DNA of 64,000 nucleotides from NCBI RefSeq assembly GCF_014334135.1, contig NZ_CP060497.1, positions 4,092,001 to 4,156,000 of the forward strand, given 5' to 3'. A model generated the notes under the pieces. The model saw nothing but the letters and a program-made list of their open reading frames with translations. It did no database searches and was not told the DNA's origin. The stretch comes from Olivibacter sp. SDN3. GTDB taxonomy: Bacteria > Bacteroidota > Bacteroidia > Sphingobacteriales > Sphingobacteriaceae. Numbering within the stretch: position 1 is the first letter of the stretch; the number at the start of each line of letters is the position of its first letter. Of this stretch, positions 1 to 64,000 are shown piece after piece. Made by a program: the position numbers and the translations under genes.

Positions 1-600
1 GAACAAAAAGGTAAGAATGCCAGTAGAAATGCATTACAAACAGTCACTCTTTTAGATACCATCGCTAAACATCAATTTGATGCGTGTATTGGTGGAGCTC
101 GAAGAGATGAGGAGAAAGCTCGGGCTAAAGAACGTATTTTCTCGGTGAGAGATGAGTTTGGACAGTGGGATCCAAAGCGTCAGCGGCCAGAGTTATGGAA
201 TATATACAACGGGCGGATCCATAAAGGAGAGAATGTGCGCGTTTTTCCGATCAGTAATTGGACAGAGTTGGACGTGTGGAATTATATCAAGCGCGAAAAT
301 ATATCATTACCTTCGATTTATTTTGCACATGAAAGGGAATGTATTACCAGAAATAACCAGTTAATGGCCGCTTCACCCTTTCTAAATATGGACGAAGACG
401 ATCTTATAGAAAGGAAAAAAGTTAGGTTTCGTACGGTGGGTGATATGACTTGTACTGCTGCTGTTGAATCTGAAGCCGTGCTTATTGACGATATTATTGC
501 GGAAATCAGTCAGTCGAAAATTAGCGAGCGCGGCGCGAGAATGGATGATAAAGTTTCGGAAGCGGCTATGGAGGATCGAAAAAAAGGTGGTTATTTTTAA
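1..600 (+). CDS. cysD: Sulfate adenylyltransferase subunit 2 (partial, 5' end cut by window)
   Basis: CysD is the small subunit of ATP sulfurylase and makes APS from ATP and sulfate together with the GTPase CysN. The frame is open from base 1 to the TAA at 598-600, giving 199 residues; the family is about 300, so roughly the first 100 are missing. Recognisable blocks are GGARRDEEKARAKERIFS (encoded about 91-144), SNWTELDVWNYI, RTVGDMTCTAAVES and the family C-terminus KKGGYF. An ATG at 145 is internal and not the start. cysN follows after 63 bp on the same strand, as in typical cysDN operons. Confidence 0.95.
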   Translation, partial: EQKGKNASRNALQTVTLLDTIAKHQFDACIGGARRDEEKARAKERIFSVRDEFGQWDPKRQRPELWNIYNGRIHKGENVRVFPISNWTELDVWNYIKRENISLPSIYFAHERECITRNNQLMAASPFLNMDEDDLIERKKVRFRTVGDMTCTAAVESEAVLIDDIIAEISQSKISERGARMDDKVSEAAMEDRKKGGYF

Positions 601-663
601 TAAATGATCAGATTCTTCACGTGGGTAAATTAATGAATGACTAATTGGAATTGAATTGACAAA

Positions 664-1917
664 ATGAATATTTTAAAATTTTTTACGGCAGGTAGTGTAG
701 ACGATGGAAAAAGTACACTTATTGGTAGGATGCTTTATGACACCGAATCGATCCTGGCAGATCAGTTGGAAGCATTACAGAATTCCAATCGTAAAAATGA
801 TGACGGAACTATAGATCTGGCTATACTCACCGATGGATTAAGGGCAGAAAGAGAGCAGGGCATTACTATCGATGTAGCGTACAAATATTTTCAAACAGAA
901 AAGCGCAAATTTATAATTGCAGACACTCCCGGGCACATTCAATATACCAGAAATATGGTTACGGGAGCTTCAACAGCCGATTTAGCTATTGTATTGATAG
1001 ACGCACGTAACGGAGTGGTTGAACAAACTGTACGACACTCGTATTTAGTTTCACTTCTGGGAATTAAACACTTAATTGTTTGTGTAAATAAAATGGATAT
1101 GGTAGACTATAGTGAGGAGGTGTTTGGGTCTATCATTCAGAAATATAAAGCGTTAGCACATCAACTGAATTTGGAAGAAGTTACCTACATTCCTGTAAGC
1201 GCCTTGAAAGGCGATAATGTAGTGCAAACATCTGAACGTATGTTTTGGTATCGGGGAAAAAGTTTACTTCATTATTTGGAACAAGTAGATGTTACACCCA
1301 CTTTGGATGTTGCCTACGCTAGATTGCCAGTGCAATGGGTCGTTCGGCCGCAAACTGATGATTTGCATGATTACCGTGGGTACGCTGGGAAGGTCGCTAG
1401 TGGAACTTTTAGATTAAATGATGAGGTAACTGTTTTACCGTCTGGCCAAACATCGGTAGTTAGTAAGATAGAGCAGTATAATCTGTCTCCTGAAGAGGCT
1501 TATGCCGGCCAGTCAATTGTCATGCATCTCAAGGATGATATTGATATTAGTCGAGGAGACGTTATTGTCAACAGTACGAACTTGCCCTATCAAAGCCAGA
1601 TAATTGAAGCAGACCTTTGCTGGATGGATACACGTCCATTGGATTCATCAATTACCTATCTCATACAGCATAATAGTAAAATAACACGCTGTAAGATTCA
1701 AGAAATTGTCTATAACGTAGATATTAATACCTTGGAGAAACATAGTGCGGAGGAATTTAAACTCAATGATATAGGCAGGGTGAGGTTAAAGACTGCAGAA
1801 GCATTACCTTTTGATTTATATGACGATAATAGAACAAATGGTTCTGCAATCTTAGTTGATAGTAGAACCAATTTAACCGTTGGAGCGTTGATGTTTCGGG
1901 TCGCCTTTGATTATTAG
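664..1917 (+). CDS. cysN: Sulfate adenylyltransferase subunit 1 (GTPase)
   Basis: Large subunit of ATP sulfurylase; GTP hydrolysis drives APS formation by CysD. The 417-residue protein carries the P-loop GSVDDGKS (10-17), the switch region AEREQGITID (61-70), DTPGH (87-91) and NKMD (142-145), followed by EF-Tu-like beta-barrel domains. It ends at the length of plain CysN, so there is no fused APS kinase (CysC) domain. It forms an operon with cysD. Its 3' end lies 30 bp from an IS1182-family insertion, which has probably displaced the natural terminator. Confidence 0.96.
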   Translation: MNILKFFTAGSVDDGKSTLIGRMLYDTESILADQLEALQNSNRKNDDGTIDLAILTDGLRAEREQGITIDVAYKYFQTEKRKFIIADTPGHIQYTRNMVTGASTADLAIVLIDARNGVVEQTVRHSYLVSLLGIKHLIVCVNKMDMVDYSEEVFGSIIQKYKALAHQLNLEEVTYIPVSALKGDNVVQTSERMFWYRGKSLLHYLEQVDVTPTLDVAYARLPVQWVVRPQTDDLHDYRGYAGKVASGTFRLNDEVTVLPSGQTSVVSKIEQYNLSPEEAYAGQSIVMHLKDDIDISRGDVIVNSTNLPYQSQIIEADLCWMDTRPLDSSITYLIQHNSKITRCKIQEIVYNVDINTLEKHSAEEFKLNDIGRVRLKTAEALPFDLYDDNRTNGSAILVDSRTNLTVGALMFRVAFDY

Positions 1918-1978
1918 ATAAGGGAGAAAATTGTTATAAAACAATAAGGAGCTGTCTAAAAAGCCCTATTAATAGAAG

Positions 1979-2015
1979 ATCCCCGATACTGAAAAAGTGT
2001 CGGGGATTTTTATTT
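1979..2015 (+). terminator. Terminator-like hairpin inside the IS1182 left end
   Basis: ATCCCCGATACT (1979-1990), loop GAAAA, AGTGTCGGGGAT (1996-2007) forms a 12-bp stem with one G-U pair, followed by TTTTTATTTTTT. It lies between the IS left end and the transposase start, so it should stop transcription entering from outside (for example from cysN). The identical hairpin is in copy 2. Confidence 0.75.
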
Positions 2016-2702
2016 TTTGTCCTAAAAAACAGTTATTTTTAGGTGCACCCAAACAATATGGCAAACATACTATTCAAAGCATTACCGTCCAACAGTCCGA
2101 GCCTGTTTCCGGAAGATATTTTTGCAAAGATCCCAGAGAACCACCCGGTACGTCTGGTAAATGCAGTGGTTGACAGACTGAACATCGACCACATCATAGG
2201 ACAGTACAAAGGTGGCGGCACGAGCAGTTTCCATCCGCGTATGATGATCAAAGTGCTGTTCTATGCCTATCTGGGCAACATCTATTCGTGCCGCAGGATA
2301 GAAAAGGCCTTACAGGAGAATATCTATTTCATGTGGCTTTCGGGCCACAGTGCACCGGATTACCGAACGATCAACCACTTCCGTGGCAAAAGACTTAAAG
2401 GGCATATCCATTCCCTTTTTGCCGATGTTGTCCGTTTGCTTGCCGAACTGGGCTATGTAAGCCTAAAGGTCCAGTACATAGACGGTACAAAGATTGAATC
2501 GGCGGCAGGCCGTTACACTTTTGTATGGAAAGGTTCGGTGGAAAAGAACAAAGCAAAACTGGAAAATAAAATACAGTCGGTCCTCTCGGACATTGAATCA
2601 CAGATAAAACAGGACCAATCGGAACTGGGCAGGGATGAAACACCCTGGAGTTGCTACCTTTAAAGCGAGACAGATTTAGACAGTAATTTTAAATTTGTAG
2701 AA

Positions 2703-3002
2703 ATGCATAGAAAATTTGATGATTCGTTTAAGATAATGGCGGTCGATTTGAGCGTTGTTAAGGGATCTGTAGCCGATGTAGCTAAGGAATTAGACATAGA
2801 CCCCAGTTTACTGAGTAAATGGCGTAGAAATCCACGTTATAATGGGAATAAGGTTTTACCTGACAATCCCAAGATCAGTCCGGAGGAGCAGGAGTTAAGG
2901 ATTTTACGCAAGAAATTAAGAGATACAGAATTAGAACGCGATATCTTAAAAAAGGCCATAGCCATCTTCTCCAGGGGAGACGGTCCATATACCGGTTCAT
3001 AA
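2703..3002 (+). CDS. IS3-family transposase OrfA (helix-turn-helix)
   Basis: 99 residues: an N-terminal helix-turn-helix (about residues 5-45, with AKELDIDPSLLSKWRR) followed by a leucine-zipper-like helix (EQELRILRKKLRDTELERDILKK). This is the DNA-binding and multimerisation part of IS3 transposases. A slippery heptamer A AAA AAG occurs at 2948-2954 in the correct phase for -1 frameshifting; a -1 shift enters the OrfB frame (reading on as ...IYRFIKENREVYSVEKM). OrfA itself looks intact. Confidence 0.9.
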   Translation: MHRKFDDSFKIMAVDLSVVKGSVADVAKELDIDPSLLSKWRRNPRYNGNKVLPDNPKISPEEQELRILRKKLRDTELERDILKKAIAIFSRGDGPYTGS

Positions 3003-3864
3003 AGGAGAACCGAGAAGTATATTCCGTAGAGAAGATGTGCGAAGTATTGAACGTTAGCAGCAGTTGTTTTTACCGTTGGCTGGTTTGGCCCGAATCCCCC
3101 AGGGAACAACGCAGTAAAGCACTTGTGGATAAAATACAGCAGGTACACAGTGACAGTAAGTATATCTATGGCAGCCCACGGATAACCGCAGAGCTGCACA
3201 AAAAGGTGAAATGGTATCAAGAAGCTACGTAGCAAGATTGATGAAGAAACATGGGATACGAAGTAAGGTTAAGAAAAAATATAGGGTGACCACAGATTCG
3301 AGCCATAGTTATAGGATAGCTGAAAATCTCCTCCAAAGAGATTTTTCAGCGGATTCCCTATCGCAAAAATGGGTTAGCGACATTACTTACATCCATACCG
3401 GCAAAGGGTGGCTTTATCTAACAACGGTTATCGATCTGGCGGACAGAAAAGTCATTGGATGGTCTTTAAGCACCGATATGACGACTAAAAACACTTCTGT
3501 ACAAGCCATCAAAATGGCTATTAGAAACCGAGGTATCAAAGATGGTCTTATCTTCCATTCGGATAGAGGGATCCAATATGCCTGCGATGAATTCAGGAGG
3601 GTAATTGTAAAAAACAAGATACTTCAAAGCATGAGTAGGAAGGCCAATTGCTGGGACAATGCAGTAGCTGAGAGCTTTTTCAAGACACTAAAGGCTGAAA
3701 TGATCTACCATAGAAAATTCATCGATCAGCAATCGGCTAAATTGGAGATCTTTGGATATATTGAAGGTTTTTATAATACCAAAAGAACACATTCTGCCCT
3801 GGGATATAAAACCCCTAAGCAGATCGAAGAGATGCTATTGGAAAAAGAGAAAATGGCAGCATAA
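2955..3864 (+). pseudogene. IS3-family transposase OrfB (DDE), frame broken
   Basis: The integrase part of the IS3 transposase. The frame entered by the -1 shift from OrfA runs to a TAG at 3230-3232, while the rest of the protein continues in the next -1 frame from about 3206 to 3864. Joining them gives AELHKK-GEMVSRSYVARLMKKHG, the usual family sequence. The break is at the A-run 3200-3204 (AAAAAG); one extra A there would restore the frame. The DDE residues are in the second part: WVSDIT, FHSDRG and AESFFKTLK. It could be a one-base deletion, a sequencing error or a second slippage site. Confidence 0.82.
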
Positions 3865-5041
3865 AAAAGTCTCCTATTTTAAGTTGCAATTCCACCCAAA
3901 CCTATTAAGAGCAATGAGCTCAGGGACAGACTTTCTTTACTGAACGAAAAGCTCAAAGCAACAGCAAAACCTACCCAAAAACAGCTTAAAAAGCTGCGGG
4001 AAGAACATCTTCCAAGGCTGGAAAAGTACGAAAAGCAATTGGCTACACTGGGGGAAAGGAACAGTTACAGCAAAACCGATGAAGATGCCACCTTCATGCG
4101 GCTGAAAGATGACCACATGCAGAACGGGCAGCTCAAACCGGCCTACAACACGCAGATCAGTACGGAAGAACAGTTCATCACCCACTACAGTATCCACCAG
4201 ACAAGCACCGATACCACCACATTGGAAGACCATCTTGATAGCTTCGAAGATCAATATAACAGGCAGAGCGATGTGGTGGTGGCCGATGCCGGTTACGGAA
4301 GTGAAGAGAACTATGAAATGCTGGAATCAAAGAACATAGAAGGTTAAGTGAAATATAATTACTTCCACAAAGAGCAGAAACGCAACCAGAGGAACAATCC
4401 TTTTCTATTACAGAACCTGTATTATCATAAAGAGCAGGACTTCTATGTGTGCCCGATGGGACAGAAGATGGAGTTTGCCGGTAAGGGAATACGCAAAAGC
4501 ACCAATGGATATAGTTCCCGGGTGAGCTATTACAGGGCCGAACGCTGTGAAGGCTGCCCGCTTCGGGGGCAGTGCCATAAAGCGCAGGGAAACAGGATCA
4601 TCGAAGTCAACCACCGGTTGAACGAACTGAAGACCAGGGCACGCGAACGTCTAACATCGGAAACAGGAAAGTACCACCGGAGTAAACGCCCCATAGAAGT
4701 GGAGGCGGTCTTCGGACAGATGAAAAGCAACAACAGATTCAACAGGTTAACCATGAGGGGGCTTGAAAAGGTCGATATTGAGTTCGCCCTGATGTGTATA
4801 GGGCATAACCTGAGAAAATGGTCGAAAAAGCTCCTGAAAACAACTTCGTCAGGCCCAAACAACGAACCTAAATACAATAATCCCCTTATTTATGACCCCA
4901 AATGGATAAACTACTGCTATCAACCATTGGTCGCATAGAGTAACATCCTAAAACCGATAGACTCTACAGGTAGATACAAAACGAAAGAAGGCGCCCTTTT
5001 TAGACGCCTTCTTATTGTTTTTAGCTATCTATAGAAAAAGT

Positions 5042-5689
5042 CTATATTCTGAAGCCTAATCCAACCGTCCAAACTCTGTTTGTTTGTTTTATATCGGTTC
5101 CGTCAAAGCGAGTAGCTAAATTGGTTAAACCTAAGCCATAACCGCCATGAATCATTAATCCATTCCTGAACTCAAAGCCGCCGATGAAATTTAAACCAAA
5201 ATCAGTTGACTTTAAGGCACCATCTCCACCAAACTCAAAATCGGGTATATCTGTTTCAACAGAACCACCATTATTAGACTCCCATTTATTTTTGCCTGAT
5301 ATTCCAAAAGCGATATAAGGACCTGCCCCTAAAAAGAAGCTGCCAGCATCTGCGGTTGGAAATTTAGCGACAAAGTTGACGGGAACTTCTATCCACATGG
5401 TATTTTGAGTATAGTTGCCGAGTTGATTTTCTGATAACTTAGCACCTTTTCCTTGCAAGGATACGCCAGGTTGGATATAAAACCAGTCTGTTGCTATTGG
5501 AGCATCTAGAAATGCTGTTACATGAAAATTAGTAGTTGAGCCTGTAGAGGAGATATTTTCTCCATTGCTCGAAAAGTTGTATTTAGGAAAATTAACTCCC
5601 GCTTTTAAACCAAATCCCATTTCTTGTTGGGCAAATGTTGCACTACTAGTTAATAATACTGCTATTAAAGATAATAATAATTTTTTCAT
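5042..5689 (-). CDS. Outer membrane beta-barrel protein (PorT/OmpW-like)
   Basis: 215 residues with a signal peptide (MKKLLLSLIAVLLTSSATFAQ) and then alternating amphipathic beta strands rich in glycine and aromatics, such as FGLKAGVNFPKYNF, WIEVPVNFVAKF, FFLGAGPYIAFGISG and LMIHGGYGLGLTNLA. It ends VWTVGLGFRI, a typical last barrel strand. This fits the small Bacteroidota outer membrane barrels (PF13568-like). Ligand and function cannot be told from sequence. It is convergent with cysN, with IS1182 copy 1 between them. Confidence 0.75.
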   Translation of the reverse strand: MKKLLLSLIAVLLTSSATFAQQEMGFGLKAGVNFPKYNFSSNGENISSTGSTTNFHVTAFLDAPIATDWFYIQPGVSLQGKGAKLSENQLGNYTQNTMWIEVPVNFVAKFPTADAGSFFLGAGPYIAFGISGKNKWESNNGGSVETDIPDFEFGGDGALKSTDFGLNFIGGFEFRNGLMIHGGYGLGLTNLATRFDGTDIKQTNRVWTVGLGFRI

Positions 5690-5837
5690 GGTTTTATTTT
5701 TTATTTATTTGTTATATCTACAATATATGCAATTGATGCGCCAAAAGTTGTAACCGATTAATAAACAGGTTTTTATGTTGACGGTTTTAGAGAAAGGGAT
5801 GTACTTATTTTAAGACAGTACACATGAAATGGTCTGT

Positions 5838-6908
5838 TTAGAACAACGAGAGTTGGTTTTTCAATGGTTTATTGGTGTAAAAATTGGAAATGGCAACTCC
5901 TAAAAGCCGTATACTTTTGCCGTTTATGGGTGCTGCATGTAGGAGGTCAATGGCGTACTTTTCTATCTGTTCTATACTGGACAGCGGAGCAATATGCGTG
6001 TAATTGCGTGTGATCTGTTTGAAGTCGCTGAATTTTATTTTAACAGTTATCGTATTCCCTTTTAAGCTTTTAGAAAGCAGTCTGTCATAAACTTTCCGCA
6101 CTATGATTTTTAATTCGTCAATAATTTCGCTTATGAGAAACAAGTCTGTATTAAAGGTATCTTCGGCTCCAACAGATTTTACTTTTCTAAACGGACGAAC
6201 TGGTCTATTATCGATACCTCTGACAATATCAAAGTAAAAATTTCCTGATTTGCCGAAATGTTTAACTAAATCGTATTTAGTGAGGTGCTTTAAATCAGCA
6301 CCAGTATAAATACCCAATTTATTCATCTTTTGTGCAGTAACCTTTCCAACACCGTGAAACTTTTGGACAGGTAGATTTTCGATAAAGTTTTCAATTTTCG
6401 ATGGACCTATAAAGGTCAACCCATTAGGTTTATTCAGGTCGGACGCTACTTTTGCAATGAACTTACAAGTAGAAATACCAGCAGATGCTGTGAGGTTCAG
6501 TTCATCGTTGATAGCTTCTTTTATCTGTTTAGCTATTTCGATCGCAGAACATATCCCTAGTTTATCTTGGGAAACATCTAAATATGCTTCATCTAACGAC
6601 ATCGGTTCAATAAAATCTGTGTACCGTTTAAATATATCGCGTATTTGTTTAGAAACTTGCTTATACACTTCAAACCTCGGTTTAACAAAAATTAATTGAG
6701 GGCAAAGGGCTAATGCCTTGCGGGAAGACATGGCAGAACGTATGCCGAACCTACGTGCTTCATAACTTGCTGTTGCAACCACACCGCGTTGATCAGGTAA
6801 ACCACCTACTACAATTGGTTTATCTTTATATAATGGATTATCTCGTTGTTCTATGGAAGCATAAAAGGCATCCATGTCTATATGAATAATCTTTCGAGGT
6901 TCCATCAA
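5838..6908 (-). CDS. dinB: DNA polymerase IV (Y-family translesion polymerase)
   Basis: 356 residues, standard length. The first catalytic motif HIDMDAFYASIEQRD (residues 9-23) has metal ligand D11 and the steric-gate region F15/Y16; the second, MSLDEAYLDVS, carries D106 and E107. The thumb and little-finger domains follow, and the C-terminus ends NQLSLF, a classic beta-clamp binding motif. It copies past damaged template bases. It starts with two ATG codons; the first is given. A lone receiver-domain gene lies 51 bp upstream on the same strand, which may be chance or co-transcription. Confidence 0.96.
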   Translation of the reverse strand: MMEPRKIIHIDMDAFYASIEQRDNPLYKDKPIVVGGLPDQRGVVATASYEARRFGIRSAMSSRKALALCPQLIFVKPRFEVYKQVSKQIRDIFKRYTDFIEPMSLDEAYLDVSQDKLGICSAIEIAKQIKEAINDELNLTASAGISTCKFIAKVASDLNKPNGLTFIGPSKIENFIENLPVQKFHGVGKVTAQKMNKLGIYTGADLKHLTKYDLVKHFGKSGNFYFDIVRGIDNRPVRPFRKVKSVGAEDTFNTDLFLISEIIDELKIIVRKVYDRLLSKSLKGNTITVKIKFSDFKQITRNYTHIAPLSSIEQIEKYAIDLLHAAPINGKSIRLLGVAISNFYTNKPLKNQLSLF

Positions 6909-6959
6909 GGTACTTTTAAAATTGCATTAGTAGATTGTCGATACTAATGTTGTGTTAAC

Positions 6960-7322
6960 TTATATTTTTAATAGCGATAATGCTAAGCTTTCCAGCTCGT
7001 CAAGGTCAAACGGTTTTTTAAGATAATTATCAGCACCGGCTTCTTCTGCTAACGCAGGGAGATTGCTATTTGCTGAAAACAGAATTACAGGAATTTCTTT
7101 TAAATGTAATGTCGCCTTTAAAGCTTGGGTAGCCTTCACACCGCCTAATCCGGGAATCCAGTTATCTATCAAAATAATATCAGGACTTGCTTTTTCGACC
7201 TGCTCTATAATATTATTGCTGTGGGGAGATGATGCTACCTCAAAATCGAGGTTCTCAAAAACTACCGAACAGAAATAAAGTATATCTTCATCGTCGTCTA
7301 ATATCAGTATCTTGTTTGGCAT
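6960..7322 (-). CDS. Stand-alone response regulator receiver domain
   Basis: 120 residues, one CheY-like domain and no output domain. Acidic residues D9-D11, the phospho-acceptor D53 (IILIDNW), S82 and K102 in YLKKPF are the expected conserved positions. It would receive a phosphate from a histidine kinase and act by protein contact. No kinase gene is nearby, so its partner is unknown. dinB follows on the same strand after 51 bp. Confidence 0.9.
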   Translation of the reverse strand: MPNKILILDDDEDILYFCSVVFENLDFEVASSPHSNNIIEQVEKASPDIILIDNWIPGLGGVKATQALKATLHLKEIPVILFSANSNLPALAEEAGADNYLKKPFDLDELESLALSLLKI

Positions 7323-7526
7323 AACCTGTAATCTTAAAAACGTTTATTTTATCTATAAAGTAAGCTGAATAAATTATTATGAAACACCGAAAGCTAATTT
7401 ATACAAAAAAAATGTGTTTGGCCTTATGCTATGTAATTTTTTTAAACTAACTATTAATTTATTTTAATTTTAGCGATTTGTCTAGTAATAGCATGAACCG
7501 CAGTTGTTTTGAATTTTAGGAATTTG

Positions 7527-7823
7527 TCAAAGATATTGCCGTATTACTTGTTCTAAATGAGATTTCTGCACAACACCATTCTGTCGCCATTTTATTTGAC
7601 CCTCTCTAAAAAGTATAAACGTTGGAACTCCCTGAATCCTGAAAGCCGAAGAAATTCTCGGGTTTTTGTCTACATCTACCTTCAGAATGATAATTTTTTC
7701 TCCTACGGAAGACTTTACTTCTTTCATAACCGGAGTCATGGCTGTGCAGGGGGCGCACCATTCCGCATAAAAGTCAACTAATACAGGTGTTTGGCCGTTA
7801 ATCAAATCCGAGAATTTTGACAT
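7527..7823 (-). CDS. trxA: Thioredoxin
   Basis: 98 residues forming one thioredoxin fold. The active site is WCAPC (22-26), where most thioredoxins have WCGPC, and the cis-proline loop is GVPTF (P67). It has no signal peptide, so it should be a cytosolic disulfide reductase served by a thioredoxin reductase; trxB is at 59695. The Gly to Ala change in the active site is seen in other thioredoxin-like proteins and would shift redox potential only slightly. A strong Shine-Dalgarno sequence precedes the start. Confidence 0.9.
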   Translation of the reverse strand: MSKFSDLINGQTPVLVDFYAEWCAPCTAMTPVMKEVKSSVGEKIIILKVDVDKNPRISSAFRIQGVPTFILFREGQIKWRQNGVVQKSHLEQVIRQYL

Positions 7824-7827
7824 AGTT

Positions 7828-7835
7828 ATCCTCCC
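7828..7835 (-). promoter_or_regulatory. Strong Shine-Dalgarno of the thioredoxin gene
   Basis: The minus strand reads GGGAGGAT followed by AACTATG. A full GGAGG at this spacing is unusual here, because most Bacteroidota genes start without one, and it supports 7823 as the start. Confidence 0.6.
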
Positions 7836-8029
7836 AATTATCTATTTAGTAAAAATATAGCTTTACCTACCGTATGAACGTAAAATTTTATACGATTACT
7901 CGTGGTTTATTATGTTATAGCGTTACATTGAAACTTCTGAACCAATCTTCCTAATTGTCGAGATCTAAATGTTCGTTCAGAACTCTAAAAAATAACGACA
8001 ACTAACTTTCATTAATGCTTTTAAATTTG

Positions 8030-8393
8030 TGGAGTCGGAGGGATTCGAACCCTCGTCCAAACATGGTACTGTTTATGCTTTCTACATGCTTAGCTTCCGT
8101 TTAATTGTCGGGAAATAGAAGGTCGGCTGCTTACCTGTACTGTTTTCCGTAGACGTTTTATTTCATTGATTCATCACGTCTCTGAACCAACTAGCTTCGT
8201 TAATCGATGCTCCTGACGCTATATTACGAAGCAGAATACAGCGGAACAAAAGCTATGCTAATTCTAAATTAGGCAGCTAAGGCGTAGTTATTTTCGCCAT
8301 TTAAAAAGTTGAAAGTTCAGATTAAAGTGCTAGACTAACAATGCACTGCATGCTTACATAACCGTCTCCATCCTGTCAATTCCGGTCGACCCC
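8030..8393 (-). ncRNA. ssrA: Transfer-messenger RNA (tmRNA)
   Basis: Releases stalled ribosomes and tags the unfinished protein for degradation. On the minus strand the 5' end GGGGTCG (8393-8387) pairs with CGACTCC at the 3' end, followed by discriminator A at 8030; CCA is not encoded. The T-arm GAGGGTTCGAATCCCTC is present. The tag frame GGC GAA AAT AAC TAC GCC TTA GCT GCC TAA (8298-8269) gives GENNYALAA, with the usual C-terminal ALAA protease signal. About 364 nt, of one-piece type. Confidence 0.96.
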
Positions 8394-8572
8394 ATTGATT
8401 ACGCAAAATACAAATATACGCATTTTTTATTGAAATAATGTGTTCATGTTGCTTTTGGTGTGGAATATTATTTTATTCCGGACTTGGAATTTACTCCGGT
8501 AGTAAATGAAAGGCTTCATTAAAAAGTCGGGCATGTGTCATCTCATTGGGTTAGCGGTTTACATTGCTGTTT

Positions 8573-8614
8573 AAAAAGCCAAAATCTATCGAGTCCGATA
8601 GATACTGGCTTTTT
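8573..8614. terminator. Bidirectional hairpin terminator downstream of the aminotransferase gene
   Basis: AAAAAGCCA (8573-8581) pairs with TGGCTTTTT (8606-8614), with an inner stem ATCTATCG/CGATAGAT. It has a T-run on both strands and lies just after the aminotransferase stop. Confidence 0.75.
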
Positions 8615-8638
8615 ATAGGAAAAATGCAGCTTTATATA

Positions 8639-9838
8639 TTAGCTTGTTCTACCTGGATATGTTTCCAATCCCTTTTGAATACATATCAAAGCTTGTTTTA
8701 GATCTTCCTGACACAATACATAGGCCAGTCTCACCTGATCCAGGCCTTCACCACTTGTACTGTAAAAACCAGTCGCAGGGGCCATCATGACCGTTTTGTT
8801 TTCGTAAGCGAACGCTTCCAACATCCATTGGCAAAAATTATCGGCATCATCGATTGGTAGTTTCGCCACAACGTAAAATGCTCCTCTTGGTGTGGGGCAA
8901 TTTACGCCTGGGATGTTGTTTAATCCTGCAACCAGTAAATCACGCCTTTTTGAATATTCTGTAATAACGTTGTTGAAATAGCGTTTAGGTGTATCAATAG
9001 CAGCTTCTGCTGCAATCTGTGCAATAGCTGGTGGGCTTAATCTGGCTTGAGCAAATTTAAGAGAAGCTTCCAAAATTCTTTCATTTTTGGTTATTAAACA
9101 ACCTAATCGTGCACCGCACGCACTATATCTTTTAGATACCGTGTCGAATACTATGACATTTTCGTCTATTCCGTCTAAATGCATCGGCGATATAAACTTG
9201 TTACCATCGTAGCAGAATTCCCGATATGCCTCGTCGGAAAATAAATAGAGATCATGCTTTAAACAAAGCTCCTTTAACGCTTCCATTTCTTGCCGGGAGT
9301 AAAGGTAACCCGTAGGATTATTTGGATTGCATATGGCTATCGCTTTAGTTTTAGCATTGATTAATGTTTCGAAGGCGTCAATTTTCGGTAAGGCAAAACC
9401 ATCGTTAATAGTAGATAATATAGGTTTTATTTTAATATCGGCCATGCAGGCAAAACCGTTGTAATTGGCGTAGAAGGGCTCGGGTATTATAATTTCATCC
9501 CCTGGATTGAGACAAGTCTGCATGGCAATTGTTATTGCTTCGGACCCGCCATTGGTAACTATTATGTTTGAAGGGATGATATTATAATCTATATTATTAT
9601 AATAGGTGGCGAGCTTTTCCCGATAGCTTGGAGTACCTTCGGACGGAGTATAAGCCCATACTTTAAAGTCGATGTTTCTTACAGCATCTAACATAATTTC
9701 GGGCGTGGCGATATCTGGTTGACCAATATTTAGATGAAATACTTTTTTTCCATCTTTTTTTGCCTGCTCGGCGTAATGAGCTAGTTTTCTGATTGGGGAG
9801 GCAGGCATTCGCTTGCCTTTAATTGAAATGCTTGGCAT
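8639..9838 (-). CDS. Pyridoxal-phosphate-dependent aminotransferase, class I/II
   Basis: 399 residues, fold type I, resembling aspartate or broad amino acid aminotransferases. The PLP lysine is K236 (TVSKRYSACGARLG), with D202 and Y205 (FSDEAY), the NPNNPTG block (171-177) and an arginine that follows the lysine (R244). The N-terminal substrate-loop region is LNIGQPDIATP. Substrate cannot be fixed from sequence. It is a single gene with its own promoter-like element (9861-9892) and terminator. Confidence 0.9.
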   Translation of the reverse strand: MPSISIKGKRMPASPIRKLAHYAEQAKKDGKKVFHLNIGQPDIATPEIMLDAVRNIDFKVWAYTPSEGTPSYREKLATYYNNIDYNIIPSNIIVTNGGSEAITIAMQTCLNPGDEIIIPEPFYANYNGFACMADIKIKPILSTINDGFALPKIDAFETLINAKTKAIAICNPNNPTGYLYSRQEMEALKELCLKHDLYLFSDEAYREFCYDGNKFISPMHLDGIDENVIVFDTVSKRYSACGARLGCLITKNERILEASLKFAQARLSPPAIAQIAAEAAIDTPKRYFNNVITEYSKRRDLLVAGLNNIPGVNCPTPRGAFYVVAKLPIDDADNFCQWMLEAFAYENKTVMMAPATGFYSTSGEGLDQVRLAYVLCQEDLKQALICIQKGLETYPGRTS

Positions 9839-9860
9839 ATAAAATTATTGAATTTGGCTA

Positions 9861-9892
9861 CAAACTTAGATAAACTTGATTTGATATGCAAT
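9861..9892 (-). promoter_or_regulatory. Bacteroidota-type promoter of the aminotransferase gene
   Basis: The minus strand carries ATTG, 20 nt, then TAAGTTTG, matching the known Bacteroidota -33 (TTG/TTTG) and -7 (TAnnTTTG) elements. It ends 22 bp before the ATG. Confidence 0.55.
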
Positions 9893-9984
9893 TCTATAAG
9901 AAATAGCATTTTTTTGGTGACAATCCGACGTTTTAACATGCTAGAGTGTTAAAAGTTATAGCGGAAGATCAAAGAGCACACAGC

Positions 9985-10016
9985 AAAAAAAGGCCATATA
10001 CCAGATGACCTTTTTG
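9985..10016 (-). terminator. Terminator of the DUF1573 gene
   Basis: The minus strand forms a stem AAAAAGGTCAT / ATGGCCTTTTT with loop CTGGTAT, one wobble pair, and continues into a T-run. It lies about 20 bp after the stop at 10037. Confidence 0.7.
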
Positions 10017-10036
10017 TTCAAATTATAGTAAAAATA

Positions 10037-10417
10037 TTATTTCACAACTTCTCCTTTGATGTATAGTGATTTAAGAGGTGTTTTCGCATTTGAGCGTATC
10101 GTTACAGATTTGCTAAATGGTGCAGCCTGAGCAGCATTAAATGTGACGTTTATCGAGCCGGCCTCACCCGGTTTTACCGGAGCATTTGTGTATTTTGGTA
10201 CGGTGCATCCACAAGATGATTCTACTTTAGAGATGATCAATGGCTCTGTACCAACATTCGTAAATTTAAATTCATAGGAAACTGGTTTGCCTTGCGGAAT
10301 TTTTCCAAAATCGTACGTTTCTTTTTCAAATTTAAATTCAGCATTTCCATCTGCTTTTAGGGCTGTGAACGTTGCAAAAGCAACTAGTAGCGCAAAAATC
10401 GATAATACTTTTCTCAT
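10037..10417 (-). CDS. Secreted DUF1573-domain protein
   Basis: 126 residues: a signal peptide (about 1-22, MRKVLSIFALLVAFATFTALKA) and one immunoglobulin-like DUF1573 domain with FDFGKIPQGKP-type opening (here YDFGKIPQGKPVSYEFKFTN), the conserved SCGCTVP block and VTFNAAQAAPFSKSVTIRSN. Such proteins are abundant and exported in Bacteroidota, but their job is not established. The conserved Cys-Gly-Cys might bind metal or form a disulfide; that is inference. It is monocistronic. Confidence 0.85.
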   Translation of the reverse strand: MRKVLSIFALLVAFATFTALKADGNAEFKFEKETYDFGKIPQGKPVSYEFKFTNVGTEPLIISKVESSCGCTVPKYTNAPVKPGEAGSINVTFNAAQAAPFSKSVTIRSNAKTPLKSLYIKGEVVK

Positions 10418-10734
10418 TGTTAACTGTCAATTTAATGTATGTTATGGCATTCAATACCTAAACTGGCACAAAGTTACCAATAAAAGGCAATTATAATGCC
10501 AATATATCGGTAATTTATTTGTTTCCATTAAAGGTGTAGTAATTTCATATCGCGTTATCATGATGTTTTTTTCTGACTGACAATTAATTAGGGGTAAAGA
10601 TGAGAAAGGTAGGTGCGGGAAAATTTTGTTTGTTGTTTGCTTCCTATTTTGAAATAGCTTTACGGTTGCAATGGCCAATGCAGAATTTTATATAATTTTT
10701 TATTACTTTTGGATTTTAAGCTTAATACTGTCAC
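10418..10734. other. Intergenic region between divergent DUF1573 and E1 genes
   Basis: 317 bp with no coding signal. It holds a minus-strand TAACTTTG (10469-10476) 51 bp before the DUF1573 start and a plus-strand TACTTTTG (10704-10711) 23 bp before the E1 start; both fit the TAnnTTTG -7 element. I see no riboswitch-like fold. Confidence 0.5.
10704..10711 (+). promoter_or_regulatory. -7 promoter element of the E1 gene
   Basis: TACTTTTG matches TAnnTTTG and would place the transcript start near 10717, giving a short leader before the ATG at 10735. No convincing -33 element is seen. Confidence 0.4.
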
Positions 10735-13152
10735 ATGTCTGATACTAACTTGAAACATACCGATCCCATTGATGCATCTAAGTTGAGTTTTGATGATTTT
10801 AAGGCGATGGTGCTGAACGATTATCGCATTGTACGCGAGAGTAGGGAGGCTAGTGTAATAGGTAGAAAGGAAGCACTAACAGGTAAGGCTAAATTTGGAA
10901 TATTCGGTGATGGGAAAGAAGTGGCTCAGATAGCAATGGCGAAAGTGTTTAGGAAGGGGGATTGGAGATCTGGCTATTATAGAGACCAGACATTTGCTTT
11001 TGCAACGGGCATTTCTAATGTATATGAATTTTTCTCTCAGATGTATGCCCATCCGGATATTGAAGCCGAACCCGCATCTGGTGGAAGAATGATGAACGGA
11101 CACTTTGCCACTAGGGAATTGAATGATGATGGAAGTTGGGTAAATCAAATGGAACTAAAAAATTCATCTGCAGATATTTCGACTACAGGTGGGCAAATTC
11201 CACGTTTGTTAGGACTTGCACAGGCATCAAAAGTCTATCGTAAAAATAGCGATCTGGATTATTTAACACACTTTTCTAATAAAGGTAATGAAGTAGCTTT
11301 TGGTACCATAGGTAATGCTTCTACCTCGGAAGGGGTTTTTTTTGAAGCTTTTAATGCAGCTGGTGTATTACAAGTGCCGATGGCAATTTCTGTTTGGGAT
11401 GATGGTTACGGAATTTCGGTACCTTCTAAATACCAAACGACGAAGGAAGATATATCAGAGGTGTTGCGCGGTTTTCAACGGGATGAAAAGGGGGATGGTT
11501 ACGAAATTTTCAAAGTTAGGGGATGGGATTATCCTGGTCTTTGCGAAACATATGAGCAAGCTATACAAGTATGTAGAGAAGAGCATGTTCCTGTATTCAT
11601 TCATGTCACAGAAATGACGCAGCCGCAGGGACATTCTACTTCCGGCTCACATGAGCGGTATAAATCAAAAGAACGTTTAGCTTGGGAAGCAGAATATGAT
11701 TGTGTTGTTCAAATGCGTAAGTGGATATTAGAGTCCGCTATTGCTGACGAAGATCAGTTACTTGCAATAGAAGCTAAAGCAAAGGTTTTTGTAAAAGGGG
11801 AGCAGAAAAGAGCTTGGCGTGATTACGTTGAGGCCTTTAATAGGGAGAGTAAAGAAGCTGTAGAATTACTTCGTGCAATTGATCATGACGATGCAAAAAA
11901 GTTGGCTACAGAATTAGAAACTATTAAGGAGCCGAGTTTAAAGAATATATATAGTATTGTCCGTAAAGGAGTTCGAAAATTAAGATTTTATCTTAGCGAT
12001 GAGAAAAGCCTTCTTCTACAATGGTATAAAGCAAAAAAGGTAATCAACTATGAACGATATAACTCAATGTTGTTTACAAATTCCGCGGAATCTCCTTCAT
12101 TGGTTAAAGAAGTGCCCGTTCACTATGATAGTGACGCAAGGTTAGTTGATGGGCGAGAGGTCTTAAATGCGTGTTTCTCCGCTAATTTTGAGCGTGAGCC
12201 AAGGCTGTTGGCGTTTGGAGAAGATGTAGGCGCTATTGGAGATGTAAACCAAGGTTTTGCGGGATTACAGGCTAAATTTGGTGAACACAGGATTTTTGAT
12301 ACCGGTATTCGAGAATCTGCTATCATTGGCCAAGGCGTCGGAATGGCTTTGAGAGGATTAAAGCCCATTGCCGAAATTCAGTATTTGGATTACCTTTTGT
12401 ATGGATTAACAGTTTTGAGTGACGACTTGGCATGCTTGAGTTACCGAACAAAAGGAGGGCAGAAAGCACCATTAATTGTGAGAACTAGAGGGCATCGTTT
12501 AGAAGGTATCTGGCATTCTGGTTCTCCTATGGCTATGATTCTTGGTTCCTTGCGTGGAATGCACATCTGTGTTCCGCGAAATATGACGCAAGCGGCAGGA
12601 ATGTATAACACCCTTATAAGATCTGATGAGCCGGCTTTGATAATTGAATGCTTAAATGGTTACCGTTTAAAGGAACGCATGCCTTCTAATGTGGGAGAAT
12701 TTACAGTGTCATTAGGTAAAGCCGAAATATTGAGGGAAGGGAGCGATATTACGGTGGTTTCTTATGGTTCCACATTAAGGTTAGTACAAGAGGCGGCGCT
12801 GGAGCTGGAACAACTCGGTGTTTTTATTGAGATTATTGACGCTCAAACGTTACAGCCTTTCGATGAGGGACATATCTGTGCGGCATCTCTGAATAAAACG
12901 AATAAATTGTTGGTTGTAGATGAAGATGTTCCTGGTGGAGCATCAGCGTTTATTCTTCAGCATATATTAGAGGAGCAAGGAGGATATTTTAGCTTAGATG
13001 GTCAACCAAAGACGTTATCAGCAAAGGCCCACCGACCACCTTACGGCTCCGATGGTGATTATTTCACTAAACCTTCGGTTGATGATATTATCGAAATCAC
13101 TTATAAAATGATGCACGAGTTTAACCCGATAAAATTTCCAGCATTATACTGA
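10735..13152 (+). CDS. Fused E1 alpha/beta subunit of a 2-oxo acid dehydrogenase
   Basis: 805 residues joining both E1 chains. The alpha part (about 20-440) has the thiamine diphosphate region GNASTSEG (193-200) through DDGYGISVP (222-230); the beta part (from about VDGREVLNACF) has LAFGEDVG, FDTGIRESAIIGQGVGMAL and IQYLDYLLYG and ends with the transketolase C-terminal fold. It decarboxylates a 2-oxo acid (pyruvate or branched-chain) and passes the acyl group to an E2. Fusion of the chains is common in Bacteroidota. E2 and E3 are not in this window, so the substrate is open. It is monocistronic. Confidence 0.9.
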   Translation: MSDTNLKHTDPIDASKLSFDDFKAMVLNDYRIVRESREASVIGRKEALTGKAKFGIFGDGKEVAQIAMAKVFRKGDWRSGYYRDQTFAFATGISNVYEFFSQMYAHPDIEAEPASGGRMMNGHFATRELNDDGSWVNQMELKNSSADISTTGGQIPRLLGLAQASKVYRKNSDLDYLTHFSNKGNEVAFGTIGNASTSEGVFFEAFNAAGVLQVPMAISVWDDGYGISVPSKYQTTKEDISEVLRGFQRDEKGDGYEIFKVRGWDYPGLCETYEQAIQVCREEHVPVFIHVTEMTQPQGHSTSGSHERYKSKERLAWEAEYDCVVQMRKWILESAIADEDQLLAIEAKAKVFVKGEQKRAWRDYVEAFNRESKEAVELLRAIDHDDAKKLATELETIKEPSLKNIYSIVRKGVRKLRFYLSDEKSLLLQWYKAKKVINYERYNSMLFTNSAESPSLVKEVPVHYDSDARLVDGREVLNACFSANFEREPRLLAFGEDVGAIGDVNQGFAGLQAKFGEHRIFDTGIRESAIIGQGVGMALRGLKPIAEIQYLDYLLYGLTVLSDDLACLSYRTKGGQKAPLIVRTRGHRLEGIWHSGSPMAMILGSLRGMHICVPRNMTQAAGMYNTLIRSDEPALIIECLNGYRLKERMPSNVGEFTVSLGKAEILREGSDITVVSYGSTLRLVQEAALELEQLGVFIEIIDAQTLQPFDEGHICAASLNKTNKLLVVDEDVPGGASAFILQHILEEQGGYFSLDGQPKTLSAKAHRPPYGSDGDYFTKPSVDDIIEITYKMMHEFNPIKFPALY

Positions 13153-13170
13153 CATAAAAAATTATAGAAG

Positions 13171-13203
13171 AGGCTAAGCAATTTGTAAAATAATGCTTAG
13201 CCT
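13171..13203. terminator. Hairpin between convergent E1 and aroC genes
   Basis: AGGCTAAGCA (13171-13180) and TGCTTAGCCT (13194-13203) form a perfect 10-bp stem. There is no clear T-run, so termination strength is uncertain. Confidence 0.5.
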
Positions 13204-13251
13204 ATATAGGAAAAATGCGCTTCTTACATGATTGGAATAATTGCAAATTGG

Positions 13252-14358
13252 TTATTTTGATTCGCGACTAACACTTAAATTCCGGAGATAGTGGTCTGTA
13301 ATAACTAAGGCTGCCATTGCCTCGACAATTGCTACGGCCCTTGGGACTACACAGGGATCATGACGACCTTTACCTGCTATTTGGGTTTCTTGACCTTTAA
13401 TATCGACAGTGCTTTGTGCTCTCATAATAGTAGCTACAGGTTTAAAAGCTACGCGGAAATTAATATCCATACCATTAGAAATACCGCCTTGTATACCCCC
13501 TGAAAAATTTGTACGTGTTTTGATGGTTTTATCGTCTTTATCTTCACTTACAAAAATGTCGTTATGTTCAGATCCACGCATTTTTGCCCCTGAAAACCCG
13601 GATCCATATTCAAAGCCGTGTACTGCATTAATGCTTAGCATGGCTTTTCCTAGATCAGCATGCAATCGATCAAATACCGGTTCTCCCAAACCAACAGGTA
13701 TTCCCTTAATGATGGCGCTAACGATTCCGCCTACGGTGTCTCCCTCTTTTCTGATAGACTCAATAAAAGCAATCATCTGGTTTGCGGTGGCAGGGTCTGC
13801 ACAACGTACAATGTTTTTTTCTCTGATAGCTAATAATTGTTCAATAGGAGCTTCTCCTAAATTTGGCGCTTGGATGTTACCTACAGCTGATACATGAGCA
13901 AACAATTCGATGCCAAGTTTTTTTAAATAACTTTTTGCTATAGCACCAGCGGCTACTCGAGCGGCAGTTTCTCTCGCAGATGAGCGCCCCCCCCCTCGAT
14001 AATCCCGAATACCATATTTCACTTGATAGGTATAGTCGGCATGAGAGGGTCTATACTTATCTTGTATATGGGAGTAGTCTTTAGACCGCTGATCTTCATT
14101 TGGAATAAGCATCGCCAGTGGCGTACCAGTTGTTTTTCCCTCGAATACCCCGGAGAGGATTTGCACAGTATCGCTTTCTCTACGTTGTGTGGTTATTTTT
14201 GATTGCCCAGGTTTGCGCTTATCAAGCTCAGATTGAATAAAATCGATGTCAATATCGATATTTGGTGGACATCCGTCAATAATTACACCAATGGCTTTTC
14301 CGTGAGATTCGCCAAAAGTTGTAATCCGGAAAGTTTGTCCAAATGAATTTCCTGCCAT
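13252..14358 (-). CDS. aroC: Chorismate synthase
   Basis: Last step of the shikimate pathway: converts EPSP to chorismate with reduced FMN. 368 residues, normal length. Conserved blocks are the N-terminal [58 protein letters not shown] and RGSEHNDIF. It is last in the four-gene aromatic operon, 48 bp after aroA. A hairpin at 13171-13203 follows. Control should come from the Phe/Tyr attenuator upstream of pheA. Confidence 0.97.
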
Positions 14359-14406
14359 TTCTTTTTTATAATTTACTAAATAATAAAAGCCCTTTCTCGA
14401 TTCTAC

Positions 14407-15663
14407 TTAAGAATCGACCGTGAAACCAATTTGTTTCAGGTGTTCCCAAAATGCAGGGTATGATTTTCCGACCACTGCCGGGTCATTAACGGTCAATTTA
14501 TCGAATACCATTGCTAAAGGAGCGAAAGCCATGGCCATTCTATGATCTTCATATGTATCAATGACGATATTTTGTGGCGCAATCTTATCATCAGTATTTA
14601 AGTGATAAACATTACCTTCTTCTAAAAGCGTAACTCGAAATTTGGCCAACTCATTTTGTAACGCTTTAATACGGTCTGTTTCTTTAATTTTTAAGGTCTC
14701 AAGACCAGTAAAACTAGCATTATACCCCAAGGCTGCACAACAAACAATCACCGTCTGGGCTAAATCTGGGCATTCCTTAAAATCGAATATGTTTAAACGC
14801 TCATTAGGCGTAGCCGTTTTTTCAATCTTTAACCCGTTTTGATCAAAGGTAGAAACTACGCCGAAGTTGGTCATAATCTCCTGGATCGCACTATCGCCTT
14901 GTAAACTGTTTTTTTTAAGGTGTGGAAGGAATATTGAACTATCAATGGGCGAAAGAGCTATAATAGTATACCAATATGAGGCGGCGCTCCAATCGGGTTC
15001 GATAGTAAGAACTGATTCCATTACCTTTTGTGGTTCAATAGCGATTATGTTTTTATGCCACTTATATTTTATGCCGGTTTCCTCCAACATACTTAAGGTC
15101 ATTTCTACATAGGGCCTTGAAGTCAAGTCGCTAGTAATATGAATGCTTAAGCCATGAGGAAGGAAAGGAGCGATTAATAAAAGAGCTGACAGGTACTGGC
15201 TGCTTACATCCCCCTTAATATTAACCTGCTCTTCCGTTTGGAGAATATTCCCAGATATTTGGAGTGGCGGATAACCTTCTTGTTCTACATATTGAATAGT
15301 CGCGCCTATTGTCCGTAATGCATCGACCAGAACGCCTAAAGGTCGTTGCTTCATCCGATCAGACCCTGTAAGTATAAACTCCCCATCTACAAAGGATAGA
15401 TAGGCTGTCAAGAAACGCATTGCCGTTCCAGCAGGCCCTATATCTATCGTTGTGACTGGATCCTTTTTGTCTTTAGCTACTTTTATTGCCTTGCTTAGGG
15501 TGATGGTGTCGTCCGCATTTGACAAATTGTTAATACGGACTTTACCATTAGTCAATGCGCTTAAAATGAGCGCGCGGTTGCTTTCGCTTTTAGACCCGGT
15601 TAGCTGCACCGTTCCTTTTATTATCCCTCCTGGGTGGGTTAGTTGCAATTTTTCCGTATTCAT
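14407..15663 (-). CDS. aroA: 3-phosphoshikimate 1-carboxyvinyltransferase (EPSP synthase)
   Basis: Joins phosphoenolpyruvate to shikimate-3-phosphate. 418 residues. Visible blocks are GSKSESNRALILSAL near the N-terminus, the PEP-binding GPAGTAMRFLTAYLS and RMKQRPLGVLVDALRTIGA, and ETDRIKALQNELAKF and YEDHRMAMAFAPLA in the second domain. It begins at the base next to the stop codon of the DAHP synthase gene, so the two are surely co-transcribed and probably translationally coupled. Confidence 0.96.
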   Translation of the reverse strand: MNTEKLQLTHPGGIIKGTVQLTGSKSESNRALILSALTNGKVRINNLSNADDTITLSKAIKVAKDKKDPVTTIDIGPAGTAMRFLTAYLSFVDGEFILTGSDRMKQRPLGVLVDALRTIGATIQYVEQEGYPPLQISGNILQTEEQVNIKGDVSSQYLSALLLIAPFLPHGLSIHITSDLTSRPYVEMTLSMLEETGIKYKWHKNIIAIEPQKVMESVLTIEPDWSAASYWYTIIALSPIDSSIFLPHLKKNSLQGDSAIQEIMTNFGVVSTFDQNGLKIEKTATPNERLNIFDFKECPDLAQTVIVCCAALGYNASFTGLETLKIKETDRIKALQNELAKFRVTLLEEGNVYHLNTDDKIAPQNIVIDTYEDHRMAMAFAPLAMVFDKLTVNDPAVVGKSYPAFWEHLKQIGFTVDS

Positions 15664-16770
15664 TTAAGCCTCCACAGCTGGTTTGGCATTCATGATTTGA
15701 TTTTGCTTACGAATTGACTCTCCGTGAATGAGTTCCAACAATTTTACGGTAAAGTCCTTTTCTAAGTTCAAAGCTTTTGCAAAATTGCTTCGTTTTTCAA
15801 TAATCTCCTCCCATCGGTTTACCTGAAGGATAGTTACATTATTATCTCGTTTGTACTCACCGATCTTTTCAACTACTTTCATCCGATCAGCAACCTTTTT
15901 TATTATTTGGTCGTCTAACCCGTCTATTTCTTTACGAAGCTCTGCGAGTTTATCTTCAAATACCGGATTGTTTGATTCTGCCTTTCTCAGTGAAAGGTTG
16001 TTCAATATCTCCGCTAAAGAAGCAGGAGTAACTTGTTGTTTAGCATCGGTCCATGCTACAGAAGGATCAATATGTGATTCAATAATAAAACCTTGCATGT
16101 CCAGATCCACAGCTTTTTGCGCAACGTATGGTATCAGTTCGCGGGTTCCACAGATATGACTGGGATCGTTAATAATAGGGAGTTCAGGAGCAACAGTTTT
16201 TAACTGAATAGCAAGATCCCACATAGGTTCGTTACGAAAAGCAGTCTTTTCATAAGAAGAGAAGCCTCGGTGGATTGCACCTAATTTTTTAATACCTGCC
16301 CTGTTGATTCTTTCTAGTGCTCCTATCCACAGAGATAGATCGGGATTTACAGGGTTTTTCACTAAAACAGGAACATCTACGCCTTTCAGTGCATCGGCTA
16401 TCTCCTGCACAGTAAATGGATTAGCTGTTGATCGTGCACCCACCCACAAAATATCTACGCCTGCTGCCAAAGCTTCTTCTACATGTTTCGCAGTAGCGAC
16501 CTCAGTTGCCGTTGGCAATCCTGTTTCTTCTTTTGCCCGTTTTAGCCATTCCAAACCAATACTTCCAATCCCTTCAAATTCACCTGGACGCGTGCGAGGT
16601 TTCCAAATGCCCGCACGAAGCACCGATACTTTACCTGTAGCGGCTAGCAGATGTGCTGTTGCCACTAATTGTTCTTCGGTCTCCGCACTACATGGTCCGG
16701 AGATTACCAATGGTTCTTTGCCTGTTGCTGACCAAGAGCTTAAAGGCACGATGTCTAAATTTAGTTTCAT
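15664..16770 (-). CDS. Bifunctional DAHP synthase / chorismate mutase
   Basis: 368 residues. The N-terminal domain (about 1-260) is a type I-beta DAHP synthase, with ISGPCSAETEEQL, GIWKPRTRPG, KNPVNPDLSLWIGALERI and NDPSHICGTR; it makes DAHP from PEP and erythrose-4-phosphate. The C-terminal domain (about 270-360) is an AroQ-type chorismate mutase, with LRKEIDGLDDQIIKKVADRM and KIGEYKRDNN, giving prephenate. Combining the first committed step with the branch-point mutase is known in Bacteroidota and gives allosteric control by prephenate. The next gene upstream, pheA, uses that prephenate. Confidence 0.95.
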   Translation of the reverse strand: MKLNLDIVPLSSWSATGKEPLVISGPCSAETEEQLVATAHLLAATGKVSVLRAGIWKPRTRPGEFEGIGSIGLEWLKRAKEETGLPTATEVATAKHVEEALAAGVDILWVGARSTANPFTVQEIADALKGVDVPVLVKNPVNPDLSLWIGALERINRAGIKKLGAIHRGFSSYEKTAFRNEPMWDLAIQLKTVAPELPIINDPSHICGTRELIPYVAQKAVDLDMQGFIIESHIDPSVAWTDAKQQVTPASLAEILNNLSLRKAESNNPVFEDKLAELRKEIDGLDDQIIKKVADRMKVVEKIGEYKRDNNVTILQVNRWEEIIEKRSNFAKALNLEKDFTVKLLELIHGESIRKQNQIMNAKPAVEA

Positions 16771-16812
16771 TTTGTTACTGTTTATTGATTTTCCGTTTTT
16801 ATTATTCTTTGC

Positions 16813-17640
16813 TTAAACTTTATCATTCTTCACGTACTCACCGAGTATATTGAAATTTATAGTATGCTTGAGTGTTTTTCTTATGGCAGCATCATAGTTA
16901 TTCTGTTTCTTCCACTCAATGTCTACATAGAAGTCATATTCATTTTTTTTCCCTAATACGGGCATTGATTGGATTTTACTCATATTTATCTGTTCTTCTG
17001 AGAAGAACGTGAGTACTCTAGCTAGCGAGCCAATGCTGTTGTCTGTTTGAAACAACAGTGTTGCCTTATTGGCTTTTGGATTCTCACTTTTTTCGTTTGA
17101 TAAAATTAGGAAGCGCGTATAATTTTTCTTGTTGGTTTCTATCCTTCTTTCTAAAACTTCCAAATTATACAGTTTTGCAGCTAATGCATTGGCAACTGCA
17201 GCAGTATCGGTTAACTTGTTATCAGCTATTTTTTTCGCGCAGGATGCAGTATCCATTCCCTCAGTTATTTTTAATAACGGATGTTCTTCAAGGTAGTCAG
17301 CACACTGTCGTAAAGCGATGGGGTGAGACTCGACATTTCGTATTTGACTCATTTTTACTCCCGGAAAAGCGAGCAGGTGTAGTTGAATGCTAAGGTAAAC
17401 TTCTCCTATGATCGGAAAATGATAATCATGGAGGAGTGAATAATTTGGCAAAAGACTGCCAGCAATAGAATTTTCTATGGCCATTACTACATAGTCGGCT
17501 TCCTGTTTCTTAAGCGCCTCACAAGTGTGTTTAAATGTTTCACACTCGATTGTTTCTATGTTATGTCCGAAATATTTAAATGCTGCTTCTTCGTGAAAAG
17601 AAGCACGTGTCCCTTGAATAGCTACTTTAATTTTACTCAT
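16813..17640 (-). CDS. pheA: Prephenate dehydratase
   Basis: Converts prephenate to phenylpyruvate. The start is the ATG at 17640 (MSKIKVAIQG, 275 residues); a TTG four codons earlier falls in the attenuator T-run and is unlikely. The catalytic domain covers about 1-180, with IAIENSIAGSLLPNYSLL-type sequence and the NYTRFLIL motif; an ACT domain (about 190-270, TLLFQTDNSIGSLARVLTFF) gives feedback inhibition by phenylalanine. No chorismate mutase domain is fused, since that activity is in the next gene. First structural gene of the operon; no tyrA is present here. Confidence 0.96.
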   Translation of the reverse strand: MSKIKVAIQGTRASFHEEAAFKYFGHNIETIECETFKHTCEALKKQEADYVVMAIENSIAGSLLPNYSLLHDYHFPIIGEVYLSIQLHLLAFPGVKMSQIRNVESHPIALRQCADYLEEHPLLKITEGMDTASCAKKIADNKLTDTAAVANALAAKLYNLEVLERRIETNKKNYTRFLILSNEKSENPKANKATLLFQTDNSIGSLARVLTFFSEEQINMSKIQSMPVLGKKNEYDFYVDIEWKKQNNYDAAIRKTLKHTINFNILGEYVKNDKV

Positions 17641-17650
17641 TTTATTGTTC

Positions 17651-17686
17651 AAAAAAAAAGTCCCGGCTGTTTACCGGGACTTTTTT
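17651..17686 (-). terminator. Attenuator terminator in front of pheA
   Basis: On the minus strand GTCCCGG (17680-17674) pairs with CCGGGAC (17666-17660), extended by AAAAAA/TTTTTT and followed by nine Ts. It ends only about 10 nt before the pheA ATG. The 5' arm can instead pair with GCCGGGATT at the end of the leader frame (17723-17715), which would prevent termination. Confidence 0.9.
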
Positions 17687-17712
17687 ATACATTAATGTTT
17701 TATATATGCATA

Positions 17713-17778
17713 TTAATCCCGGCTTTTACTGCTAAAGTAAAAGTAGCCAAAGAACCAATATGCTGTAGTGTATTTCAT
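17713..17778 (-). CDS. Phe/Tyr-rich leader peptide of the aromatic operon
   Basis: A 21-codon frame starting ATG at 17778 and ending TAA at 17715-17713. The first 15 residues are MKYTTAYWFFGYFYF: four Phe, four Tyr and one Trp, followed by six ordinary residues. An AAGGA sits just before the start and a promoter 19 nt upstream. The Tyr-Phe-Tyr-Phe codons (12-15) are themselves arm 1 of an RNA stem (CTTTTACT, 17743-17736) that pairs with AGTAAAAG (17730-17723). A ribosome stalled there would free the antiterminator. This is the layout of PheL-type attenuation leaders. It is too short for ordinary gene finding. Confidence 0.88.
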   Translation of the reverse strand: MKYTTAYWFFGYFYFSSKSRD

Positions 17779-17796
17779 TATTCCTTTTTGTTTCCG

Positions 17797-17828
17797 CAAA
17801 TATATATAACAATTATTAAGAAACAAGA
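17797..17828 (-). promoter_or_regulatory. Promoter of the leader-pheA-aro operon
   Basis: The minus strand reads TCTTG (17828-17824), 19 nt, TATATTTG (17804-17797). This matches -33 and -7 elements of Bacteroidota promoters at standard spacing and puts the transcript start about 12-14 nt before the leader ATG. Confidence 0.65.
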
Positions 17829-18385
17829 GAAATATTAGAAAAAATATAAAAAAAACTCCACGAGAAAAATGATCGTATAAAAGTATGGTGTTTGGTTTGA
17901 TTGTTTGTTTACGTGTTTTTTTATCTTTTGTGGTTTTTTATCGATTTAATAATCAGTTTATTTTATATTTTATGTATGAATCGTGTTAAAAGTGAACAAT
18001 TTTGATTATTGTAATATTAAAACAGTATTTTTTGTTATTGTTTGTTAATATTTTTTGGTTTTTTTTATTAAAAATATATAAAATACTTGTTTTTTTAATA
18101 AAAATGGTTTTTATTTGCTGTGTAATTTGTGTTATATGTATTTTTTTATCGTGTTTTTGTGTTTTTTAGCTTATATTATGATGATTAATTGTTTTTATAT
18201 TGGGTGATGTGCCTGTGTATGAATCGCCAGTTCTATTATTTTTTTTGCAATTAGAATTTCATTGAGACAACAGCTGATTTGCTTTTGAGGGAGGATGTCG
18301 GTATGAGAATTTTTTTGGCTTTATTATTAACTATATTTTTATTTTTTTAACTATTATTATTGATTTATTTATTTTTATTAAATTT
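17829..18385. other. Very AT-rich, T-tract-rich intergenic region
   Basis: About 550 bp without a coding frame. From about 17890 the plus strand is dominated by runs of T and A with a low G content, up to the ATG at 18386. No DnaA box, tRNA or repeat array is seen. It may be curved DNA or a long upstream region of the outer-membrane-type gene. Confidence 0.5.
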
Positions 18386-19123
18386 ATGAAAAAAATGACA
18401 ACTTTATCCAAAAACATTGCAGTATTATCGTGTTTGTTTCTTGCACTTATTTCTACAACTGTGCAAGGGCAAGAAGATGACGATAGGTTCAGTTTCACCG
18501 TTGCGTTGAATTCTGATCAGTTTTTCGGCTTTGCTCCCTCTTTCTCTGGTGCATATGCTGTAAGTCCAAGTACAGATTTAACCTTTTACGGCATACTATG
18601 GTCTGGCGGTACTGGTGGAGGATGGGGTAATTGGACAGAGTTTGGTATTGGTGCAAATTTTACCGTTGCTGATGGCTTTGGTATAAATCCAAATATTGGT
18701 GTAACTGGAGGTAATTTATTATCCAGTGGAGTAGAAGGGCCAGCTATATTTGGTGACGGTATTGTTCCTAATCTTATTCTTTCACTGGATAAACAATATG
18801 TGGAAGGTGAAGGATATTTTGGATACTATGCACCATTGCGTAACAAAGCACCAGAAGGAGGAACTACCTTGTCTTATATTCACTACTGGGCAAATTTAGG
18901 GTATAAAGTTAGTCCCAAATTCTCTTTTGGTGCACATTTCGAGGAATTAATCAATTCTGGTGGATCAAACGTGGAAGAATCTACAAGTGTATACCAATGG
19001 TTGGGTCCATATATTCAGTTTTCTTCACCAAAACATAGCATTTTTGCACGTTTATCAGCTGGAGGCGATCTAGTAAGTGGTAACGACTCTTTCTTTAAAG
19101 TGAGTACTGGTTTTAGTTTTTAA
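18386..19123 (+). CDS. Putative outer membrane protein (DUF6733-like)
   Basis: 245 residues with a signal peptide (about 1-28, ending TVQGQ) and a glycine- and aromatic-rich barrel-like body: DQFFGFAPSFSGAYAVSP, TFYGILWSGGTGGGWGNW and FGIGANFTVADGFGINPN. The last residues are FFKVSTGFSF, with a terminal Phe as in outer membrane barrels. It resembles a Bacteroidota family that I recall as DUF6733; function is not known. The IS1182 copy 2 lies 28 bp after its stop. A long AT-rich region precedes it. Confidence 0.65.
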   Translation: MKKMTTLSKNIAVLSCLFLALISTTVQGQEDDDRFSFTVALNSDQFFGFAPSFSGAYAVSPSTDLTFYGILWSGGTGGGWGNWTEFGIGANFTVADGFGINPNIGVTGGNLLSSGVEGPAIFGDGIVPNLILSLDKQYVEGEGYFGYYAPLRNKAPEGGTTLSYIHYWANLGYKVSPKFSFGAHFEELINSGGSNVEESTSVYQWLGPYIQFSSPKHSIFARLSAGGDLVSGNDSFFKVSTGFSF

Positions 19124-19181
19124 TTATATTATTTTGTTAGTTTAGAAAACGGAGCTGTCTAAAAAGCCCTATTAATAGAAG

Positions 19182-19219
19182 ATCCCCGATACTGAAAAAG
19201 TGTCGGGGATTTTTATTTT
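19182..19219 (+). terminator. Terminator-like hairpin in the IS1182 left end (copy 2)
   Basis: Same 12-bp stem as in copy 1: ATCCCCGATACT (19182-19193), GAAAA loop, AGTGTCGGGGAT (19199-19210), then a T-rich run. Confidence 0.75.
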
Positions 19220-19260
19220 TTGTCCTAAAAAACAGTTATTTTTAGGTGCACCCAAACAAT

Positions 19261-20889
19261 ATGGCAAACATACTATTCAAAGCATTACCGTCCAACAGTC
19301 CGAGCCTGTTTCCGGAAGATATTTTTGCAAAGATCCCAGAGAACCACCCGGTACGTCTGGTAAATGCAGTGGTTGACAGACTGAACATCGACCACATCAT
19401 AGGACAGTACAAAGGTGGCGGCACGAGCAGTTTCCATCCGCGTATGATGATCAAAGTGCTGTTCTATGCCTATCTGGGCAACATCTATTCGTGCCGCAGG
19501 ATAGAAAAGGCCTTACAGGAGAATATCTATTTCATGTGGCTTTCGGGCCACAGTGCACCGGATTACCGAACGATCAACCACTTCCGTGGCAAAAGACTTA
19601 AAGGGCATATCCATTCCCTTTTTGCCGATGTTGTCCGTTTGCTTGCCGAACTGGGCTATGTAAGCCTAAAGGTCCAGTACATAGACGGTACAAAGATTGA
19701 ATCGGCGGCAGGCCGTTACACTTTTGTATGGAAAGGTTCGGTGGAAAAGAACAAAGCAAAACTGGAAAATAAAATACAGTCGGTCCTCTCGGACATTGAA
19801 TCACAGATAAAACAGGACCAATCGGAACTGGGCAGGGATGAAACACCCAAACCTATTAAGAGCAATGAGCTCAGGGACAGACTTTCTTTACTGAACGAAA
19901 AGCTCAAAGCAACAGCAAAACCTACCCAAAAACAGCTTAAAAAGCTGCGGGAAGAACATCTTCCAAGGCTGGAAAAGTACGAAAAGCAATTGGCTACACT
20001 GGGGGAAAGGAACAGTTACAGCAAAACCGATGAAGATGCCACCTTCATGCGGCTGAAAGATGACCACATGCAGAACGGGCAGCTCAAACCGGCCTACAAC
20101 ACGCAGATCAGTACGGAAGAACAGTTCATCACCCACTACAGTATCCACCAGACAAGCACCGATACCACCACATTGGAAGACCATCTTGATAGCTTCGAAG
20201 ATCAATATAACAGGCAGAGCGATGTGGTGGTGGCCGATGCCGGTTACGGAAGTGAAGAGAACTATGAAATGCTGGAATCAAAGAACATAGAAGGTTACGT
20301 GAAATATAATTACTTCCACAAAGAGCAGAAACGCAACCAGAGGAACAATCCTTTTCTATTACAGAACCTGTATTATCATAAAGAGCAGGACTTCTATGTG
20401 TGCCCGATGGGACAGAAGATGGAGTTTGCCGGTAAGGGAATACGCAAAAGCACCAATGGATATAGTTCCCGGGTGAGCTATTACAGGGCCGAACGCTGTG
20501 AAGGCTGCCCGCTTCGGGGGCAGTGCCATAAAGCGCAGGGAAACAGGATCATCGAAGTCAACCACCGGTTGAACGAACTGAAGACCAGGGCACGCGAACG
20601 TCTAACATCGGAAACAGGAAAGTACCACCGGAGTAAACGCCCCATAGAAGTGGAGGCGGTCTTCGGACAGATGAAAAGCAACAACAGATTCAACAGGTTA
20701 ACCATGAGGGGGCTTGAAAAGGTCGATATTGAGTTCGCCCTGATGTGTATAGGGCATAACCTGAGAAAATGGTCGAAAAAGCTCCTGAAAACAACTTCGT
20801 CAGGCCCAAACAACGAACCTAAATACAATAATCCCCTTATTTATGACCCCAAATGGATAAACTACTGCTATCAACCATTGGTCGCATAG
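19261..20889 (+). CDS. IS1182-family DDE transposase
   Basis: 542 residues from the ATG at 19261 (a GTG at 19246 would add five). The N-terminal DUF772-type domain (FPEDIFAKIPENHPVRLVN) is followed by a DDE nuclease domain: first Asp in QYIDGTKIES, second in [17 protein letters not shown], Glu in RPIEVEAVFGQMK. A Cys cluster (CEGCPLRGQCHKAQGN) before the Glu is usual for the family. A charged coiled-coil-like stretch (about 190-250) separates the first two catalytic blocks. The gene appears functional and is the probable source of the damaged copy 1. Confidence 0.95.
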   Translation: MANILFKALPSNSPSLFPEDIFAKIPENHPVRLVNAVVDRLNIDHIIGQYKGGGTSSFHPRMMIKVLFYAYLGNIYSCRRIEKALQENIYFMWLSGHSAPDYRTINHFRGKRLKGHIHSLFADVVRLLAELGYVSLKVQYIDGTKIESAAGRYTFVWKGSVEKNKAKLENKIQSVLSDIESQIKQDQSELGRDETPKPIKSNELRDRLSLLNEKLKATAKPTQKQLKKLREEHLPRLEKYEKQLATLGERNSYSKTDEDATFMRLKDDHMQNGQLKPAYNTQISTEEQFITHYSIHQTSTDTTTLEDHLDSFEDQYNRQSDVVVADAGYGSEENYEMLESKNIEGYVKYNYFHKEQKRNQRNNPFLLQNLYYHKEQDFYVCPMGQKMEFAGKGIRKSTNGYSSRVSYYRAERCEGCPLRGQCHKAQGNRIIEVNHRLNELKTRARERLTSETGKYHRSKRPIEVEAVFGQMKSNNRFNRLTMRGLEKVDIEFALMCIGHNLRKWSKKLLKTTSSGPNNEPKYNNPLIYDPKWINYCYQPLVA

Positions 20890-21021
20890 AGTAACATCCT
20901 AAAACCGATAGACTCTACAGGTAGATACAAAAAGAAAGAAGGCGCCCTTTTTAGACGCCTTCTTTTTTAGTATAAAAAATCCTTAAAAGATTTGAAAACT
21001 AAACTTACTGACGGTGAGAGA

Positions 21022-21076
21022 ATGACATTCTTTTTTGTCTTTTTTTATTTTGTGTCAAATTGGCGTGTCAGGATGT
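21022..21076 (+). promoter_or_regulatory. Cluster of TGTCA/TGACA words upstream of htpG
   Basis: TGACA at 21023, TGTC near 21036, GTGTCA at 21052-21057 and again at 21065-21070 (13 bp apart), and TGTC at 21074. These lie within about 60-110 bp of the htpG start. They could be binding sites for a heat-shock or envelope-type regulator; no factor can be named. Confidence 0.35.
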
Positions 21077-21132
21077 CTTTTGTATAAAATGGAACATATC
21101 TTGTAAATCATTTGAAAAACAATAGAATTATT

Positions 21133-23019
21133 ATGCAAGAGAAAGGAAACATATCTATTCATACCGAGAATATTTTTCCGGTTATCAAGAAATTTTTATA
21201 TTCAGATAATGAAATATTTTTACGCGAATTAGTTTCGAACGCCGTTGATGCAACTCAAAAGCTAAAAAGATTAGCGTCATTGGGAAATTATCGGGGAGAA
21301 GTTGGAGACGCCACGATAGAGATTTCATTAGATGAAGTGGCGAAAACTATTACGATTTCTGATAAGGGGATTGGAATGACAGCTGACGAGATTAAAAAAT
21401 ATATAAATCAAATCGCGTTTTCCGGTGCTACCGAATTTATGGAGAAATTTAAGGAAGCTAAAGATGCTAATGAAATCATCGGTAGGTTCGGTTTAGGTTT
21501 TTACTCGGCATTTATGGTGGCAGATAAGGTAGAAATTCAAACACTTTCTTATCAAACCGACGCTGAGCCCGCTCAATGGGTATGTGATGGTAGTACTTCT
21601 TATGAAATTTCGACAGGGAAAAAAGCTGAAAGAGGGACCGATGTCATTTTGTACATCAACAAGGAGTCAGAAGAATTTCTTAATAAGTCCAAGCTTGACG
21701 AAATTTTGGCCAAATATTGTCGGTTCCTACCTGTTCCAATAAAATTTGGAAAAAAAACACAATCAGAGCCGGACGGTGAGGATGCGGAAGGTAAGCCTAA
21801 ATATAAGTCTATCGAAGTAGATAATATCATCAATAACACTAACCCCGCGTGGACTAAGGCTCCATCCGAACTTAAGGATGAGGATTATTTGGCCTTCTAC
21901 CGGGAATTGTATCCGTTTTCTGACGAACCATTATTTTGGATTCATTTAAATGTAGACTATCCCTTTAATCTAACAGGAATACTGTACTTTCCAAAAATCA
22001 AGAATGATTTTGACCTTCAACGTAATAAGATCAAATTATTCTCTCGGCAGGTGTTTATTACGGATGAGGTAAAGGACATCGTTCCTGAGTTTTTGATGTT
22101 GTTACATGGGGTTATAGATTCACCTGATATTCCGTTGAACGTATCAAGAAGCTTCCTGCAAGCCGATAGCAACGTGAAACGCATCAGTAATTACATCACT
22201 AAAAAGGTAGCAGATAAACTGAATGAATTGTTTAAAACTGAACGTAAATCATTCGAGGACAAATGGAAAGATATCGGTCTATTTGTTAAGTATGGTATGG
22301 TAAGTGAGGATAAGTTTGCAGAAAAAGCAAATGATTTTGCTTTACTTCAGAATGTTGACAAGGAGTTCTTCACTTTAAAAGAATATGCTGAAAAGGTGAA
22401 GGATATCCAGAAAGATAAAAATGATAATATCATTTACCTTTATTCCAATGATCTTGCAACGCAAGATAGTTTCGTCACAGCAGCGAAAGATAAAGGCTAC
22501 GATGTATTGCTATTAGATTCTCCAATTGATAGTCATTTTGTTAATTATTTGGAGCAAAAGCTAGAGAAGACGCAACTTAAACGTGTAGACTCCGATGTGA
22601 TTGATAAGCTTATTCAAAAGGATGACGATAAAGCATTGGATCTAAGCGAAGAGGAAAGTGGTACTGTTAAGTCGCTATTTGAGAAAGCGATTGGTAAAGA
22701 GAATATGCAGGTAGAAATTGAGGCACTTGGAAGTGAGGAAATGCCGGTAACCGTAACTATGGACGAGTTTATGCGCAGAATGAAAGACATGGCCCAAAAT
22801 GGTGGAGGAATGGGATTTTACGGTAATCTCCCGGATAGTTATAAAGTATCTGTCAATGGCAATCACCCACTTATTAGACGTATCTTATCATCTGCTGACG
22901 ATGGAGAAAAGGAGAATTTGGCAAAGCAAGCTTTTGATTTAGCGCTGTTATCGAGAGGCTTGCTGACAGGATCTGAACTTACTAGTTTTGTAAAAAGAAG
23001 TGTTAGCTTAATAAATTAA
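21133..23019 (+). CDS. htpG: Molecular chaperone HtpG (Hsp90)
   Basis: ATP-dependent cytosolic chaperone. From the ATG at 21133 (MQEKGNISIHTEN) it has 628 residues; a TTG seven codons upstream is open but not needed. N-terminal ATPase motifs are ELVSNAVDAT, DKGIGMTADEI, and GRFGLGFYSAFMVADKV. The middle domain has the catalytic arginine region (LNVSRSFLQAD), and a shorter C-terminal dimerisation domain follows. It is downstream of IS1182 copy 2, from which it is shielded by about 150 bp. A hairpin terminator follows. Confidence 0.97.
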   Translation: MQEKGNISIHTENIFPVIKKFLYSDNEIFLRELVSNAVDATQKLKRLASLGNYRGEVGDATIEISLDEVAKTITISDKGIGMTADEIKKYINQIAFSGATEFMEKFKEAKDANEIIGRFGLGFYSAFMVADKVEIQTLSYQTDAEPAQWVCDGSTSYEISTGKKAERGTDVILYINKESEEFLNKSKLDEILAKYCRFLPVPIKFGKKTQSEPDGEDAEGKPKYKSIEVDNIINNTNPAWTKAPSELKDEDYLAFYRELYPFSDEPLFWIHLNVDYPFNLTGILYFPKIKNDFDLQRNKIKLFSRQVFITDEVKDIVPEFLMLLHGVIDSPDIPLNVSRSFLQADSNVKRISNYITKKVADKLNELFKTERKSFEDKWKDIGLFVKYGMVSEDKFAEKANDFALLQNVDKEFFTLKEYAEKVKDIQKDKNDNIIYLYSNDLATQDSFVTAAKDKGYDVLLLDSPIDSHFVNYLEQKLEKTQLKRVDSDVIDKLIQKDDDKALDLSEEESGTVKSLFEKAIGKENMQVEIEALGSEEMPVTVTMDEFMRRMKDMAQNGGGMGFYGNLPDSYKVSVNGNHPLIRRILSSADDGEKENLAKQAFDLALLSRGLLTGSELTSFVKRSVSLIN

Positions 23020-23043
23020 AAAAGAGAAGCCGAACGTTAATAG

Positions 23044-23079
23044 AGGACCCCAATTCATGTTTTAGGGGTCCTTGTTGTT
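23044..23079. terminator. Terminator between convergent htpG and gap genes
   Basis: AGGACCCC (23044-23051) and GGGGTCCT (23065-23072) make a perfect 8-bp stem followed on the plus strand by TGTTGTTGT. Confidence 0.65.
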
Positions 23080-23084
23080 GTACA

Positions 23085-24533
23085 TTAATAGTAAGTAAGG
23101 CGTACAACTCCAGCTATCTTCTTTGCAAACCGAATGACCTGTCTGCTGTAACCGTATTCATTATCGTACCATATATATAAAATAACAGATTTACTGTCTT
23201 TTGAAACTATTGTTGCAGGACCGTCAATAATTGCGGCGTGACTATTGCCGATGACGTCGCTGCTTACTAGTTCTTTTGAAATCGAATAGTCTATCTGTTC
23301 GGAAAAATCACCAAATAAGGCCGCGTGCTTTAACGATTCTGAAATATTTTTTAACGATAATGTCCTATTGGTTGTTAAGTTTAAAATGGCCAATGATACA
23401 TTTGGCACAGGCACTCTAACGGCATTACTCGTTAATTTACCGGCAAGTGAAGGAAGAACTTTGGCCACCGCTTTTTCAGATCCCGTTTCTGTTATAACCA
23501 TATTTAGTGGTGCAGCTCTCCCTCTGCGCGCTTTTTTATGATAATTATCCAGTAGATTTTGATCGTTAGTATATGCGTGGACTGTTTCGATATGTCCTTT
23601 ACGTATTTGAAATAGATTATCTACTAGATTCAAAACAGGCACGATGGCATTGGTCGTGCAAGAAGCGCAAGAGAAAATATGCTCATCCTGCAAGTTAATT
23701 GTGTGTTCGTTTATACCGGAAACTACGTTTGGGACATCGTCTTTTGCAGGAGCGGTGAGTAGGATCTTTTCAACACCTTTTGCTTTTAAATGTCTGCTTA
23801 GGTTTGCTCTATCACGATATGCTCCGGTATTATCAATAAGCAAAGCATGAGTGATTCCATACTTTGTATAGTCGATTTTATCTGGTTCCTCCGAACTGAT
23901 TAGATGTATTCGCTGTCCGTTTATAATTAGTGTTTTATGTTCGGTATCTAAGCTGACAGTTCCTTTGAAGCGATTGTGAATAGAATCGGCTGCCAGTAAA
24001 TCAGCTCTCTTTTGCAAACTATCGTTATCGTTTCCTCTAATAACAATTGCTCTTAAGCGAAGTTGTTCTCCTTTTCCCGTTTGCGTAATTATTTCTCTTG
24101 CCAGCAGCCTCCCAATTCTACCAAAACCATATAGTATAACATCTCTTTTGCGTAAGTTTTTCTTACCTTTTCCAATATGCTTAGCGAGTTCTTTGATTAC
24201 GAAATCGTGTACAGAAGAATATTTTTGATGATTTTCTACCCAAAGAATAAGTAATTTGCCTACATCGATTCGACTAGGGGCAATGTTACTGTTTTTTATA
24301 GCCTTTGCAATATCTAAAGTATCGTATATCGAAATATCTTTATTGCTTATTTCACGCGCATATTGATGGGTAGCCAGAATTTGACTACTGCTGACATCGA
24401 ACAGGGGGCTCCTAAAGAGTACAAGTTCAATTGATCTCTCAAACCATAATTGCCCAACAATTCCTATAAGTTCTATTGCTTGTTTTTCTTTCTCGATCCA
24501 AGAGTTAAACTCTGATTGGTATTTATTTGTCAT
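23085..24533 (-). CDS. gap: Glyceraldehyde-3-phosphate dehydrogenase, long form
   Basis: 482 residues, about 140 more than ordinary GAPDH. The extra N-terminal part (1-130) has no recognised domain. The Rossmann domain starts at YGFGRIGRLLAREI, the catalytic Cys is in SCASCTTNAIVP, and the partner His is in ETVHAYTNDQ. After the second strand the usual Asn-Asp that selects NAD is replaced by VIRGND, which suggests NADP use or dual specificity. Long GAPDHs of this kind are known in Bacteroidota beside a normal-length enzyme. The preference is inference. Confidence 0.9.
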   Translation of the reverse strand: MTNKYQSEFNSWIEKEKQAIELIGIVGQLWFERSIELVLFRSPLFDVSSSQILATHQYAREISNKDISIYDTLDIAKAIKNSNIAPSRIDVGKLLILWVENHQKYSSVHDFVIKELAKHIGKGKKNLRKRDVILYGFGRIGRLLAREIITQTGKGEQLRLRAIVIRGNDNDSLQKRADLLAADSIHNRFKGTVSLDTEHKTLIINGQRIHLISSEEPDKIDYTKYGITHALLIDNTGAYRDRANLSRHLKAKGVEKILLTAPAKDDVPNVVSGINEHTINLQDEHIFSCASCTTNAIVPVLNLVDNLFQIRKGHIETVHAYTNDQNLLDNYHKKARRGRAAPLNMVITETGSEKAVAKVLPSLAGKLTSNAVRVPVPNVSLAILNLTTNRTLSLKNISESLKHAALFGDFSEQIDYSISKELVSSDVIGNSHAAIIDGPATIVSKDSKSVILYIWYDNEYGYSRQVIRFAKKIAGVVRLTYY

Positions 24534-24644
24534 TATGTGATGTTATAAGGTTAATTTTTGACAAATCTATAAAATATAGCTTTAAATATAGCTTTAAAAT
24601 ATCAATTTGATAATTTCATATAATAACGCGATTGTTGGTCAAAC

Positions 24645-24676
24645 AAAAAAAAGCAGCTTTAGAGAAAAGCTGCTTT
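24645..24676 (-). terminator. rpoD terminator
   Basis: The minus strand forms AAAGCAGCTTT / AAAGCTGCTTT with a 5-nt loop and continues into eight Ts. It lies about 30 bp beyond the stop codon. Confidence 0.8.
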
Positions 24677-24706
24677 GAAATTTCATTAGTAGAATATCTT
24701 AAGCAC

Positions 24707-25567
24707 TTACCCTAGGTAAGACTTTAAGATTTTACTCCGTGACGTATGTCTTAACCTTTGAAGTGCCTTGTCTTTAATTTGACGTACGCGTTCTCTGGTT
24801 AGATTGAAAGTTTCGCCTATTTCTTCTAACGATAATGGGTGATTGGAACCTAAGCCGAAGAACAATACGATGATTTCCCTTTCCCGCTCCGTTAAAGTGG
24901 CTAATGAACGTTTAATCTCTTCCGACAAGGATTCATCTATTAACGTACTGTCTGTATTCGGATCATGGTTCTCTAATACATCAAGTAGTGTGTTTTCTTC
25001 ACCTTGTACAAATGGTGCGTCCATCGAAACATGACGACCTGAATTGCTTAATGTATCAGAAATCTTATCTACAGTAGTTTCTAGAATATCTGCCAATTCC
25101 TCCGGAGAGGGTTCGCGCTCATATTCTTGCTCCAAACGAGAAAAAGCTTTACTGATTTTACTTAAAGAGCCAACTTGGTTTAATGGCAAACGTACAATAC
25201 GTGATTGTTCTGCGATAGCCTGCAAGATAGATTGACGGATCCACCATACAGCGTATGAAATAAACTTAAAACCTTTTGTTTCATCAAAGCGCTTGGCAGC
25301 TTTGATCAAACCTAAATTTCCTTCATTTATAAGGTCGCCTAGCGTTAACCCTTGATTTTGGTATTGCTTGGCTACAGATACAACGAAACGTAAATTTGTT
25401 TTAGTTAAACGTTCTAAAGCGGCTTGATCGCCTTCTCTGATTTTTTGAGCAAGAATTACTTCTTCCTCTGCAGTAATAAGGTCAACTTTACCAATCTCGT
25501 GTAAATACTTATCTAACGATTGCGATTCACGGTTAGTAATTGACTGTGTTATCTTGAGCTGTCTCAT
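24707..25567 (-). CDS. rpoD: Primary sigma factor (RpoD, short Bacteroidota form)
   Basis: 286 residues, the compact form typical of this phylum, lacking the long region 1.1. Region 1.2 ([18 protein letters not shown]), region 2 ([38 protein letters not shown] and the -10-binding [13 protein letters not shown]), region 3 and region 4 ([38 protein letters not shown]) are all present. It directs housekeeping transcription from TTTG/TAnnTTTG promoters, consistent with elements seen upstream of several genes here. Confidence 0.96.
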
Positions 25568-26043
25568 TAATTATTTATATGCCCCTTTCTTTATAAAGTG
25601 TGCAAAAGTACAAAATTTATTTTTCTTATAACGATTGAGAAGCAAAAAAGTTGTCTGATTTTTAGGGTTTTACCACTTTTTTTTTGCTACCTTTCTATAG
25701 CAAAAAACGAGCCAATCAATGGTTTTTGTCGTATTATTATGATATGATTTTATCCGTTGCAACTCTTTTTGAAGAATTAATGACAAAAGGCCAGTTGAGT
25801 CGCTTGTTTTGTTACATAAACGTTGTTTTAAGTGCATTTTTTGATTCTGAAATATATAGACGATTATTAAACATGTTATATTGACAAGTTAAATTTTACA
25901 ATATTATTATAAAATATGTATCGCTACACCCACATGTACGAATACGTACCCTATTGTTGCTGTTGACTAATTTTTTATCTTAATCGTATTAATTATGATA
26001 ACTATTGATTAACTTAAATTTTTGTAATCACTAAAAGTAGTTT
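25568..26043. other. Intergenic region between divergent rpoD and nagX-like genes
   Basis: 476 bp, AT-rich. A minus-strand TACTTTTG (25610-25603) 36 bp before rpoD fits a -7 element. One TGCATTTTTT at 25833 resembles the TGCA words of the MurNAc locus but is single. Nothing else is recognised; small open frames here have no coding character. Confidence 0.45.
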
Positions 26044-27246
26044 ATGAATCAAAGATACTATTCATTAGACGTTTTTCGAGGTGCTACAGTAGCCTTAATG
26101 ATATTGGTAAATAATCCGGGAAGCTGGAATGCTATATTTTCTCCTTTGGAACATGCGCCTTGGCATGGATGCACGCCTACTGATCTGGTGTTTCCCTTTT
26201 TTCTATTCGCGGTAGGAAATGCTATGGCTTTTGTAATGCCCAAATTGAAGGATCATGGCAACCGATTATTTTGGCAAAAGGTTCTTAAGCGTAGTGCTTT
26301 GATTTTTTTAATAGGCCTGGTACTGAATTGGTGGCCTTTTGTCGGTTGGTCTGGGAATAGTATTACTTTCAGAGGGTGGGTAGATCCAACAGACGCTACA
26401 AATGGTGTTCGTATTTTGGGTGTTTTGCAACGGATAGCGCTATGTTATTGTTTGGCCTCAATAATTGTTTATTTTCTGAAACCCAAAGCTATTATACTCA
26501 CTAGTACAGCTATACTGGTACTTTATTGGATAGCTTGTATTTATTTTGGGGGAGCCGATCCATACAGTCTGCAAGGCTGGTTCGGTACGGCTATCGATGA
26601 GAAACTGCTGGGAGTAGCGCATATGTATAAAGGGGAAGGGGTTGCTTTTGAACCGGAAGGTTTGATGAGTACATTTCCTGCTACTGTTCAAGTGATTATC
26701 GGCTATTTGGTTGGAAATTATATACGTTATACGGGAAATGTAGCAGCAAGTAATGTCGAAAAGCCCTATCTGGTATTTCGGATGATTAGTGTATTCATGG
26801 TAGCAGCAGCATTATTAACACTTGCTGGCCTATCTTGGGGCTTAATCTTTCCTGTTAACAAAAAGATATGGACCAGCTCCTATGTCTTATATGCAGGAGG
26901 TTTAGCACTAACTACTATCAGCACGATGATTTGGTTTATTGAAATTAAAAAAGTCAGGAATTGGCTCACCGGGTTTTTCGATGTATTTGGTAAAAACCCG
27001 CTTTTTATTTTCGTGGTAAGTGCATTAATACCAAAAACATTAGCGCTCGTTAGAATAAAGGCCGGGGTAGACGACGCAGGAGAACAGTTATTCACTACGC
27101 CGTTGCGGTGGTTTTATACTAATATCTGTGCTGAATTCCCTGGTCCCCCTGAAGTGGGATCTTTTGTCTATGCTGTATGTTTTCTATGTCTGTTGTGGGT
27201 GATCTGTTATTTATTAGATAAAAATAAAATATACATTAAGGTATAA
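26044..27246 (+). CDS. nagX: NagX-like membrane acyltransferase (DUF5009/COG4299 family)
   Basis: 400 residues with about ten membrane segments. The N-terminus RYYSLDVFRGATVALMILVNNPG and the APWHGCTPTDLVFPFFLFAVG block are hallmarks of the family related to heparan-alpha-glucosaminide N-acetyltransferase. In GlcNAc-using bacteria such genes (nagX) lie in amino-sugar catabolic clusters; the reaction is presumed to be acetyl transfer to glucosamine at the inner membrane. It is convergent with the symporter-murQ pair, consistent with an amino-sugar role. The exact substrate is not shown. Confidence 0.8.
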   Translation: MNQRYYSLDVFRGATVALMILVNNPGSWNAIFSPLEHAPWHGCTPTDLVFPFFLFAVGNAMAFVMPKLKDHGNRLFWQKVLKRSALIFLIGLVLNWWPFVGWSGNSITFRGWVDPTDATNGVRILGVLQRIALCYCLASIIVYFLKPKAIILTSTAILVLYWIACIYFGGADPYSLQGWFGTAIDEKLLGVAHMYKGEGVAFEPEGLMSTFPATVQVIIGYLVGNYIRYTGNVAASNVEKPYLVFRMISVFMVAAALLTLAGLSWGLIFPVNKKIWTSSYVLYAGGLALTTISTMIWFIEIKKVRNWLTGFFDVFGKNPLFIFVVSALIPKTLALVRIKAGVDDAGEQLFTTPLRWFYTNICAEFPGPPEVGSFVYAVCFLCLLWVICYLLDKNKIYIKV

Positions 27247-27274
27247 CTAACGACGTTACGTTGACACTAGATTC

Positions 27275-28753
27275 TTATGAAATTTGATGTGGGGCATGTT
27301 TATTACTGGTAATCATGAGTAGCAACCATGTTAAGAAGCCATTCAGTAAGATCAGCTCAAATCCAACAATATAACCAATACTATGTTGCAGCCAATAGTC
27401 GATGGCAAAGGTAAGTATTGGTGATAGAACACAGATGTATGGTGTAATCTTATCTCGTACAGTGCGTTTTGTAAGCATTCCGAAAGCAAACAGCCCCAAT
27501 AGAGGGCCGTAAGTATAGCCTGCTGCTACAAAAATAGCTATAACCACGGAGTCGTTATTTATTACACGAAATAGCAAGATGATCACCAGCATGAGGAGTG
27601 AGAAAGTAAAGTGAACTTTATTTCTGGTCTGAATAAGTTTTTTATCGTTCGGATCAACTTTTTTGTTAAAATTTAAGAAATCAACACAAAAGGAGGTGGT
27701 CAAAGCCGTTAATGCAGAATCGGTAGTAGCAAAGGTAGCGGCAGTTAGCCCTAACATAAAAATAATGCCGGGAACAATTGCTAGATGATTTAAGGCGATT
27801 TCAGGATATAGATGATCGGGAGTTCTTAAGGAATCAAAGTCTATACCATTTTTAGCCGCATAAATATATAAAAGAGCTCCGACGGAAAGAAAGAAAAGGT
27901 TAATAAAAACAAAAATAACAGTAAAAGTTAACATGTTCTTTTGTGCTTCACCAATTGTTTTCATACTCAAGTTCTTTTGCATGAGGTCTTGATCAAGCCC
28001 GGTCATTGCTATGGTGACAAATACACCTCCCAAAAACTGCTTCCAAAAATTAGATTTACTGCCCATAAAATCCTCCCAGAAGAAAATTTTTGAATAACTG
28101 CTATTCTTTACGGTCTCTATCGTCTGTAAGAAATTTAACCCTAAACTATCTGCTATGAAATATATGGAAAGAACAACCGATAATAGTAAGAAGAACGTTT
28201 GCAAAAGATCGGTAATAATAATCGTTTTCAACCCGCCTTTGTGCGTATAAAGCCAAATAAGGGCCAAACAGATTATAATGGTAAGCGCAAAGGGGACGTT
28301 CCAGGCATCAAATATAAAACGTTGCAATACAATTGCAACTAAGTAAAGCCTAAAGGCAGAGCTGATGGTTCTGGAAATCAAAAAAATCATTGCACCTGTT
28401 TTGTAACTGAGATACCCTAAGCGATGTTCCAGGTAGGTGTAGATAGAAACAAGATGCATCTTGTAGTAAAGGGGGAGTAATACCAGCGCTATAATAACGA
28501 AGCCTACAGCATTGCCTAATATGAACTGAAAATAAGCAAAACTTCCGTTTCCAACTGCTCCAGGTACGGATATGAAAGTCACACCAGACAATGCCGTACC
28601 GATCATTCCAAAAGCAACGATATACCATTTGGAATTTTTATTCGCGATGAAAAAGGTGGCATTGTCTGCAGACTTTTTGGAAGTGACGTGGGCAACGATC
28701 ACTAATACGCCAAAATAGATCAATAGAAAGCTAAATAAGGTTAGAGGCGCCAT
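27275..28753 (-). CDS. Sodium:solute symporter (SSS family)
   Basis: 492 residues with about 13 membrane segments, including the family block in segments 1-2 (GTALSGVTFISVPGAVGNGSF) and MTGLDQDLMQKNL, LGLTAATFATTDSALTALTTSF. Members carry sugars, sialic acids or amino acids with sodium. It lies 26 bp after murQ on the same strand, so it is probably the inner-membrane importer of MurNAc or a related amino sugar; that substrate is inference from context. Confidence 0.85.
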   Translation of the reverse strand: MAPLTLFSFLLIYFGVLVIVAHVTSKKSADNATFFIANKNSKWYIVAFGMIGTALSGVTFISVPGAVGNGSFAYFQFILGNAVGFVIIALVLLPLYYKMHLVSIYTYLEHRLGYLSYKTGAMIFLISRTISSAFRLYLVAIVLQRFIFDAWNVPFALTIIICLALIWLYTHKGGLKTIIITDLLQTFFLLLSVVLSIYFIADSLGLNFLQTIETVKNSSYSKIFFWEDFMGSKSNFWKQFLGGVFVTIAMTGLDQDLMQKNLSMKTIGEAQKNMLTFTVIFVFINLFFLSVGALLYIYAAKNGIDFDSLRTPDHLYPEIALNHLAIVPGIIFMLGLTAATFATTDSALTALTTSFCVDFLNFNKKVDPNDKKLIQTRNKVHFTFSLLMLVIILLFRVINNDSVVIAIFVAAGYTYGPLLGLFAFGMLTKRTVRDKITPYICVLSPILTFAIDYWLQHSIGYIVGFELILLNGFLTWLLLMITSNKHAPHQIS

Positions 28754-28779
28754 TCTTTTCTTTGTTTAACTGATGTATG

Positions 28780-29595
28780 TTAGGCTTTTATATCTTGAAT
28801 TTTCTCGATGGCTTTACGGACGCTCCCATATTCTTCCAATAGTTGGTTCGCTTTCTCTTGATTAACTCCGGTTTCTTGCATAATAATTCTAGCGCCTCTG
28901 TTAAATAGTTTGTTGTTGGTTAACTGCATATCAACCATTTTGTTGCCTTTTACCCTTCCTAATTTAATCATAATAGAAGTACTCAGCATATTTAGCACTA
29001 ACTTTTGCGCGGTGCCGGCTTTCATTCTGGTTGAGCCGGTTACGAATTCAGGACCGGTAATAACTTCAATAGGAAACTTGGCTACTTTTGCCACTGGTGT
29101 GTTAGCATTACATACTAAGCAAGCTGTTGTAATTCCAGCTTTATTTGCAGCCTCCAGTCCACCTATCACATACGGCGTACTTCCTGACGCGGCGATACCT
29201 AATACTACGTCGTTACTATTGATTCTATGTTCTGAAAGGTCTTTCCAAGCCTGCTCTTTATCGTCCTCCGCAAATTCAACCGCTTTTCGTATAGCATGGT
29301 CTCCGCCTGCAATGAGTCCCACAATCCAATCAAATGGTACCCCAAAGGTCGGTGGACACTCAGAGGCATCTAATATTCCCAATCTACCACTTGTTCCGGC
29401 ACCTATATAAAATAATCTGCCGCCTTCTTCCATCTTTGCCGCTGTAATGTTTACCACGGTTTCAATCTGTGGAATGGATTTTTCCACAATAGCGGGAACA
29501 GTTTGATCCTCTCTGTTAATGTTAGTAAGTAGTTCCTTAACTGACATTTTTTCCAAATCATTGTAGTTTGATTCTTTTTCAGTTGTATAATCCAT
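28780..29595 (-). CDS. murQ: N-acetylmuramic acid 6-phosphate etherase
   Basis: Cleaves the lactyl ether of MurNAc-6-phosphate to GlcNAc-6-phosphate and D-lactate. 271 residues with a SIS sugar-phosphate fold: IGAGTSGRLGILDASECPPTFGVP, the catalytic Glu region around DASECPPTFG, GIAASGSTPYVIGGLEAA and VTGSTRMKAGTAQKLVLNML. It heads a short operon with the symporter. TGCA repeats lie at 29640-29684, overlapping the likely promoter. The matching kinase (MurK or AnmK) is not in the window. Confidence 0.96.
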   Translation of the reverse strand: MDYTTEKESNYNDLEKMSVKELLTNINREDQTVPAIVEKSIPQIETVVNITAAKMEEGGRLFYIGAGTSGRLGILDASECPPTFGVPFDWIVGLIAGGDHAIRKAVEFAEDDKEQAWKDLSEHRINSNDVVLGIAASGSTPYVIGGLEAANKAGITTACLVCNANTPVAKVAKFPIEVITGPEFVTGSTRMKAGTAQKLVLNMLSTSIMIKLGRVKGNKMVDMQLTNNKLFNRGARIIMQETGVNQEKANQLLEEYGSVRKAIEKIQDIKA

Positions 29596-29636
29596 CGTAT
29601 TGTTTAACTGTCAATCTTTATTTTTAAAGAGCTAAA

Positions 29637-29684
29637 ATATGCATTTTTATGCATTTTTATATTTTAAATATAAATAAACATGCA
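29637..29684 (-). promoter_or_regulatory. Phased TGCA repeats in the murQ promoter
   Basis: TGCATTTTTA occurs twice head-to-tail (29640-29649 and 29650-29659), and a third TGCA is at 29681, 31 bp further on. The same spacing pattern is seen upstream of susC and deoR. On the minus strand the first copy reads AAATGCATATTTTAG and may overlap the -7 region. Likely operator, perhaps for the DeoR protein of this locus. Confidence 0.6.
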
Positions 29685-29686
29685 TA

Positions 29687-30331
29687 TTAAATCAATAACT
29701 CGTCAATCCTTTTGAAATTGTAGCCTTTCTCCATCAGTTTATTGAGGAGATGGGGCAATTTATTATAAAACTTATCCTTTCTCTTCGGCCCGGCGCCGAC
29801 ATGTATAAGCATAATAAATCCATTTAAATCCGTACTACTTTCTTTCTCGTAATGAAATATCGAATTCAGAATTACTTCAGACGAACGATAACTGTTTTCC
29901 ATTTCGGGGTATGTGTAGTCTGCTGCTGTCAATGTTCCGGGCGTAAAGTTAATTAATTGTAAATGATGTTTTGTTGTCCATTTACTTATTTCACTGTTAT
30001 ACCATTCATAAGGAGGAAGAAAGTAAGCGGCTTTCTGTTTATCTATTCCAAATGCTTGCATTTTTCGATATACTTCATTCAAATCATCACTAAATTCCTT
30101 CTCAGTAACCAACAAGCTATCTCGTTTTTTCCAATCGCAATATAGTAAATGTTGGTCGGAGTGCGCACCAATATAATGTCCGTCATTTATTATACGCTCA
30201 ATAGATGGTTTGTTTTCCCTGTTTGCATATAGCCGACCTGTAAAAAAGAAAGATGCCTTTACCTGATTATCTTTTAATACATCTAAAATGGTTTCTAAAC
30301 CTTCTGTATACTCATCTCCCGAAAAAATCAA
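29687..30331 (-). CDS. Polysaccharide deacetylase-like protein, N-terminus damaged
   Basis: 214 residues from a TTG at 30331. The fold is the NodB type: LIFSGDEYTEGLETILDVLKDN opens the domain, FFFTGRLY follows, then GAHSDQHLLYCDW, FLPPYEWYN and MLIHVGAGPKRKDKF. The open frame continues upstream to 30424 and encodes SCKKVTDSYGAVIRGDTTE, which looks like a mature lipoprotein start with lipid-bearing Cys (codon 30397-30395). There is no ATG, GTG or TTG in that extension and no signal peptide, and it overlaps the end of the GH9 gene. A deletion has probably removed the signal. Confidence 0.75.
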   Translation of the reverse strand: MIFSGDEYTEGLETILDVLKDNQVKASFFFTGRLYANRENKPSIERIINDGHYIGAHSDQHLLYCDWKKRDSLLVTEKEFSDDLNEVYRKMQAFGIDKQKAAYFLPPYEWYNSEISKWTTKHHLQLINFTPGTLTAADYTYPEMENSYRSSEVILNSIFHYEKESSTDLNGFIMLIHVGAGPKRKDKFYNKLPHLLNKLMEKGYNFKRIDELLI

Positions 30332-30384
30332 TGAAATATTCCTTTCAGTAGTATCACCACGTATAACAGCCCCATAACTGTCGG

Positions 30385-32211
30385 TTACTTTTTTGCACGA
30401 GCCACCTCCGATGACTCGTTTTCTTTAGCTGCGAGTAAATAAACTAATGATGCTGTTCCGTCCATCGTTGGTTCATTCGTACTATAGTCGCCATAATCAT
30501 CATGATAGACGACAAGTTCAGATTGAAATGAGGCGTATGTGTCAGGCTTATATAGGGTTATTCCAATAAGATTATTGTAAATATTCCCATATACAGGCCC
30601 GTCTACCAAACCACCATCAACAGGATAGTTATTCAGTTCTGTAAATGCAGAATGGGGCGCGGTAGGTGTGTCTCCCCATTCTGGCAAGCCATATACCATA
30701 CTAGTTCCCCAAGGATTACAACCGAAAAGCCAATCAATGTTAGCTTGTTCCAATGCCTTATAGGTGGCATCTTGCGTTAGTTGTCGGTATAAATAACACT
30801 GTATTGCAAAAGAAACTGTTAAATTGTTAGAGCACCATATAAATGGTACTCCTCTCAAAAAGGCATTTTTTTCTGCTTTTCGATTTATCTTTTCGATGCC
30901 TTCCTTATAGTAATCACTGAACTCTCCACTGGGTTCTGCATTTCCGTTGGCTATTTCGTAATGTCCAAAATTGTGAAAAGGATACCATTGATAATGCCTA
31001 GCGGTATCGGCTCCTAACCAGGCTGTGATTTTTTCTTTTCTTCCGTAATCTATCGCTTGTACTAAAAAGTGCCGCTCTTTGGTTAGTTTCCATAGGTTTA
31101 CAGCACCAAGTTGCATATCATCTTCCCAATTATCCTCTTCATAAAAATACGGTGCCATGTTAGGCGCTGTTTGGCATACCCCAGGTTTGGCTAACCCTAG
31201 GTGATATGCCGATAATGCTTTGTCTTTATAGATCATGGCTTCTCCATTATCTATATCTTTATATAACTGGGATGCGAGCGCGAAGGCGCTGGCAAACTTA
31301 CCGGCAGTAGAGGCAACTCCAGTAGTTCTATTTTTATGTTTACCTAAACCCTGTACTTCTCCGCTAGCGAAATATACGGGGCGAGGTCCACCGGATCCCA
31401 TCCCATAGTCGGTGGTGTCGTCGGTAGGCAGTCGCATCCCAGCATGATCACGGTCGTCGGCCAGTTGATTAAATAACCAATCTTCACGGGGATGCATTTT
31501 CTTTAACCATTTTAATCCCCAGGCAGCTTCGTCTAAGATATCCTCGATTCCGTTTTTTCCCGCTAAACCATTAGCTTGATAACGATCATCGAAAACCGAT
31601 TTAAAATCTCTATAGGCGGCCAGCAAATGATAGGTAGCGTTGGCGGTGGTGGTGCTGTACTGTAAGTAGTCAGAAGCGTCATGCCATCCGCCTGAAACAT
31701 CAATGATGGTGCTGTCTGGCATATGGCCGTACATCGTATAACCGTCTTGAGTGTGACAGGAGTCATTTAAGTAAGGGTTAAATCCACTACGTTGCTGCCG
31801 CATATAGCGGAGGGCGAAGTCGGCGGTTCCCTTGTATACGTCGTTAGCAATGCGGAATTCGGGAGATCTGATGGCGCCAGTTTTTAAATAGTATTTGCCG
31901 GTGTCGGTAAAAGCCGAAAAGTCCAATCTATATGTCTGTTGAAATGGCCCATATTTTCCATAGGGATCGCTCGCTTTCGCCTGATACACTTCCTTATTTG
32001 TTCGGGCGTCGACCAAGAAAAAGGAGTCGATGTTTCGCTCCTGAAGGGATCCCCAAACAGCTACTTTTACGCCTTTCGGGTAATAGCCCAGTTGGTTAAT
32101 ACGGATAACCGTTTTGGGTGCTTTATTGTCCTTTATTGTACACGAGGGGATACTAACCATCAAGCATAGGATAAATATTAAAACCGGTTTGAATAATCCT
32201 TTGGTTTTCAT
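30385..32211 (-). CDS. Glycoside hydrolase family 9 lipoprotein
   Basis: 608 residues. Lipoprotein signal ending at C24 (VSIPSC). An N-terminal immunoglobulin-like CelD domain (about 30-125, INQLGYYPKGVKVAVW) precedes an alpha-toroid GH9 domain with GGWHDASDY (D178 and D181, base and nucleophile region) and a C-terminal NEPTMDGTAS with E580 as probable acid. GH9 includes endoglucanases and exo-glucosaminidases. Beside NamZ, MurQ and a deacetylase, a glucosaminidase-like role on amino-sugar chains fits better than cellulose digestion, but this is inference. The last 10-12 residues may be an artefact of the deletion before the deacetylase gene. Confidence 0.87.
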   Translation of the reverse strand: MKTKGLFKPVLIFILCLMVSIPSCTIKDNKAPKTVIRINQLGYYPKGVKVAVWGSLQERNIDSFFLVDARTNKEVYQAKASDPYGKYGPFQQTYRLDFSAFTDTGKYYLKTGAIRSPEFRIANDVYKGTADFALRYMRQQRSGFNPYLNDSCHTQDGYTMYGHMPDSTIIDVSGGWHDASDYLQYSTTTANATYHLLAAYRDFKSVFDDRYQANGLAGKNGIEDILDEAAWGLKWLKKMHPREDWLFNQLADDRDHAGMRLPTDDTTDYGMGSGGPRPVYFASGEVQGLGKHKNRTTGVASTAGKFASAFALASQLYKDIDNGEAMIYKDKALSAYHLGLAKPGVCQTAPNMAPYFYEEDNWEDDMQLGAVNLWKLTKERHFLVQAIDYGRKEKITAWLGADTARHYQWYPFHNFGHYEIANGNAEPSGEFSDYYKEGIEKINRKAEKNAFLRGVPFIWCSNNLTVSFAIQCYLYRQLTQDATYKALEQANIDWLFGCNPWGTSMVYGLPEWGDTPTAPHSAFTELNNYPVDGGLVDGPVYGNIYNNLIGITLYKPDTYASFQSELVVYHDDYGDYSTNEPTMDGTASLVYLLAAKENESSEVARAKK

Positions 32212-32214
32212 TAA

Positions 32215-34053
32215 CTAGTATTTTAGACTGACAATTTTACCATCCATTGTACTTACCACCAATTTATTGCGTTTTATCGGTAATAGTGGGTTAATCAGGC
32301 AGTTGGATATTTTATATTGCCAAATTACCTTTCCAGATTGCCTACCAACGGCAGATAGTAAACCTGAATGGCTAGGAACCAGTATATTGTTGTTTGATTC
32401 TACGATGGCGGTTGGTGCTAATTCATAAGGAAGCCTGAGTGTAGACTGCCAGGCTATTTCCATGTCTGGAGCAGTTGTAGAGATCCCTATAAGCTGCCCG
32501 TCCATCGTTTTTGCGTATATCAATAAGCTATCAGTAGAAAGGCCAATTGATTCCCTGACCCTGTAGTCGTCTAATTGTTTTCGCCAAATAAGCTCTCCGT
32601 TCTCTGCGTCCAGTGCTGTCATATAGCGATCTGGTGCAACTATAAAGATCCGCCCGTTTGTAGCCACGGGATAACATGCTGCAGGTGATAACATCCGGCT
32701 TGTAGCTCCATTATGCCATTCCCATTTTTTTTCTCCGGTGGAAATATCCAAAGCATAAAATTCATTTCCCCAGGTGCCGAAATAGACTATATTGTTGTAT
32801 ACCGTTGGTTTAGCGGAGAGGTAACCTTTTAAACCTTCAAAGGTCCATAAAACATCGCCGTCAGTCACACGTATAGCCCTAAAAGTTCCATCTGACCCGC
32901 CAATGTAGGCGATCCCTTTTTCAATTGATGGCGATCCCAGAACCGCTTTCTGCGTCTCTATTTTCCACTTTAACGAACCGCTTTTTAGGTCGATGCCATA
33001 AATATAATTGTCGCTTGAGCCAACCACTACCGTATTCTTCCACACGGCCGGCGTTGAATATATTTTGCCTTTGGTTTTAAACTGCCATAATTTTTTGCCA
33101 CTCTTGGCATTTATAGCGTAGACCTCACCGTTAGTGTTTCCGCTAACAATTTTATTTTTTGCATAAGCCATACCTGCACCAACATCACTTTTATCTTCAA
33201 ATATCCATGCTTGCTTAACAGCGCTATATTTTCTATTAATCGAATAATCCGGACGCGGGTATCCGTTCGGCGACTGATCAAAATGGTGATTGTGCAATTT
33301 AACGCTATGCCAAGGTTTGTGTGTTATACTGTCTGGGGTTCGTTCCTGACATGTAGCTTCTTCTGAGGAAATCGTCACGATATTATAGCCTCCGGTTTCC
33401 TGCTCAGCTCGCAGGTTTGAACGACCCATAACGCCGGGTATACCCTCAAAATCATAGCTTTCGTTAATATGACCATGTCCACATAACATTAAGCGTATAT
33501 CGTGCTTTTTTAATCGATCAATGGATTCGTACCAATTGTTTAAGGAAGAATCCTGTGGGTAGTGATTTACATAAATTAAGGGCAATTCCGGATCAATTGC
33601 GAGTATAGAATCCATCCATACCAAGTTTTCTCTTGGTATTTGACCAGGCCCCATACGCATGTTGGGTCCGGAGTTTGTCCCTGCAAAACGATAGCCATCA
33701 TGGATGAAATAAAATGTTTCATCACCAAAAATTTTTCGAAAGCTATTTCCCCCGCTTTCAGACCAGTTCGTGTCGTGATTGCCGGGCACTAGGTAATAGG
33801 GGTTGTGTAAACTATCGAGTATTTGTTTGGCTAAGGTCAGCTCTTCATCGGAACCAAATTCGGTGATATCTCCGGAGATGATAATAAACTGAATTTCATT
33901 GTTCTGGTTGATGTCTTTTATCGTTCTTCTTAAATCTTCCGCACCTGTTTTGCTGCCAATATGAGTGTCGGTTACATGAGCAAACTTAAAATGTTGCGCA
34001 TGGGATGTTAAAAACGGAAATAAAAGGATAAGTATGCTGTTTAGTATTTTCAT
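32215..34053 (-). CDS. Exported metallophosphoesterase fused to a PQQ-type beta-propeller
   Basis: 612 residues with a signal peptide (about 1-19). The N-terminal calcineurin-like domain (20-270) shows HVTDTHIG, ISGDITEFG, PGNHDTNW, VNHYP and CGHGH, the two-metal centre. The C-terminal half (290-612) has repeated blades such as VYAINAKSGKKLWQFKTKG, IYGIDLKSGSLKWKIE and FYALDISTGEKKWEW, usual for PQQ-like propellers. It may remove phosphate from a cell-wall fragment or polymer; substrate unknown. It lies 12 bp after namZ and 3 bp before the GH9 gene, so all three share a transcript. Confidence 0.87.
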   Translation of the reverse strand: MKILNSILILLFPFLTSHAQHFKFAHVTDTHIGSKTGAEDLRRTIKDINQNNEIQFIIISGDITEFGSDEELTLAKQILDSLHNPYYLVPGNHDTNWSESGGNSFRKIFGDETFYFIHDGYRFAGTNSGPNMRMGPGQIPRENLVWMDSILAIDPELPLIYVNHYPQDSSLNNWYESIDRLKKHDIRLMLCGHGHINESYDFEGIPGVMGRSNLRAEQETGGYNIVTISSEEATCQERTPDSITHKPWHSVKLHNHHFDQSPNGYPRPDYSINRKYSAVKQAWIFEDKSDVGAGMAYAKNKIVSGNTNGEVYAINAKSGKKLWQFKTKGKIYSTPAVWKNTVVVGSSDNYIYGIDLKSGSLKWKIETQKAVLGSPSIEKGIAYIGGSDGTFRAIRVTDGDVLWTFEGLKGYLSAKPTVYNNIVYFGTWGNEFYALDISTGEKKWEWHNGATSRMLSPAACYPVATNGRIFIVAPDRYMTALDAENGELIWRKQLDDYRVRESIGLSTDSLLIYAKTMDGQLIGISTTAPDMEIAWQSTLRLPYELAPTAIVESNNNILVPSHSGLLSAVGRQSGKVIWQYKISNCLINPLLPIKRNKLVVSTMDGKIVSLKY

Positions 34054-34065
34054 CTGAGGTAGTGT

Positions 34066-35319
34066 TTATTGGAAATCTGTGTACAGAAGATATTTCTTAC
34101 GCATATTTCTATAATCACGAAGTTCGTCTTGCCAGGTGTCCGCAATTTGCTCTTCCGTCATCCCAGCTTTTATCTGTTTGATGAGTTGGTCGTTACCGGC
34201 AAGTTTGTTAAAAAATTCGGGACGGGAAAAGAACTTGTCGGCAAAACCTGCTTTTTTTGATTTATTGTAAAAGTCAATCAGGTATTTTAAGGTAAATGTA
34301 GCATCAACGGCGTCTTCTTCTCTCAGATCTATGCCATAGCAGGTTTTTCCCTGCTGCTCAACGTGCGCACTCATTCCGGGTTTTGATCCTGGATTAAACG
34401 TGAAATCACCAAACTCAGGGTCCGGGTAACCCAACACCTGAAAAGGCCAGTCTGTCCCCCTGCCCACATTGATGTCTGTTCCTTCAAATAAACATAGCGA
34501 CATATACAGGCGTACAGATAAATAGTTAGGTAGGCTAGGGGATGGGACTACTGGTAATTCATATTTGGTATTATGATCCCAATTTTTAACAGGAATGACC
34601 GTTAAATCACATTGTTTGCCATCTTCCAGCCAGCCCTCACCATTAATCATTTGGGCTAATTCTCCCACGGTTAAACCATGTATCATGGCTATTTTATGAT
34701 AACTTACATTGGATTTGAATTTATCATCTTTTCTCACGGGACCGTTCACTTGGTCGCCATTTGGATTAGGTCTGTCTAGTACTATCAGTTTTTTATTTTG
34801 ATTAACACATAACTGCATCACGCGATGCATGGACGTGATATAGGTATAAAAGCGGGCACCAACGTCTTGTAGGTCAAAAATCATAACATCGATAGATGCA
34901 ACGATAGAGTCGGCCTTTTCATTTTTTCCGTATAAACTGTGCAGAGGCAATCCGGTTTTTTCATCCAAATCATTTGCCACTTTTTCGCCACGTTCTATGC
35001 TGCCCCGAAAACCATGTTCAGGGGCAAAAGCGAATTGCAGGTCAACGTTATTTGCTAATAAAACATCAACCAGATGCTTTTCGTCAGGACCTACAATGGA
35101 GGTTTGATTACCCATTAACCCTACTTTTTTCCCCTCAAGCAGGGGAAGGTAAGCCGCTGTCTGGTCGGCCCCCGTAAGTATGGTAGCATTGGTTTCTGAT
35201 GAGGTGCTTTTTAACTTTTTGTTTTCTTTATCGGCATTATTTGAGGCACCCTGGGTACAGGCGGTATGGAAACAAATAACTGCTAAAACGAAAAATCTGA
35301 AATACTTTTTATTTATCAT
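34066..35319 (-). CDS. namZ: Exo-beta-N-acetylmuramidase, NamZ type (DUF1343/GH171)
   Basis: 417 residues, lipoprotein (C21, CFHTAC). DUF1343 proteins related to NamZ release MurNAc from the non-reducing ends of peptidoglycan chains. Conserved stretches: LLEGKKVGLMGNQTS, FAPEHGFRG, FDLQDVGARFYTYITSM, VLDRPNPNG, PSPSLPNY and LFEGTDINVGRGTDWPFQV, the last two being the most typical. It follows susD after a large hairpin. The lipid anchor and SusCD neighbours suggest outer-surface or periplasmic release of MurNAc for uptake and cleavage by MurQ. Confidence 0.88.
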   Translation of the reverse strand: MINKKYFRFFVLAVICFHTACTQGASNNADKENKKLKSTSSETNATILTGADQTAAYLPLLEGKKVGLMGNQTSIVGPDEKHLVDVLLANNVDLQFAFAPEHGFRGSIERGEKVANDLDEKTGLPLHSLYGKNEKADSIVASIDVMIFDLQDVGARFYTYITSMHRVMQLCVNQNKKLIVLDRPNPNGDQVNGPVRKDDKFKSNVSYHKIAMIHGLTVGELAQMINGEGWLEDGKQCDLTVIPVKNWDHNTKYELPVVPSPSLPNYLSVRLYMSLCLFEGTDINVGRGTDWPFQVLGYPDPEFGDFTFNPGSKPGMSAHVEQQGKTCYGIDLREEDAVDATFTLKYLIDFYNKSKKAGFADKFFSRPEFFNKLAGNDQLIKQIKAGMTEEQIADTWQDELRDYRNMRKKYLLYTDFQ

Positions 35320-35350
35320 AATAATGCGCTTGTCGTCAAAAAAGAATTTT

Positions 35351-35424
35351 TGGCAAACATCGATAAATGTTATTTATATGCTGCTTACAGCAATAGCATT
35401 TAAATAACATTTATCGATGTTTGC
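35351..35424. repeat. 31-bp inverted repeat between susD and namZ
   Basis: Left arm 35351-35381 (GGCAAACATCGATAAATGTT...) and right arm 35394-35424 are complementary at 30 of 31 positions around a 12-base loop. It can form a very stable hairpin in the operon RNA. There is no long T-run after it, so it is more likely an RNA-stability or processing element, or a partial terminator, than a simple terminator. Confidence 0.85.
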
Positions 35425-35515
35425 CACTGGAATTTATTTTATTGTAGATGAAAATATAAGTTTATTTTGTCTTTTGCCAAAGGATTTTTATGTTAAATAA
35501 TTTTTGATCTGTTTA

Positions 35516-37216
35516 TTACCATCCTGGATTTTGTACTAATTCCGAACCATTTTCACGGTAAAGTGTAATTTGATCAATTGGTAGTGGATCCAGGTAATAT
35601 TTGTCATTGTCAAATAGGCGTTGTGACTCTGCCCGGTAAGCTGGAACAATATAGCCCTCATTACCTGTTCTATCCAGCATCAGGTCATTTAGTGGTTCGG
35701 AATAGTCGGACTTATTTATCCATGCACCCATGTTCATGGTCTCATTCCCTCTGGTATCCACATACTCTAGCTTTTTCCAGCGGCGCAAATCATTATATCG
35801 CTGTCCTTCAAACATGAGTTCTATGCGACGTTCTCTCCTTATTTCCCAAATGATACCGGGCACTGTTGGGTCTCGTTCGGGATCGTCATAAACCGCACCA
35901 TTTACCATGGCCTGATTACCCGAAACCTCCAGGGGCGGCATTTCACTACCGCCCCGGGCACGCAATACGTTGATCGATTTGTCGAGGTCCTCCTGAGTTA
36001 GATTACCCAATTCTGCAGCTGCCTCAGCGTAGTTGATCAGCACTTCACCATAACGCATCACCGGTGCGTCGGTGATGTTCAGGGAGCCGCTCCCTTCCGG
36101 CAGTGTTGCCAGCCCATCATTTAAGAATTTGTGTGACATATAGGCGCTGGATGAGTAGGGGGCGTGGACGCCCTGAACGTTCAGCGTAGAACGAAGGGTG
36201 GCCGTCATACGGGGGTCGCGGTTAGCGAGTATCTGCTCAATGCTTCGATCGCCCTGATAACGGGGAGACAGTTCGATGGGCAAACCATCATCACATAGGT
36301 AACTTTCAACTGCATTGCGGGAGATACCTGTTTGCGATTCGCGGTTGTTATACGACATGTGAGAGTGCGTTAGAATGCCCGCCTCATACTGTCTGAAAAG
36401 TATAATTTCGGCATTGCCGGAAAGGTCGGTCGACGTAAAGACCTCCCTATAGTCTGCATGTAGATTGTATCTTCCGGAACTGATGAGCTCATCGGCTGCC
36501 CATTTTGCTGCTTCAAGGTAAGTGGCAGCGCGTTCCTGATCGATATCGTGGTATTTTAACCAGGTACCTTCAAAAAGGAATACCTTTGACATATAAGCTA
36601 ATACGACGTCTTTGTTAACGGATAGTTTTGCTGTTCCATCGCTAATTCTGACATGTTCTGCGGCAAACTGAAAATCTTCCAGTACGCGATCCATGACTCC
36701 CGTACGTGGATCCCGTGGCCGATAGAGTTCAGGATCATCTTCTTCCAATTCCTGATCGTACCAGGGCACATCTCCATAAGCATTCACCAGATCGGCATAG
36801 GCCATTCCCCGGAAAAAACGTGCTATGCCCGTCCAATGTTGAATGGCTTCTTCTTCCATGGGAACTTGAGGGATACGACTGATATAAATATTCGCCCTTC
36901 TAACCGATTCAAAATTCCAATTGGCGTCGTCGTTCGTGGGAACATTGAGCGGAAACTGTGCTGGCGCCGTTGGCGCAAAATCATCAATCATATCCTGACT
37001 TCCGAACCAAAAAGGTCCCCAACCATACCCGGCGCCATAGCCCATAAAAAACTCCCGATAAAAGCGATAGGAGAACGTTTCTACATTGCCTTCATTGCTC
37101 CAGAAATTATCATCGGTCATACTATCCAAAGGCTCGCGTTCCAGAAAATCTTTTTTACAATTGCTGAAGGTTAAGATACCGATCAGTAAAACCCATTTAT
37201 ATATGTACTTTTTCAT
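35516..37216 (-). CDS. SusD/RagB-family glycan-binding lipoprotein
   Basis: 566 residues; lipoprotein signal with C20 (ILTFSNC) then KKDFLEREPLDSMTDDNFW, the standard SusD start. TPR-like helices (ARFFRGMAYADLVNAYGDVPWYD) and the C-terminal WEIRRERRIELMFEGQRYNDLRRWKKL identify the family. It sits on the cell surface as the lid over the SusC channel and catches the glycan or muropeptide. It starts 12 bp after susC. The ligand is inferred from neighbours to be amino sugar-containing. Confidence 0.95.
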   Translation of the reverse strand: MKKYIYKWVLLIGILTFSNCKKDFLEREPLDSMTDDNFWSNEGNVETFSYRFYREFFMGYGAGYGWGPFWFGSQDMIDDFAPTAPAQFPLNVPTNDDANWNFESVRRANIYISRIPQVPMEEEAIQHWTGIARFFRGMAYADLVNAYGDVPWYDQELEEDDPELYRPRDPRTGVMDRVLEDFQFAAEHVRISDGTAKLSVNKDVVLAYMSKVFLFEGTWLKYHDIDQERAATYLEAAKWAADELISSGRYNLHADYREVFTSTDLSGNAEIILFRQYEAGILTHSHMSYNNRESQTGISRNAVESYLCDDGLPIELSPRYQGDRSIEQILANRDPRMTATLRSTLNVQGVHAPYSSSAYMSHKFLNDGLATLPEGSGSLNITDAPVMRYGEVLINYAEAAAELGNLTQEDLDKSINVLRARGGSEMPPLEVSGNQAMVNGAVYDDPERDPTVPGIIWEIRRERRIELMFEGQRYNDLRRWKKLEYVDTRGNETMNMGAWINKSDYSEPLNDLMLDRTGNEGYIVPAYRAESQRLFDNDKYYLDPLPIDQITLYRENGSELVQNPGW

Positions 37217-37228
37217 GATTTCGTCAAT

Positions 37229-40200
37229 TTATAGCGTTGCTTGTATACCAAATGAAAATGTTCTGCGGTAAGGATAGACCCGTCCGAAGGTATTGGGGTC
37301 ATTTTCGCCGAGATCCGTATAATCCACCTCGGGATCAATGGGAACATCGAGGTTATCAAATTCAAACAGGTTCTCTCCGCTAAAGAAAACCCTTACCCTT
37401 TGCATCTTGATTTTATCTGTCAAGTGTTCCGGTAGTGTATAACCGAATGTGAGATTCTTCAGTCGCAAATAAGACATGTCTAATAAATATCTCGTTTGTG
37501 GCATCATGTTTCTTACCCCGTTGCTTTGATTATGCATGGTTGGCCGGGGATAAAAGGCATTAGGGTTATCTTCGGTCCAGTAATCCATTTGGTGTTCAAA
37601 CCATGCCTCTTCGTTTCGGAAGCCGGGAACGAACATGCTACCAGACGCCCAAAGGTCGCGTTTTGCTACGCCTTGCAAAAAGAACCCTAGGTCAAAACCC
37701 TTATAAGCAAAATCCATACGTAAACCATAGAAATAGCGCGGTGTGGTATTCCCGATAACCCGTCGATCGCCCGGGTTTTCTGCCGTTCCATCACCCACAT
37801 CGATTACGCCATCTCCGTTGAGGTCGCGGTATTTCACGTCACCCGGACCATAAAAGAAGTTTCCCGCCTCATAAAAACTTTGATCGGCTATTCCCGGAAC
37901 GAGGATATAGCGGCCATTATCGGTAGTAATCAGGTTTCCGTTGGCATCCTGTTGAAAATCGTCACGGGTAAAGAAACGATCGGTTTCATAGCCCCATATC
38001 TCGCCTAGCACTTTGCCTTGATAATGACTGTCTGAGGTACCTGTGGTACTGATATTCGAGATATCCTCATATTTTGTGATCTTTTCGGTGAAATCGCTCA
38101 ACTGACCACGCACGCTGATATTCAGTCCATTATTAAAGGCGTGTTGATAGCCGAGTTCCAGTTCCCAACCATTGGTTTGCATTTCACCGAAATTTCGTAC
38201 TGGCGATTGGGCTCCGAAACTGTTTGGAAGCGTTATGCCCGGCGACAACATGTTACTAATCGTTCTTCTATAGCGATTAAATACGAGGTTTAACTTATCG
38301 TCAAAGAAGTTAGCATCCAGACCGATCTCTTTTGTTGTAAGCGTTTCCCAGGTTAAGGTACTTGATACCGGGACAGGGCTGTCAATTGTTGGTACAAAGG
38401 CGTCGCCGATCAGCCATTGTCCGTTAACATTTGAAGTCGGCGTCATGGGCATGGTCGATAGGAATCGATTGAGGCCTACTTCCTGCTGACCAACACTTCC
38501 ATAGGAAGCACGTATTTTAAAGAAACTGAGGTAAGGTTTAGCAAAATCCATGAAGGCTTCTTCAGACAGTACATAACCCGCAGATGCGGAAGGGAAGAAG
38601 CCCCAGTTGTCATTCATCGGGAAGCGGGAAGAACCATCATAACGCCCGATCAACTCCAGTAAATATTTGTTTTTATAATCGTAGTTAATCCGCGCAAAGT
38701 AGCCTAAGGTAGACCATTGCCTGGCTTCGCTATTGACGGTTTGCTGTCCGGTTGCCAGTGGTAGTTCCGGCATTTCCGAGTCCATAAGGCCCAAGCGTTG
38801 TGCCGTTTGACCGCCCATACGGAATGTTTCCATATTGAGACCGCCGGTCAGTTTCATGTGATGATCTTGAATGGACTTATCATACGTAGCATACGCATTT
38901 ACCACGTGTCTATTCTCTTTCCTGTTGGTAAATGCTACGCGGTTATGTGCATCCGAGGTGAAAGTCCGGTAGGTTAGTCCGCCGCCATCCCAAAAATCCA
39001 GACCGGAAACCCATCCACCATTGATATGATCCTGTTGATTGAAGGCGGTAAAGCTATAGTCGGCATCCAGGGTAAGTCCGGGTAATAAATTAAGCTTAGC
39101 GCCTAACGTTATTCTCGTCATATCATTTTTAAAAGTATTCATTTGTGCCTGTTCCACTTCCGTAATGGAATTACGCAAGGGTTCACCGTCGATGGTACCA
39201 TAAGGGAAAGTTTTTGGCCAACGATAGAGATAAAACCAGGGGTCGTAAATATCGCCGCCAAACGAATATGGTTGGTTATAATTTGTATTGGAATAGAGCA
39301 CTTTGGTAAACACGTCCAGGTATTTGTTTACGGAAGCGTTCAGTCCTAAGTTTAAATTGTAACGTTCAAATTTATCGGGATTGACTTTTAATACACCGCC
39401 TTCATTTAAATAACCCAAGCCTAAATTGTAGTTGATATTTTCGCTTCCGCCGCTGAAACCAAGATTGTGATTTTGCTGCGGCGTGCTGTTGCGCATATAC
39501 ATTTCCGGGGCATCCCATGGGCGGTAAAAATAGAGTCCGCCGCCCCGCATCTCCCAGTCACGTCCTTCCACCATCTCCATTCCGAGATTTTGGCCACCAT
39601 ATAAAGATTCCCATTCCCGCATACGTTCAATGGCAATATCATCAATGCGCGTACCAACTACCGATACAAATTCCTGTGAAGGGTTTTCTCTTCTTGCAGC
39701 AGCTAGCTGAGCGCTTGCGCCTTCAGCTGCAGGAGCGATATTCGGTGTTTTTGTTGGTTTCTGCCAGGCCAGGTTATTGCTGTATTCAACGCGTGTGGGA
39801 GTATTTCGCTTACCTGATTTTGTCGTAATCAAAATAACACCAAAGGCTGCCCGGGTACCATAAATCGCAGCGGCAGCATCTTTTACGACAGACATGCTTT
39901 CGATGTCATTTGGATTAACCATATTGAGGCTGGGTACTTCCACATTATCTACCAGAATTAAAGGGGCGGCTCCTGCGTCGCCGGCATTGAGTGATCCGGT
40001 TACGCCACGTAACCGGATCGTGGGATTCTGCCCTAAGGCACCGCTGGGAGTGGAGATATTCAATCCGGCAACGGCACCTTGAAGTCCGCGGGCAACGTCA
40101 GTGATCGGGCGTGTTTGCAGTGTCTTTTCTACATCAACAGTGGATACCGCACCCGTTAATGACGTCCTTTTCTGCGTTCCAAACCCCACCACCACTACTT

Positions 40201-40513
40201 CTTCTAACGCTCGTTGATCGTCGTCTAAGGAAATGTTAATAAGATCTTCGCTATCGGTAACGATAACCTCTCTACTTTCAGATCCAACGAAGGTGAAAAT
40301 CAACGTCTGGCCAACATCCGCGCGGATGTTATAATTTCCCTGTGCATCTGTCCCAACTCCTTGATTGGTTTCTTTAACCTTTACCGAAACACCCGGTAAA
40401 GGCGATTGATCTTTGGCAGAGCTTACCCTACCGGTAATTGTTTTTTCCTGGGCCAGTACATGGACTGCCACAAATAAAAATCCCATAAAAAACAGGAGTA
40501 GTCTTTTCTTCAT
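37229..40513 (-). CDS. SusC/RagA-family TonB-dependent outer membrane transporter
   Basis: 1094 residues. Signal peptide to about residue 21, a carboxypeptidase-regulatory-like domain (KTITGRVSSAKDQSPLPGVSVKV), a TonB-box-like EEVVVVGFGTQ, the plug (GAVSTVDVEKTLQTRPITDVARGLQG, IRLRGVTG, VVKDAAAAIYGTRAAFGVILITTK) and a 22-strand barrel ending in FSFGIQATL. It imports the ligand captured by SusD. It is first in the minus-strand operon susC-susD-namZ-phosphoesterase-GH9-deacetylase. The upstream region carries phased TGCA repeats. Confidence 0.96.
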   Translation of the reverse strand: MKKRLLLFFMGFLFVAVHVLAQEKTITGRVSSAKDQSPLPGVSVKVKETNQGVGTDAQGNYNIRADVGQTLIFTFVGSESREVIVTDSEDLINISLDDDQRALEEVVVVGFGTQKRTSLTGAVSTVDVEKTLQTRPITDVARGLQGAVAGLNISTPSGALGQNPTIRLRGVTGSLNAGDAGAAPLILVDNVEVPSLNMVNPNDIESMSVVKDAAAAIYGTRAAFGVILITTKSGKRNTPTRVEYSNNLAWQKPTKTPNIAPAAEGASAQLAAARRENPSQEFVSVVGTRIDDIAIERMREWESLYGGQNLGMEMVEGRDWEMRGGGLYFYRPWDAPEMYMRNSTPQQNHNLGFSGGSENINYNLGLGYLNEGGVLKVNPDKFERYNLNLGLNASVNKYLDVFTKVLYSNTNYNQPYSFGGDIYDPWFYLYRWPKTFPYGTIDGEPLRNSITEVEQAQMNTFKNDMTRITLGAKLNLLPGLTLDADYSFTAFNQQDHINGGWVSGLDFWDGGGLTYRTFTSDAHNRVAFTNRKENRHVVNAYATYDKSIQDHHMKLTGGLNMETFRMGGQTAQRLGLMDSEMPELPLATGQQTVNSEARQWSTLGYFARINYDYKNKYLLELIGRYDGSSRFPMNDNWGFFPSASAGYVLSEEAFMDFAKPYLSFFKIRASYGSVGQQEVGLNRFLSTMPMTPTSNVNGQWLIGDAFVPTIDSPVPVSSTLTWETLTTKEIGLDANFFDDKLNLVFNRYRRTISNMLSPGITLPNSFGAQSPVRNFGEMQTNGWELELGYQHAFNNGLNISVRGQLSDFTEKITKYEDISNISTTGTSDSHYQGKVLGEIWGYETDRFFTRDDFQQDANGNLITTDNGRYILVPGIADQSFYEAGNFFYGPGDVKYRDLNGDGVIDVGDGTAENPGDRRVIGNTTPRYFYGLRMDFAYKGFDLGFFLQGVAKRDLWASGSMFVPGFRNEEAWFEHQMDYWTEDNPNAFYPRPTMHNQSNGVRNMMPQTRYLLDMSYLRLKNLTFGYTLPEHLTDKIKMQRVRVFFSGENLFEFDNLDVPIDPEVDYTDLGENDPNTFGRVYPYRRTFSFGIQATL

Positions 40514-41103
40514 TGTAGATTGATTTTAAGGGGTGATATGTAGGATTAATTAAGTTCATCTTCGTGCCATATATTTAAAGCTAAGTCGCTTTTGTTCTCG
40601 AAAAATCCCGATCAGCTTAATACACAAGTCGCCTTAAAAATGCGTAGGTCTTTTTATTGGTTATCGCTGTACAATAATAAGTAATCTACTTTGATTATGC
40701 AAGTTTGTGCATTTTTACTTTTTAAAAACTAAGTAAATATGCATTTAAATGGCTATTTTAATGCAATTTTATGCATTATGTATTATGTTTGTGTTAAAAA
40801 TAGATTGTTTTATTAATTCGCTTTATATTTTAAACTAATAAGCTGTTTCTTGTGGCTTTTTACCTATTAACTCCTAACCAACAGGCCCCATATATCTGCG
40901 TGGTATCAGGGTATGTCTTACTTTTAATCAGCATTTTCCCGATAAACCCTGATAGATCCCGATATAATCGGCGATTTTGGTCAGAAGTTAATTTGTGTTT
41001 GTTTACTATGGTTTTATACTATTGCATTGCCCAACTATAAGTGAAGGGATGAATGTTGATAAAAAAAATTATATTTACGATTCATATTAATTTTAACTGG
41101 GAT
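40514..41103. other. Divergent regulatory region between susC and deoR-family gene
   Basis: 590 bp without a convincing gene. The main feature is the cluster of TGCA repeats at 40697-40781, described separately. A short open frame at about 40852-41040 starts with TTG and looks non-coding. Nothing else is recognised. Confidence 0.5.
40697..40781. promoter_or_regulatory. Phased TGCA repeats between susC and deoR
   Basis: TGCA words start at 40698, 40708, 40740, 40762 and 40772. Two pairs are exactly 10 bp apart (TGCAAGTTTG TGCATTTTTA and ATGCAATTTT ATGCATTATG), and 40708 to 40740 is 32 bp, close to the 31 bp seen at murQ. Probable operator array for the adjacent DeoR-family protein. Confidence 0.6.
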
Positions 41104-41847
41104 ATGCTAAAAGAAGAAAGGCAGGCATTTATTATACATGAAGTTAATCTGCATAATAAAGTATTGTCATCAGATCTGAGTGTTCAGCTTAATGTATCGG
41201 AAGACACAATACGTAGAGATTTGAATGAACTGGCTGAAAGTGGGAAAGTGCTGAAAGTCTATGGAGGAGCTTTGTCAAAATCGTTTCAGTATCCATTTCA
41301 GGACAACGAGGTTTACGCGCGAGAATCCAAAAAGAGCATAGCGCAAAAGGCTATAACACTTATACAGGATGGTATGGCAGTGTTATTGGGAGGTGGTACT
41401 ACCATGTTAGAACTTGCACGAATGGTGCCAGAAAAAATGCAGTGTACTTTTTTTACAATCAGCCCGCTTGTAGCGCTCGAATTAGCAGAACGATCTGAAG
41501 ACGATGTGATCTTAATAGGAGGTAAGTTAGCAAGAAGCACAAATGTAACAATCGGTTCGCAGGTAATCAATCAACTTTCCGAAATCAGAGTGGATTTATG
41601 TTTATTGGGTACCAATAGTCTTTCTGTAGAAGATGGCGTAACTGATTCTGATTGGGAAGTGGTACAGATAAAAAAAGCGATGCTAAGATGCTCTCAGAAA
41701 ACAGGTATTCTCAGTATAGCCGAAAAGTTAAATTCGGTACAAAAAATGAAAGTCTGTAATGTAAATGCGATTGACTATCTAGTGACTGATCTCGATCCCT
41801 TACATGATAGTTTGGCTAGATTTTCTCAGGTCGTAAAGATTATATAA
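41104..41847 (+). CDS. DeoR-family transcriptional regulator
   Basis: 247 residues from the ATG at 41104 (MLKEERQAFI); an upstream ATG at 41053 would add 17 residues unlike the family. The N-terminal winged helix-turn-helix has the DeoR signature (SSDLSVQLNVSEDTIRRDLNELAESGKVLKVYGGA). The C-terminal sugar-phosphate sensor shows DGMAVLLGGGTTMLELAR, LIGGKLARSTNVTIG and GTNSLSVEDGVTDSDWEVVQIK. Family members are usually relieved by a phosphorylated sugar. Divergent from susC, it is the natural candidate to control the locus, with MurNAc-6-P or GlcNAc-6-P as possible effector (inference). Confidence 0.92.
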   Translation: MLKEERQAFIIHEVNLHNKVLSSDLSVQLNVSEDTIRRDLNELAESGKVLKVYGGALSKSFQYPFQDNEVYARESKKSIAQKAITLIQDGMAVLLGGGTTMLELARMVPEKMQCTFFTISPLVALELAERSEDDVILIGGKLARSTNVTIGSQVINQLSEIRVDLCLLGTNSLSVEDGVTDSDWEVVQIKKAMLRCSQKTGILSIAEKLNSVQKMKVCNVNAIDYLVTDLDPLHDSLARFSQVVKII

Positions 41848-42135
41848 CCTAATAGTAACCCGAAAGCGTTAAAAATTGTTAAGAGTTTACGTTTTTATAA
41901 GGTTTCTTATTTCATTTTAATGTTAAATCGTATTTTTATAACATGAATATGTCAATGCAAAGTTTTTATTTATTTTGCTGTTTGAACATACGGTTGTAAT
42001 TGTTTAATATTGTTGAAACAGACCAACCAAAAGAGATTTTTATTTACGACTTGTAACAGTGAAAAATCTTCGTATCGAGCTTCATCTAATGATGGGCCTA
42101 GAGTTTAATAATGGATGAATCTAAAACACATAGTT

Positions 42136-42411
42136 ATGAGCACAATTGCTGCCGAATTGATTAATAAAGAGGATATAAAAAGGTATAAGATAATTGATGC
42201 CCCGGAGAGCCACGTTAGTGAATTACGTTATAAACTACAGAGTGCCGTAAGACTGGGAAATGAATTTAAGTCTAAATCGGTTATTACTTTTAATACTACC
42301 GAAGGTCCGAAACGTGTAGAAACTACGGTATGGATGTTAACCGAAGACTATCTACAACTAAAAAATGGAATTATGATTCCATTAGGTAGCTTGTTAGATA
42401 TTGATTATTAG
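42136..42411 (+). CDS. Conserved hypothetical small protein
   Basis: 91 residues from the ATG at 42136 (MSTIAAELINKED); an ATG at 42115 would add seven. No domain is recognised. It has a mixed alpha-beta look with NEFKSKSVITFNTTEGPKRVETTVWMLTEDYLQLKNGIMIPLGSLLDIDY, without signal peptide or membrane segment, so probably cytosolic. It stands alone, followed by a strong terminator at 42481. Function unknown. Confidence 0.6.
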   Translation: MSTIAAELINKEDIKRYKIIDAPESHVSELRYKLQSAVRLGNEFKSKSVITFNTTEGPKRVETTVWMLTEDYLQLKNGIMIPLGSLLDIDY

Positions 42412-42480
42412 AAGATGAGGGTAATGAGAGCATATTGACCCGGTACTTATCCGTCAGATTTCCCACATGTCCATTGTGGA

Positions 42481-42523
42481 TTTACGGCATGCCATTAGAA
42501 TAGGCGTGCCGTAAATTTTTTTT
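42481..42523 (+). terminator. Terminator after the 91-residue gene
   Basis: TTTACGGCATGCC (42481-42493) pairs with GGCGTGCCGTAAA (42503-42515) over 13 bp with one G-U pair, then eight Ts. Classic intrinsic form. Confidence 0.85.
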
Positions 42524-42663
42524 GCAGATCGTATGAATTACCATTCGCTATACAAAATAATAAAAATAGTGTGAAATCCTGTTAAAACTTTGGACCGCGA
42601 AATAAAAAAAAGACAGACTTATTGTATATTGCGAGAAAAATATAATTTAAGGCTTAACGCTAT

Positions 42664-44262
42664 ATGGGTTCTAGCATATTCAATCAATTACTCCCGGTTT
42701 TTTTTATACTACTTGTTTTAGCAAGCTCATGTAAGAAAGATCCTGCCTCTATTGATACGGGAAATACACTTCAAACTCCAACAGACGATAGAGTAGCACT
42801 TACCAATGACTCCATTTTTCTTTATGCTAAAGAAATTTATTATTGGAACGAGCAGTTACCTACTTACGATACTTTTAACCCTAGAAGGTATACTACAGGC
42901 TCTTCTAATTTAGCAAACTATGAGCAGAACTTATTGGATCTTACCGAACAGCATGAGGGTACGGTTTCGGGCGCACCTAAATTCTCTTATATAGAAGATG
43001 TTTCCGATCAAGACGGGGGAGCAAGTGCCGGTATCAGAAATCTCATCAATGGTGTAAATTTACAGGGAGAGGGGAATGACATCGGTATTTATTTTGTCTC
43101 CGCTGTTGGTGCAAGCGACAATGATTATGAATTGTTTATTAAAGCGGTATATCCAGGTTCTCCTGCTTCAGAAGCGGGTTTGACAAGAGCTGCCACTATA
43201 ACAAAAATTAATGATACAGAGATTGGCTCGAATTTTAATCGTGATCTACAGGTGATCAATAATGAATTGCTGTCTGATCCTTTTATGGTTCGTCTAGCGG
43301 GTAAAAGAACAGATGGTTCTGATTATGAGGTAAATCTTGTTAGCGCTCGATATGAAAGTAGCCCTATATATAAGTCATCTGTGATCGAGAGAAATGGGGA
43401 AAATATAGGCTATTTAGCTTATGCTCGTTTTTCGGATAGCGATAATTCTGTAGAAGTGTTGAACGAGGCGTTCAATGAGTTTGCTATTAAAGATGTAGAA
43501 GATCTTATTATTGATTTGCGTTATAATGGAGGAGGTTATGTGAGTACAGCGGAACATTTAATTAATCTTATTGTTCCTCCGAGTGCTTCGGGTACCATGT
43601 TTTCCGAACACTATAACACCATGATGCAGAACGGACAGGCCGAAATTTTGAAAAATCAGCCAGTAAGAAATAGTAGTGGCGAAATCATAGGTACAGATAC
43701 CTATTTTGGCCGTTATACTGTTGAAGCTAATACAAGAACTTTTGCTAAGGCAGGCAATCTAAACGGAGTTAAAAACGTTGTTTTTCTGGTAACTGATAAT
43801 ACAGCTTCATCCAGTGAGCTGGTGATTAATTCTTTAAGGTCTACAACCTCAGGAGTAACTGTACAATTGGTTGGCACCACCACATACGGTAAGCCGGTCG
43901 GTTTTTTTCCAGTACGCATAGAAGGGATTTACGACTTATATTTAACAAGCTTTTCTACCAAAAACGCCGAAGAAGAAGGAGACTATTATAGCGGTTTTAC
44001 TCCAGGAAATGAAATTTCGGGAACTAATATGCTCAGAGGCGAAGATGATCTCGATATCGCCACTTACGATTTTGGTGATGAACGCGAATTGTATATTGCT
44101 GAAGCACTTCGACTACTAAGCCCTTCAGGTTCAAGTACTACAAGTGAACGTGGAATGATGTCACTTAGGGGCCAACAGGTTAGCGCTTCGTCTGTAGGAC
44201 TTATGCGCAGCCTAGGTAAACATAAAGAATTTAAAGGGATGATCGAAACAGGTAACAGATAG
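42664..44262 (+). CDS. S41-family (C-terminal processing-type) peptidase lipoprotein
   Basis: 532 residues with lipoprotein signal (LASSCKK, C23). An S41 N-terminal helical part (YAKEIYYWNEQLPTYDTF) is followed by a PDZ domain (about 150-225, VYPGSPASEAGLTRAATITKINDTEI) and the protease domain with YNGGGYVSTAEHLINLI, the Ser in TDNTASSSELVINSL and the Lys in TTYGKPVGFFP. This Ser-Lys pair is the usual catalytic dyad. It likely degrades proteins in the periplasm; substrate unknown. It is convergent with the M28 peptidase across a 42-bp palindrome. Confidence 0.9.
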   Translation: MGSSIFNQLLPVFFILLVLASSCKKDPASIDTGNTLQTPTDDRVALTNDSIFLYAKEIYYWNEQLPTYDTFNPRRYTTGSSNLANYEQNLLDLTEQHEGTVSGAPKFSYIEDVSDQDGGASAGIRNLINGVNLQGEGNDIGIYFVSAVGASDNDYELFIKAVYPGSPASEAGLTRAATITKINDTEIGSNFNRDLQVINNELLSDPFMVRLAGKRTDGSDYEVNLVSARYESSPIYKSSVIERNGENIGYLAYARFSDSDNSVEVLNEAFNEFAIKDVEDLIIDLRYNGGGYVSTAEHLINLIVPPSASGTMFSEHYNTMMQNGQAEILKNQPVRNSSGEIIGTDTYFGRYTVEANTRTFAKAGNLNGVKNVVFLVTDNTASSSELVINSLRSTTSGVTVQLVGTTTYGKPVGFFPVRIEGIYDLYLTSFSTKNAEEEGDYYSGFTPGNEISGTNMLRGEDDLDIATYDFGDERELYIAEALRLLSPSGSSTTSERGMMSLRGQQVSASSVGLMRSLGKHKEFKGMIETGNR

Positions 44263-44287
44263 CCAGTTAGGATTATCTCGATGATTG

Positions 44288-44329
44288 AACATAACCAGTA
44301 CAATAGATATCTATCGTACTGGTTATGTT
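44288..44329. terminator. 42-bp near-perfect palindrome between convergent peptidase genes
   Basis: AACATAACCAGTAC (44288-44301) and GTACTGGTTATGTT (44316-44329) are perfectly complementary, and the centre ATAGATATCTAT is itself palindromic. It probably acts as a two-way terminator, but neither side has a T-run. Confidence 0.55.
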
Positions 44330-44342
44330 GTTAACAGCCTGT

Positions 44343-45320
44343 TCATTTAACCAATGAGGAAATCTTATTCTTTTGAATCTGGACCTTACTCGATAGTTTT
44401 TCGTCTATGTTTTTGATAATAGTTAAAATTGCTGCCACTGCATGTGTATAAAACTCTTCGTTGATGTTATCGTAAATATCGGTCGGTTGGTGATAATCTT
44501 TATGGTCCTCAACACCAAAATAGATAAAAGGAATATTGTTTGTGTGAAAAGCACCGTGATCACTTTGATTAGTCCAGTCGTTACTGCCTTCTCTTGGGTT
44601 GTCATGACCAAATAGTATTTTTAGCTGAGGACTGTCATTTGGTTTTATATATTCCTTTAACTCTGGATAATGGTATGTTCCCGAAGCATAGAGCTCCCCC
44701 TTTTCATTATGGGCAATCATGTCCATATTTATGTTCAGATGTATGTTATTCAAGGATGTGGGCGGATTTTCCACAAATGCTTTGGCCCCTCGGAGTCCCA
44801 TTTCCTCTGCATCAAAGGCGATAAAAATAATGGTAAAATTAGGTTTGTGGTGTGTGAAATATTCAGCGAAATGAAGTAAAGCTGCAACACCAGAAGCATT
44901 GTCATCCGCGCCGTTGTATATTTCTCCATCGATTATACCTAAATGATCATAATGTGCAGATACCACGATAGTTTCCTTCATCTTTCCGGGTATGTAACCT
45001 ATTATGTTCGTTCCACTGATGGTGTCTCCGCTCTTATCAGTGAAGTCAAAAACCTGGAGAAAATGCTGTTCAGTAGAGAATGACTCTAGTCGTAATTTGT
45101 TAAATCGTTCTGTAATAAACTCCCTCGCTTTTTGCGCTCCGGCTGTCCCCGTCTTCCGGCCTTCAAAAACATCAGAAGAAAGTGTTTTTAAATCCGATAA
45201 TAGGCCATTGTTTACACCACCTGATACCGTCGCCGTCTGTTCTTGTTGCTTAACACTTGCACAGCAGCTCATAATAAGTAACAATACTACAAAAGGAAAT
45301 TTGCTCGGGATACATTGCAT
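44343..45320 (-). CDS. M28-family zinc metallopeptidase lipoprotein
   Basis: 325 residues from the ATG at 45320 (MQCIPSKFPF); an ATG eight codons upstream is also open. Lipobox LLIMSC. The M28 zinc site is visible: SAHYDHLG (His), GADDNASGVAAL (bridging Asp), FDAEEMGLRGA (catalytic Glu and ligand Glu), NINMDM (Asp) and DYHQPTDIYD (His). Such enzymes are aminopeptidases acting in the periplasm or at the outer membrane. It stands between the S41 peptidase and smc. Confidence 0.9.
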   Translation of the reverse strand: MQCIPSKFPFVVLLLIMSCCASVKQQEQTATVSGGVNNGLLSDLKTLSSDVFEGRKTGTAGAQKAREFITERFNKLRLESFSTEQHFLQVFDFTDKSGDTISGTNIIGYIPGKMKETIVVSAHYDHLGIIDGEIYNGADDNASGVAALLHFAEYFTHHKPNFTIIFIAFDAEEMGLRGAKAFVENPPTSLNNIHLNINMDMIAHNEKGELYASGTYHYPELKEYIKPNDSPQLKILFGHDNPREGSNDWTNQSDHGAFHTNNIPFIYFGVEDHKDYHQPTDIYDNINEEFYTHAVAAILTIIKNIDEKLSSKVQIQKNKISSLVK

Positions 45321-45462
45321 ATGGCTAGAATGATATTTTAACAAACATACTGAAATTTGTTGAATACCGATAACTTGCTTCAGGGTCTTCTTATCTATAT
45401 TACTCGGTTTTTGCGGTTAAGATGTGGTAAAGTATCGGCTAAACTCTCATAACGAGCCATAA

Positions 45463-48400
45463 CTATACTTCACGCATATCGACAGCAACAACTCTTGACA
45501 CACCTTGTTCAACCATGGTTACGCCGTAGATAATATCTGTGCTTGCAATGGTACGTTTATTATGGGATACGATAATAAACTGCGACTGATTGGAAAATTT
45601 ACGAATGATATTGTTGAACTTATCAATGTTGGTGTCATCCAATGGTGCATCTACTTCGTCAAAGATACAAAATGGAGCAGGCTTCAATAGATATAAAGAG
45701 AATAGCAGAGCGGTTGATGTTAACGTTTTCTCCCCACCAGATAACTGGTTAATGGATAAAGGGCGTTTGCCTTTTGGGCGCGCCATAATTTCTATATCTG
45801 ATTCTAATGGTGCATCGGGTTTGCTTAACACCAGATCGCAAGAATCTTCTTCGTTGAAAAGGGAGCGGAAAACGGTGATAAAATGCGCTCTAACCTTGGT
45901 AAAGGCTTCCATAAATTTATCACGAGCCGTATCGTCAATTTCTTTAATAGTTTCTAAAAGAGATGCTTTCGCATCGAAAAGATCTTTCCGTTCTTTCTGA
46001 ATAAAAGTATAGCGCTCGTTAATTTCCTGAAAAGCCTCCATAGCCATGGAGTTGATCGATCCGAATTCTTCCAGCTGTTTTTTTAGTTTTTCGGTACGTG
46101 CTCTCAATTCATCTTCGTCTCCTAAAGACTCAGATAGCTCATTGTCGAGTAAATCATTGATATCTATATCAAACTCAACAGACAATCGTTCTTTTAACGT
46201 ATTCAGTTCTAGACGAAGAGTTGTTTTCTTATCTTTTATTTCATTAGTTAACAAATCAAAGTGCTCTTTGCGCTTACGCAAAGCAGTAATCTCCTCATCC
46301 TTTTTGTTTATGCTCCCGCGCGTAGCATAATAGTCTTGCTCTGATTCCTGGAGCGCTTTTTCAAGCAATTCTTTTTCGGCATACATAGCGATTAGATCTT
46401 CATCAGAATGATCTACATGTTGCAAGGTGTCTTTAATGTCTTCTTTAACTTGTTGATATTCTGTTGTATATTGTGCTATCCGCTTTTCTAAACTATGGTG
46501 TTGACTTTCTCGGTACTCAAGATCTTTATGGATGGTATTGACTTTATTCTGCTGCTGATGAAACTTGATATTTTCCTGATTAAAAGCTGAAGAAAGCATT
46601 GTTAGACGCTCAGATACCTCGTTGAAATTCTCCTGTAATCGTAACAACTCTTCGTGTTGTGTGATTTTTTGTTTGTTTAAACTGTTTAATCTCGGTTCTG
46701 ATGCCAGCAGGTCTTGCGTAATTGCCGCTATTTTTGTTGCGATATCGTGTTTACGATTTTGACTATTTTCGATAAAGGTAACATATTGTTCTTGTTTTGT
46801 TTTTACAGAAATCAGCTCATTATTCAAACGGTTAAGCTGTAACTTTGTCTCCTCCAGAACCTCCTTTTTAGTGTCCGCCTTTAAATTATTGAGTTCCTCT
46901 GATTCCAGTAATGTGGTTTTCTGAAGTTTTTCCAGGTGTTGAGTGATTTGCTTTATCTCCTTATTTAAATTGTCGAGGTTTTTAGCCCGGCCTATACGTT
47001 TCCCTTCGAATAACCCTACAGACCCTCCATTTAAACCTAGTCTGAATTTTGCAAATTTCCCATTTTTGTGTAAAATGGTCATGGGAGTGTCTGGCAAATC
47101 AGTCTCTAAATCAGCCTCATCATCAGCTTTCAAAATGTAAACATGGTTTAATAACGCTTGTATAAGCGGGCGATATTTCTGATCGGCATCAACTACTGCC
47201 AGCGCCGAAATCATTCGGGTGTTTTCTATAGTGGTATTTTCTGGTGTTGTATCTGTTAACGCTTCTAATACAAAAAAACCGGCGCGCCCACGAGAAGCAT
47301 TAGTTAGCAGTTTAATGGCATTAATCGCTTCAGCACGTTTGTTAACTACATAGTGATTCATTAGAGGCTCTAAGAAATTTTCTATAGCTACCCGATACTC
47401 TTCTTTACAGAATAGAATGTCTGACAGCAGTGGGTAGGGTTTGGCCCAACCAGCATTTTTTCTAAGAAACCGAATGGATTCGGGGTAACCCTCAAGATTG
47501 TCTACCAAAGATTTAGTAAGATTATATTCGTTCTGCTTAGCGTCTAGTGTTCGATTGCCTTTTGCAAGCTCATCCTTATGAGACTGAATGAGCGATTCTT
47601 TGGTTATAATGCGTTGGCTAAGTCCTTCTTCAAAGGAAAGTACCTGGTTGTATTCTTCCTGAAGACCGGCTACACGTTCCTCTAAATTAACAACCACTTT
47701 TGTAAATTCATCTAAGGCTGTTTCTTTGGCTTCCGTATCAATAATATTTCTTTCACTTTCTTGCGTTAAGGCGTCTTTTTGTATATGGAGAACGGTAATT
47801 TCCTTTTCTAGTTTATAAATATTGTTTTGTAGCTCATTGCTTTCCCGATTAGCATGATCTAGCTTAGCTTTCGAGTTTTGTTGCTGACCTCTCAATTCGT
47901 CAACTTCTTGCTTTTGTTCGTCTAGGGACACTTTAATCTCATCCAATTTCAGCTGTTCAGCGAGTAACTCCTCATTCAAACGTTTGATATTGTAAAGTAT
48001 ATGATTAATCTGCTGTTTGTCGCTAGTAAGTTCTTTATGCAAACGCTGCTCTTTATCGTTCAGATTGCGTAATTGCTCATTCTTTACTTTTTTTTCACTT
48101 TCATACGTTCTGATTTTTGAAGTATATTCATTGGCCGCCTTTTGTTGTACGGAAAGATTCTTTTCTTGCGTTAAACATGATTGTTTTAACTTTTGAAGTG
48201 TAGCCTCCAGAACGTCCAGCTGTGCACTTATGGTATTTCTCTCAGTGTCTTGATGGTTTTGTTGTTCATCGAGATGCATGAGTGCTTCCCTAAAATTAGC
48301 AATACGAAAAGAGGCTAAGGTTATACTCAATTCCTTATACTGATCTTTAAGACGATAATATCGCTCCGCTTTCTTTGCTTGATTTTCTAGGCTTTTAAGG

Positions 48401-49002
48401 TTCTTCTCAATTTCAAAAAGCAGATCTTCTACTCGGTCTAGGTCAGACTCGGTATCTTTTAATTTGTTTAGCGTCTGTTTTTTGCGTACTTTATATTTAG
48501 AAATTCCAGAAGCTTCTTCAAAGAGTGCCCTTCTTGAGTTTTCTTTATTATTGATGATTTCATCAATCATTTTCAACTCGATGATTGAGTAAGAGTCATT
48601 GCCAATACCGGTATCAAGAAATAGGTCAGTAATATCTTTTAAACGGCATTGCACGTCGTTTAAGCGATATTCGCTTTCACCACTCCGATAGAGTTTACGC
48701 GTAATGGTTACCTGTGAAAATTCGGTGGGAAGTACATTCTTCGTGTTGTCAAAAGATAATGATACTTCGGCTAAATTTGCTGATTTACGCGTTTTTGTAC
48801 CATTAAAGATGATATTCTCCATCTTTTCTGAACGGAGATTTTTTGTTCTTTGTTCACCAAGTACCCATCGGATGGCATCCACTACATTAGATTTACCACA
48901 ACCATTAGGACCAACAATTGCTGTAACACCTTCATTGAAGTTGATGGTTATCTTGTCACCAAAACTTTTGAACCCTTTAATTTCTAAGCGTGTGAGTTGC
49001 AT
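45463..49002 (-). CDS. smc: Chromosome segregation protein SMC
   Basis: 1179 residues, full length. N-terminal ATP-binding GPNGCGKSN (31-39), two long coiled coils (about 165-500 and 680-1000) around a hinge (about 520-670, including PYPLLSDILFCKEEYRVAIENFL), and a C-terminal head with the ABC signature LSGGEKTLTSTALLFSL and Walker B FCIFDEVDAPLDD. It organises and separates the chromosome with ScpA/ScpB, which are not in this window. Confidence 0.97.
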   Translation of the reverse strand: MQLTRLEIKGFKSFGDKITINFNEGVTAIVGPNGCGKSNVVDAIRWVLGEQRTKNLRSEKMENIIFNGTKTRKSANLAEVSLSFDNTKNVLPTEFSQVTITRKLYRSGESEYRLNDVQCRLKDITDLFLDTGIGNDSYSIIELKMIDEIINNKENSRRALFEEASGISKYKVRKKQTLNKLKDTESDLDRVEDLLFEIEKNLKSLENQAKKAERYYRLKDQYKELSITLASFRIANFREALMHLDEQQNHQDTERNTISAQLDVLEATLQKLKQSCLTQEKNLSVQQKAANEYTSKIRTYESEKKVKNEQLRNLNDKEQRLHKELTSDKQQINHILYNIKRLNEELLAEQLKLDEIKVSLDEQKQEVDELRGQQQNSKAKLDHANRESNELQNNIYKLEKEITVLHIQKDALTQESERNIIDTEAKETALDEFTKVVVNLEERVAGLQEEYNQVLSFEEGLSQRIITKESLIQSHKDELAKGNRTLDAKQNEYNLTKSLVDNLEGYPESIRFLRKNAGWAKPYPLLSDILFCKEEYRVAIENFLEPLMNHYVVNKRAEAINAIKLLTNASRGRAGFFVLEALTDTTPENTTIENTRMISALAVVDADQKYRPLIQALLNHVYILKADDEADLETDLPDTPMTILHKNGKFAKFRLGLNGGSVGLFEGKRIGRAKNLDNLNKEIKQITQHLEKLQKTTLLESEELNNLKADTKKEVLEETKLQLNRLNNELISVKTKQEQYVTFIENSQNRKHDIATKIAAITQDLLASEPRLNSLNKQKITQHEELLRLQENFNEVSERLTMLSSAFNQENIKFHQQQNKVNTIHKDLEYRESQHHSLEKRIAQYTTEYQQVKEDIKDTLQHVDHSDEDLIAMYAEKELLEKALQESEQDYYATRGSINKKDEEITALRKRKEHFDLLTNEIKDKKTTLRLELNTLKERLSVEFDIDINDLLDNELSESLGDEDELRARTEKLKKQLEEFGSINSMAMEAFQEINERYTFIQKERKDLFDAKASLLETIKEIDDTARDKFMEAFTKVRAHFITVFRSLFNEEDSCDLVLSKPDAPLESDIEIMARPKGKRPLSINQLSGGEKTLTSTALLFSLYLLKPAPFCIFDEVDAPLDDTNIDKFNNIIRKFSNQSQFIIVSHNKRTIASTDIIYGVTMVEQGVSRVVAVDMREV

Positions 49003-49176
49003 TTAACGGAACGAACTTTTTTGTGGCTGCGAATTTAATGAATTGAACTAATTAATTAGCTTTCTCTATGGTTTTTCTTGAAGTAACTCCTGATTCAATA
49101 GCAAGTTTAATCGATTTTTGATGAGCTCTTTTCTGAAGGATACTTGAATATGGAAACTATTTGTTACCTTTATTAT

Positions 49177-49611
49177 ATGGAAACTATTCTGCCGTTCATA
49201 ATAGCCGCTATCGTTTTTGGATTTCAGATATATGCTAACTTTAAAAAGGAGCAGGAGAAAGCAAGAAAACGAAATCCTTCTCAACCCCAACAGCCCAGAG
49301 GTGAGGTTGTAATAGAATATGAAGAGGCTGAACCACATCAAAAGAAGCCGCTTAGAAAGATAAGAGATAAAGAAGTATTGGTGGAAAGAAAGCAACCGGA
49401 GGTTCATCAGAGATATGAGCGATACACGGGCGTTCTGAACGAAGCAAAAGAAGTTAGACGAACAAAGGAAACACGTCCTGCCTATGGTCATCACTCTGGA
49501 CGGTTAGATCCTTATGTAATAGATGAAAGTAACCTTAATACCTATGCTGATTTTGATCTTCGCGATGCGGTGATAAAAGCCGCAATATTAGACAGACCTT
49601 ATAAGGACTAA
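49177..49611 (+). CDS. Small membrane-anchored hypothetical protein
   Basis: 144 residues from the ATG at 49177 (METILPFIIAAIVFGF). One N-terminal membrane helix (about 4-20), then a highly charged, probably unstructured middle (KKEQEKARKRNPSQPQQPRG, EYEEAEPHQKKPLRKIRDKE) and a short folded-looking end (NLNTYADFDLRDAVIKAAILDRPY). The C-terminal LRDAVIKAAILDRPY block is of a type shared by small Bacteroidota proteins. Divergent from smc. Function unknown. Confidence 0.75.
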   Translation: METILPFIIAAIVFGFQIYANFKKEQEKARKRNPSQPQQPRGEVVIEYEEAEPHQKKPLRKIRDKEVLVERKQPEVHQRYERYTGVLNEAKEVRRTKETRPAYGHHSGRLDPYVIDESNLNTYADFDLRDAVIKAAILDRPYKD

Positions 49612-49725
49612 TATTCGTTCTGCTCCATTCCGAACATGAATTGGTTATCCCTCTAAAGTCTCAACATATTATCCTGTTAAGGATCCAAGTTTGGGCAGGC
49701 GGTGAAAACTTTTAAACCAATTCAA

Positions 49726-50505
49726 TTAATCAATAATTTGTATGCGGTCTGCATCCTGGAGGAAAGGTAGTTTTTCACGTATCTTCTTTAAGTCCTCTGG
49801 GTAGAGCGTAAATGTATATAGATCCTCATCCTCCGGCTTATAATACACTACACTCCCGTCAGGTGCTACACAGGTTGATGCTCCTGAATGATACACCTGG
49901 TTTCCATCGTATCCTACGCGATTTACGCCAATTACGTAAGATTGATTTTCCAATGCTCGCGCAGGTATCAAGGCCCTCCAATGTGCAATTCGTGCGTCTG
50001 GCCAGCTCGCAATATAAAGTAAGATATCATAGACATTACCCAAGTTGCGACTGAAGGCTGGGAATCTCAGGTCATAGCATGTTTGTAGACACACACGCCA
50101 ACCTTTAATTTCAACAATCACTCTTTTTTTTCCGGCAGCAAAAACCTTTTCTTCTCCGGCCATGGTAAATAAGTGTCGCTTATCATATTTGTGATAAGAA
50201 CCATCGGGCTTCATCCAGATGAAACGGTTATAGTATTTATTGTTTTCCTCAATGATGAGACTGCCGGCCACTACACAATTGTATTTGCGCGCTTGCTCCA
50301 ACATCCAGTAAATGGTTACGCCATCCATTTTTTCGGCACATTTACCTGTATTCATTGTAAAACCAGTATTAAACATTTCTGGAAGAATAATAAGATCTGT
50401 TTTTTCTTTAAGGGAAGATAAGCGTAAAGCTAAATTTGAAAGATTCTTTTCTGTATTCTCCCAAAATAAATATGCTTGAAATATAGTTATTTTTAACGGT
50501 GTCAT
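49726..50505 (-). CDS. Nitrilase-superfamily omega-amidase (YafV type)
   Basis: 259 residues. Catalytic triad: E43 (LPEMFNTGF), K109 (YDKRHLF) and C143 (QTCYDLRFP). The close similarity to YafV/Nit2 suggests hydrolysis of 2-oxoglutaramate or 2-oxosuccinamate. The aminotransferase of the preceding gene on the same strand would produce such omega-amides when it uses glutamine as donor, a known pairing that makes transamination irreversible. The pairing is inferred from context. Confidence 0.87.
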   Translation of the reverse strand: MTPLKITIFQAYLFWENTEKNLSNLALRLSSLKEKTDLIILPEMFNTGFTMNTGKCAEKMDGVTIYWMLEQARKYNCVVAGSLIIEENNKYYNRFIWMKPDGSYHKYDKRHLFTMAGEEKVFAAGKKRVIVEIKGWRVCLQTCYDLRFPAFSRNLGNVYDILLYIASWPDARIAHWRALIPARALENQSYVIGVNRVGYDGNQVYHSGASTCVAPDGSVVYYKPEDEDLYTFTLYPEDLKKIREKLPFLQDADRIQIID

Positions 50506-50572
50506 GTCTTAATTTAACTTTAATATAATAAAAGTAATCAAAATGGTAGATAATTTATATCTTTGGTTTATA

Positions 50573-50604
50573 AGTTATCTATGCTTTATTATTGATAGAT
50601 AACT
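50573..50604. repeat. 10-bp inverted repeat between the aminotransferase and amidase genes
   Basis: AGTTATCTAT (50573-50582) and ATAGATAACT (50595-50604) are perfectly complementary; the right arm touches the aminotransferase stop codon. It could fold in the shared transcript. Confidence 0.45.
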
Positions 50605-51764
50605 CATCTACTCTGTATATGGATACTCGATAAACAATCAACAGCCTTTTCAAGTGTTTCTTGTTTCTTGGCAAAACAAAATCTGATAAGATGTTTATCT
50701 ATCTTGTTCTTATAAAATACGGATAAAGGTATAGCAGCGACGCCATGTTTTGCGACGAGTCTTTTAGTAAAGGCTATATCATCTTCGTCGCTGATTTTTT
50801 CATAGTCTGCCAAAAGAAAATACGATCCTGCTGAAGGTAATACCCGAAATGGAGTATTGTTTAATGCTGTTGTCAAAAAGTCTCGTTTCCCCTGAAAAAA
50901 ATCTGACAATTGTAGATACTCGTCGGCATCTTCCAAAAAATCCCCCAATGCATGTTGAATTGGCGTGTTTACGCTAAACACTAAATATTGATGTATCTTT
51001 CTGAATTCAGTGGTTAACTTCTTCGCAGCTAAACAGTAACCCACTTTCCAGCCTGTCATATGAAACATTTTACCAAACGATGAAATAACAAAACTTCGTT
51101 CACGCAATTCGGGGTAGCTTGAAACACTTATATGTTTGTTATTGTCAAATACAATTTTGTCGTAAACTTCATCACTGATGATGAAAATATCGGTACCGTT
51201 AGTCAGTTTTATCAGTTGACGCATATCATCGTCTGTCAAGGTACGTGACGTTGGATTTTGTGGTGTGTTGACTATAATTAATTTAGTTTTATGGGAGAAA
51301 AGTTTTTTCACATCGTCCCAATTAATGGTGAAGTTATCGGGCAAAAGTGTTACCGTTTTGACAATACCACCACATAGGTCGACGGCTGGTGCATAAGAGT
51401 CATAGGCTGGATCAAAGCAGATGACTTCATCGTCTGATCGTATGATGCTCGCTATTGCGGAAAATATTGCTTGCGTAGCGCCAGAAGTAATGGTTATTTC
51501 GCTGTCAGGATGATAAATCGCTGCATATAGATTTTCGGTTATTTCAGCTATTCTTTCTCGTAAGCTTTGAACACCTGCCATAGGGGCGTATTGATTGTGC
51601 CCCTTTTTCATGTGCGAGTGGACGAGATCGATAAGCTTAGGAGAGCAGTCAAAATCAGGAAAACCTTGCGACAAGTTTATCGCCTCATACTTAGTAGCTA
51701 ATAGAGACATCGTACTGAAGATTGAATTGCTGATATTGGGAAGTTTAGATGATATGTTGATCAT
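50604..51764 (-). CDS. Methionine/glutamine-type aminotransferase (YbdL/KAT family)
   Basis: 386 residues, PLP fold type I. Motifs: LSQGFPDFDCSP near the N-terminus, TSGATQAIFSAI, NTPQNPTSRTL, ISDEVYDKI and the lysine K232 in SSFGKMFHMTGWKVGYC. Family members move the amino group from glutamine to methionine's or aromatic 2-oxo acids. With the omega-amidase gene 98 bp downstream it fits the methionine salvage or glutamine transaminase K pathway. Substrate inferred. Confidence 0.88.
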   Translation of the reverse strand: MINISSKLPNISNSIFSTMSLLATKYEAINLSQGFPDFDCSPKLIDLVHSHMKKGHNQYAPMAGVQSLRERIAEITENLYAAIYHPDSEITITSGATQAIFSAIASIIRSDDEVICFDPAYDSYAPAVDLCGGIVKTVTLLPDNFTINWDDVKKLFSHKTKLIIVNTPQNPTSRTLTDDDMRQLIKLTNGTDIFIISDEVYDKIVFDNNKHISVSSYPELRERSFVISSFGKMFHMTGWKVGYCLAAKKLTTEFRKIHQYLVFSVNTPIQHALGDFLEDADEYLQLSDFFQGKRDFLTTALNNTPFRVLPSAGSYFLLADYEKISDEDDIAFTKRLVAKHGVAAIPLSVFYKNKIDKHLIRFCFAKKQETLEKAVDCLSSIHIQSR

Positions 51765-51903
51765 AAGTGTTCTTTATTAAAGATGTGCTTACTGAAACTG
51801 GTTGTAGATGATATTCAAAATAAAACCGCTATTTTGTCTTTGATATTTTACTTTAAAAACCCAAGTCTACAGCATATTATTGTAAATTGCAACGATATAA
51901 TTT

Positions 51904-52884
51904 ATGTCAATGAAATATAACAGATTTTTACTATTATTATTGTCAGGAATAGGACTTTTATCGTGTAAAGGACCGAAAAATGCTGATGCACCAACGGTTG
52001 GATTTATTGAAGCTTTTGAGGATGCTACAATAGCTGACGCCAGAAAGGGGTTTATAGAAGCCTTAGCCGAACGAGGTTATCGGGAAAATGAAGGTACAAT
52101 TGAAATTTTATACAAGAATGCACAGGGAGATATGGGAGCTATGAATCAGATTGTTAGCTTCATGCAAGCAAAAAAAGTTGTGGGCATAGGAACCTCCACA
52201 ACTTTAGCTACATTAGCTGCAACACAACGCATTAAAGAGATTCCAATTTTTATGTGTGTAACTGCAATGCCAAATATTTTAGGTTTGGAAGATAGCAAAG
52301 GAAATCATCCTGAGAATTTATTCGGGGTAGGGGAAAACCTCCAATACATTGATACGTCTTTTATGATCATAAAAAACACTGTGAAACCAAAAAACAGCAA
52401 GCCTTTGAGGATCGGAATGATATATAATCAGGCAGAACCTCAGTCTGTTGATGCATTCAACAGACTGAAAACTTTGGCTAATGAGCAACAAATCGTGCTT
52501 GAAGCACTACCCCTAAATAATTCTGCTGACGCACAACTTGTAATAAATGCACTGCTCAACAAAAAAATCGACGCTTTTTTTGCCAATCCTGATAACACAG
52601 TCTTTTCAGCTTTTGAAACCATCGTAAAGAATTGCAATAATAGGGACGTTCCTATCTTTACAAGTGAGCTTGGTTTGGTTAAACGTGGTGCGGTAGCAGC
52701 TTATGGTGCTGATATTTATGAATGGGGAAAACAGGCCGGTCTGGCAATGGCTGATTTTTTGGATAAAAAGGATACCAGAGGTTTTTCAGTAGAACTGGTT
52801 AAAGTTAGGAAACATGTAGTCAACACTGCCGTAGCCGAACGTTATAAATTTGTTTTTCCCACTAATTTTCTTCCAGTAGATTGA
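51904..52884 (+). CDS. ABC transporter substrate-binding lipoprotein (COG2984 type)
   Basis: 326 residues, lipoprotein signal (SGIGLLSC, Cys near residue 20). Body resembles TrpX-like periplasmic binding proteins: TVGFIEAFEDATIADARKGF, ILYKNAQGDMGAMNQIVSFM, PIFMCVTAMPNILGL, RIGMIYNQAEPQSVDAFNRL and FANPDNTVFSAFETIV. First gene of a three-gene ABC importer. The family often takes up aromatic or other amino acids or nucleoside-like molecules; substrate is not determinable here. Confidence 0.87.
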   Translation: MSMKYNRFLLLLLSGIGLLSCKGPKNADAPTVGFIEAFEDATIADARKGFIEALAERGYRENEGTIEILYKNAQGDMGAMNQIVSFMQAKKVVGIGTSTTLATLAATQRIKEIPIFMCVTAMPNILGLEDSKGNHPENLFGVGENLQYIDTSFMIIKNTVKPKNSKPLRIGMIYNQAEPQSVDAFNRLKTLANEQQIVLEALPLNNSADAQLVINALLNKKIDAFFANPDNTVFSAFETIVKNCNNRDVPIFTSELGLVKRGAVAAYGADIYEWGKQAGLAMADFLDKKDTRGFSVELVKVRKHVVNTAVAERYKFVFPTNFLPVD

Positions 52885-52989
52885 TTGCCAACTGCTAACA
52901 CTGATGGACTAAATTGCGTCTTTCACCATTTTGTTATATGGCAGGGTAATCGTAATTTATTTGCGTTTATAAAATTGTTATTTTTATTG

Positions 52990-53862
52990 ATGGATTTTTA
53001 TTTAGCAGCGGTTTTACAGGCGTTATGCTTTTCTCCAATGGCGCTTGGAATTTATATAACAATAAAAATATTCAACTTTCCTGATATAACAACCGACGGA
53101 AGTTATACATTAGGAGCGGTCGTTTGTGGTTTATGTTTAAGTAATGGTTTTCCTTTATGGCTTGCCTTTCCACTTATTTTTTTGAGTGGAGCGTTGGCTG
53201 GTATGATGACAGCTTACATTCATACGAAACTCAAAGTAAACGCATTACTATCTGGAATTTTGGTTATGACAGCGTTGTATTCGGTAAACCTTTCCTTATT
53301 GGGGAAATCTAATATGCCCTTACTTGAGTATAACACTGTTTTTTCTACCTATATTGTATCTAACGATTCACTGAATACATTGATCATCGCCGGTACCTGG
53401 GTGTTATTACTAATATTTGTGTTGTATTACCTGTTACGCACTGATTTTGGCTTGGCTATGCGAGCTACAGGGAGTAATGATTTGATGGTTAGGTCATTGG
53501 GAGTGAATACCGCCAGTATGAAAGTATTGGGACTGGCATTTACTAATGGGCTTATCGCATTTAGTGGCTCCCTAATCGCTCAATTTCAAGGTTTTGTTGA
53601 TGTAAATATGGGCATTGGTATAGTAATTAGTGGGTTAGGGTCTGTTATGATTACAGAAACAATTGTTAAAGTGTTTCAAACGAACGGTATATTGACAGGG
53701 CTGCTTCTTGTTCTAGTTGGTGTCACGATTTTTCAACTTGTGTTGGCTTTTACACTTAGTATAGGCGTGGACGCAAGCTTGCTTAAGTTATTAACCTCTT
53801 GCTTTGTGCTCCTGATAGTAGCGATACCAGGTAGGAACTGGGCAAAATATTTAAAACGCTAG
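52990..53862 (+). CDS. ABC transporter permease (COG4120 type)
   Basis: 290 residues from the ATG at 52990 (MDFYLAAVLQAL); the frame is open back to 52885 but that part has no family character. Eight or so membrane segments; the conserved KIFNFPDITTDGSYTLGAVV and MRATGSNDLMVRSLGVN loops match branched-chain-type permeases. It is followed 4 bp later by the ATPase gene. The intervening stretch of about 105 bp after the binding-protein gene shows no extra feature. Confidence 0.88.
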   Translation: MDFYLAAVLQALCFSPMALGIYITIKIFNFPDITTDGSYTLGAVVCGLCLSNGFPLWLAFPLIFLSGALAGMMTAYIHTKLKVNALLSGILVMTALYSVNLSLLGKSNMPLLEYNTVFSTYIVSNDSLNTLIIAGTWVLLLIFVLYYLLRTDFGLAMRATGSNDLMVRSLGVNTASMKVLGLAFTNGLIAFSGSLIAQFQGFVDVNMGIGIVISGLGSVMITETIVKVFQTNGILTGLLLVLVGVTIFQLVLAFTLSIGVDASLLKLLTSCFVLLIVAIPGRNWAKYLKR

Positions 53863-53866
53863 GCTA

Positions 53867-54622
53867 ATGTTATTATTGGAAAATATCTCTAAAACTTTCT
53901 CACGAAGTAAATCAGATGAAACAAAAGTGCTGGAACATTTTTCGTTACGTGTAGAGAAGCATGAGTTTTTGACAATTATTGGCGCAAATGGATCAGGTAA
54001 AAGTACATTGTTAAATGTTATTTCAGGTAATGTCGTGCCTGATCAAGGGCATATTTATTTGGAAGATAAAGCGATCGAAACTTTACCAGATTATCGTAGG
54101 AGTAAATGGATTGCCAGAGTTTTTCAGGACCCGCTGTCAGGGACGGTGCCAGAACTCAGTATATTAGATAATTTCCGATTGGCAGCACTTCGCGGACAGC
54201 CTAAGAAGCTTAGCATCGGGATTGATGACCGTTTCAAGAGAAAAGTTAAAGCGCGCCTCGCATTACTTGATATGGGGCTCGAGAACAAGATAGAACAGCC
54301 GGTGGGCAGTCTGAGTGGCGGACAGAGGCAGGCATTAACAATATTGATGACCGTTATGACAGATGTAAAATTACTTTTATTGGATGAGCCTACAGCTGCC
54401 CTTGACCCCCGAAGCGCTCATCAGGTAATGGTAATTGCAAAGAAACTTGTTGCAGAATATAAACTAACGGTATTGCTTATTACCCATAATATGAATGAAG
54501 CGCTGAATTATGGAGATAGATTAGTGCAGTTAGCTGAAGGCAAAATAAAAAGAGACTTCAATGCGCAGGAGAAGCAATTATTGAAACCACAAGATTTATT
54601 TCAATGGTTTAATGAACTTTAA
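53867..54622 (+). CDS. ABC transporter ATP-binding protein (COG1101 type)
   Basis: 251 residues. Walker A GANGSGKST, Q-loop FQDPLSGTVPELS (typical of this subfamily), signature LSGGQRQ, Walker B LLLLDEPTAALD and switch His in LITHNMNEAL. Energises the importer formed with the two preceding genes. A hairpin (54627-54653) follows at once. Confidence 0.93.
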   Translation: MLLLENISKTFSRSKSDETKVLEHFSLRVEKHEFLTIIGANGSGKSTLLNVISGNVVPDQGHIYLEDKAIETLPDYRRSKWIARVFQDPLSGTVPELSILDNFRLAALRGQPKKLSIGIDDRFKRKVKARLALLDMGLENKIEQPVGSLSGGQRQALTILMTVMTDVKLLLLDEPTAALDPRSAHQVMVIAKKLVAEYKLTVLLITHNMNEALNYGDRLVQLAEGKIKRDFNAQEKQLLKPQDLFQWFNEL

Positions 54623-54626
54623 ATTT

Positions 54627-54653
54627 GCTCTGATTTTTATAACAAATCAGAGC
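54627..54653. terminator. Hairpin after the ABC importer operon
   Basis: GCTCTGATTT (54627-54636), 7-nt loop, AAATCAGAGC (54644-54653). A perfect 10-bp stem four bases after the stop. Confidence 0.6.
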
Positions 54654-54854
54654 GGCCATCATTAAATCCTGATTATGCACTAAATTTTTTATTACGCATG
54701 AAAACAACTTCAAAGTCTGCCACTTTGCTATTGGTTTCAACCTCATCATAACATAGCTATCCCTTAGTCTCCAAACAACCTCTTTTTCTTGTTTTTTACT
54801 GCTTATCACGAAGCCCAATACATAATTTCGGGTTAAAACAAGTATATTCGCCCT

Positions 54855-55505
54855 ATGTTGAGCGCTAAAGGAATTTATAAGTCGTATGGAAACCTTAAAA
54901 TACTAAAAGGTGTAGATTTAGAGGTTAACAAAGGAGAAATTGTAAGCATTGTTGGAGCCTCAGGTGCAGGCAAAAGCACCTTATTGCATATTATAGGTTC
55001 ATTGGACGCACCAGATGCCGGTAGCGTAATCTTAAACAGTGTAAATACTGCCAAATTATCTGCTAAAAAGCTGAGTGCTTTCAGGAACACACATATAGGG
55101 TTCATTTTTCAGTTTCATCACCTGCTACCAGAATTTACGGCTCTCGAAAATATTTGCATACCTGCTTTTATTGCGGGTAATAGTAAGAGCGAAAGTGAGA
55201 AGCGAGCGGCCTATCTTCTAGAATTACTCCATGTAAGTAATCGAGCAAATCATAAACCCACTGAACTTTCGGGTGGCGAGCAACAACGTGTGGCCGTAGC
55301 TAGGGCTTTGATGAATAATCCTTCTGTAGTATTGGCAGACGAACCTTCGGGTAACCTAGATTCTGAAAACGCCAACAGTTTGCATCATCTTTTTGTAGAA
55401 CTCAGAAAGGAACTTCAACAAACATTTATTATTGTAACGCATAATGAACACCTGGCAGATATTTCAGATAGGAAAGTTCATATGAAAGATGGTACAATCA
55501 TATAA
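54855..55505 (+). CDS. lolD: Lipoprotein-releasing system ATP-binding protein
   Basis: 216 residues. Walker [10 protein letters not shown] (34-42), [18 protein letters not shown] (the typical LolD Q-loop), signature [15 protein letters not shown] and Walker [13 protein letters not shown], with the switch region [10 protein letters not shown]. It powers release of lipoproteins from the inner membrane by LolCE, which is encoded elsewhere. First of three closely spaced genes; the next two are unusual. Confidence 0.92.
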
Positions 55506-55515
55506 GTACTTCTAG

Positions 55516-55989
55516 ATGAAAAATGTTTTAATTACCGGGGGAACTGAATTCTTTGCACAGCGCGTGGCACGCGGTCTAAACGAGCAGTTTAAAGTTATTT
55601 TTGGTGATTCAAAGGCAATTCCTAAAATATTGCTAGAAAGTGGTAGATATATTGACCTACCTCTTACTTCGAGAATTTCGTTCAATCACGAACTTTTAAG
55701 TTCAGCATTAGACCATAATGTTGATATTATTATTCCGCTCCGGAAAAGAGAAATAGTACAGCTTTCTGCATGCAAAGACTTATTTCATGAATACGATATA
55801 ACACTTGTAGTGCCAGCATTTGAATCGTTAAAACACTTGCAGTTTATTTCCAATCCCGGAAAAGGGTTTATCCCAAATGTACTTGTCAATGGAGAGTCGT
55901 TAAACACCGAAAAATTATCTTTAAAAGGATACACCGGCGTGTGTTCGGATACAGCAGAAGGAGTCTTATTATGTTGTTTAGATGATTAA
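55516..55989 (+). CDS. Pre-ATP-grasp-like protein lacking the ATP-grasp domain
   Basis: 157 residues. NVLITGGTEFFAQRVARGL, FKVIFGDSK, SGRYIDLPLTSRISFNHEL and DHNVDIIIPLRKREIVQLS resemble the N-terminal Rossmann-like domain of ATP-grasp ligases, ending with FHEYDITLVVPAFESLKHLQ. In true ligases the ATP-grasp domain starts about here, but this protein stops about 50 residues later. So it cannot be a ligase on its own. It begins 10 bp after lolD and is followed at 14 bp by the HAD gene. Resemblance is by eye only. Confidence 0.5.
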   Translation: MKNVLITGGTEFFAQRVARGLNEQFKVIFGDSKAIPKILLESGRYIDLPLTSRISFNHELLSSALDHNVDIIIPLRKREIVQLSACKDLFHEYDITLVVPAFESLKHLQFISNPGKGFIPNVLVNGESLNTEKLSLKGYTGVCSDTAEGVLLCCLDD

Positions 55990-56003
55990 ATACCCAAATA
56001 GAC

Positions 56004-56642
56004 ATGGCGATGTTAACTTATTACGATATAGATAAATCTAAAAAGGCATTTATTTTTGAATTAGATGATGTGTTATATCCGCAAAAAGATTATTTGCTGC
56101 AAGTATATTATTTATTTGCTAATTTGTTAGAATATACGGAAACTGTGCCTCCAGCCAATGAACTCGTAGTTTTTTTTAAGAAAGCATATGAGGGCTATGG
56201 GCCAAATAATATTTTCCAGCGAGCAGCAGCTGTTTTTGGTATTGACGAAAAGTACCGGGAAAAATTTAACAGCTTGCACGTAAATGCTAAATTACCCTTA
56301 AAGTTGCTGCTGTTTCCTTCAATAAAAAAAATGCTGCATCAAATGATAGAAGATGGTAAAAGCATCTACGTACTTACACGTGGTAACCCACTGATGCAGT
56401 TAAATAAGTTAAAACAAATAGCCTGGGAAGGAATAGATCAGCAATTGAGGGCTTATTTTTTTGATGATTTGGTTTTACAGGGGTTCAGTAGCCCGATTAG
56501 CCAATTATTAAAGGTTAATGCACTTCAACCAAATGAAGTGTTATTGATTGGAGCAGAAACACCTTACCATTATGGTGACAAAGGCAATGAAAGACTAGAT
56601 TATATGTCTGTCAGCTTGCTGCTAGATGAGCAACTATCGTAA
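56004..56642 (+). CDS. HAD-superfamily protein with degenerate active site
   Basis: 212 residues with a HAD phosphatase look. Motif I is FELDDVLYP, where phosphatases have FDLDDTLYP: the nucleophile Asp is Glu and the following Thr is Val. Motif II, VLTRGNP, is acceptable. Motif IV reads LLIGAETPYHYGDKG, lacking the usual GDs..D acids. Loss of nucleophile and motif IV acids suggests an inactive or binding-only protein. Third gene of the lolD cluster. Confidence 0.65.
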   Translation: MAMLTYYDIDKSKKAFIFELDDVLYPQKDYLLQVYYLFANLLEYTETVPPANELVVFFKKAYEGYGPNNIFQRAAAVFGIDEKYREKFNSLHVNAKLPLKLLLFPSIKKMLHQMIEDGKSIYVLTRGNPLMQLNKLKQIAWEGIDQQLRAYFFDDLVLQGFSSPISQLLKVNALQPNEVLLIGAETPYHYGDKGNERLDYMSVSLLLDEQLS

Positions 56643-56740
56643 AAACATAAAAAGATTTTGTAACTTGCCAATCATTTAAATGATCAATTTAAATATTTAA
56701 TTGTTTTGCCTGCAATATGGGCTCCTAATTCTTTATATCT

Positions 56741-57778
56741 ATGAATAAAGGCAAACAACCAACCATAAAAGAGATAGCAAAGCGTTTGAAAATATCGACT
56801 TCTACAGTTTCCAGGGCTTTGAATGATCATCCAAGCATCGGTTTAGTTACTACAATGCGTGTTAAGAAGTTGGCAGAAGAGTTAGATTATGAACCTAACA
56901 GAACGGCTATTTTTTTTAAACAAAGAAAGACATTTACAATAGGCGTTATTTTACCTAGTCTATCAGAGGCTTTTTTTTCTGCTGCAATTAGTGAAATTGA
57001 GAATTTTGCCAGTAGTAAAAACTATACGGTTATTTTGGGCCAATCATTAGATGATCCTGAGCGAGAATTAAAAATTATTAGTACGATGAAAAGTCATCGT
57101 GTGGATGGAATCATTCTTTCTTCCGCCAAGAATACTACGGCCTTTGAATACATTGAAGTGCTAAATAAAGCAGGCATTCCTATTGTTTTTTTTGATTGTG
57201 TTCCAGATATACCCAACATTAATGCGATAGTAAGCAATTTAAAAACAGGTATGTTTGAGGCTGTTGATACTTTTGTATCATGCGGACATAAATCTATTGC
57301 ATTTATTAACGGACCTACACATCTGCCAGCCAGTAAAGAGAGAGAAGACGCCTTTGTTGAAGCGCTAAAAAGAAACCATGTAGATCTAAATAGGGAGAAT
57401 ATTGTATATACGGATCTTTCTGAAAAAGGTAATGAAGAAGCTGTACTCAAATTGATTCATTTGAGTGAACGTCCTTCTGCGGTAGTTTCTTTCAATGATT
57501 ATGTTACGTTAGATGCTATGAATGCCGTGCGCAGTAAAGGTTTAGTAGTAAATCAAGACATCTATTTTATTAGTTATGCCAATTATCCAATATGGAAATA
57601 TATGGAAAATCCTCCAATGGCATCTATCGAGCAGCTTCCGGGAGAGCAAGGAGCCAATGCCGCACAGATGTTGTTTGATTTGATTGATCTAAATACCGGC
57701 GATTCCAGTGACGATATTTCGGCTGTTGAAGGAAAAAAGATAGTTCTCGAATCGAAACTGGTTAGCCAGCATGCCTAG
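56741..57778 (+). CDS. LacI-family transcriptional regulator
   Basis: 345 residues. Helix-turn-helix with hinge helix (TIKEIAKRLKISTSTVSRALNDHPSIGL... LAEELDYEPNRTA) followed by a sugar-binding periplasmic-type domain (FTIGVILPSLSEAFFSAAISEIENFAS, VDGIILSSAK, FINGPTHLPASKEREDAF, VVSFNDYVTLDAMNAVRSKG). It represses or activates in response to a small sugar or sugar-like ligand. Targets cannot be told; neighbours are not sugar genes. Confidence 0.93.
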   Translation: MNKGKQPTIKEIAKRLKISTSTVSRALNDHPSIGLVTTMRVKKLAEELDYEPNRTAIFFKQRKTFTIGVILPSLSEAFFSAAISEIENFASSKNYTVILGQSLDDPERELKIISTMKSHRVDGIILSSAKNTTAFEYIEVLNKAGIPIVFFDCVPDIPNINAIVSNLKTGMFEAVDTFVSCGHKSIAFINGPTHLPASKEREDAFVEALKRNHVDLNRENIVYTDLSEKGNEEAVLKLIHLSERPSAVVSFNDYVTLDAMNAVRSKGLVVNQDIYFISYANYPIWKYMENPPMASIEQLPGEQGANAAQMLFDLIDLNTGDSSDDISAVEGKKIVLESKLVSQHA

Positions 57779-57923
57779 AGGTATATGACTAAATAATAAC
57801 ATCTACATTGGTTTGATATAGTTTTTTGTATATCAATATTTTAGGTTGGTGTAACACGAACAATATGTGATATTTTACATTTTTTTTCTTTGAAAAGCTA
57901 AAATATTAATGCTAGGTTTGAAC

Positions 57924-59552
57924 ATGAACCTAGATTTCAATACAAACGAAGACTTCAATAAACAACAGCTTTATCAGTTAAATGCCCGTTTAAAAAAAAT
58001 ATATGAGGGTGGAGGAGCTAAAGCATCAGCCAAGCAACATGCTAAAGGTAAAATGTTGGCTCGTGAGCGTATAGCATACTTGCTTGATAAGGATAAACCC
58101 TGGTTGGAATTGGCAGCGTTAGCAGCAGACGGATGTTATGAGGCACAGGGAGGGTGTCCCTCTGCTGGCGTGGTTACGGGTGTAGGTTATGTATCTGGTA
58201 AACAATGCGTAATAGTTGCAAATGACGCAACGGTAAAAGCCGGAGCATGGTTCCCCTTAACAGCGAAAAAGAACTTGCGAGCTCAGGAGGTTGCAATGGA
58301 AAACCGTTTGCCAATTATCTATCTGGTAGATTCGGCAGGTGTATACTTACCTATGCAGGATGAAATTTTCCCAGACAAAGAACATTTCGGAAGAATTTTC
58401 AGAAATAATGCCCGTATGAGTAGCGAAGGAATTGTTCAAATAGCGGCGATTATGGGCTCCTGTGTTGCTGGAGGTGCGTACTTGCCAATTATGAGTGATG
58501 AAGCAATGATCGTGGAAGGGACCGGCTCTGTTTTCCTAGCAGGCTCTTATTTGGTGAAGTCGGCCATTGGAGAAGATGTGGATAATGAAACCTTAGGTGG
58601 AGCGGTTACCCATTGCGAAATTTCCGGTGTTACAGATTATAAGCATCCAGATGATAAAAGTTGTTTGGATAGCATTAGAAGTATTGTTGACAAGATAGGA
58701 GATAACCCGTCAGCTGGATTTAACCGAACGCCGCCCGCCTTACCCAAGCATGATGCGAAGGAAATTTACGGCATCTTACCAAAGTCGAGAGAAAAGCCAT
58801 ATGATATGAAAGAAATTATTATGCGTTTAATAGACTATTCGACTTTTGATGAATATAAGGCACTTTACGGAAAAAGTATTATCTGTGGGTTAGGCAGGAT
58901 AGACGGCTGGGCAGTAGGCGTTGTGGCTAACCAGCGAAAGATAGTTAAAAGTAGAAAAGGAGAAATGCAAATCGGTGGTGTCATCTATTCGGATGCCGCA
59001 GAAAAGGCAGCACGTTTTATAATGAACTGTAATCAGAAGAAAATACCTTTGGTGTTTTTACAGGATGTCACTGGATTTATGGTAGGAAGTAAATCTGAGC
59101 ACGGAGGAATTATAAAGGATGGTGCAAAGATGGTAAACGCTGTTTCCAATGCTACTGTTCCAAAGTTTACCATAATCATAGGCAATTCCTATGGAGCGGG
59201 GAATTATGCCATGTGTGGAAAGGCCTATGACCCGCGATTGATATTTGCTTGGCCATCTGCTAAAATTGCTGTTATGGGCGGAGCGCAAGCGGCTAAAACT
59301 TTATTGCAAATACAAAAAGCTACTTTGAAATCTAATGGAGAAGAAACGGATGAAAAAAATGAACAGGCATTGTTGAAAGATATAACGGAACGATATAACG
59401 AGCAAACAACACCCTATTACGCTGCTGCTAGATTGTGGGTAGACGGGATTATTGACCCCCTAGAAACAAGAAAAGTGATTTCTATGGGAATAGAAGCCGC
59501 AAACAACAATCCGATGATCAAACCATTTAATGTCGGCGTAATACAAACCTAG
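57924..59552 (+). CDS. Biotin-dependent acyl-CoA carboxylase, carboxyltransferase (beta) subunit
   Basis: 542 residues from the ATG at 57924 (MNLDFNTNEDFNKQQ); an ATG five codons earlier is open. It is a crotonase-like carboxyltransferase with N- and C-terminal halves: KGKMLARERIAYLLD, GCPSAGVVTGVGYVSG, IYLVDSAGVYLPMQDEIFPDKEHFGRIF, IAAIMGSCVAGGAYLPIMSDE, then QDVTGFMVGSKSEHGGIIKDGAKMV and GNSYGAGNYAMCGKAYDPRLIFAWPSAKIAVMGGAQAA. Closest in type to 3-methylcrotonyl-CoA carboxylase of leucine breakdown, but propionyl-CoA carboxylase is possible. The biotin-carrying alpha subunit is not adjacent. Confidence 0.9.
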   Translation: MNLDFNTNEDFNKQQLYQLNARLKKIYEGGGAKASAKQHAKGKMLARERIAYLLDKDKPWLELAALAADGCYEAQGGCPSAGVVTGVGYVSGKQCVIVANDATVKAGAWFPLTAKKNLRAQEVAMENRLPIIYLVDSAGVYLPMQDEIFPDKEHFGRIFRNNARMSSEGIVQIAAIMGSCVAGGAYLPIMSDEAMIVEGTGSVFLAGSYLVKSAIGEDVDNETLGGAVTHCEISGVTDYKHPDDKSCLDSIRSIVDKIGDNPSAGFNRTPPALPKHDAKEIYGILPKSREKPYDMKEIIMRLIDYSTFDEYKALYGKSIICGLGRIDGWAVGVVANQRKIVKSRKGEMQIGGVIYSDAAEKAARFIMNCNQKKIPLVFLQDVTGFMVGSKSEHGGIIKDGAKMVNAVSNATVPKFTIIIGNSYGAGNYAMCGKAYDPRLIFAWPSAKIAVMGGAQAAKTLLQIQKATLKSNGEETDEKNEQALLKDITERYNEQTTPYYAAARLWVDGIIDPLETRKVISMGIEAANNNPMIKPFNVGVIQT

Positions 59553-59665
59553 GAAAACACTGATTAGGAGAGGTTCTATTACAAGAATAAAAACTAATTA
59601 CTTCAAGTTATAACTCCTACTATGAAAATTTACAAACAGTAAACCTAATGGTTTCAATAAATAGT

Positions 59666-59673
59666 TATTTTTG
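59666..59673 (+). promoter_or_regulatory. -7 promoter element of trxB
   Basis: TATTTTTG matches TAnnTTTG and lies 21 bp before the trxB ATG. No clear -33 is seen. Confidence 0.45.
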
Positions 59674-59694
59674 TGCAAATATTAACGTTATTCC

Positions 59695-60660
59695 ATGACA
59701 GAAGAAATAGAACACATAAAATGTTTAATAATTGGTTCAGGGCCAGCAGGGTATACTGCAGCAATATATGCCGCCAGGGCTGATTTGAAACCGGTAATGT
59801 ATACAGGGATTGTGCCTGGAGGACAATTAACCCAGACAACGGATGTGGAGAACTTTCCAGGTTATCCAAAAGGTGTTATGGGACCAGAAATGATGGAAGA
59901 TTTTAGAAAGCAAGCTGAGCGTTTCGGCACCGATATTCGTTTCGGCTACGCCACATCTGTCGATTTTAGCGGCCCGATACACAAAGTAGTTATAGACGAA
60001 ATAAAAACAGTGACTGCGGATACGGTCATCATTGCTACCGGAGCAACGGCTAAGTGGTTAGGGCTTGAAGGTGAACAAAAATATAACGGATTTGGCGTTT
60101 CTGCATGTGCCGTATGCGATGGCTTCTTTTTTAAAGGGCAAGACGTTGCTATAGTAGGCGCAGGAGATACAGCTGCAGAAGAAGCAACTTATCTTGCGAA
60201 GTTATGTAGAAAAGTACATATGTTGGTGCGCCGTGACGAGTTTCGTGCATCTAAAGCAATGCAGCATAGCGTATTTAATACACCTAACATCGAAATACAT
60301 TATAACACTGAGGCTGAAGAGGTTGTGGGCGATGGTCAAACGGTTAACGGTTTGAGGGTTATAAATAATCAAACCAAAGAACATCAGGTTTTAGCTATTA
60401 CTGGTTTTTTTGTGGCCATAGGACACAAGCCCAATACAGATATTTTTGTCAATTGGTTAGCTATGGATGAATCTGGGTATTTAATTACCAAAGCAGATAG
60501 CACACAAACCAATGTAGAAGGTGTATTCGCTGCAGGAGATGTACAGGATCATATCTATAGACAGGCTGTGACAGCTGCAGGCAGCGGATGTATGGCAGCA
60601 TTGGAAGCTGAAAGGTACTTGGCAGCCAAAGAACACCCAGTGATTTTAACTTCTGAATAG
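59695..60660 (+). CDS. trxB: Thioredoxin reductase
   Basis: 321 residues. FAD-binding GSGPAGYTAAIYAARA near the N-terminus, redox pair C138/C141 in SACAVCDGFF (most enzymes have CATC), NADPH-binding GAGDTAAEEATYLA and the FAD site GVFAAGDVQDH near the C-terminus. It transfers electrons from NADPH to thioredoxin (for example the gene at 7527). Monocistronic. Confidence 0.97.
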   Translation: MTEEIEHIKCLIIGSGPAGYTAAIYAARADLKPVMYTGIVPGGQLTQTTDVENFPGYPKGVMGPEMMEDFRKQAERFGTDIRFGYATSVDFSGPIHKVVIDEIKTVTADTVIIATGATAKWLGLEGEQKYNGFGVSACAVCDGFFFKGQDVAIVGAGDTAAEEATYLAKLCRKVHMLVRRDEFRASKAMQHSVFNTPNIEIHYNTEAEEVVGDGQTVNGLRVINNQTKEHQVLAITGFFVAIGHKPNTDIFVNWLAMDESGYLITKADSTQTNVEGVFAAGDVQDHIYRQAVTAAGSGCMAALEAERYLAAKEHPVILTSE

Positions 60661-60694
60661 TTGTTTTAGCTTTACTTTATAAAATAAAAATCAT

Positions 60695-60730
60695 AATGAG
60701 GTCTCTTAACACGTCTTAAGAGGCCTCATT
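60695..60730. terminator. Terminator between convergent trxB and SMR genes
   Basis: AATGAGGTCTCTTAA (60695-60709) and TTAAGAGGCCTCATT (60716-60730) form a 15-bp stem with one wobble and a 6-nt loop. Confidence 0.8.
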
Positions 60731-60754
60731 TGTTCAGTTTTAATATACGGTCTT

Positions 60755-61072
60755 CTATTTTGAAACTAATTTGAGCCCGATGATGGAAGCAATAAGCGTG
60801 AAAATAAAAAATATTCTCCAAAAATCAGAAGGTTCCTTAAATAAAAGAATTCCCATTACGACGGTTCCAACGGCACCTATTCCCGTCCAAACGGCATAAC
60901 CCGTTCCTATCGGAATCTCTTGTATAGCTTTATTGAGTAGCAAAAAGCTCGTGATTATACAGAAAAAAAATGCTGTCGACCATTTTATGTTAGTGAAATT
61001 ATTGGATAATTTTAAGCAAGAAGTAAATCCTATCTCAAATAGTCCAGCGACAATTAAATAAATCCAAGCCAT
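60755..61072 (-). CDS. Small multidrug resistance family exporter (Gdx/SugE type)
   Basis: 105 residues from the ATG at 61072 (MAWIYLIVAGLFEIGF), the standard SMR start; the frame is open 14 codons further but without need. Four membrane helices. The essential membrane Glu is E13 in GLFEIGF, and GTGYAVWTGIGAVGTVVMG is characteristic of the SugE/Gdx guanidinium exporters rather than EmrE. Works as a proton-coupled dimer. Guanidine specificity is inference; no guanidine riboswitch is seen in the short leader. Confidence 0.85.
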   Translation of the reverse strand: MAWIYLIVAGLFEIGFTSCLKLSNNFTNIKWSTAFFFCIITSFLLLNKAIQEIPIGTGYAVWTGIGAVGTVVMGILLFKEPSDFWRIFFIFTLIASIIGLKLVSK

Positions 61073-61175
61073 GATATTTGTTTTTATAACTGCAAATATC
61101 TTCATTAACTTCAACTTATTTTTTTACATATGTTAAAAAATAAGAAAGCTATAGTTGCTTGTATCCCGACTTGTG

Positions 61176-61751
61176 CTACCTTACTTTGGCCCTTATTCTA
61201 CTCAATGTTACCTGGCTTATCCCTAGATAAGAAGCAATATAACCGAGTTGAACACGTCGAATAATACCCGGATGCTTGTTCATCAGATCATAATACCTTT
61301 CAGTAGCCGTTTGTGATTGTGAGCGGATAAAACGTTCTTCCGTTTTAACCAACTCCTCACCGATCAGGCGATTAAAGAAGTTAGCAACACCTATATCTTC
61401 CTCACAGAGAACCTTGACTTTTTCACAGCTAATTCTTAACAGGGTACTATCCTCCAATAGTTCTACGTTTTCATAGCCAGGTGTTTGGGTAAAATAGCTG
61501 TTATATGAGAAAATAATATCTGCTTCGGAGCAAAAACAAAATGTTGTTTCCCGGTTCACTGCTTGTAGGTAAATACGAGCAATGCCCTTGGAGATGAAAT
61601 ATAATTGATTTTCTATGCGACCGGATTTTATAATGACTTTGCCTTTAGGATAATGCACTTCTTCGAACTCGTCCCTTAACAAAGCTAAAGAATTCAACCT
61701 TAAGCCTAAAGCATCTAATTTTCTCCGTATGAAAGGATGTTCTTCCAACAT
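61176..61751 (-). CDS. Crp/Fnr-family transcriptional regulator
   Basis: 191 residues. N-terminal cyclic-nucleotide-binding fold (FEEVHYPKGKVIIKSGRIENQLYFISKGIARIYLQ) and a C-terminal helix-turn-helix (VQLGYIASYLGISQVTLSRIRAKV). It lacks the FNR iron-sulfur cysteines at the N-terminus. Many Bacteroidota members have no known effector. It lies about 100 bp upstream of the SMR gene on the same strand and might control it. Confidence 0.88.
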   Translation of the reverse strand: MLEEHPFIRRKLDALGLRLNSLALLRDEFEEVHYPKGKVIIKSGRIENQLYFISKGIARIYLQAVNRETTFCFCSEADIIFSYNSYFTQTPGYENVELLEDSTLLRISCEKVKVLCEEDIGVANFFNRLIGEELVKTEERFIRSQSQTATERYYDLMNKHPGIIRRVQLGYIASYLGISQVTLSRIRAKVR

Positions 61752-61811
61752 GATAAATCAATTCGCGGCAATTTCACTCAGGGGATAAAAATACCTACTT
61801 AAATGCAAATA

Positions 61812-62435
61812 TTAAGGGATATTGAGGTATTTATGCGTCTGAAGCGATATCTCCCACTTAGGGTTTTCCTTCACATAATCAATTATTAAAGGCGTCATCT
61901 GTGAAGCCTTAGACCATTCTGGTTGTAGATATAATTTCCTGTTAGCAGGAAGTTGGCTAGCGTATTCTTCTGCCCAGGCAAAATCGCTTTTGTTGAATAT
62001 AATAACCTTTAGTTCTCCTGCCGCGTGGATGACATCCGGTCTAGGCGCTTTAAATTTTTTCGGCGATAAACATATCCAGTCCCAAAAGCCGCTTAAAGGG
62101 TAAGCTCCAGATGTTTCTATAAAGGTTTTAACTCCTACAGACTGAAGGCCTTTTGTCAAGTAATCCAGATTGTATATTAGAGGTTCCCCACCCGTAATCA
62201 CTACTGTTTTGGCTGGATACTTCATAGCATTTAAAATGATGGCATCAGCTGCTGTAAGTGGATGTAATTCTGCGTCCCAGCTTTCCTTTACGTCACACCA
62301 ATGGCAGCCAACATCACAACCACCTAAACGAATAAAATATGCAGCCTTACCTGTGTGATAGCCTTCGCCCTGAATTGTGTAAAATTCTTCCATTAAAGGG
62401 AGCAGCGTACCGTCTTCTGGAACCTGATTTGACAT
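61812..62435 (-). CDS. queE: 7-carboxy-7-deazaguanine synthase
   Basis: Radical-SAM enzyme of queuosine synthesis, converting CPH4 to 7-carboxy-7-deazaguanine. 207 residues. The cluster cysteines are C40, C44 and C47 in GGCDVGCHWCDVK, a CxxxCxxC arrangement, preceded by FYTIQGEGYHTGKAAYFIRL. The SAM-binding VVITGGEPLIY and the LSPKKFKAPRP block are typical. Other queuosine genes are not nearby. Confidence 0.95.
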   Translation of the reverse strand: MSNQVPEDGTLLPLMEEFYTIQGEGYHTGKAAYFIRLGGCDVGCHWCDVKESWDAELHPLTAADAIILNAMKYPAKTVVITGGEPLIYNLDYLTKGLQSVGVKTFIETSGAYPLSGFWDWICLSPKKFKAPRPDVIHAAGELKVIIFNKSDFAWAEEYASQLPANRKLYLQPEWSKASQMTPLIIDYVKENPKWEISLQTHKYLNIP

Positions 62436-62504
62436 AATGGTGTAAAGGTAGTTAATTTTTAGCTTTACGACGTCATGAAGCAGTAATCTCTCATACTTAC
62501 GTTG

Positions 62505-62540
62505 AAAAAAAAGCCGTGAAGAATATTAATCCTCCACGGC
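62505..62540 (-). terminator. Terminator of the GH109-like gene
   Basis: On the minus strand GCCGTG (62540-62535) pairs with CACGGC (62518-62513) and is followed by eight Ts. The stem is short but the T-run is strong. Confidence 0.7.
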
Positions 62541-62565
62541 CCAACCAATTATCCAAACACTATGG

Positions 62566-63915
62566 CTAAAAGCCACTATCGTCTAATGCGAACACTACTT
62601 GGCGTTCTTTCCATTTTCCATTTGTAAAGTCAGGAATCTCAACCGACTTGTTGCCTTCTGCTAAAGATATTTTTGATAAAGGGGTAATTACGCTCATTGT
62701 TACAGAATCATAAACATCAATTGGCGTTTGACTGTTCTGTTTTACAGCTTGTATAAAGGCATTGAAAACAAACCAATCCATTCCCCCATGACCCGCACCA
62801 GCGGCGTCGTTTGCATACTTCGCCCATAGCGGATGATCATACTTTTTCAACCAATCATCGGCAGTATCCCAAGCGTGACCTTTGGCAGATTTGCCTTCTA
62901 TATATAAACCGTTATTCACGTCCATCCAGATGCCGTCGGTTCCCTGTACTCTAAAACCTATTGAATAAGGTCTTGGCAAATGTACATCATGTGACAACAA
63001 CAGTGTTTCACCATTTGCACAGTTGATCAAAGTGGTGGTCACGTCGCCATTTTTGTAATTGATTTTTGCATTTGCATGTCCCGGCGAAGTTTTCTCGACA
63101 TAATTGGCCAGGCCTTTCGCCTTGCTTGAGAAAGTAACCATATTGGTCATGCGATTACCATGGTTAATATTTGTATAATGCATTAAAGGGCCTAGTCCAT
63201 GAGTAGGGTAGAGATCTCCATCCTGATCGATGTTATACTGGGTGCGCCATTGCGCCTCACTCATCGATTTTTCACCATACTCAACGCCCCCGCCGTAGGG
63301 TTGTTTACCATCATTAAAGAGCACTTCTCTTAAATCATGTTGATAACCACCTTCAAGATGAATCAATTCTCCAAACAGATTTTGTCTTACCATGTTTAAT
63401 ACGGCCATTACGTCTCGTCGGTAACAAACGTTTTCCAAAGTCATATAAGGTTTACCCGCTTGTTCAGAGGCTTTCACTACATCCCAGTGGTCGTCAACCG
63501 TCAATCCGGCAATAACCTCACAGCCAACATATAAGCCCGCTTTCATAGCGTCAATAGCTTGATTTTTATGGAATTGCCATGGCGTAGCTATAACAACGGC
63601 ATCTAGCTTTTCCTTCTCTAACAATTTTTTGTAGGCATCCGCTCCTCCAGTATATTCTTTAGGCAGCTTTTTATTGGCTTTTTGAAATTGTTTTCTGCAA
63701 CTTGCTAGAGGTTCTTCTTGCGTGTCACAAATAGCTGTTACTTCTATATCATCTCTTCTCAATGCCAAAGCCACATGGTTTCTGCCTCGAAGGCCTACTC
63801 CAATAAAAGCAAGTTTTATTTTCTTTTTTTCTTGTGCAAAGACGTTCGTATTAGGCAAAATACCGGTAGCAGCTGCAGCGAATGAACCAGATTTAATGAA
63901 GTTTCTTCTATTCAT
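62566..63915 (-). CDS. Exported Gfo/Idh/MocA-family protein, GH109-like
   Basis: 449 residues with a Tat signal (MNRRNFIKSGSFAAAATG). NAD-binding fold with GVGLRGRNHV and AICDTQEEPL. The YPTHGLGPLMHYTNINHGNRM block, and EYGEKSMSEAQWRTQYN before it, are typical of GH109 alpha-N-acetylgalactosaminidases, which use NAD for an oxidative cleavage. Other Gfo/Idh/MocA oxidoreductases are possible. It is preceded closely by another gene that leaves the window. Confidence 0.85.
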   Translation of the reverse strand: MNRRNFIKSGSFAAAATGILPNTNVFAQEKKKIKLAFIGVGLRGRNHVALALRRDDIEVTAICDTQEEPLASCRKQFQKANKKLPKEYTGGADAYKKLLEKEKLDAVVIATPWQFHKNQAIDAMKAGLYVGCEVIAGLTVDDHWDVVKASEQAGKPYMTLENVCYRRDVMAVLNMVRQNLFGELIHLEGGYQHDLREVLFNDGKQPYGGGVEYGEKSMSEAQWRTQYNIDQDGDLYPTHGLGPLMHYTNINHGNRMTNMVTFSSKAKGLANYVEKTSPGHANAKINYKNGDVTTTLINCANGETLLLSHDVHLPRPYSIGFRVQGTDGIWMDVNNGLYIEGKSAKGHAWDTADDWLKKYDHPLWAKYANDAAGAGHGGMDWFVFNAFIQAVKQNSQTPIDVYDSVTMSVITPLSKISLAEGNKSVEIPDFTNGKWKERQVVFALDDSGF

Positions 63916-63929
63916 TATGTTTTATGATA

Positions 63930-64000
63930 TTAGGTAATAACAAAGAGTTCATAATCTTCATCTAAAGCGATGTTATCGTACTCCCCGGAAACAAACATAA
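63930..64000 (-). CDS. C-terminal end of an unidentified gene (cut by window)
   Basis: A minus-strand frame open from base 64000 to a TAA at 63932-63930 encodes about 22 residues, MFVSGEYDNIALDEDYEL and a few more. It ends 14 bp before the GH109-like start, the spacing of an operon neighbour. Too short to identify; it may not be real. Confidence 0.35.
   Translation of the reverse strand, partial: MFVSGEYDNIALDEDYELFVIT

Follow-up and report, generated by a model that had tools for sequence, protein, structure and literature searches.

A conserved aromatic leader before the pheA operon of Sphingobacteriaceae, a probable Phe/Tyr transcription attenuator in Bacteroidota

The closest described counterparts of the locus reported here are the pheL leaders of E. 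coli and Gammaproteobacteria (Rfam Phe_leader, RF01859), in which pheA is preceded by an open reading frame (ORF) rich in codons for the amino acid of the operon, by alternative 1:2, 2:3 and 3:4 RNA arms and by a terminator. In E. coli this leader senses Phe only, and the thr (Thr/Ile) and ilvGMEDA leaders of the same species are multivalent, sensing more than one amino acid. Ribosome-mediated attenuation requires that the first ribosome keep up with RNA polymerase. In a 2010 survey, leader peptides were regarded as known only in Proteobacteria and Actinobacteria before that survey's own find in Firmicutes (PMC2965389), and a 2013 survey based on Rfam favored a possible origin of amino acid attenuators in Gammaproteobacteria, followed by very little transfer (PMC3766115).

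For Bacteroidota, a 2005 prediction by Merino lists a putative attenuator before the pheA operon of B. thetaiotaomicron (Table 7 of PMC1173090). It shares its phylum and its head gene, pheA, with the locus studied here; the operon there includes tyrA, and the listing, in the portion of the paper available, comes without leader peptide, arms or comparative evidence (PMC1173090). RNA-seq of Flavobacterium psychrophilum gave 'strong clues' for leader-peptide attenuation of amino-acid operons and revealed a structured 5' element before pheA in this and other Flavobacteriaceae, a transcribed and structured leader, as that of Olivibacter would be; its amino-acid specificity and mechanism come without a test in the accessible sections of that report (PMC9723704). 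The Bacteroid-trp motif (Rfam RF01692), which takes its name from trp, is a further candidate cis-regulatory RNA in Bacteroidetes (PMC2864571). A first-pass annotation of the Olivibacter DNA knew of no experimental description in this phylum. Its statement stands as regards functional tests of such a leader, none of which was found in the literature searched (subscription papers fell mostly outside it, and earlier descriptions may exist), and has to be tempered in view of the hints in PMC1173090 and PMC9723704, as far as the portions available go.

Here we analyze a 64-kb window, meaning the whole stretch of DNA under study, from an Olivibacter-type Sphingobacteriaceae genome that consists of a single 6.1-Mb contig. 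We conclude that the region before pheA very probably functions as a transcription attenuator of the trpL/pheL type, mediated by the ribosome and responsive to the charging of both Phe- and Tyr-tRNA, and that expression of the operon is probably confined to a shortage of Phe or Tyr at the ribosome. The mechanism would be a classical one, conserved here across a whole family of a phylum from which there is hardly any description of this type. In contrast to E. coli pheL, Phe and Tyr codons are mixed, the operon is a different one (DAHPS/CM, aroA, aroC) and the promoter is of another type. With the E. coli thr and ilvGMEDA leaders the locus would share multivalence, and it differs from them in the amino acids sensed and in the operon.

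On the minus strand, a Bacteroidota-type promoter, a 21-codon ORF, an intrinsic terminator and pheA follow one another in this order (Table 1). The promoter box of Bacteroidota has been placed at -12 to -5 (PMC9723704), and the sigma-ABfr consensus has TTTG near -33, as quoted in PMC7366714. From the -7 box, transcription is predicted to start at about 17792, and a TAnnTTTG box lies at most 60 nt 5' of the leader ATG in 88 of 103 relatives, against 4% of shuffled sequence. The promoter, the leader with its four Phe, four Tyr and one Trp, the arms and the terminator had all been described in the first-pass annotation, together with an 8-bp 1:2 and a 9-bp 2:3 pairing, and every one of them was found in the sequence as described. 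Another gene of the aromatic pathway, tyrA, is located elsewhere in the Olivibacter genome, beside an aminotransferase (G000, 1.816 Mb). An FFF-containing ORF lies 114 nt upstream of this aminotransferase-tyrA cluster; no terminator was seen there, and we treated this ORF as a chance occurrence.

Table 1. Coordinates, within the window, of the pheA leader, its RNA arms and the operon genes
Feature	Position	Strand	Remarks
Candidate -33 element TTG	17826-17824	-	19 nt 5' of the -7 box
-7 promoter box TATATTTG	17804-17797	-	Perfect match to the Bacteroidota consensus TAnnTTTG
Leader peptide ORF MKYTTAYWFFGYFYFSSKSRD	17778-17713	-	ATG at 17778; 21 codons; stop TAA ending at 17713 (included)
Arm 1 tip CTTTTACT	17743-17736	-	Pairs with AGTAAAAG, 17730-17723 (8-bp stem)
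Full arm 1 GCAUAUUGGUUC...CUUUUACU	17736..17763	-	Overlaps codons 6-15; from fold and pair counts
Full 3' side of the 1:2 hairpin AGUAAAAGCCGGGAUUAAUAUGC	17708..17730	-	Includes arm 2; from fold
Arm 2 core GCCGGGATT / GCCGGGAUU	17723-17715	-	5' arm of the antiterminator (9 bp with arm 3); bears the last leader codons
Arm 3 AGTCCCGGT / AGUCCCGGU	17681-17673	-	3' arm of the antiterminator and 5' arm of the terminator
Intrinsic terminator hairpin 3:4 and U run	17686-17651	-	9-T run
pheA, prephenate dehydratase	16813..17640	-	ATG at 17640; TTG at 17652 is an alternative call
DAHP synthase (DAHPS) fused to chorismate mutase (CM)	15664..16770	-	
aroA, EPSP synthase	14407..15663	-	
aroC, chorismate synthase	13252..14358	-	Gene order kept in relatives

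The aromatic residues are concentrated in the first 15 positions of the peptide, MKYTTAYWFFGYFYF, nine of which are Phe, Tyr or Trp. Aromatic codons make up 46% of the coding frame of the leader DNA, against 10% and 13% of the other two frames. Two rules for aromatic leaders, one strict and one looser, were applied to upstream regions: among pheA loci of the family, 99 of 103 pass the strict rule and all 103 the looser one, while the strict rule is satisfied by 0.2% (four of 2060) of upstream regions resampled with a Markov model and, among 43 other genes in the window, before one, figures to be read with the caveat that Phe and Tyr codons are AT-rich and that chance aromatic ORFs are thus inflated in AT-rich leaders. 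The RNA itself is predicted to fold at -43.4 kcal/mol, against -20.2 ± 3.1 in dinucleotide shuffles (z = -7.5), and none of 200 shuffles was as stable. The pheA leader is thus confirmed as real and far above chance.

Arm 3 is common to the 2:3 and 3:4 stems, so that the antiterminator excludes the terminator. How the antiterminator is itself excluded had been ascribed in the first-pass annotation to the 8-bp 1:2 stem, and this part of an otherwise supported attenuation scheme did not hold up. The 8-bp stem and 2:3 overlap at base 17723 only, and they form together in the structure predicted for a transcript truncated at arm 3; because it is compatible with 2:3, the short stem alone cannot block the antiterminator. 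The blocking role would fall to a longer 1:2 hairpin (17763-17708), predicted at -22.5 kcal/mol in the full-length fold, which buries arm 2 entirely; the antiterminator is predicted at -17.3 kcal/mol. Across the 103 relatives, the minimum-energy fold of the full leader pairs the arm 2 core to arm 1 in 88. When the transcript is cut at arm 3 in the absence of a ribosome, the predicted minimum contains 2:3 in 91 of the 103, and the state of the untranslated RNA is therefore uncertain. Folding of the Olivibacter RNA ahead of a ribosome predicts 2:3 for stalls at codons 5 to 15; at codon 16 this stem is weakened, and with the ribosome at codon 17 or later it is absent. The 3:4 stem is favored at equilibrium in the predicted folds of every ribosome state.

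The promoter, the leader ORF, the stems 1:2, 2:3 and 3:4 and their conservation are established by sequence and comparison, and suggest the following course of events. With RNA polymerase starting near 17792, roughly 14 nt of RNA would precede the leader, on which a ribosome would load. Were Phe or Tyr tRNA uncharged, this ribosome would stall on codons 7 to 15, open the long 1:2 hairpin and cover arm 1, its leading edge extending no further than roughly the first base of arm 2; arm 2 could then pair with arm 3 while arm 4 has yet to be transcribed, giving readthrough into pheA-DAHPS/CM-aroA-aroC. With both tRNAs charged, the ribosome would reach the stop codon, which lies on or beside arm 2 in every relative, and by covering arm 2 would let the 3:4 terminator form. 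If the leader is not being translated, the most stable fold would be the one with the long 1:2 hairpin and 3:4, favoring termination. Since 3:4 wins at equilibrium in all states, the switch would have to be kinetic and co-transcriptional, and a choice taken before arm 4 is transcribed would make the pheA leader resemble the classical attenuators. The antiterminator would be excluded by the longer 1:2 hairpin and, probably to a greater extent, by the ribosome that covers arm 2 as it terminates translation. The component parts of an attenuator are all present at the locus: a short ORF with several end-product codons after a promoter, an intrinsic terminator between this leader and the first structural gene, an antiterminator (2:3) that excludes the terminator, a 1:2 hairpin over the control codons that excludes the antiterminator (in its long form, not in the 8-bp version), and a geometry in which a stall would free arm 2 and a ribosome at the stop codon would cover it.

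Conservation was assessed on pheA upstream regions sampled from 103 Sphingobacteriaceae genomes belonging to at least 20 genera. The first-pass annotation had expected aromatic leaders and covarying arms in such an alignment, and both were found: an aromatic-rich leader is present at all 103 loci, and the 1:2, 2:3 and 3:4 stems covary. The usual pattern is ..N(A/T)Y(W/Y/F)FGYFYF.., with the start 127 to 209 nt 5' of the pheA match. In 101 of 103 leaders, 11 to 15 nt separate arm 2 from the last aromatic codon, counted from the first base of this codon. Relative to arm 2, the stop codon is placed at -6/-5 nt in 18 leaders, at +7 in 73 and at +16 to +24 in 12 (n = 103). A ribosome covers roughly 12 nt ahead of its A-site codon. 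With these distances, a ribosome on the aromatic codon would leave arm 2 free, or nearly so, and one at the stop codon would cover it, in all variants.

A conserved short ORF might also encode a small functional peptide, with the hairpin merely ending a small transcript. The center of the peptide is indeed well conserved in sequence among relatives, as such a function would have it, and yet Phe and Tyr interchange freely. At the C-terminal end, moreover, several genera use a different frame (YYYQ* instead of SSKSRD*) over an RNA, CAGUAAGAGCCGGGAC, that is essentially unchanged; since the frame changes while the RNA stays, it is the RNA and not the peptide that is conserved at the tail. Together with the covariation and the genomic distribution given below, this makes a functional peptide extremely improbable as the explanation of the locus.

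The proposed attenuator could also read a single amino acid. In this version Phe alone would be sensed, the Tyr (and Trp) codons being passengers, as in the E. coli pheA leader; that the operon leads to Phe and that tyrA lies elsewhere, so that Tyr is not an end product of the operon alone, would agree with it. The codons themselves argue for both amino acids. The last aromatic codon before arm 2 encodes Phe in 74 leaders, Tyr in 28 and Trp in one, and the two codons preceding it are Tyr in 90 and Phe in 13, and Phe in 65 and Tyr in 38, each of these positions being aromatic in 103 of 103. Leaders contain on average 4.0 Tyr and 3.7 Phe; a Trp codon was found in only 45 of the 103. Because Phe and Tyr interchange at stall codons that stay aromatic, sensing of both, as originally suggested for this leader, is supported. 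Sensing of Tyr also fits the shared steps encoded in the Sphingobacteriaceae operon, which in Olivibacter feeds both branches, and, in relatives, the presence of tyrA itself: a similar leader precedes the pheA>aspC>tyrA>DAHPS operon of Cyclobacteriaceae. We therefore consider a Phe-only leader unlikely.

Covariation was examined with a tree-aware co-change test over 8001 column pairs, which, as its tree was derived from the same leader alignment, provides a ranking and not a calibrated probability. Pairs of the structure rank 2, 4, 8, 9, 10, 14, 23 and 43 among the 8001, so that terminator (3:4), antiterminator (2:3) and apical 1:2 pairs are among the best covariation signals of the alignment. 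In the terminator, 95% of cells are paired and two-sided changes occur at six of 11 pairs, above all 500 shuffles. For 1:2 the figures are 87% paired and 30 two-sided cells against 15 expected, again above all 500 shuffles; in its clearest pair, 42-50, the wobble base of a Tyr codon (UAC/UAU) lies opposite the G/A of GUAAG/AUAAG on the 3' side of the hairpin, and the tree places CG>UA changes there on four independent occasions. The antiterminator has 86% of cells paired and a weaker, positive covariation, modest when taken alone: its covariation score was reached by nine of 500 shuffles and its number of two-sided-change cells by 57 of 500. Arms 2, 3 and 4 have changed in concert at L176 (CCAGGAC/GUCCUGG/CCAGGAC), as they largely have at L188. 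Arm 2 thus covaries with arms 3 and 4, both of which lie outside the ORF, a further point against a function of the peptide as such.

At the base of the long 1:2 hairpin, GCAUAU/AUAUGC (17763-17758 with 17713-17708) is paired in 75 to 95% of relatives, with an A-C opposition in 23 of 103. Covariation of this segment, considered as a candidate, received no support from the tree test; it is conserved, and we regard it as part of the predicted structure. In the DNA, the Ala/Thr-Tyr codons are nearly fixed as RCATAT (17763-17758), opposite a conserved ATATGY (17713-17708). RCATAT is conserved beyond coding need, TAT being strongly preferred to TAC for its Tyr in 90 leaders against 12.

Terminators and antiterminators are common to several regulatory systems, and the same architecture would be expected if a metabolite riboswitch, a T-box or a protein-bound attenuator controlled the terminator and the ORF were incidental. 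Rfam searches at the gathering cut-off and at E values up to 10 returned only weak, below-cut-off matches, mostly over the terminator. Membership in Thr_leader, Trp_leader and Phe_leader was rejected, all three scoring below the Rfam cut-off (22.4 bits against a cut-off of 55 for Phe_leader RF01859); Bacteroid-trp RF01692 was not matched at its gathering cut-off, and no T-box or metabolite riboswitch family reached its gathering score in the leader region. With no Rfam family at threshold, the main conserved sequence outside the arms consists of in-frame aromatic codons, the distance between stall codons and arm 2 varies by no more than a few nucleotides, and the alignment is without a separate aptamer-like conserved domain. 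Control by a bound metabolite, tRNA or protein is thus highly improbable, and a ribosome-mediated attenuator remains the preferred reading.

Specificity for pheA was addressed with a covariance model built from 34 diverse leaders. Among 61 genomes of the family, its best match lies directly 5' of pheA in all 54 that bear this gene, with E below 1e-6 in 53 and of 9.9e-5 in G050; the seven genomes in which a protein search found no PheA gave no match better than 1e-4. In a sample of 148 genomes of the phylum, six matches outside the family lie directly 5' of pheA; for five of these loci the sequences were examined and hold aromatic leaders, and the sixth (G038) was assigned from its position relative to pheA. 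Matches in family f20, probably Flavobacteriaceae, correspond to aromatic leaders before pheA. Weaker matches in G070, G049 and G078 resemble ordinary terminators near other genes and were rejected. Strong matches are found only before pheA, apart from thrA leaders (G017 and G053 at E values of 3e-6 and 5e-6, and G075 at 9.5e-5, versions from genus g14), and none in genomes in which pheA was not found, a distribution that again speaks against a free-standing functional peptide.

A second set comprised 79 usable pheA loci from named GTDB contigs. The leader is present at 40 of 42 loci where pheA heads an aromatic operon, against three of 37 where pheA stands alone (Fisher p = 3e-16), an association partly confounded with phylogeny, as the lone-pheA loci are mostly from Prolixibacteraceae. 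Operon content varies, being pheA>DAHPS-CM>aroA>aroC in Sphingobacteriaceae and, in Cyclobacteriaceae, the tyrA-containing order given above. Simple rules detected aromatic leaders at only four of 40 pheA loci from other Bacteroidota families; the leader is therefore not universal in the phylum, with the reservation that the rule may miss some. Two loci are exceptions to the operon rule: L053, from a Bacteroidota MAG, and L078, from Prolixibacteraceae, have a lone pheA with aromatic leaders, MKTTKTNASFFFFWFSS and MNAAYRFWFFFFTD, and strong terminators.

The strongest specificity control comes from sister leaders, which were found by targeted searches and simple scans before trpE, hisG and thrA. 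It is strong because each leader holds the amino acid of its own operon, and because Trp and His codons are not AT-rich. In the Olivibacter genome (G000:C1), a Trp leader, MTVETKDIRNWWWHAKRSAGSIY, lies 165 nt before trpE (L234 before 892; L236 before 1501) and is followed by a terminator (CCCGACG...CGTCGGGTTTTTTT); it has no Rfam match at cut-off, Bacteroid-trp RF01692 included, and adjacent Trp codons precede trpE at 14 of 18 relatives' loci. A His leader, MIKVFTHHIHFHHRPCGDM, is found 177 nt before hisG (L231 before 1351), where a clear U-run terminator was not seen, and 16 of 18 relatives' loci have His-rich leaders before hisG. Finally, a Thr/Ile leader, MKTNTIITTSIITTTGTPCHRGK, with a terminator precedes thrA, which encodes an aspartokinase-homoserine dehydrogenase (L289); it is of the same kind as the E. 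coli thr leader, and Thr/Ile-rich leaders precede thrA at 11 of 14 relatives' loci; such leaders were recorded at L271, L272 and L273. In the region upstream of ilvD, no Ile/Val/Leu leader was seen.

Taken with the pheA leader, these loci make it fairly likely that Bacteroidota hold a whole, little-recognized set of ribosome-mediated attenuators (Phe/Tyr at pheA, Trp at trpE, His at hisG and Thr/Ile at thrA), unmatched by the Rfam leader families at their cut-offs. Should this be true, early coupling of transcription and translation would operate in a phylum that makes little use of Shine-Dalgarno sequences, and attenuators would not be essentially a gammaproteobacterial invention, contrary to the view in PMC3766115; Rfam-based surveys, on which that view is founded, would be missing a large group. 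The pheA member of the set would be a two-amino-acid sensor with interchangeable Phe and Tyr codons, which raises a question of design, namely how one leader combines two amino acids when its operon serves both. With the conserved pheA leader and its sisters, a small reporter would suffice to test coupling in Bacteroidota directly, and engineering of the phylum may gain sensors for Phe/Tyr, Trp, His and Thr.

Two further features of the window were recorded. A gene for an IS1182-family transposase lies near the aromatic operon, at 19246-20889, and a tmRNA gene occupies 8027-8393 (Rfam RF00023, 128 bits).

Follow-up and report, generated by a model that had tools for sequence, protein, structure and literature searches.

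Which protein controls the MurNAc utilisation genes of Olivibacter, and do the TGCA words repeated at two promoters of this locus form its operator? The window, meaning the whole 64,000-nucleotide stretch of DNA that was analysed, spans positions 4092001-4156000 of a 6.1-Mb Olivibacter genome, whose relatives include O. domesticus, O. jilunii, O. sitiensis and Olivibacter sp. XZL3. It carries a minus-strand peptidoglycan/MurNAc utilisation cluster (susC, susD, namZ, PQQ protein, GH9, deacetylase, murQ and symporter), with deoR on the opposite strand at 41104. The genes are listed below.

27275-28753, minus strand: sodium:solute symporter, MurT-like by context (Pfam)
28780-29595, minus strand: murQ, MurNAc-6-phosphate etherase, opening the second putative regulated unit (NCBIfam TIGR00274, 333.9 bits against a cut-off of 302)
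29687-34053, minus strand: three genes of the susC unit, for a metallophosphatase/PQQ-propeller protein, GH9 and a polysaccharide deacetylase (Pfam)
34066-35319, minus strand: namZ, exo-beta-N-acetylmuramidase (Pfam; NamZ_N 238.3 bits, NamZ_C 107.7 bits)
35516-37216, minus strand: susD (Pfam)
37229-40513, minus strand: susC, an outer-membrane transporter of the SusC/RagA type, opening its putative regulated unit (domain search)
41104-41847, plus strand: DeoR-family regulator with HTH_DeoR and DeoRC domains, the proposed binder (Pfam)

The locus was assigned to MurNAc utilisation by a murQ above the curated cut-off together with NamZ and a transporter. A MurNAc kinase (BadF/BcrA-type MurK) was absent beside murQ and the symporter (27275-29595), and the only match in this genome to PF01869, the MurK family, scored below the cut-off and lay far off at C1:3882329. 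The fused metallophosphatase and PQQ/BamB-like propeller protein (32215-34053) is retained in most such MurNAc loci across genera.

The regulator matched HTH_DeoR (PF08220) with 56.3 bits (cut-off 21) and DeoRC (PF00455) with 134.5 bits (cut-off 31.8). Its start is Met 41104 rather than 41053, because conservation among orthologues, which align from residue 16-18 of the longer frame, begins at that methionine; the automatic open reading frame, with the additional 41053-41103, is 17 codons too long. The protein fell below the NCBIfam equivalog cut-offs of the characterised DeoR subfamilies (GlpR, AgaR, SrlR, UlaR) and of the DeoR model, with a best subfamily score of 159.4 bits against 300 (haloarchaeal GlpR) and 117.8 against 260 for AgaR, and a PDB search returned no match at E <= 0.001. 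No other transcription factor was found among the cluster genes; the nearest other one seen was a sigma-70 family factor at 24707-25567.

The sequence-only reading had located TGCA words starting at 29640, 29650 and 29681 by murQ and at 40698, 40708, 40740, 40762 and 40772 between susC and deoR. All of these positions proved exact, as did the repetition of the core TGCATTTTTA at 29640, 29650 and 40708 and the further word found 31 bp (29650 to 29681) or 32 bp (40708 to 40740) from a 10-bp pair. Since the genes at both sites lie on the minus strand, this lone word stands upstream of the pair, and inverted. The candidate operator and promoter elements are as follows.

29640-29653, minus strand: murQ operator pair with its two half-sites spaced by 10 bp, AA-TGCATAAAAATGCA-TATT (conserved in four other Olivibacter species)
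29675-29684, minus strand: inverted half-site TGCATGTTTA, 31 bp upstream of the murQ pair (TGCR at -30/-31 in 5 of 5 Olivibacter murQ promoters)
40672-40679, minus strand: predicted susC -7 box TATTATTG (from sequence; consensus TAnnTTTG)
40698-40711, minus strand: proximal operator pair of susC, TGCACAAACTTGCA, in which the second half-site reads TTGCA and overlies the presumed -33 element
40734-40743, minus strand: single half-site TGCATATTTA, 32 bp upstream of the proximal susC pair (from sequence)
40762-40775, minus strand: distal operator pair of susC, TGCATAAAATTGCA, six helical turns or 64 bp further upstream than the proximal one (from conservation)

The word offsets at susC in the window (0, 10, 42, 64 and 74) are near whole helical turns. 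Taken alone, the repeats inside the window are weak evidence, barely above chance: TGCA-N6-TGCA occurred three times against 1.23 expected, a count reached in 15 of 100 shuffles, and TGCATTTTTA three times against 0.56 expected, with 2 of 100 shuffles as good. Window counts being insufficient, the significance of the repeats derives from their conservation in relatives. Pattern searches of the whole genome returned 102 instances of TGCA-N6-TGCA; ten had an all-A/T spacer, two of them here and another two in the promoter of a different DeoR-family operon. The earlier concern that such pairs might appear at many unrelated AT-rich sites was not borne out, as the promoter-placed pairs found were confined to the MurNAc locus and the operons of two DeoR paralogues with the same recognition helix, and the other matches fell within coding frames or outside promoters.

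The MurNAc cluster is also present in O. domesticus, O. jilunii and XZL3, and O. sitiensis has the murQ half, beside deoR. Amid otherwise diverged DNA, the footprint persists in four other species of the genus at murQ, and in three at susC and the susC paralogues. On the sense strand the murQ sites read AATGCATAAAAATGCATATT in the window and AACGCATAAAAATGCATATT, AACGCACAAAAATGCATATC, AACGCATAAAAATGCATATA and AACGTATAAAAATGCATATC (O. sitiensis) elsewhere, the pair in the four other species being YG(C/T)ATAAAAATGCATAT or CGCACAAAAATGCATAT; the sites at susC, and at the susC paralogues between susC and deoR, take the form YGCAHAANNTTGCAW. Because the murQ and susC sites vary in this way, the half-site is YGCA. 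The 10-bp spacing of the original proposal therefore stands, but its strict TGCA word does not: read on the minus strand, the sense strand of these genes, the half-site is YGCA-W-AAA, of which TGCA is one spelling. In 6.3 kb of non-coding Olivibacter DNA, AT-rich YGCA-N6-YGCA occurred 12 times against 0.2 expected under a Markov-1 model. TGCR lay 30-32 bp upstream in 12 of 17 Olivibacter pairs (at exactly 31 in nine), with any other offset seen at most twice, and a second susC pair 63 bp upstream was also found in O. domesticus (L188) and Olivibacter sp. XZL3 (L190). Other Olivibacter loci (L188/L189, L190, L192) have one or two extra susC-type units with the same operator between the MurNAc susC and deoR; the window strain has none there.

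Relatives yielded the same sites when scanned with a weight matrix built from 17 Olivibacter sites; as the training set of this matrix overlaps with them, we relied instead on spacing counts in loci fetched later. The pattern YGCA-N6-YGCA, with at most one G/C in the spacer, was counted in the non-coding parts of murQ regions no longer than 20 kb. In 20 DeoR-linked murQ regions outside Olivibacter, 22 pairs were spaced by 10 bp, whereas the other spacings between 7 and 16 gave zero to two each (Markov expectation 0.7), and 27 murQ regions from genomes without the DeoR orthologue yielded one pair in 54 kb of non-coding DNA (expectation 1.4). Counted by locus, a pair was present in 13 of 20 linked regions, the remaining seven being without a strict pair, versus 1 of 27 without the orthologue (Fisher p = 6e-6), and among loci fetched once the pattern had been fixed in 10 of 14 versus 1 of 20 (p = 7e-5); these p values overstate independence because the compared genomes share ancestry. 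Linked and orthologue-free murQ loci both occur within one genus (label g18). Sites in the linked loci precede susC, namZ, murQ, the PQQ protein or deoR itself, and in one (L280) a site separates deoR from a second, divergently transcribed murQ.

The deoR gene adjoins murQ or susC in many genomes of the family. Among 24 susC promoters, the pair was found in all six within DeoR-linked MurNAc loci and in none of the 18 others. TGCA pairs were missing upstream of the deoR orthologues of most Sphingobacterium; this result, initially adverse, was resolved once the promoters of susC and murQ were considered and CGCA was allowed. Where the orthologue is not beside murQ, in Sphingobacterium and Parapedobacter, strict pairs near murQ were rare (four in 15.5 kb), which counts against the proposal.

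Two further observations concern these loci. L279 and L280 carry a second, diverged murQ (46% identical), divergent beside the DeoR orthologue. An 8-bp-spaced element resembling CTTTATTATGCAATTTTGCATNGCTTAT, perhaps the site of another regulator or a promoter, occurs in the non-coding DNA of several murQ loci without this DeoR:

L208, position 6736: CTTTATTATGCAATTTTGCATNGCTTAT-like element
L210, position 9348: CTTTATTATGCAATTTTGCATNGCTTAT-like element
L291, position 11891: CTTTATTATGCAATTTTGCATNGCTTAT-like element
L295, position 7348: CTTTATTATGCAATTTTGCATNGCTTAT-like element
L304, position 11999: CTTTATTATGCAATTTTGCATNGCTTAT-like element
L305, position 7895: CTTTATTATGCAATTTTGCATNGCTTAT-like element

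The same counts bear on the notion that the words are only phased A/T tracts or promoter elements with no specific binder. In favour of that explanation, the sequence is AT-rich and the presumed -33 box makes up part of the susC motif, but the conserved part is YGCA at a single spacing, and the YGCA pair is missing from all 18 unlinked susC promoters and almost entirely so from regulator-free loci. We regard this explanation as extremely improbable.

A second line of evidence concerns the recognition helix. Two paralogues in the same genome, paralogue 1 (C1:3989135, with an MFS transporter) and paralogue 2 (C1:4267999), share the helix VSEDTIRRD with the 41104 protein. At the paralogue 1 operon, four TGCA words are spaced by 10, 8 and 10 bp, forming a dyad (C1:3987852-3987884; L258 7851-7886). 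At the deoR of paralogue 2, TGCA words are spaced by 32 and 10 bp (C1:4267952-4267966; L259 5951-5970), the layout seen in the MurNAc locus, and both operons are likely self-regulated. Paralogues 3 and 4, with the helix VS-S/G-VTIRKD, had no pair in their operon promoters. Across 44 DeoR-family genes from these genomes, a pair was found within 2.5 kb upstream in 11 of 12 with an SEDT helix (SEDT-I/V-RRD), 1 of 25 with other helices and 0 of 7 with SDDT (SEDT versus other, p = 1.6e-7, with independent events fewer than counted, as the genes fall in related sub-families). That the motif follows the DNA-reading helix is the best evidence for the binder short of a binding assay.

A shared helix could also let one of these paralogues, alone or in competition, be the main binder at the MurNAc locus, given that both have TGCA pairs at their own operons. 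This is improbable: the motif in murQ loci tracks the 41104 orthologue, which is linked to the locus in many genera, and the flanks differ, being TTTGCAA at paralogue 1 sites versus AAYGCAT at the MurNAc locus. Another candidate type is an AraC-type or hybrid two-component regulator, one monomer of which would touch two grooves 10 bp apart, and the sub-sites of AraC-family monomers do have a similar spacing. Against it, the locus holds no such gene and its sites lack the 21-bp period of the AraC-family operator, the motif tracks the DeoR recognition helix, and AraC-type rhamnose regulators, including that of Bacteroides, use direct repeats with a 21-bp period (PMC3870299). Such a binder is thus very improbable.

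The words are instead very probably operator half-sites of the DeoR-family protein at 41104-41847, through which the susC and murQ units would be jointly controlled. Both proposals of the sequence-only reading, an operator for this protein and a single regulon, are supported by the spacing, the conservation, the co-occurrence with the orthologue, the unlinked susC promoters that lack the pair and the agreement of the helices, which point to this protein or to another carrying its helix. Comparison between loci bears out the motif itself, its spacing and conservation, and its association with the regulator and recognition helix.

The promoters suggest how such a protein might act. Bacteroidota promoters have a -33 element. 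The flavobacterial sigma-A -7 consensus is TAnnTTTG, at -12 to -5 (PMC9723704). Positioned by it, the susC half-sites would lie at about -35 and -45, with the third at about -75, and the proximal one (TTGCA) would coincide with the presumed -33 TTG. Transcription of susC is predicted to start at ~40667, giving a leader of ~150 nt (40514-40667), similar in length to those of the paralogous susC units. In nine susC-type promoters of Olivibacter there is a TAnn(n)TTG box with its TTG 26-27 bp after the second TGCA; at murQ, 45-60 bp separate the pair from the start codon, and the weak -7 box varies in position (distance about 21 to 30 bp).

This geometry would in part suit the same protein, on the same sites at about -35/-45, acting as an activator that recruits RNA polymerase in the presence of the sugar phosphate: the constant distance to the -7 TTG in the nine susC-type promoters is as in class II activators, and the -7 boxes deviate from consensus. 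We nevertheless consider activation, the main rival to repression, unlikely, in view of the variable distance at murQ, the coincidence of the half-site with a TTG matching the -33 element, and the fact that carbohydrate-related members of the DeoR family are mostly repressors. RhaR of Rhizobium is one such repressor (PMC3870299). Repression is the probable mode, and is preferred because a protein on the presumed -33 element would exclude RNA polymerase.

Our model is as follows. The functional unit would be a tandem YGCA-N6-YGCA, its 10-bp period equal to one helix turn. About three turns further upstream the array adds an inverted half-site, and the susC promoter has a second pair at six turns; with this turn-phased spacing, every contact would face the same side of the helix. 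The sites are most likely occupied by a DeoR multimer, possibly with looping, which blocks RNA polymerase, jointly repressing the uptake and degradation unit starting susC-susD-namZ and the murQ-symporter unit. Relief would most likely come from a MurNAc-derived sugar phosphate of the pathway, MurNAc-6-P or the MurQ product GlcNAc-6-P, bound by the DeoRC domain; we infer this ligand from that domain and from the pathway.

Several known systems resemble parts of this model. E. coli GlpR, DeoR and AgaR bind several phased operators as multimers and are released by a phosphorylated metabolite; the protein described here shares the family architecture and, as proposed, the phased multi-site operators, the multimer and the sugar-phosphate release, but differs in half-site words and targets, with only distant sequence similarity. 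MurNAc-6-P etherase is likewise under control in E. coli, where MurR governs murQP, but MurR is of the RpiR/SIS family, and its operator is unrelated to the DeoR case. DeoR-family rhamnose regulators have their own words in a common layout of two imperfect direct repeats with a 10-11 bp period before sugar-utilisation operons, which the 10-bp spike fits, but the MurNAc operator differs from that of RhaR in its YGCA-W-AAA word, its SusCD peptidoglycan locus, its inverted half-site at 31 bp and its second pair at 63 bp (PMC3870299). In Tannerella forsythia, MurNAc uptake by another member of the Bacteroidota relies on murTKQ, in which MurT, of the same superfamily as the sodium:solute symporter, accompanies MurQ; a kinase gene lies there between transporter and murQ, unlike in the Olivibacter locus, and the paper mentions no regulator (PMC5790795). 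A regulon reconstruction in B. thetaiotaomicron mentions neither DeoR nor muramic acid (PMC3878776), and our literature search found no DeoR/MurNAc operator for Bacteroidota. The operator thus apparently has not been described before, though its general type is known; the finding is well supported, useful and unsurprising.

Collectively, these findings suggest a testable operator and regulon for peptidoglycan-sugar scavenging in a large family of soil Bacteroidota, for which the papers searched gave no account of MurNAc control. More tentatively, and with slightly less than even confidence, we propose that one helix signature (SEDT-I/V-RRD) reads YGCA-N6-YGCA across a whole set of DeoR paralogues in Sphingobacteriaceae while a multimer wraps or loops a defined higher-order array, its proximal contact on the -33 element. 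If this reading of the helix is true, operators would be predictable from the helix alone, and the helix-to-operator rule would predict targets of the other DeoR-type regulators in these genomes.
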